Shown here: positions 1 through 22,957 of the stretch, in pieces | How positions within the stretch are numbered: position 1 is the first letter of the stretch | Layout: the number at the start of each line of letters is the position of its first letter | Assembly: GCA_015680635.1 (NCBI GenBank) | Contig: JAABOA010000064.1 | Location: 1 to 22,957 of the forward strand | DNA: 22,957 nt | Reading direction: 5' to 3' | Source of the DNA: Lunasporangiospora selenospora | Taxonomy: Eukaryota; Mortierellomycota; Mortierellomycetes; Mortierellales; Mortierellaceae | The notes under the pieces: generated by a model | Seen by the model: the letters and a program-made list of their open reading frames with translations, nothing else | Databases searched by the model: none | Told to the model about the DNA's origin: nothing | Program-made: the position numbers and the translations under genes

Positions 1-80
1 AAATATTTAAACGGCCGTTTCGGCCAGCTCAGTTTTCTTTTCTTTCTTTCTTCACGCCATCTACTGATGCATTTTGCACT

Positions 81-305
81 ATGGCCGACACAAATTTAAT
101 CCTTTTCTGCCTTGTTGATGGCGAAGCGACATCCAACGCGTTCCCAGTATCAGCATTAACTAAAACAACGATTGGAGAGCTCAAGGATCTCATTAAGAGC
201 AAGAAGTCACCTCGATTTGACGACACCGCAGCTAATGAGCTTATTCTTTGGAGAGCCTCCGTAGCAATCACGAATGACGACGAGCACCCCATCTCGACAG
301 CCTGA
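81..305 (+). pseudogene. Crinkler-type N-terminal domain, truncated
   Basis: An ATG at 81 opens a 74-codon frame whose product starts MADTNLILFCLVDGE and continues with a TTIGELKDLIK segment and an ELILWR segment. This is the ubiquitin-like header domain of Crinkler (CRN) proteins, which in oomycetes and mucoromycete fungi precedes a variable C-terminal effector or NTPase domain. Here the frame ends with TGA right after the header, so no C-terminal domain follows. In the +1 frame from about 289 the sequence reads LDSLTD, which fits how I recall the header continuing, so a small indel near 285-292 is the likely break; after that the similarity fades. The upstream sequence is CT-rich, as in fungal promoters, so the fragment may still be transcribed. 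It could also be a genuine header-only protein. The domain call is firm; the pseudogene status is an inference. Confidence 0.7.
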
Positions 306-777
306 CTGATACTTTTATTTGTGCTTTAAGCACCTTCTCTCCTCACTCTTCACAGCTTGTTGCGTCTCCTTTATAATAACCCATCCCTCGCTGAGAGATT
401 AAGCCCACTGTTCTTTATTTGTGTTTTATAAAACATTCTTCTCTTTTCTTGAAATAAACTTGCCGAGTGCAATTGATCTATTACTCTTGAGTGTGGCTCT
501 GACTTCTGATTTTCTTTCCACTCTCTCGCTGCGATAATAGGCCCGTTGTTCTTTGATTTGTTTTGTTAAATTTTTTTCCCCTTTGGATGAGGATAAGCTG
601 CGTGTCTTCTCCCTTTCTCGCAGACAGACTAATCTTTACACTCTTTGGTTTGTGCTTACGACCAGCTTTCTTTTTCTCTTTTTTTTTACCTTTACATCCC
701 TTCACATTCCTTTCTCACCTACCTCTAACCACCTCCCCTAACACTATCCCAACACGCACGCGCATTTGCATCAAACC
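306..777 (+). promoter_or_regulatory. Pyrimidine-rich intergenic region and promoter
   Basis: No coding frame is credible here. The plus strand becomes strongly C/T-rich towards 777, typical of fungal promoters and 5' leaders, and leads into the ATG at 778. Two imperfect copies of a block of about 40 nt (from 390 and from 528; shared core TTCTTT-ATTTGT-TTT) suggest an old local duplication, and a weaker third copy may start near 308. Confidence 0.5.
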
Positions 778-1824
778 ATGATCTTCATTGACAGCCTCGT
801 TGGTTGGGTGGGACTAATCCTAGCCATCGGTGGAGAGATCAGTGGGACTGGCGTCCCCAATGCCAAGATCAGATATCATCTCCAGACTGGGAGGAGCTCC
901 ACGGACTCTGGAGGTGACATCCCTGCCGTCTGGCTCCGAGATACAAGCGATCGTCCTCTTGGTGCTTTCACCAACCCTTTCCGGTCAGACAAGGCCGGTA
1001 TCGACCAGTATTTTAATACTGATATCGAAACGAGTCAGCCAAGCGAACTCCGGTCCCTTGTATTCGAGTCGCAATGGACAGACTACGACATGTCTACCCG
1101 TCAAAAGCGCAGTGGGCCCCTCAACGATGGCATTTGCATTGCTTACCTGTCGTGGACACCCGAGGCCTCCATGTATAATTCAGAGTACCGACGAGGAGCC
1201 ATCATTGGAGACTTTTTCTATTTTTGCGGATTTGATTGGTATTATTCGGGCAAGGTCAAAGAGTTCGAGGGTCAGACGGCTCAATTGAGGTGTGGTTGGA
1301 TGGATGGAGACAACTCGAGCGGAAACTCTGCTAGCAGCATCGATATCGATACCGATCTTGTCGGAAGAGGGTTCCTTGAGAAGAATGCCAAGAATCTGCC
1401 CCAGATCCAGAGCCTTTGCGGTCAGGGACTCAACTTTGCAAGAACCGTGCTCCCACAGAAAATATCTATCCGCAAGACCTACAAGAATAAGGCCTATATT
1501 ACGGGAGGTGAAGGAGCCATCACACTCTGCGACAGTCCTACATCCTGGGGCCCATCGATGCTCAGCATGAAGGAAAAGATCTTTTGTGATATGGAGACAA
1601 AGACAAAGGTCCCTCTCTGTGGAGGCAACACGGTCTCTGGATGTGTCCAGTATGATCGCGTCCAAGGCAAGCCAAACAATAGTGGTAGCCATGCTCCTCC
1701 AGAGCGCTACTTAATCCCTGTGAACTTTACGAATGGAGAAATCAAGCCAACAGTCTACAAACTGGAGTACTTTACTCTCCTCTACACCAATGGCACTGTC
1801 CTAGACGATGGTGCAGATGTCTGA
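778..1824 (+). CDS. Secreted cysteine-rich protein, family not recognised
   Basis: A single long exon encodes 348 residues. I chose the ATG at 778 because the frame extension upstream of it has only a non-ATG start. The N-terminus (MIFIDSLVGWVGLILAIGG) is a hydrophobic stretch of signal-peptide type, although it lacks an early basic residue and could instead act as an anchor. The remainder has eight cysteines, all in the mature part (near GIC, YFCGF, RCGW, SLCGQ, TLCDS, FCDM, PLCGG, SGCVQ), enough for four disulfides, and several N-glycosylation sequons (NSS, NNS, NFT, NGT). There is no other transmembrane segment and no GPI-type hydrophobic tail. Together this suggests an extracellular or wall-associated globular protein. 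I do not recognise the family and assign no activity. There is no sign of frame damage, and codon usage looks ordinary. It converges on the minus-strand gene ending at 2171. Confidence 0.8.
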   Translation: MIFIDSLVGWVGLILAIGGEISGTGVPNAKIRYHLQTGRSSTDSGGDIPAVWLRDTSDRPLGAFTNPFRSDKAGIDQYFNTDIETSQPSELRSLVFESQWTDYDMSTRQKRSGPLNDGICIAYLSWTPEASMYNSEYRRGAIIGDFFYFCGFDWYYSGKVKEFEGQTAQLRCGWMDGDNSSGNSASSIDIDTDLVGRGFLEKNAKNLPQIQSLCGQGLNFARTVLPQKISIRKTYKNKAYITGGEGAITLCDSPTSWGPSMLSMKEKIFCDMETKTKVPLCGGNTVSGCVQYDRVQGKPNNSGSHAPPERYLIPVNFTNGEIKPTVYKLEYFTLLYTNGTVLDDGADV

Positions 1825-2170
1825 ATTGACACTCAACGAATGCTTTCCACAGCCGTCTTATGACCTTCAAAGATCCACATGGAGCTGGTCTCTGATTCTC
1901 TTATACACACTATCACACACAGAGAACTCGCCACCCTACACACCAGAGGGCCGGTATATACTATCAAGAATTGACCATATATTAAAAACTACATAGCTCT
2001 ACTTGAAAAGAAAAATTAATAATAAAAAGGAAATGAAAGGCAGACAAGAATATGCACTGCATTTTACAGTGATAATCAAGCCAGCGTATCACAGCTTGGT
2101 AAGGTGGTTGGGAATACAAGAGAAAGAGAAAAGGACAGAGGGGCAGAAAGCGGGTGGTAATCTTTTTCTT
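1825..2170. other. Convergent intergenic region (two 3' ends)
   Basis: About 346 nt lie between the stop of the secreted-protein gene (+) and the stop of the spliced minus-strand gene. An A/T-rich stretch near 1975-2030 with several AATAA-like words is a plausible polyadenylation zone. I see no gene in it. Confidence 0.4.
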
Positions 2171-3959
2171 TTACCAGACACGCTCCTCTGCGCCAAAGTA
2201 GTCGGGCGTCTCATCCTCGCCATCTGCACCTTGACGAGCAGCAGGGGAACCGCGATACGCAGAGGGCAGAAGCTTTGTCTTGATCGCAGTGTGGCATGGG
2301 TTACGAAGGTAACGCACCGTGGGCGTCGAGCTGAATTCCTGACGACCAATCAGCATTGGCGCAGTCTCTCCCTCAGATGAGATGGCCTTCATGGGAGTGA
2401 CCTTGGATGATGGGTGAGCCAGGCTAAAGTTGACCTCGCTCGCATCAACAGAGTATCGGCGCATGCTCTTGAGCATCCTTCGGCGGTTCGCATTCTGCTC
2501 CATACGGCTAGGCGAAGCCTGGTTGTTGAGGAGATCCGAAAGAAGAGAGCGACGAGGTGCCCCAATAGGCGAACCGACATTGACCTTTGGAAACAAGGAA
2601 GCATTTGAATTGAAAGATGCTTGGTTAGAGAGCTTGTCTGGGAAAGATGAGGAGGAGGAGGGGGGGTAGTGGGTGTTGCTGGTATCGAAAGAATATGGAC
2701 ATGCTGTGCAGTGGCGAGGCTGTTGCTGTCCCTCGAACGTGAGCCGGGTTGTATTATGATCGGAGCTGAATATTGGGGCAGAGTGATTAGGGCGATCGTT
2801 GGCGTTATTGTTGCAGCCGTGGCAGCAATTGAGCCATTTACAGTCGTAATTGTACGAGATGGAAGGCATGTAACATCCACTGTCGGCTTGTGCAGCGCGG
2901 CAAAATGCAGGGTGATCCGAGACGCCCGAGTGCGACATTTTGGCGAGCAAGAAATGAACTTGAATGGTAGAGGCGAGAACACTGAGAACGCACAAAGCGT
3001 GTCCTGAGTTTGGGTAATGAAATTTGTGGGTGGTGTTGATGGTGAAGAAAATGCGGGTGGGAAAGAAGGAGGAGGGGTTCTATTTAACGGATGCTTTTGA
3101 TATGCTTACCTTGACGAGTTTTCCACTCAAGGGACCCGAGGACAAGCTCACGACCGCGAAATCGGCATTGCTAGCTATGTTGGTGGATGTGAATATGTGA
3201 AGAAGAAATAGAACGTGATGTCGGCGGCGGTTAATAGACAGTCTCGGAGACAGGCCACCAACTTGTGGTTATCAACTCTCTTTTCTCCCCTCTCCCTTCC
3301 CTACAAACACCACCAGGCTCTGATTTTTTGGACCAAAGACACCAATGTACGTCAGAGTCCAATGACCAGCAAGGCCACGTTGGGTCCACTGATCAAATCC
3401 CGGATACAGAGGATCGATATTCACACTTCATCCCAAAAAACAAACACACCCGCATTCGCACATACACACAGCCAAAAGAAGAAACTTACCATCGTTCGAA
3501 CCCGTCGACTCTGCCGCTCCGGCATTCGACAGGCTCTGCTGAAGCTGATTGAGTGAGATGGCACCCTCACTCTTGCGGTGCGCATGACGCGACTGCTGAA
3601 CAGGCGAGGCAGAGCCTTCAGCGATGACGAGCATGTCATAACGGTTGCTTGGCACAAGATACGATGGGTGGTCATAATGCTCATGATGCGAGGCCACTGC
3701 GAGACAGCTCACAGTACGGCGGTGCTTACCAGCGCTAGAAACATAATTGACCAGGGAAATGAACTGCAGTGTTAGACAGGCTCATGTATGTCTGTTTGTA
3801 CTGAATCACACAGGCCAACACTTTCATGGCTCAAAAATTGTTAAATGACTGCTACACGGCTTACCCTCTTCGGGTGGTCTTTGGCAGAGGTGCAAGACTG
3901 TCTGAGGTCTCCTCAAAGCGGCCAAACTTGAAGTGGCTCTGGGCAGGGTTGACAAGCAT
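2171..3959 (-). CDS. Spliced gene: Ser/Arg-rich protein of about 272 aa, unknown
   Basis: Modelled as four exons: 3959-3865 (ATG at 3959-3957), 3734-3490, 3174-3110 and a last exon ending with TAA at 2173-2171. Donors are GTAAGC, GTAAGT and GTAAGC; acceptors TTTCTAG and ACATAG join exons 1-3 in phase, giving an uninterrupted reading from MLVNPAQSHF to SGPLSGKLVK. For the last exon the best in-phase acceptor is TTTCCAAAG at 2585 (exon 2584-2171); AAG at 2633 is the next choice, and an open frame runs back to 2995, so its 5' edge is uncertain. The product is hydrophilic and Ser/Arg/Asn-rich, with no signal peptide or membrane segment. Three basic-Ser motifs (HRRTVS, PRRSLLS, MRRYSVD) resemble basophilic-kinase sites. 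The C-terminus is acidic, then ends DYFGAEERVW. Family not recognised; a cytoplasmic or nuclear regulatory phosphoprotein is possible, by composition only. Confidence 0.65.
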
Positions 3960-4550
3960 GTTGGAAAAGTGGAGGAGGCGGTGGTGGAGGTAGTAATATA
4001 AGAGGGTTGAGACTGCAGATAAAGTCGAGGGAAGGGTAACGTGTGCGTTGGTGTGTGGTGAGATCGTTAGAGTGTCAGACGGTCAAGTTGGTGGAGGTGG
4101 CTAGCTGCAGGTTGGGGGTGCAGGGTTTATACGTTAGTGGTCCGATCGAGCGGGGCGAGGGTAGATCGTGCTTGAGTAATGCGTGTGGCTGAGGAAGTGA
4201 GAGAATGGGCGAGAGAGAGAGAGAGAGGTGAGGGCGGAGGAAAGGATGAGGGCGAAGAGAGGGGATGACGGTGAAGTGAGCGGGTAGAGGAAAAAGAAGA
4301 AAATGGAGGGAGGAGGTTGTGCCGTGTGGGCGTGGGGGGAAATGTCGTGGCAGAAATAGCGAGAGGCAAGCGCCAGTAGATCAAGCAGATCGAGCAGACC
4401 AAAAGAGAATGAGGGACAAGGCTGGAAAAAAACGAGCGAGACCGGCCAGTATTTATCAGTGTTCCTTTGGACCATCACAGAGGTCGACCCGCCCCACACA
4501 GACATAACACACAACTCATTCACAAATACAGATTGTTGCACCCCCTCTTT
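3960..4550 (-). promoter_or_regulatory. Promoter and leader of the spliced minus-strand gene
   Basis: Read on the minus strand this region is strongly pyrimidine-rich, including a CT dinucleotide run (GA on the plus strand, about 4211-4226). It ends in CCAAC immediately before the ATG at 3959, a good eukaryotic start context. Open frames on both strands here are low-complexity shadows of the CT tract. Confidence 0.5.
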
Positions 4551-6935
4551 GTCAGAGACGTCGCAGCGTGCTCTGTTCCGCCGACTAAAGTCCGTGTCCG
4601 AGTCTGTGTGTCGCTGCGCTTATGTGCTTTGTGTCTTTGGTTCCTGTCTGTCCGACACTCTGTGCTCCCTGTTGCTCCCTGCTCCCTGTTGCTCCCTGGT
4701 GCTGATGTTGTTGTTGCTCTTGCCGAGCTCTTTTCCAATTCCCTCTCTCCTGCTCTCGACACCCTTCCTGGCTTTACTCCGGCTGTGCCTACTGCAGTTG
4801 GGGTCAGATCCAAGCGCTGGAACACTCTGGAAGTACAAAGCAAGGGTTTCCGCTGTATGAGAGGGGCTGTGGCAAGGGACTGGGGCCAAAGTTTCCTTAG
4901 TCTCCCTTGTATCTTTGTATGCGCCGGTAAACTCGGGCTGCACGACCCGGTGGTGCTAATGCACCTGGGACTCGGGCCACACACTTGCTCGGTCAAAAGG
5001 TACCTCTCCTCTTTCATCCCTCGCGACCTGTATCTTATCTTTGTTTGGGGCCACGCCAGAGTACATTCCCTTTTCTCAAATGGCATACACAATGGCCCTT
5101 TAACTTCCATCCTTGGTAAGCGACAGGAAAGAAGAGAGAGAGAGAGGCTGACCAGGGATGCTATGACATTCACAACCAAAAAAGGCTTTCTCCATTTGTA
5201 AAAGGGGAGCCAGATGACAATGCATTGTGTTTGGCGGGAATCCCTCTTGCTGCATAGCTGTCGGGTTGGAGAGAGAGAGATCTTGCCCTGTGGCGCGGTC
5301 GTGGCAAAGAAAAGAGAACATGCCTTGGTTGCTGACCTGCATATGGCCTCAAGATGCGAAATGGCGGCAATGCTTGCATGCTTGCATGCAAACGATCTCA
5401 CACTGTTTGAACGAGAACTCTGCATAGGTGTATATGCGTATGGAGGTATGCACCTTGCCCGCTACAAAGGGAGTCGCAAGACAAAAAAAGATTTCAGACA
5501 TGAAACGCTAAGGAGCTGCAACGAAAAAAAAATGAGAAAAACGGGGGCTAATTGCCATACCTGAAGAGAGCACCGTTTGAAATCGGGCAATAAAGGTATG
5601 GGCGCGGGCAAATTCATGGTCCCAGGAGAGTGTGCCAGCAAGAGGTGACAAGTGCGCGTACACCATTCGCCGGGCCCCATACTCCCAAACGCGCCCAAGC
5701 CCCCGCAGAAAAGGAAAAAAAGGAAAATGTATCCGGTAGTGAGCAAGGGTTGGACTTTCCCGCTGGACTCGTCGTCGTCGTTGTCGTCAACAAACCTATT
5801 GAAGTGGGCGTGGATCAGGCACATACTCTCTAACCAATCGCCGTCTTGGCAGTGAAGCTAGGAACCAGACTAAGAAGCCGCGCTTGGACCGCTTGCGTTC
5901 CTGCAGTCTACGCAGGCCAGTGTAACACGGGGTCGTGCAAAGCCTTCAAGAAGCAAGGGCCCACACGTTGCTGGTCTCTCGCACAGGGCAGGTTTGTGTA
6001 TGTCAGCCAGCCAACGAACACACGCCTGGCACATCGATCATCCCCCCTCCTTGGATATCTTTGCATCTCCTTGGTTTGCTCTCGCTTTCACACCCCTGTT
6101 CCCCCTACCCACCCTCGGACCCTCCAGTCGGAAAAGGGGGTGAGGGGAAGGAAGAAGGGGCCCCTTTTGGCTTTTCGATCCCAAAAAAAGATAGAGTGGA
6201 AAGAAGAGCAACACAGAGATGTATCCGTTGTTTCAGCATCTCACTCTTTCTTCCCTAGGCCGAGAGATCTACTCACACGCACGAAGCACCTTTTGATTTG
6301 TTCTCGGCACTCTCTCGGTCTCCAAACAAAGGAGCCGCTTCCCTTTCCTTCGCAAGTAAGACGCCCAATTGCCACCAAAGTCGAGAGACTCGTCTGACCA
6401 GCCCTATCCTAAACGACACTGTCTTACTCTTATCCGCCGTGCACCCAAGGAACACATTCCCCACTCGCTCGGCAGATCTCCCTCTCCAACAATGCCGTGC
6501 CTCTCTTGGCATCATCCACTGCCCAAAATGAAATTGCGATACGTTGTGAGAAAACGACTGTCATATTTTTCATATCAATCGTTGAGATGTCGTAGGATAA
6601 TGAGGTAATGGCCATGAAAGCTAGGGTGATAAATATTGTATTTCTAAGCGACACCGTATGAAAAAGTTCGTCCATGCATACGGTAATAAGGACAGTGTAG
6701 ACTCTGTGTGACCAACGCGTAGACTGGGATAATCGGATCATCACCGTATGCGGATAAACGCCAAGACTATCGGGTGCTGTTGAATACTTCACAGTGAATG
6801 GCTTTTACAGTCTTCCAGTCTGTTATTGGTCAAGTCGCCTTTCTGATTACATCTTTATTCTGTTTGTGCCTGACTCCATTACCTTTGTCTAGCTTCTTTG
6901 TGGAGTAAGAAGAGTCGCTCCTTGGAACATAGTAA
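4551..6935. other. Long region without a supportable gene
   Basis: About 2.4 kb in which open frames exist on both strands, but none has a convincing protein-like composition or recognisable domain. Visible structure: a 17-bp direct repeat in tandem (4664-4697, core GCTCCCTGTT), a GCATGCTT-type repeat near 5375-5395, a GTC triplet run near 5768-5790, and alternating purine and pyrimidine tracts. A donor-like CAG|GTATGG and an acceptor-like TTTGTAG on the minus strand (about 5561 and 5462) could mark an intron of an untranslated leader or of a gene I cannot resolve. Confidence 0.35.
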
Positions 6936-7273
6936 ATGTCATATATCCTACCCATTCCAAAACCAGACACTTCATGTATGACACTATACAAGGATATTTG
7001 GTACTATTCACATCTCCCAGTCAAGGACAACGGCCAGCTCGTGATCGATATCGTTGACCCGTTCTGCAAGAAGTGCTTAACGTCTTTGAGAACACCACAG
7101 GATACGTCGGAGGTCGCAGTCTCGAGCTGAAGAAAGTTGAAGCAAGGTTCCTGGTGTCTACAAACTAAAATGTGGCTAAGCTGAATCGACATCCGACCGT
7201 ACATGGGTCCCATGTCGAAGAGTCCTGTGAACTTTTGAGTATGGCGCTCTATATGACTTCTTGCCGGGATTAA
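6936..7273 (+). pseudogene. Possible coding relic, unrecognised
   Basis: From the ATG at 6936 a protein-like frame reads to about 7058 (…DNGQLVIDIVDP). A shift of frame then continues as VLQEVLNVFENTTGYVGG and on to VEARFLVSTN, a TAA near 7166, and further in the same frame NVAKLNRHPTVHGSH to a TAA at 7271. The composition of the joined reading is natural (charged, balanced), which is why I list it as a relic with one frameshift and one internal stop. The opposite strand is also open over 7282-7004 without lesions but has a less natural composition. I do not recognise a family. Weak call. Confidence 0.35.
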
Positions 7274-9071
7274 CGAGAACAATAACTAAACAAGGCAGGC
7301 ACAAAGATAGGCTAATGTAGAAAGCGGCCACTCATTGTTCAAACTAAGTAAAACCGCACAAATGTTGGAGAGAAAAGGGTAAAACCTTAATCTTAATGAG
7401 CTGCCCCCCAGGACCATACTTCGACAACAACACCGAAGCCGTATGCCTGTTATCACTTTTGTGTGGATGTAGTTTGCGCAATTGTTCTAATTTCTAAAAT
7501 GACCTCGAGATAGGGGTGAATTGGGTCTTGAGCACCTGCATTCACGAGCTTCCTCCTTTTTTTTCCTCCAAAGGAAAGGGAAGGGGCTTGACCACCTCCT
7601 TTGCTTTTTACCGCTAAACAGGGGGCGAGATGTGTTTCTAACGGCCTCGCTGCTGCAGTCTAACGTTTATGCCTCTCCACAGCATTCACTCTTGCTGCAG
7701 GCACCATCCAAGCAGAGGTGGACCAGAGCCCGCATGCTGACAAAGATAATGCAGAAGATGAGAGGCAGGGTGATAGGACAAGTGTGCAAGCATGCCAGAC
7801 CTATCTCCCCATAGCCTCCACTCTGAGACATAGCATGCGTTCTGCCAGAGCAAACCCCTTCTCATCGTCGACATGTAGTTCTCAGAATACACCCCTACAT
7901 TCTCTACTATGAATAGACCAAAGATTGTACGTTGCCATAAAGAGCGTCAACTTCTTTTCCGAGTAAAGAGAGATCTATCAATAGTACTTTGATACGAGAG
8001 CAGACTCCAAAGATCTAACCAGTCGATTAATCAAAACTAGGCCTTAACTTTTTGGATACCTAGTCTGTTTCAAGACCAAGAGTTGATGTTAGTTCATTCA
8101 AACCCAGGAAAGGGGTTTGTAAAAGAGTACTATAGAACAATGGTGACATGTCATTTAGAGTGGCTATCGAGCTCCAAATCTCTCTTCTCTTTCTTTTTTA
8201 TTCGAGAGGCAATGTAGGAAAACACTATCAAGGGGGGGGGGGGGAAGAGAAATAGTAGAGATGGACTAGACCACGCATTCAGACTTGCTGCATTGGTCTG
8301 ACAAACTCTAGCATAAACAAGGGGAGTTCAAGTGTAAGAGAATGACCAAAACGCAACGGTTGCAATGCAGCCTGCAGAATATGGCACCCTTTCGCCTAGC
8401 CTAGCCTAGCCTAGCCTCCCTCTCACTACCTTTTGTTCTTGGATATCCTTAATAGTCGATAAAAGTCCTTGGCTCCAATGTCAGCCGAGTTGAACGTAGG
8501 ATCAGAGATGTCCTTGCCTGGCTACTTTTATCTACCAGAGCTGGCAGTACAGGAACCCCCCTGAGCCCAAAAGTCCAGGTCCAATACTGCAGCAAATCAG
8601 ATTTACTCCAGCCTCCAACAGCGGCATCTCAATGACAGAATCTTCTAAGCCACCCCAAATCCGAATAAGACGAGCAGCCAAGTCTGCAAAGCGTTTTTTG
8701 AATCCTCTCAACTTTGGTATGTGCCTCGATATGGCGTACTCCCAGTCTGGAAGGGAGGAGACTCATCTATCCATCGATGTATCCATCCATCCCAGTCTTT
8801 TTCTCTGGATAACTGCATTTGGAGGGCATCCGAATCTCTTCAGCATCATCTCTTCAGCGTCGAAATTTTGGCGCATTGACACCCGTCCCCTCAACTGCCA
8901 GAACTGGATGATTGAAACCCCCGATGACTGGATGGGCTTTGGATGGCTGGAAGAACCTGGATGGCGATCAACGATGACTAAATGGCGCAATTGACTGACC
9001 ACCAATACCATGTATCAATCTACACTCGCGATCATCTTCTAGACCTTTAAATTCCCTCGAACAGAATCACC
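7274..9071. other. Non-coding stretch upstream of the P0 gene
   Basis: No intact gene can be supported. It contains a 13-G homopolymer (8232-8244), a four-copy CCTAG tandem (8395-8417) and several GGATGG/CCATCC words between 8770 and 8970. The last 100-200 nt must include the promoter and leader of the P0 gene; the ATG at 9072 follows a CAGAATCACC context. Confidence 0.4.
8395..8417. repeat. CCTAG pentanucleotide tandem repeat
   Basis: Four perfect copies of CCTAG followed by CCT. A simple-sequence tract; no function is implied. Confidence 0.9.
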
Positions 9072-10285
9072 ATGTCGAAGGCAGGCAAGAAGGAAGTCTA
9101 TTTCCAGAAGCTCAAGACTTACTTGGAGGAGTACAACTCCATCTTCATTGTCAACGTTGACAATGTCGGTTCCAACCAGATGCACGAGATCCGTAAGGCT
9201 CTCCGTGGTGACGCTACCATCCTTATGGGTAAGAACACCATGGTTCGCCGTGCCATCCGTATCCTCCAGGAGGAGAACCCCAACTACGAGAAGCTCATGC
9301 CCTCGGTCCGCGGCAACATCGGTTTCGTCTTCACCAACTCTGACTTGAAGACCATCCGTGACAAGATCTTGGTCAACCGTGTCAAGGCTCCCGCCAAGGC
9401 TGGTGCCCTTGCCCCCGTTGATGTGTTCGTCCCTGCCGGTAACACCGGAATGGAGCCCGGCAAGACCTCTTTCTTCCAGGCTTTGGGTGTCCCCACCAAG
9501 ATTGCCCGTGGTACCATCGAAATTATCAACGATGTCCATCTTATCAAGGTCGGATTCCGTGTCGGTGCTTCCGAGGCTGCTCTTCTCAACATGTTGAACA
9601 TCTCTCCCTTCACCTACGGTTTGACCGTCGTCCAGGTTTACGACAACGGCACCGTCTTCCACCCCTCTGTCTTGGACATTGAGGAGGACACCCTTGTTGC
9701 CCAGTTCCTCCAGGGCATCAAGAACATTGCCGCCATCTCTCTCCAGATCGGTTACCCCACCGTTGCCTCGGTCCCCCACTCGCTCATCAACTCTTACAAG
9801 AACTTGTTGGCCGTCTCCATCTCCACCGAATACACCTTCCCTGGATCTGAGAAGGTAATGTTTTGTTGATTTTTTCTGCTTTATCTTTGCTTTGGTTTTC
9901 GATTCTGTTTGCCTTTGCACCCATTTCCCTTTTCATTCTACAATCTGTGCGAGCCGTGTGATGAAAAAACTCGACAAAGTCCTTCGGGACGGTGACGAGA
10001 AACTTCAAACACTCTAATTTTTTCCTGATGGTTCCCATTTCCTTTGGATGATACCATTGTTTGGACAAGAGAAAAATGACAAGAGATTCTGAACTAATTC
10101 GTTTTTTTTCTTTTATCTCATTGTTGGTACTCAAACAGATCAAGGCTTACCTCGCCGATCCCTCTGCTTTCGCCGTCGCTGCTGCCCCCGCTGCCGCTGC
10201 TGCCTCTGCCGAGAAGGCTGAGGAGAAGCCCGCCGAGAAGGAGGAGGAGTCCGATGACGACATGGGCTTCGGTCTCTTCGATTAA
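9072..10285 (+). CDS. RPP0: 60S acidic ribosomal protein P0 (uL10)
   Basis: Two exons, 9072-9854 (261 codons) and 10139-10285 (48 codons plus TAA), joined in phase 0 across a 284-nt intron (GTAATG...AAACAG) give a 309-residue protein, close to the roughly 310-320 residues usual for eukaryotic P0. P0 anchors the P1/P2 heterodimers on 28S rRNA to form the lateral stalk that recruits and activates elongation-factor GTPases. The N-terminal rRNA-binding L10 domain (residues about 5-105: [22 protein letters not shown], then [11 protein letters not shown]) is complete, followed by the eukaryote-specific insertion and the P1/P2-binding helices. Exon 2 gives the Ala-rich hinge, an acidic linker and the invariant stalk tail [11 protein letters not shown]. 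The codon bias is strong (C-ending codons, AAG, GAG), as for a highly expressed gene. The extension past the donor hits a stop after four codons, which confirms the intron. Confidence 0.97.
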
Positions 10286-10588
10286 ATGCTTCATGCTCTT
10301 GAACATGCTTCGATAGTTGAAATCTTATAACATAAAGGGTTCGGGAAACACCCCTATCGGTGTGATTCTTGCAATCATTTGTTGGAACCAAAAAAAAAGA
10401 GAATATTTTGAATAGTTGTATTTCTATTTCCTGGGGGAGGGTGTACCCCTTAAGCTATGCTTTGTATCTGCGTGTGTGTATGTTTTTTTTTAAGAAAAGT
10501 CTTTGGATTGATTTTTAAAGGGTCTTATTCCTTTTTGTCATGATGTTACAACATCCACCAATCATCTGGATCCTTCACTCTATGAGGA
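10286..10588 (+). promoter_or_regulatory. Short shared spacer: P0 3' end and next promoter
   Basis: About 300 nt separate the P0 stop from the next ATG. The T-rich stretch near 10480-10540 is promoter-like. An ATG at 10582 starts a short frame that overlaps the real start out of frame and ends at TAG 10609, a potential upstream reading frame. Confidence 0.45.
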
Positions 10589-11611
10589 ATGAGTTCACAG
10601 GGAAACAATAGCCATTCACCCCCGTCCAATCAAAGTCGAGAAGGATCGACTTCTTTTGGACAATTCAACACCCAAGGCGCGTCATCGCACGACCAGAATC
10701 CATCAGCATTCGGATGGGCTCCAGGGATGCCTCCCGTACTTTCTTTTCGCTCGTTTCATGAGGCCCACTTTTCACCCTCGAGAAAGTACGCCTTTTTTGC
10801 ACAGCATGCTGGCATGCCATGGACCTATGGCGCACCTCTTGTTCATGGGCCCCCAGTCATTAATGATACTGTAACGGCTTCAAGTAGTGAGGCGAGGTTG
10901 GAAGAAATGCATCAAAGAACAGCGGGTAGCTCTTATCAAGGACCAAACAACCACAACATCCGTTATGGTGTAGCGCCACTATCAGATCAGGAACGGGAGG
11001 AAGAGGGAGAGGAAGAGGAAAAGGAAGAAAGGGCGGAAAATCCAATGGGACTCAGCGCAGAGGCGTTCGCCATCTTTGAATTCTCCAGAAAGTTTCGAGA
11101 AGAAAAGGCACGCGCAGCTCAACAAGAGGCTGAGCTAGCCAGGAAAAAGAAAAGGAAACGACAGGGATTAAGAACCGGAGACCAAAAGAGACTGAATAGT
11201 TCATTTGCTGGATCTAAAGTCGGTCCTGACAGGAATGATATCATGGTCAAGGAGGGTAATCTTGAAGAGAATGACCTCGACGACGATGACGATGACGACG
11301 ACGATGATGATGAGGACAGCTCTTCAGAGGCTCAAGATGAACCATCCGTCACCGATATTACTTTTATGACTAAAAGGAAGCGGTATCGCGACAAGATCCG
11401 ACAGCGACTCTATTCTGAACAGGCATGCTCTTTAAGCGCAGAGGCACAGAAGCAGGTCAAGGAACAACGACAAAAGGTTGATATGCTTGAATCCATGTTG
11501 AACCAGACCTACAGGAGCAGTCTCGCATCACTCCCGTCAGCTTCCAGTCTAAAAGAGAAAGGGACCCAGCCCAAGGTCGTATACTGGCCCGGATTGCCCC
11601 TGCGCTGCTGA
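10589..11611 (+). CDS. Acidic, Lys/Arg-rich, probably nuclear protein, 340 aa, unknown
   Basis: A single-exon frame with a true ATG at 10589 and TGA at 11609. Residues 1-100 are Ser/Asn/Gln/Pro-rich and probably disordered. An acidic stretch (about 134-150) precedes a conserved-looking helical segment, GLSAEAFAIFEFSRKFREEK (154-173), and a basic cluster ARKKKRKRQ (184-192) of nuclear-localisation type. An 11-Asp run (231-241) is followed by a second basic helix TKRKRYRDKIRQR and a Gln/Lys coiled-coil-like stretch. The end reads VVYWPGLPLRC. The layout (disordered, basic, acidic, helical) fits a nuclear or nucleolar protein such as a chromatin or ribosome-assembly factor, but I do not recognise the family. 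It lies head to tail with P0, separated by 304 nt. A second model for its 3' end is given in the findings. Confidence 0.75.
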   Translation: MSSQGNNSHSPPSNQSREGSTSFGQFNTQGASSHDQNPSAFGWAPGMPPVLSFRSFHEAHFSPSRKYAFFAQHAGMPWTYGAPLVHGPPVINDTVTASSSEARLEEMHQRTAGSSYQGPNNHNIRYGVAPLSDQEREEEGEEEEKEERAENPMGLSAEAFAIFEFSRKFREEKARAAQQEAELARKKKRKRQGLRTGDQKRLNSSFAGSKVGPDRNDIMVKEGNLEENDLDDDDDDDDDDDEDSSSEAQDEPSVTDITFMTKRKRYRDKIRQRLYSEQACSLSAEAQKQVKEQRQKVDMLESMLNQTYRSSLASLPSASSLKEKGTQPKVVYWPGLPLRC

Positions 11612-12178
11612 AGGATGCTTTTCTTTCGGAAGGAATTGAAAAAGAAAAGGGTAAGTACTTTAATTCACTTTTCATCCAAAAAAAAAAATATCCCGACGAT
11701 AAACCATCATCCCAAGCAAAGAGCGACTCTATATTCTCACGATGATGAAGAAACCAGATTCATCCTTGTTCTCGAAGTGTTTAAAGATAAAAAAAAGTGC
11801 ATACAGCATTTCTTTTTCTTTAATCCTCATGAAGACAAACCTTTGGCCTTTTTTTAACTGAGTGAGATAATCTACTCTCTTTCTTGACCTTGGACTCCCA
11901 CACTCCTTCCCCCCCTCTTCCTCCTCCTTCTCCCGGGCCACTGCTGAAATAAGTCTATTGTGATTTATTTTGATCAAAGTCACTGACTCAACTTGAATCC
12001 TCCTTGAAACAATGCTATCTAGTGAATTCAAAGGACTTGGGGCCACCATTTTTTGGACATTGCAGAACAGCGAGACTTTTATAAGAAATTTCATTCCAAT
12101 TAACACAATAGCACTGCAATTACATTGGTATTTTATAAGTGTTGCCCAAGCTAGAGGTATAAAAAAAGATAATAAAGG
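11612..12178. other. Intergenic region without a clear gene
   Basis: A/T-rich with a CT-rich tract near 11905-11940. A GTAAGT donor at 11651 belongs to the alternative 3' model of the preceding gene. A minus-strand frame (about 12094-11729) is open but of poor composition and is not called. Confidence 0.4.
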
Positions 12179-13245
12179 TCAACTTTGATAGAGATCTAAT
12201 GCTGCTTTGACCAATGCACCGAGTAGATCGACTACTTTATCTGATCCAGTTTCGTCTCGTGCTTGTTGGTGTTGCTGCTCGGCCAAGACTTCTGCTTCTT
12301 CATCCTCTGCTTCTTGGAAGAGCACCACTCAATTTGCTTCCTCGAGCCCTACCTGCATTTGCTCGACTTCATATCGAGGAAACTCTTCTTCATCTTGGTC
12401 AACCTCAATGTCTTTGGAGGGCTCCTCGGTGGCAATTACCTCGAGTTCTTCGTCAGAAGATGAGGCGTCACTGATCTCAGGGAGGGACTCGATGGCAGAA
12501 ATATCATCTGCTGCATCAACTAGGGCTTCGGAATCGGACTCGAGCCCAGATTCTTCTTCAGAGATGGTCTCCAAATGTCAGACTGGTTCAAGGTAGAAGA
12601 AGAACCCGCCTCGACAGCCAAAAGCTCAACTTCTGTGGTCAGCTTCTTGCCCGTAGTCTTGTTACGGGCCTTGAACTCGTCCAAGATATCCAAAAGACTC
12701 TTACTCTTTCTGATCACCTCCTTGCAGATCGAGGCATCTCCCTCGGATTCGACAGAGTCAACTCAGAACATGGTCTTGGTCAGGCTCTCCTCAGTCATCA
12801 AGATCTGGTTCTTTATCGTGTTGGAGCCCTGGACGATCCGGTCCAACTCGGTGGCGAGGCCGTCGAGAACGGATTCGATGAGGTTGAGGTCAAAGCGCCT
12901 CCGATTCAGAGTCCGAGACTGCTGCTTTGCCTTGGATTCCTTGATAGCCTTGGCCCTAACCTGTGGCTGTGCTTGTGCATGGGCCTGAGCCTAGGCTGAG
13001 TCTGGGCCTTTGCCTTGCAGGCTTGAACTCGAGCTTGAGCAAGCGATCGATGATGCTGATACTCTTGTTCTATCTCTCGGCGTCTATATTTTCTCTGTGC
13101 AACTCCTAGTGTTTGGGATTCATTTCTTCATGGCCTTGATCTTTGTGCGACCCTCTCCTCTTTTCAGGAATCCCTTGAACTTTTTGGTGGCCCCTCTACT
13201 CTTTTGCCATCTCCCCCATCCCCTTGCTTTTCCTTTGGACGGCAT
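12179..13245 (-). pseudogene. Decayed gene, Lys-rich N-terminus and acidic C-terminus
   Basis: Reading on the minus strand from ATG at 13245, a coherent protein of roughly 350 residues can be followed through changing frames. It has a basic N-terminus (MPSKGK…, FKGFLKRGEGRTKIKAMKK), a Gln/Ala/Lys-rich segment, a helical part (RRRFDLNLIESVLDGLATEL, then IRKSKSLLDILDEF), an acidic Ser/Glu/Asp-rich part (ISEEESGLESDSEAL, SDASSSDEELEV) and a tail ending LVKAALDLYQS before TGA at 12181-12179. Lesions: TGA after KAMKK (about 13120), stops and shifts between about 13110 and 12960, TGA after TKTMF (about 12765), a frameshift near 12585, and TGA at 12331-12329 after which the same frame continues 49 codons to a natural stop. 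None of these breaks has splice signals around it. The domain order suggests a nuclear protein; family not recognised. It is divergent from gene X, sharing 13246-13600 as upstream region. Confidence 0.75.
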
Positions 13246-13600
13246 ACTCGAGTCCGTTCTTTCCCTATGATTCCCCAACTGCATTATGCATGTCATGCTC
13301 GCTGACCCTTGGGCAAGACAGCGTGCCCTTATTTTTGACCACCCCCTGTCCCTCCTTTCTCCGCATGTCCTTTTGGTCCTCTCTTTGCAAATTATCCCTG
13401 GTTATTTTAGTCAATCTGCTCTGGACTCTTCACTCCCTAATGTTTTAGGTGCCCACAACGTTTCTCGTTCATAGCCCAATGTGAAAACTCTGTTCCCCGT
13501 CTCCATTTCCAACTCTTCTATCTCCCTACATCATTCTCTGTCACACTCGTCCCTCTTCTTATTTCACTAATAGCGTAGAGCTACTTCCCTCTTGGCTGCC
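13246..13600. promoter_or_regulatory. Divergent upstream region with pyrimidine-rich block P1
   Basis: The region lies between the minus-strand pseudogene and the first gene X exon. Its right part (about 13366-13577) is C/T-rich and aligns by eye with 18111-18341 and 21249-21461, for example the word TTATTTT-GTCAA-CT-C followed by ACTCCC-T, GAAAACT and a final AGCGTAG. This marks the left edge of the threefold tandem array. Confidence 0.55.
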
Positions 13601-15560
13601 ATGGAGCCTACCTATTCGTTTGAATTCGATTTCACGCCCGGATTGATCGAGAAACTGGCATTCAGCAAGATGCCACCTGGCGATGACAGTCTAATCCTCG
13701 AGCGCGCCCCTGCAGTATTTGAACAGTTGGAGTCTTCAGTCCCCACCAGATGAGAGGATACTTACTTTGCTCTAAAAACCCTTTCAGGATATGAACTAGC
13801 TGTAGTCTGGTCGATCAGTCCTAGGCTCTCATTTCCTGCCCAATTATGAATCATATTGTCCAAACGGGAAATCCAGAAGACGGTTTGCCGTGTATGTCAT
13901 CAAAGAGGGGGATGGTAAAGGGGCTAGATTCTCAATTGGAACGACCATAATGAATATAGTATTGGTAAAGAACATTTGCTGGTACAGAACCAAGTGAACG
14001 ACAATCTCAAAAGAGACTAGGTAATTCAAGATGAATCAGAACCATCATATTACTCTGTTCATGCTACGGATACTGTTTTGTTGGCCATACTAAAGAGCCA
14101 TTGCACTTTTTCATTTCACATTATTGTCTCCAGGTATGCGTCAAACTTCAGGCAGCGGTCAAGGCCCATAACATGTGAGGGACAAATCAGTTCGATGGCA
14201 CCGCCTACCAAAGACTCAATGACATTGGCATCGGGTGCCACACCCTCCGATATCAATGCTTATGTAAATTTCCGTGATAGATGTCTCAAGTGATACAAAA
14301 CTTGGAATTTAGATAAAATAGAAAGGCCGTGCTTCCAATTGAAGGCTTCGAACAGCTCCTAAGTCAAAGGCAACATGCCTGTGGCCAAGCTGATCATGAA
14401 CAGAGCTTCCATGTTGGAAAAGCACGAGGACTAAGAATAACTGTCAACAAAAATAGAGCTTGAGGATAAACCAAACCACTATCATACTGTTGACCTCGTG
14501 CACTCTGATGGCTTTTATGTCAATCAGACTCTGAACTGTTCACCTAGTACATAGCTTGATCACGCAATCATCCGGTATAGATCAGATCTGCGTGTACGCG
14601 CCAATTTAGGTGTTCTAGACCTGCTGACCCTGTTTCCCGGTACATCTTTTTCTAATAGACACTTTACTTTCACCTATTACTCTTTGCCAGACTCATAGGC
14701 AGCCCTTGGAAAATCAAAGTCCATCACATTATGATAACTATCTGTTTTGTTCTCAAGTAACTACTTTGTTCTTTGATCTCCTTTCGGCAAAATTCCACGG
14801 GTCAGAGACCGGTTGATTGCAAATTTGGATGTCAATACTCTCGGCCATGGTACAAAATTGACCCTGCATACGTGAATATTGGTGCAGCATGTCACCAGCT
14901 TTATATCATTGCTCAGAAACGTGACCAGCAGGATTGTCTCTTTTTTGTCTAGGGGATAAAAAGACTAGAAATTCTCAAAAAGTTTGTGCCAGAGTCAAAC
15001 AATCAAATTCAGCGACAGCGGGTGTAGGTACGATAAATTTCCCATGAAATAGAGGGGTCTCTAATATTGATTTGAGAGACCAGGCATTACTGAACTGTGA
15101 GATCTAGTTCAGAACAGGATGAGTGTCATGTCAGCACATTGAACTCAAGAAGTCCAGACTATTCTTAGTGATAGAAACACCTTCAGTAGCTGAAAATGCA
15201 GGTATGATAATGCAGCTTTGTGGGGAGATGCTGTTGGTGTAGAGATGCGCCTATGAGATCTTTCTGTTTACTATAGCTCCATTTAGGTTTCGTCGGGATC
15301 GTCTACCAAGGCAGATCTATGGGCGAGATCGCTGCTGCTGAAGAGATGATATCGTGGATGATGCATCCTCCTCGAACTTGTGGGGACTTGGAGGAGCTTA
15401 TGGAAGATGGCTCGCCAGCACTCAATGCCAAAAGCGACAAGGAGTCATCATGAGAATGGCCAAGCCTGTGCGAGACGTATCCTAATACATCCTAATACAC
15501 AATACACATTAAACTACAATCCACAAGTGGCCCCAGGACAACGTGACCTGGCGCCCTCGA
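13601..15560 (+). pseudogene. Gene X, unit 1: longest but broken multi-exon copy
   Basis: Fragments in order: ATG at 13601 with 50 codons (MEPTYSFEFDFTPGLIEKL… to TGA 13751); a relic near 14370-14545 reading MPVAKLIMNRASMLEKHED, two in-frame stops, then NHYHTVDLVHSDGFYV; an exon ending LLTLFPG with donor GTACAT at 14640; a relic near 14865-14950 (ACHQLYIIAQKRDQQDC); YDNAALWGDAVGVEMRL near 15205; and a last exon from 15287 after acceptor ATTTAG (FVGIVYQGRSMGEIAAAEE…). In that exon one A is missing near 15430 relative to unit 2, which shifts the frame, and a TAA follows. The first exon may have lost its donor: AG|ATGAG stands at 13749 where AG|GTGAG would be expected, ahead of an acceptor-like CCTTTCAG near 13792. 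Family not recognised. Clearly dead in this unit. Confidence 0.6.
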
Positions 15561-16150
15561 TGAGACGGGGTAGAGAAGCGTAGCTCTTGTCCATTGTGCG
15601 TTATTACATAACAAAATCTCTCCAATCATTTGGCATCACTCTTTGCGATTGGCAGAATCAAAAGATGGATCAAAGTCTCTGTGATAACATGCAAGGACCA
15701 TGAACAAATACTGCCGAGGTAACATCATTAAAGGGTGATGAAGGAGTAGGCACAGTGTAGTATACAGGTGCATGAACAAGGGGTAGTGTAGATGCATGGA
15801 TGCAGAAAAATATATTCCTGTCTACCCGTCACAAAACTGAGGTTTCAAACACCCTTTCCCAAATGGATATCATTTCTCTTGATTCTCTTTCCCGAGACTC
15901 CTCCAGCATGAATCTTTTGTTGTAGTCACCAAAGGGTGTATAGGTTGTCTCTCGTATTTTTTTTATCCTCGGACTATTTTCAGCTGGATCGTACTGTCTC
16001 CTGCCCTTTTCACTCGCCCCTAGACCTAGACTGTTCATCGTCTTGTTATTGCCTGGATCCGCAAATATCTCATTCATACTTACCTTGCGTTTAGAATATT
16101 TTCGACCTGAGAGAGAGCTCGATCGGCTTGTCTTACTTACCAGTCACCCT
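15561..16150 (+). promoter_or_regulatory. Distal upstream region of lectin A
   Basis: Non-coding. Parts align with unit 2: the segment with TCCAATCATTTG and GCAGAAAAA (15620-15840 against 18890-19030) and a T-rich tract with TTGTCTC/GTCTCC (15935-16060 against 19400-19520). Just before the TATA box, the words GAGAGAGA and CCAGTCAC (16109-16147) are kept in both units. Confidence 0.45.
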
Positions 16151-16154
16151 TGGG

Positions 16155-16162
16155 TATATAAA
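16155..16162 (+). promoter_or_regulatory. TATA box of lectin A
   Basis: TATATAAA within TTGGGTATATAAAGTAGG. The same element sits at 19615-19622 in front of lectin B, with conserved flanks (CCAGTCAC before, AATGTACCCATTCT after), while most other intergenic sequence has diverged. This supports a working core promoter. Confidence 0.75.
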
Positions 16163-16313
16163 GTAGGGTTAATGTACCCATTCTCGTGTAACTCAAGACA
16201 GAACCCATTCCTACTCCATCCCTTCAGACTCACTACAACGCTCCTATACTCCACGTCCGAGATACACTCACCAATAACGCTCACAGCACACGCAAAATCT
16301 CGACCAAACCCTG

Positions 16314-16433
16314 GTAGGGGCCATCACCATGATGTTTAGAGCGCACGAAATATCTATTGGCCGTTCTCAAAGATTTTCCTAACCTTTCTTGTCCATTGTT
16401 GCTCCCACCAACCAAACCTTAGCCCAACAACAG
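16314..16433 (+). other. Probable intron in the lectin A leader
   Basis: Donor CTG|GTAGGG, branch-like CCTAACC (16378-16384) and acceptor CAACAG ending at 16433, ten nucleotides before the ATG. The matching positions in unit 2 (19728-19845) have the better donor GTAAGG. If unspliced, the leader would contain a 17-codon upstream frame starting ATGATGTTT, whose TAA overlaps the branch motif. Confidence 0.5.
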
Positions 16434-16443
16434 ATCCCACAAA

Positions 16444-16968
16444 ATGAAACTGCATCTGACATTGTTGATCGTCGCCAGTGCAGTCGTCCATTCCACTCTC
16501 GCTAAATTTGGGCCACCTAATCGTCTTAGGGTTCGCATCAATGGCAACCAGTGTCTTGGCTCAGAGGGGAACAGTGCTGCAGGCACCCAAAATGGAAAGA
16601 GTCCTATCTTTTGGCCCTGCAGTGATTCACCCGGAAGAAACGCATACTGGATGTACGATGTAGAGACTGGCCAGCTTGTCAGCCAAGCAAATCCTTCGCA
16701 GTGCCTTGGCTCGAGGGGGAACAGCGCTGACGGCACAAGAAATGGGATGAGTCCCATTTTTTATTCGTGCTCGGGTTCACCTGGAAAGAATGCTGTTTGG
16801 AGGTACGATCCAACCACAGGTCATCTCGTCACCGAAGCCGACCCAAAGCAGTGCCTTGGCTCGAAGGGAAACAGCGCTGGCGGCACAAGAAATGGAATGT
16901 CTCCTATTTTTTGGTCCTGTGCAAGCTCACCTGGAAACAATGCGGTTTGGAGATGGTCCCGCACCTGA
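16444..16968 (+). CDS. Secreted ricin-B-type (beta-trefoil) lectin A, 174 aa
   Basis: Intact frame from ATG at 16444. Residues 1-20 (MKLHLTLLIVASAVVHSTLA) form a clear signal peptide with an A-x-A-like cleavage site. The mature part consists of three repeats in exact register of 50 residues, starting at Q36, Q86 and Q136: QCLGS-G-S, GT-NG-SPIF, a second Cys 22 residues after the first, SPG-NA-W, then YD-TTGHLV. This is the layout of ricin B-type QxW repeats: one disulfide per repeat, the aromatic core Trp, and three repeats closing one beta-trefoil. Such lectins bind galactose or GlcNAc-type glycans, but the sugar-contact residues cannot be assigned here. No catalytic or toxic domain is attached, so it is a lectin-only secreted protein, plausibly acting in defence or surface recognition. 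It is nearly identical in layout to lectins B and C downstream, which arose by tandem duplication. Confidence 0.88.
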   Translation: MKLHLTLLIVASAVVHSTLAKFGPPNRLRVRINGNQCLGSEGNSAAGTQNGKSPIFWPCSDSPGRNAYWMYDVETGQLVSQANPSQCLGSRGNSADGTRNGMSPIFYSCSGSPGKNAVWRYDPTTGHLVTEADPKQCLGSKGNSAGGTRNGMSPIFWSCASSPGNNAVWRWSRT

Positions 16969-18110
16969 TAATCCCCAGTTCACAAAATTCCAGAATCGGC
17001 TCTAGAGTTGCATCGTCGCTCACACAAATCATGGCTTTCTAAGGATGTTTGTCCGCAATTGAAAGTCTTCAAAATAAAATATTCAATTTCTTGGCTACTA
17101 TTTGAATGTCGTTTTCAATGGACAGGTCTATATATTTCCTTCTCCCTCGCTCCTTCGTGGCTCAAAGCATCAATAATTCACAGACTTTCAAGATTGAATC
17201 AGCCGGGCTAAAAAAGAGAAAAAAAATAGAAATCCATGCAACAATGGCCTGGATCTCACCACCTCATGGCGACAAGGCTACTCCACAACTTACAAACACC
17301 CATTGCCTAAAAGCCCATTGTAATGGATTCATCTCTTCTAATATTTGGAAAAGGGTAAAAGTAGTCTTTCCATTACCCATGTGATCCTGACTAGTGTGGT
17401 TCAGGAGCAAAGGCTCAATCTGTATCCAACTAGATATCGTAATCGACGCGTCCTAGGATAATTTCAAGATGATCTCCACTTCTCCAGCCTAAGTCTCCAG
17501 ATGCTAGCGTAGCAAGGTTACTCTTGATGCAATCAAGACGGATACTTGCCGTTGCAGCTTTATTGTCCATTCTCCCTATCTCTGTATGCCTCTACGAAAC
17601 ACATTCCACGAGTCTTTATCTCTCTACGCTGCCGCTCCTAATAGCCATAGTACACGCGCTGCATTCTCAGAACTGGACAAAAAAAAGAATAAAGCCTGGA
17701 ATGGTAGAGGAAGGGATGAGCATTAGAATTAGCCTACTCGTCTAGAAAGACGAATAAGAGAGGTTCACTTTTGTTTTAAGAGTGAGATGGGCCGAGCCTT
17801 GTGGCCAGCTGTAGACTACATTCTATGGATCCGAGTTCCGGATTCGTCAGGTCAAATAAAAGGAGGACGAAATGGATGAGAAAACCAAGATCGCCGAATT
17901 GCAGTGCCCTTATTTTCTCTCAATGCTATTTCTAGTCATCCACGCTATTTTTTTTAGTTCGCCCCTTGGTCTCAATGATCTTCATCTTTTGGGCCGCCTC
18001 CTTCACTCTTCACATATCCATTACCCTTTTTTTCGCGATCCATTTTTTCTATTGATTGAATCCCCTGTCCTCTCCTCTAGTTGTTATTGTTGTTATTGTT
18101 TTTTTCACTT
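16969..18110 (+). other. 3' flank of lectin A and spacer to unit 2
   Basis: It begins with the 3' UTR (AATAAA at 17072-17077, matching 20486-20491 behind lectin B). The rest aligns in pieces with the flank of lectin B, including ATGCAATCAAGAC at 17527. The ATG-started frames at 17527 and 17872 are not conserved in unit 2 and are not called as genes. Confidence 0.45.
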
Positions 18111-18341
18111 CTTCTCTTGGTGCATTCGGCAAAATCTTGTTTCAGCACGCTCCTCTTTCTTGGCATCCTTGTGAACCTCTTTTCTCTATTTGCCCTTTGA
18201 TCCTCTCTAAATGTCCATGGTTATTTTGACTACCCTGTCCGTGAACTTTTACTCCCTTCATTTGTAGTGTATCCTCGACCTTCTTCGTCTTGGTCCAAAT
18301 ACGAAAACTCATCCCGATTTATTTTCTCTCTCCAAGCGTAG
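18111..18341 (+). repeat. Pyrimidine-rich block P2
   Basis: C/T-rich, ending CTCTCTCCAAGCGTAG. Closely related to 21249-21461 (P3), which ends with the same word, and more distantly to about 13366-13577 (P1). In unit 1 the block lies directly before the first exon of gene X, so it is probably the old gene X promoter. Confidence 0.6.
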
Positions 18342-18417
18342 TGCACAGTAGATATAGCTTGATCACGTTATACGCCTGCCCGTAGATTGGCTCTGTGCGC
18401 ACGCGTCTATTACACAG

Positions 18418-18820
18418 TTCTTGGGATACTGACCCTGTGTCCAGGTACATTTTTTTTCTATTACTATTTGGCACACTCTTAGTTAACTCACAATCTATTA
18501 CAAAAACCATTTGTTTAATTTTTAAACACCATATTGACTCCCCTTTTTCATCCAAACTCCATTTAGGTTTTGTCCAGGTTAGCTACCAAGCCAGAGCTTT
18601 GGGCAGGATCGCTGCTGCTAAAGAGATAATATCGAGTATGATGCGTCCTCCTCGAACTTGTAGGGACTTGGAGGTTCTTATTGAAGATAGCTCTCTAGCA
18701 CTCAATGCCAAAAAGCGACAAGGAGTCATCGTGAGGATGGTCAAGCCTGTGCGAGACGTTTCTACCCTACATTTCAATGCACAATATACCTCAACCTACA
18801 ATCCACAAGCGGTTCCATGA
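18418..18820 (+). pseudogene. Gene X, unit 2: last two exons only, frame intact
   Basis: A 27-nt exon (18418-18444, after acceptor TTACACAG) and the last exon (18567-18820, after acceptor CCATTTAG) join across a 122-nt GT-AG intron to read LGILTLCPG then FVQVSYQARALGRIAAAKEI, a conserved-looking middle (MMRPPRTCRDLEVLIEDSS), and an end at NPQAVP before TGA. Unlike unit 1, the last exon has no lesion over 84 codons. All exons upstream of it are missing from unit 2, although the pyrimidine block that precedes gene X is still present about 80 nt upstream. It could therefore be a relic, or the end of a transcript that is still spliced. Family not recognised. Confidence 0.55.
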
Positions 18821-19560
18821 AAATGTGGCCTAGCCCTTTTGAAAAGACGAGGTAGAGAAACCATAGCTCATTACATACCAAACTTTATCCAATCATTTGA
18901 CACGAGTCTTTGCGAATGGCAGAATTACGATATGGGTGCAAGTGCATGAACAAGGAGGTGGTAAAGATGCAGAGAGGAATGAGTGATGCAGAAAAACAAA
19001 ATCCTGTCTGCCTGTCACAATTGCTGTTCTGCAAGCGGCCAAGTAATTGTGACCCTCTCCTTCATTTCTTCCTTTTAGTGAAGAAGAACTTGCAGTTGGT
19101 GTCTCCAACGTGTTCTCATCGCACAGAGTGCTGCCCGTACCCACTGGTCCCTCTTCAACAAGGAGAGAGAATGGCAGATGGGCTTGGGGGGAGGGAACAA
19201 AAGGCGCTCCTCGCAAGGAGACTTATTAGCGTGCCAATGATAAAAAAATAGGAAGCCCTCGGTGGTGCTGTCCTCCCCTTGCTCCTTTGCGCACCCTCGA
19301 TTTTTATCCCTGCGTGCTACACCGCCTGCTGCTACCTGTCCCCCGTCTGTTTTTAGAAATTATTTTTTTTGCTTCATTGCAGCCCTCAGATGGTGTAAAG
19401 TTGTCTCCCCTCGTTTTTTCTTTTCATCCTCTGACTTTTTCTCGGCTGGGTTGCGTTGTCTCTTGTTTTCCACTATCCCCTAGCCTGTTTCCCGTCTTGT
19501 TATCACCTGAAAATATCTTGTCTCTCCTTTCGCTCTGATTTGCCTTGTGATTGAAGTGTT
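18821..19560 (+). promoter_or_regulatory. Distal upstream region of lectin B
   Basis: Non-coding and largely alignable with 15561-16100 of unit 1, but with an extra segment of about 300 nt near 19030-19330. Open frames on both strands here are not conserved between the units. Confidence 0.4.
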
Positions 19561-19614
19561 CTAGATCCGAGAGAGAATTCGGCCAACTTGTCATACTCAC
19601 CAGTCACTTTTGGG

Positions 19615-19622
19615 TATATAAA
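19615..19622 (+). promoter_or_regulatory. TATA box of lectin B
   Basis: TATATAAA in the same context as in front of lectin A, with CCGAGAGAGA and CCAGTCAC upstream and AATGTACCCATTCT downstream. Confidence 0.75.
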
Positions 19623-19727
19623 GTAGGATCAATGTACCCATTCTAGTGCACTAAAGATACAATCCATTCCCTCCTCATCCCTCTAGACTTACTATAAGGC
19701 TCCTACAGTCGCCACAAACGACACTTG

Positions 19728-19845
19728 GTAAGGACTCCCACCATGATGTTTGGAGCGCACAAGATATCTATTAGCCGTTCTCAAACATCTTCCTAACCTC
19801 TCTATTGTTGCTCCAACCAACCAAACCTTCTTAGTTTGATAACAG
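19728..19845 (+). other. Probable intron in the lectin B leader
   Basis: Donor TTG|GTAAGG, branch-like CCTAACC (19792-19798) and acceptor GATAACAG ending at 19845, ten nucleotides before the ATG. All three signals match the lectin A leader in position. Confidence 0.6.
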
Positions 19846-19855
19846 ATCCCACAAA

Positions 19856-20380
19856 ATGAAAATGCATCTGTCATTGTTGATCGTCGCCAGCGCAGTCGTC
19901 CATTCCGCTCTCGCTGATTTTGGGCCAGCCTATCGTCTTAGGGTCAATGTCAATACCTACCAGTGCCTAGGCTCGGAAGGGAACAGTGCTCTAGGCACCC
20001 AAAATGGAAAGAGTCCTATCTTTTGGGCCTGCAGTAATTCACCTGGAAAAAATGCATATTGGATGTACGATGTAGTGACCGGTCATCTTGTCAGCCAAGC
20101 AGATCCTACGCAGTGCCTTGGCTCGAGGGGAAACAGCGCTGAAGGCACGACAAATGGGCAGAAACCCATTTTTTATTCATGCGCAGGATCCCCCGGAAGG
20201 AATGCTGTTTGGATCTTCGATCCAACCACAGGTCATCTTGTCACCGAGGCCGATCCTACGCAGTGCCTTGGCTCGCAAGGGAACAGCGCTCTCGGCACAA
20301 GTAATGGATCGTCTCCTATCTTTTGGTCCTGTGCAGATTCACCTGGACTCAATGCGGTTTGGATCTGGTCCGAAAATTGA
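19856..20380 (+). CDS. Secreted ricin-B-type (beta-trefoil) lectin B, 174 aa
   Basis: Intact paralogue of lectin A with the same length, the same 20-residue signal peptide layout (MKMHLSLLIVASAVVHSALA) and the same three 50-residue repeats at Q36, Q86 and Q136. All six repeat cysteines, the NG-P-F core, SPG and the Trp of each NA-W motif are kept. Differences from lectin A concentrate in loops, for example between CLGS and the NG turn (SALGTQ, SAEGTT, SALGTS) and after NA-W (WIFD and WIW in place of WRYD and WRW), which in beta-trefoil lectins lie near the glycan sites. A shift in binding specificity is therefore possible but unproven. The core promoter, leader intron and AATAAA are shared with lectin A, so the two are probably expressed in the same way. 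Confidence 0.88.
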   Translation: MKMHLSLLIVASAVVHSALADFGPAYRLRVNVNTYQCLGSEGNSALGTQNGKSPIFWACSNSPGKNAYWMYDVVTGHLVSQADPTQCLGSRGNSAEGTTNGQKPIFYSCAGSPGRNAVWIFDPTTGHLVTEADPTQCLGSQGNSALGTSNGSSPIFWSCADSPGLNAVWIWSEN

Positions 20381-21248
20381 TAAACTATGCTTGATAAATA
20401 ACGTATCCCAGAATCAGCTTTAGATTTAATTGTCGCTCACATAAGTCAACTATTTATTTGGTCCGTAATGAGAAGTCATTTCCAAAATAAAACATTTAGT
20501 TTATTAGTCACTATTGTCGTTTTCAATAGACAGATCTATGCTGCCTATTCTCTTCCCTCCTCCCCCATGGCCCAAACCAGCAATGCTTCAAACTGCCAAG
20601 ACTGAATAAAGTAGCTGGCGCCCAAAAAATAATAACTAGAAATCCGTGCAACAATGACCTGGATTCCATCTCTTTTAATATTTGGAAAGAGATACAAGTA
20701 GCCTTTCCATCACCCATGAAATCCTGTCTAGTATGATTAGGAGCAGAGACTCGATTTTTACTCGTAATCGACACTTTCTAGCAAAATGCCACAACCATCT
20801 CCACTCCTCCAACCCATGAGAGCGTGGCAAGGTTACCGTTATGCAATCAAGACAGATACTTGTCAATACGGTCGTTTTTGTTTACTCTTCCTGTTTCTGT
20901 ACACTTCTATGAAGCATTCCTCCACAGGTCTTTTATCCCTCCATGCCTCCGCTCCAGGTTGCTATTGTACACGTGCCGTATGCTGGTGTACCGTGCAAAA
21001 AGAATAAAGTTAGGAAGGGTTGAGGATAAGCCGAGTATTAGAGTCATCTCACTCGCCTAGCGAGACGAATAAGGGAGGTGAGCCAAGTCTTGTGGTCAAC
21101 TGGGGTCTCCTATCTATAGGCGCAGAGTTCCGGTCTCGTCAAACCAAATAAGGGGCACGCTCGCCGAGTCTTGGTGTCCATCCTTGGTCGTTTGGGCCGT
21201 CTCTCCTCTTTTGACCGAATCCCTTCTCCCTACCTTTTTTTTCTCTCA
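20381..21248 (+). other. 3' flank of lectin B and spacer to unit 3
   Basis: It contains the 3' UTR with AATAAA (20486-20491) and sequence matching the lectin A flank. A segment of about 68 nt present in unit 1 (about 17255-17325) is missing at 20665, between short TGGAT repeats. No gene is seen. Confidence 0.45.
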
Positions 21249-21461
21249 GTTCTTCTCTTGGTACATTCGGCATACCATCCTCGCAATCTTGTTTCAGCGC
21301 GTCCCTTTTTCTCAGTGTCCTCATGCCCCTCTTCCTTCTGGTTGCCCTTTGCTCCTCTCCAAATGTTCATGACTATTTTGACCACCCTACCCTTAAACTT
21401 TTACTCTCCTTGGTTCAAATGCGAAAATTCGTTCTGATTTATTTTCTCTCTCCAAGCGTAG
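21249..21461 (+). repeat. Pyrimidine-rich block P3
   Basis: Third copy of the block, close to P2 and ending with the same CTCTCTCCAAGCGTAG word. Confidence 0.6.
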
Positions 21462-21519
21462 CATGCGCACAAATGATCACCTCCAGCTATGTGGATTTTT
21501 TCTGCGTGTGCGCGTCTAT

Positions 21520-22140
21520 TACACAGCTCTTGGCCTGCTGACCTTGTGTCCAGGCACATCTTTGTTTCCTATCATTCTTTGCCAGACTCTTATTTTTAAG
21601 CGCCATATTGTGATTTGACCTCCTTTCTGCAAGGTCTCATCGTCGCCTTACACACGTGAGTGAAGGCAAGCTGGTATGCAGCATGTTCTGGCAAACTGGT
21701 ATGCAGCATGTTCTGGCAAACTGGTATGCAGCACGTTCACCATTGCACAGAAATCTGATCAGTATGGTTATCTCTAGTTTGGCTTGGAGAGGGAAAAAAA
21801 ATAAATCTTTCTAGTTCTCAAAAAGTATGTGCCGGTGTCAAAAGGTCACACCCAGTGGCAACAGACACAAGGTCGATAAACTTTTTCTTGCATCGAGTTT
21901 CCAACATTGAGTTTAAGAAACTATACACCTTTGAATCTAGGCCACGCAATTAATAATAGGAAGAGTGCCAATGTCAGCACATTACATCCAAGAACCTCAT
22001 CCTGTTTTTTTCGGTGTAGAACCCCTTTGGTGACGATGACTGATATTTTCAGGTACGATAAAGCTGCTCGATGTTGCCGTTGATGTGGAGAAACGCTTGT
22101 GAGAATATCTTCTCCAGCAATGTTCGAATTTAAGGTTTCG
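21520..22140 (+). pseudogene. Gene X, unit 3: internal remnant
   Basis: It begins with the short exon (…LGLLTLCPG) whose donor is GCACAT at 21554, where units 1 and 2 have GTACAT. It then follows unit 1 in order: TTCTCAAAAAGT-TGTGCC near 21818, GATAAA-TT near 21875, ATGTCAGCACATT near 21971, and the exon after TTTTCAG at 22053 (G|TACGATAAAGCTGC), which has an in-frame TGA in the frame matching unit 1. The region corresponding to the last exon starts at TTTAAGGTTTCGTTGGG (22129) but soon loses similarity. Clearly not functional. Confidence 0.55.
21671..21738. repeat. 25-bp tandem repeat, 2.7 copies
   Basis: Copies start at 21671, 21696 and 21721 with the core CTGGTATGCAGCATGTTC. The first two are identical; the third has one change (CATG to CACG) and is cut short. 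It lies in the gene X remnant of unit 3, at the place that corresponds to GGTGCAGCATGTCACC of unit 1, where only one copy exists. Confidence 0.9.
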
Positions 22141-22382
22141 TTGGGGGGGTCAGAGCACACGCTACAGCAAGGCTTGTGTCGCAGGGCGGAGCAGACCTGT
22201 TTCATCCAAAAAGCAAAGATTTGGAACGATGGTTTTTCGTTTTTTCTTTCTCTGCTTGCAAGTCGCTCTTTTTTTTTCTTTTTTTTTTCTTCAGCCAAAT
22301 ATCTACACTCTGGCAAAGCAAATCTCCCCACTCTCTACTCTTGCCTCTCAAACCTTCCTCGTCCGACAACAAATCCTACAGG
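22141..22382 (+). promoter_or_regulatory. Leader region of lectin C, without the paralogue promoter
   Basis: The last 90 nt or so resemble the leaders of lectins A and B (AAATATCTA, then CTCAAACCTTC before the ATG), but the acceptor CAACAG is changed to CAACAA. The TATA box, CCAGTCAC word and donor are not present upstream, where gene X sequence and a T-rich tract are found instead. Whether lectin C is expressed is therefore open. Confidence 0.5.
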
Positions 22383-22957
22383 ATGAAATTGTGTCTATCA
22401 ATAGTGATCGTCGCCAGCGCAATCGCCCATTCCACTTATGCTACTCCTGGACCACCCCGTCGTCTTCATGTCGCAGCCAATACCGGACAGTGCCTTGGCG
22501 CATGGGGAGACAGCGATGAAGGCACCAAAAATGGAATGAGTCCTGTCTTTTGGTCCTGCGAAGACTCACCTGGAAACAATGCATTTTGGAAGTACGATCC
22601 AGCAACCGGCCATATCACCACTCGAGTGGATCCTAACCAATGCCTTGGCTCAAGAGGTCAGGGCAGTGAAGGTACAAGAGATGGAGAGATCCCTATCTTT
22701 TGGTCCTGCGCAGATTCGCCTGGCCCCAATGCAGTTTGGATATTTGATCCAACAACAGGTCATCTCGCCACCAGAGCCGACCCGAATCAGTGCCTTGGCT
22801 CCTGGGGAAAGGGTGATGATGGCACACGAAACGGAAGGAGTCCTGTCTTTTGGTCCTGCACAGGTTCACCTGGGCTCAATGCGGTTTGGGAATGGTCAAA
22901 GAAAAAGTCCACTCCATGGTATAACATTGAACGACGTCTCAGAATTCAGTTTTTTTT
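22383..22957 (+). CDS. Secreted ricin-B-type lectin C, 3' end outside the window
   Basis: ATG at 22383 opens a frame that is still open at the window end (191 codons). Signal peptide (MKLCLSIVIVASAIAHSTYA) followed by the same three 50-residue repeats as in lectins A and B, starting at Q36, Q86 and Q136, with all six cysteines and the NA-W motif in each (NAFW, NAVW, NAVW). Differences cluster again in the loop after CLG (AWGDSDEGTK, SRGQGSEGTR, SWGKGDDGTR), which is more charged than in A and B. Where A and B stop after residue 174, C has AAG and continues with KSTPWYNIERRLRIQFF into sequence that aligns with their 3' UTR (CAGAATTCAG against CAGAATCAGC). It thus has a C-terminal extension by stop loss. 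The trefoil itself is undamaged. Confidence 0.85.
   Translation, partial: MKLCLSIVIVASAIAHSTYATPGPPRRLHVAANTGQCLGAWGDSDEGTKNGMSPVFWSCEDSPGNNAFWKYDPATGHITTRVDPNQCLGSRGQGSEGTRDGEIPIFWSCADSPGPNAVWIFDPTTGHLATRADPNQCLGSWGKGDDGTRNGRSPVFWSCTGSPGLNAVWEWSKKKSTPWYNIERRLRIQFF

Follow-up and report, generated by a model that had tools for sequence, protein, structure and literature searches.

Successive copies of one gene along a fungal contig raise the question of what has been duplicated, and which parts have since been kept. The window analysed here is a 22,957 nucleotide stretch of Lunasporangiospora selenospora DNA (assembly GCA_015680635.1, contig JAABOA010000064.1, positions 1-22,957, forward strand), which a first-pass annotation described as carrying a threefold array pairing a lectin gene with a decaying gene, termed gene X.

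Three lectin genes in tandem

The window contains three lectin ORFs in tandem, each uninterrupted, with start-to-start spacings of 3412 and 2527. The positions of the ORFs hence bear out both the starts at 16444, 19856 and 22383, and the shrinking spacing, that had been annotated:

16444..16968, + strand: lectin copy 1, 174 aa, an uninterrupted ORF with a signal-peptide-like N-terminus and three 50-residue trefoil repeats
19856..20380, + strand: lectin copy 2, 174 aa, an uninterrupted ORF
22383..22957, + strand: lectin copy 3, its frame still open where the contig ends, without a stop; strong homology to copies 1 and 2 stops near 22897

Copy 2 is 80% identical to copy 1, and the coding DNA differs at 79/522, 149/519 and 144/519 positions across the three copy pairs (15-29%). 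The frame of copy 3 runs beyond the point where copies 1 and 2 stop, and the contig ends at 22957 without reaching a stop codon or the 3' flank of this copy. Therefore the lectins, annotated as intact, are demonstrably so in two of the three copies.

Shared DNA around the lectins

Self-comparison of the window recovered the collinear diagonals outside the lectins that a tandem array predicts, well above chance relative to three reversed-sequence controls, for which the best E values were 0.12, 0.13 and 0.009. Units 1 and 2 share 15277-15676/18557-18943 (E 1.75e-85) and one long block, 15920-17764/19377-21079 (E 0.0), which holds the lectin and both its flanks, and the 3' part of which (17324-17764/20660-21079) reached E 7.5e-49 on its own. 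Units 2 and 3 share 18096-18484/21237-21595 (E 2.4e-49), and units 1 and 3 share 14907-15297/21741-22145 (E 1.4e-28). Flanking collinearity is strong for copies 1 and 2, whereas copy 3 has just part of the upstream DNA and approximately 60 bp before its start. When the 3' flank of copy 1 was searched through the assembly, it matched inside the window only. The shared elements are:

13369..13490, + strand: pyrimidine-rich block of unit 1, matching 18193-18310 (66% identity, E 8.4e-7)
18096..18484, + strand: pyrimidine-rich block and piece A of unit 2, matching 21237-21595 in unit 3
21237..21595, + strand: pyrimidine-rich block and piece A of unit 3, matching the unit 2 block
16141..16443, + strand: promoter region of copy 1, common to copy 2, with TATATAAA at 16155
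19601..19855, + strand: promoter region of copy 2, with TATATAAA at 19615
22322..22382, + strand: short stretch directly 5' of copy 3, matching the other copies; unit 3 lacks TATATAAA
16969..17849, + strand: 3' flank of copy 1, collinear with the copy 2 flank to about 21141
20381..21141, + strand: 3' flank of copy 2, collinear with the copy 1 flank

A lectin promoter had been annotated in all three units. It is common to copies 1 and 2, but not copy 3: TATATAAA occurs in the window at these two positions only, and copy 3 is preceded by no counterpart of the TATA box found in copies 1 and 2. Without the common promoter, and with no stop seen, copy 3 may be a decaying gene, or one whose end is missing; this counts against the reading preferred below. 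Hence the tandem lectins and their collinear surroundings stand, but not the recurrence of all parts in the same order: neither the promoter nor a well-matching gene-X piece C is present in unit 3, and the first kilobase of gene X is missing from units 2 and 3. The array exists, albeit in a less regular form than first described.

Putative remnants of gene X

The DNA assigned to gene X survives as the following pieces, in addition to those adjoining the pyrimidine-rich blocks of units 2 and 3:

13601..13750, + strand: gene-X piece in unit 1 only, with gene-like codon use and no Pfam match
14551..14698, + strand: piece A of unit 1; 14551-14657 matches unit 2 (E 1.6e-11), the final 25 bases only at E 0.12
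14907..15297, + strand: piece B of unit 1, matching 21741-22145 of unit 3 (63%)
21741..22145, + strand: piece B of unit 3, counterpart of that in unit 1
15277..15676, + strand: piece C of unit 1, its reading frame shifted relative to unit 2
18557..18943, + strand: piece C of unit 2, partly within a 144-codon open stretch from 18386

Piece B is confined to units 1 and 3, a good alignment of piece C to units 1 and 2, and the stretch from approximately 13500 to 14550 of unit 1 matched nothing in the other two units below E 0.1. The units thus keep different pieces, but that these come from a decaying gene is plausible only, as no relative was found. In unit 1, codon use is gene-like in two pieces but not in a further five, and shuffles produce open frames as long as its longest; the 144-codon open stretch of unit 2 exceeds shuffles (P 0.002), with its first ATG at codon 85. 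Among 2469 word-sharing protein candidates, none was a homologue of the joined reading of the open pieces at E up to 10; in Pfam, five unit 1 pieces gave no row up to E 1, and the unit 2 piece a single sub-threshold row (E 0.19). Nor was gene X detected elsewhere in the assembly by searches of low reach, of which one missed the known unit 2 and unit 3 matches of its query and another missed unit 3. A dispersed transposon is not favoured, as no further copies were seen in the species' own assembly, itself probably incomplete.

Selection on the lectins

Across the three pairs, lectin dN/dS was 0.44 (95% interval 0.26-0.74), 0.47 (0.30-0.73) and 0.43 (0.28-0.65), falling to 0.39, 0.44 and 0.34 in the mature part. 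In the 26-codon signal stretch, ratios of 1.17 (pair 1-2) and 1.89 (pair 2-3) had intervals spanning 1. By comparison, the sole alignable piece of gene X, the 62 codons of piece C, gave 2.77 (0.98-15.5), and no codon-position constraint was found in it. The lectins are therefore under moderate purifying selection, consistent with the annotated contrast between kept lectins and decaying neighbour. As to the further suggestion of selection for lectin number or diversity, the kept copies are under purifying selection, but no diversifying selection was seen. A dN/dS of approximately 0.44 is only moderate, which weighs against the preferred reading.

Between copies 1 and 2, dS is 0.30, whereas their immediate 5' flanks differ at 66 of 438 aligned columns, 97 gap columns aside. 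As lectin dS exceeds this divergence, the immediate 5' flank either is itself conserved or has been homogenised; its lesser divergence likewise tells against the preferred reading.

A variant family of trefoil lectins

Against PF00652 (cut-off 29 bits), copy 1 scored 46.1 bits (E 6.7e-12) and copy 3 scored 40.6 bits (E 3.4e-10), while copy 2 had no row at E up to 10; the remaining Pfam rows of all three copies fell below their cut-offs. The predicted structure of copy 2 is a clear beta-trefoil of ricin-B/CBM13 type (pLDDT 85.9, pTM 0.80). No PDB chain was convincing by sequence for copy 3, the best being a tyrosinase (E 0.12). All three copies have cysteine pairs at 37/59, 87/109 and 137/159, one per repeat of approximately 50 residues, and a hydrophobic N-terminal stretch, which suggests that the proteins are probably exported.

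Five uncharacterised relatives, 45-56% identical to copy 2 in the alignment, belong to the same family by sequence: P0001 and P0005 (Actinomortierella ambigua), P0003 (Podila verticillata), P0004 (Podila humilis) and P0002 (JGI), the last with two repeats only. This number is a lower bound, as the protein-database search requires shared 5-residue words. The four with a named source are from Mortierellaceae, which backs the first-pass assignment of the DNA to an early-diverging fungus. The three window lectins group together against the five relatives in a tree, both supports being below the program's starred level. These low supports, the absent PF00652 row for copy 2, and the lack of a convincing PDB chain for copy 3, count against the preferred reading. 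A PF00652 family search of the assembly found at least one other ricin-B-like place (C321:12137-12496), a minimum given that it missed the window's own lectins.

Motifs were counted in the 23 repeats of these eight proteins. Each repeat has CLG, CLV or CLS in place of CLD, so the aspartate after the first Cys-Leu, the ligand-binding residue of canonical QxW ricin-B lectins, is missing throughout; this leaves binding of a sugar uncertain, and counts against the preferred reading. Among the copies, the residue two positions after CLG varies in repeats 1 and 3, and is constant in repeat 2.

Origin and function of the array

The locus probably arose through local tandem duplication of a single beta-trefoil gene (R-type/CBM13-like), with a probably secreted and putatively glycan-binding product, the lectins being kept while the spacers eroded. 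An ancestral lectin copy and its flanks would have undergone two duplications, the first separating off copy 3, and the later one giving copies 1 and 2. The coding part would then have been retained under moderate purifying selection, while the co-duplicated intergenic DNA, perhaps including a gene already dead before the last copying, underwent drift, with a different set of pieces lost from each unit; these differing losses are proposed to underlie the shorter spacing. The protein, probably exported, would form a three-repeat trefoil, with two presumably disulfide-bonded cysteines per repeat, and bind glycans outside the cell. Its role might lie in recognising, or defending against, other organisms of the soil, or else in binding polysaccharide of the fungus itself or of plant litter.

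The array might instead be a defence or recognition locus, a possible role in itself, with extra copies kept for diverse specificities and diversifying at the binding face. The secreted-looking trefoils, the variation two residues after CLG, and the ability of CCL2-type fungal trefoil lectins to poison nematodes and insects (excerpted in PMC3355094) all point this way, but the mature-part ratios are well under 1, and those above 1 are confined to the signal stretch, leaving this version rather unlikely. Less probable still is that lectin and gene X were once a functional pair, with gene X a selected passenger lost later: their co-duplication in units 1 and 2, and the gene-like codon use and long open stretch noted above, would fit, yet homologue, Pfam and own-genome searches, the last of limited reach, returned nothing convincing outside the window, and piece C is without codon constraint.

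Two further alternatives concern the identity between copies. Gene conversion could have homogenised copies 1 and 2 around the lectin, such that identity there overstates selection. Per 100 columns, units 1 and 2 are indeed 0.76-0.91 identical over the promoter and lectin (16141-16991), against 0.67-0.79 downstream; however, piece C, distant from the lectin, is likewise 0.84-0.85 identical, dN is less than half of dS within the lectin gene, and the downstream drop may reflect merely more indels and misalignment in non-coding DNA, making conversion a doubtful explanation. Misjoining of allelic or duplicated contigs is suggested by the fragmentation of the assembly (475 contigs, 8.2 Mb), which is probably incomplete; Mortierellaceae genomes are larger than this. 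Yet coding differences of 15-29% are far from allelic, and every copy has its own distinct flank, and such an artefact is thus very improbable.

Comparison with known lectins

Tandem duplication with a decaying spacer is a common, ordinary arrangement; the R-type lectin subfamily it carries is an unusual, little-known variant of a famous fold. Little work seems to have been done on the lectins of early-diverging soil fungi: the open-licence literature yielded nothing joining Mortierella with ricin B lectin, matches to Mortierellaceae and lectin being unrelated by title, and the excerpt of PMC11291939 reports no ricin-type lectin in Mortierellomycota. More tentatively, Mortierellaceae may have a class of secreted trefoil lectins peculiar to them: QxW would have become NxxW and the aspartate would have been lost from every repeat, giving a different binding chemistry for recognising soil neighbours, and in this genome the class would be multiplying locally. 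Trefoils in which both hallmark motifs are replaced, but the fold, cysteines and aromatic residue persist, would reveal the extent to which the R-type scaffold can change; a small array within one species offers a convenient system for asking whether copies bind differently.

R-type lectins have three repeats of approximately 50 residues with two cysteines in each, and ricin-B lectins at least one QxW per repeat, although modules with 0 to 6 have been counted (both from an excerpt of PMC11212257). The window lectins resemble the R-type/CBM13 family (PF00652; the Streptomyces lividans xylanase CBM13, 1knl) in their trefoil model, repeat length and paired cysteines, in the W ending each repeat, and in the W or Y two residues before the second cysteine (22/23 repeats). 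They differ in their extra residues relative to CBM13, and in having NxxW (23/23 repeats) instead of QxW (0/8 proteins). Moreover, 1knl has CLD at the aligned place in its third repeat, whereas the window family has none (0/23); in this alignment, the second CLD of 1knl is split by a gap, and that of the first repeat lies outside the aligned region. Like CCL1 and CCL2, fruiting-body lectins of Coprinopsis cinerea, they are fungal beta-trefoil lectins with paralogues. However, the excerpt of PMC3355094 describes CCL1 and CCL2 as predicted to lack a secretion signal; hence the window proteins, with their signal-like hydrophobic N-terminus, appear to be of a different kind from the cytoplasmic CCL2.

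Extent of the lectin array

The window comprises the whole of contig C55 (22,957 bases), from an assembly of 8.2 Mb in 475 contigs, and a search of that assembly with the lectin sequence, at E up to 10, matched only the three places in the window listed below.

Lectin genes of the window
16444-16968, forward strand: copy 1, ORF of 174 aa
19856-20380, forward strand: copy 2, ORF of 174 aa
22383 onwards, forward strand: copy 3, ORF still open at the contig end

At the protein level, copy 1 is 80% and copy 3 is 64% identical to copy 2. The first-pass annotation's description of these lectins as intact holds for copies 1 and 2, whose ORFs are complete; the frame of copy 3 reads beyond the stop-codon position of the other two, with no stop codon between its start and the contig end.

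Self-comparison of the window bore out the expectation of collinear DNA outside the lectins, in blocks far exceeding reversed-sequence controls (best E 0.12, 0.13 and 0.009). From 15277 to 17849, unit 1 (copy 1 with its flanking DNA) aligns near-continuously with unit 2. Units 2 and 3 have in common an upstream block (18096-18484 / 21237-21595) and the lectin with ~60 bp 5' of its start, while units 1 and 3 have in common the lectin and pieces A and B of gene X, the presumed decaying gene upstream of the lectins. The order of parts is thus common to the units, but near-complete copying is confined to units 1 and 2. The proposed threefold recurring array holds largely for two units and in part for the third. 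The promoter word TATATAAA occurs in the window solely at 16155 and 19615, and a promoter containing it was not found upstream of copy 3. Three near-perfect 25-bp tandem repeats (21665-21738) were reported in unit 3 only.

Searching 5.8 billion proteins twice, once with copy 2 and once with a profile, returned five distinct relatives: two from Actinomortierella ambigua, one each from Podila verticillata and Podila humilis (all Mortierellaceae), and one JGI-derived. In an eight-row tree, including one short row (P0002, with only two trefoil repeats), the window copies grouped together (92/92), copies 1 and 2 being closest (81/83). This grouping suggests that the duplications were local and that they postdate the split from the relatives sampled. 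A different ricin-B-like place in the assembly (L034, G000:C321:11000-13500) has one TAA within the match, and a repeat with NQKW and an LD, unlike the window lectin family.

Selection on the lectins, and the nature of gene X

Nei-Gojobori dN/dS, with codon-bootstrap intervals, was 0.44 (0.26-0.74) for lectin pair 1-2, 0.47 (0.30-0.73) for pair 1-3 and 0.43 (0.28-0.65) for pair 2-3, and all three pairs had an excess of differences at third codon positions (p = 0.009, 0.031 and 0.015). When random substitutions were introduced in the numbers observed between copies, copy 1 stayed stop-free in 5.1% of 5000 trials after 79 changes and 0.7% of 5000 after 149, and copy 2 in 0.9% of trials after 144. 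Hence the lectins are retained by moderate purifying selection. Their ratios lie below that of the best gene X piece (units 1-2, 62 codons; 2.77, 0.98-15.5), as had been anticipated.

Mismatches in that piece, which belongs to piece C (15318-15480, 18598-18766), were distributed 11/8/6 by codon position, with no sign of codon constraint between units 1 and 2. It was nevertheless somewhat better conserved than the DNA just 3' of it (25/191 mismatches vs 39/174; p = 0.027). In unit 1, two pieces had gene-like codon use, 13601-13750 and piece C, with no null window scoring as high, and five others did not; piece C of unit 2 was intermediate, by a rough measure trained on four window frames (only one, ribosomal P0, with a Pfam family) that places the three lectins themselves just in the top 3-9% of the null. 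Unit 2 has an open stretch of 144 codons (P = 0.002 vs shuffles), in which the first ATG comes at codon 85; the longest in units 1 (90 codons, P = 0.52) and 3 (67 codons, P = 0.87) are ordinary. Protein-database and Pfam searches found no homologue, and searches of limited reach found no gene X elsewhere in the assembly. The best fit for gene X is a putative gene remnant, probably already inactive when the last duplication took place.

Other features of the window

3-305, forward strand: Crinkler effector N-terminal domain (PF20147, E 5.3e-16), with a stop soon after the match and the contig start close; 11 PF20147 matches in the assembly, 9 above cut-off
778-1824, forward strand, and 2171-2938, reverse strand: long ORFs lacking any Pfam match at E ≤ 10
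9072-10285, forward strand: ribosomal protein uL10/P0 gene, its frame appearing to resume after one intron (~9855-10138); a possible taxonomic marker
10589-11611, forward strand: long ORF with an acidic run and only sub-threshold Pfam rows
12179-13127, reverse strand: several open stretches, some acidic, two in one frame with a stop near 12763 between them; three pieces searched against Pfam gave no rows; possibly another gene, either decayed or interrupted by introns

Discussion

The first-pass interpretation is, as a whole, half supported. As a genome feature the array is a common kind of event; of more interest is the lectin family with its altered motifs. Export, disulfides and glycan binding are predicted for these lectins: most likely they would act as small exported trefoils that bind glycans around the hypha. 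The two or three versions differ slightly from one another, and two have a promoter in common. A defence role is known from trefoil lectins of other fungi, among them CCL2 of Coprinopsis cinerea fruiting bodies (PMC3355094); for the window lectins it is no more than a lead. No secretion signal is predicted for CCL2 (PMC3355094), whereas the window lectins look exported.
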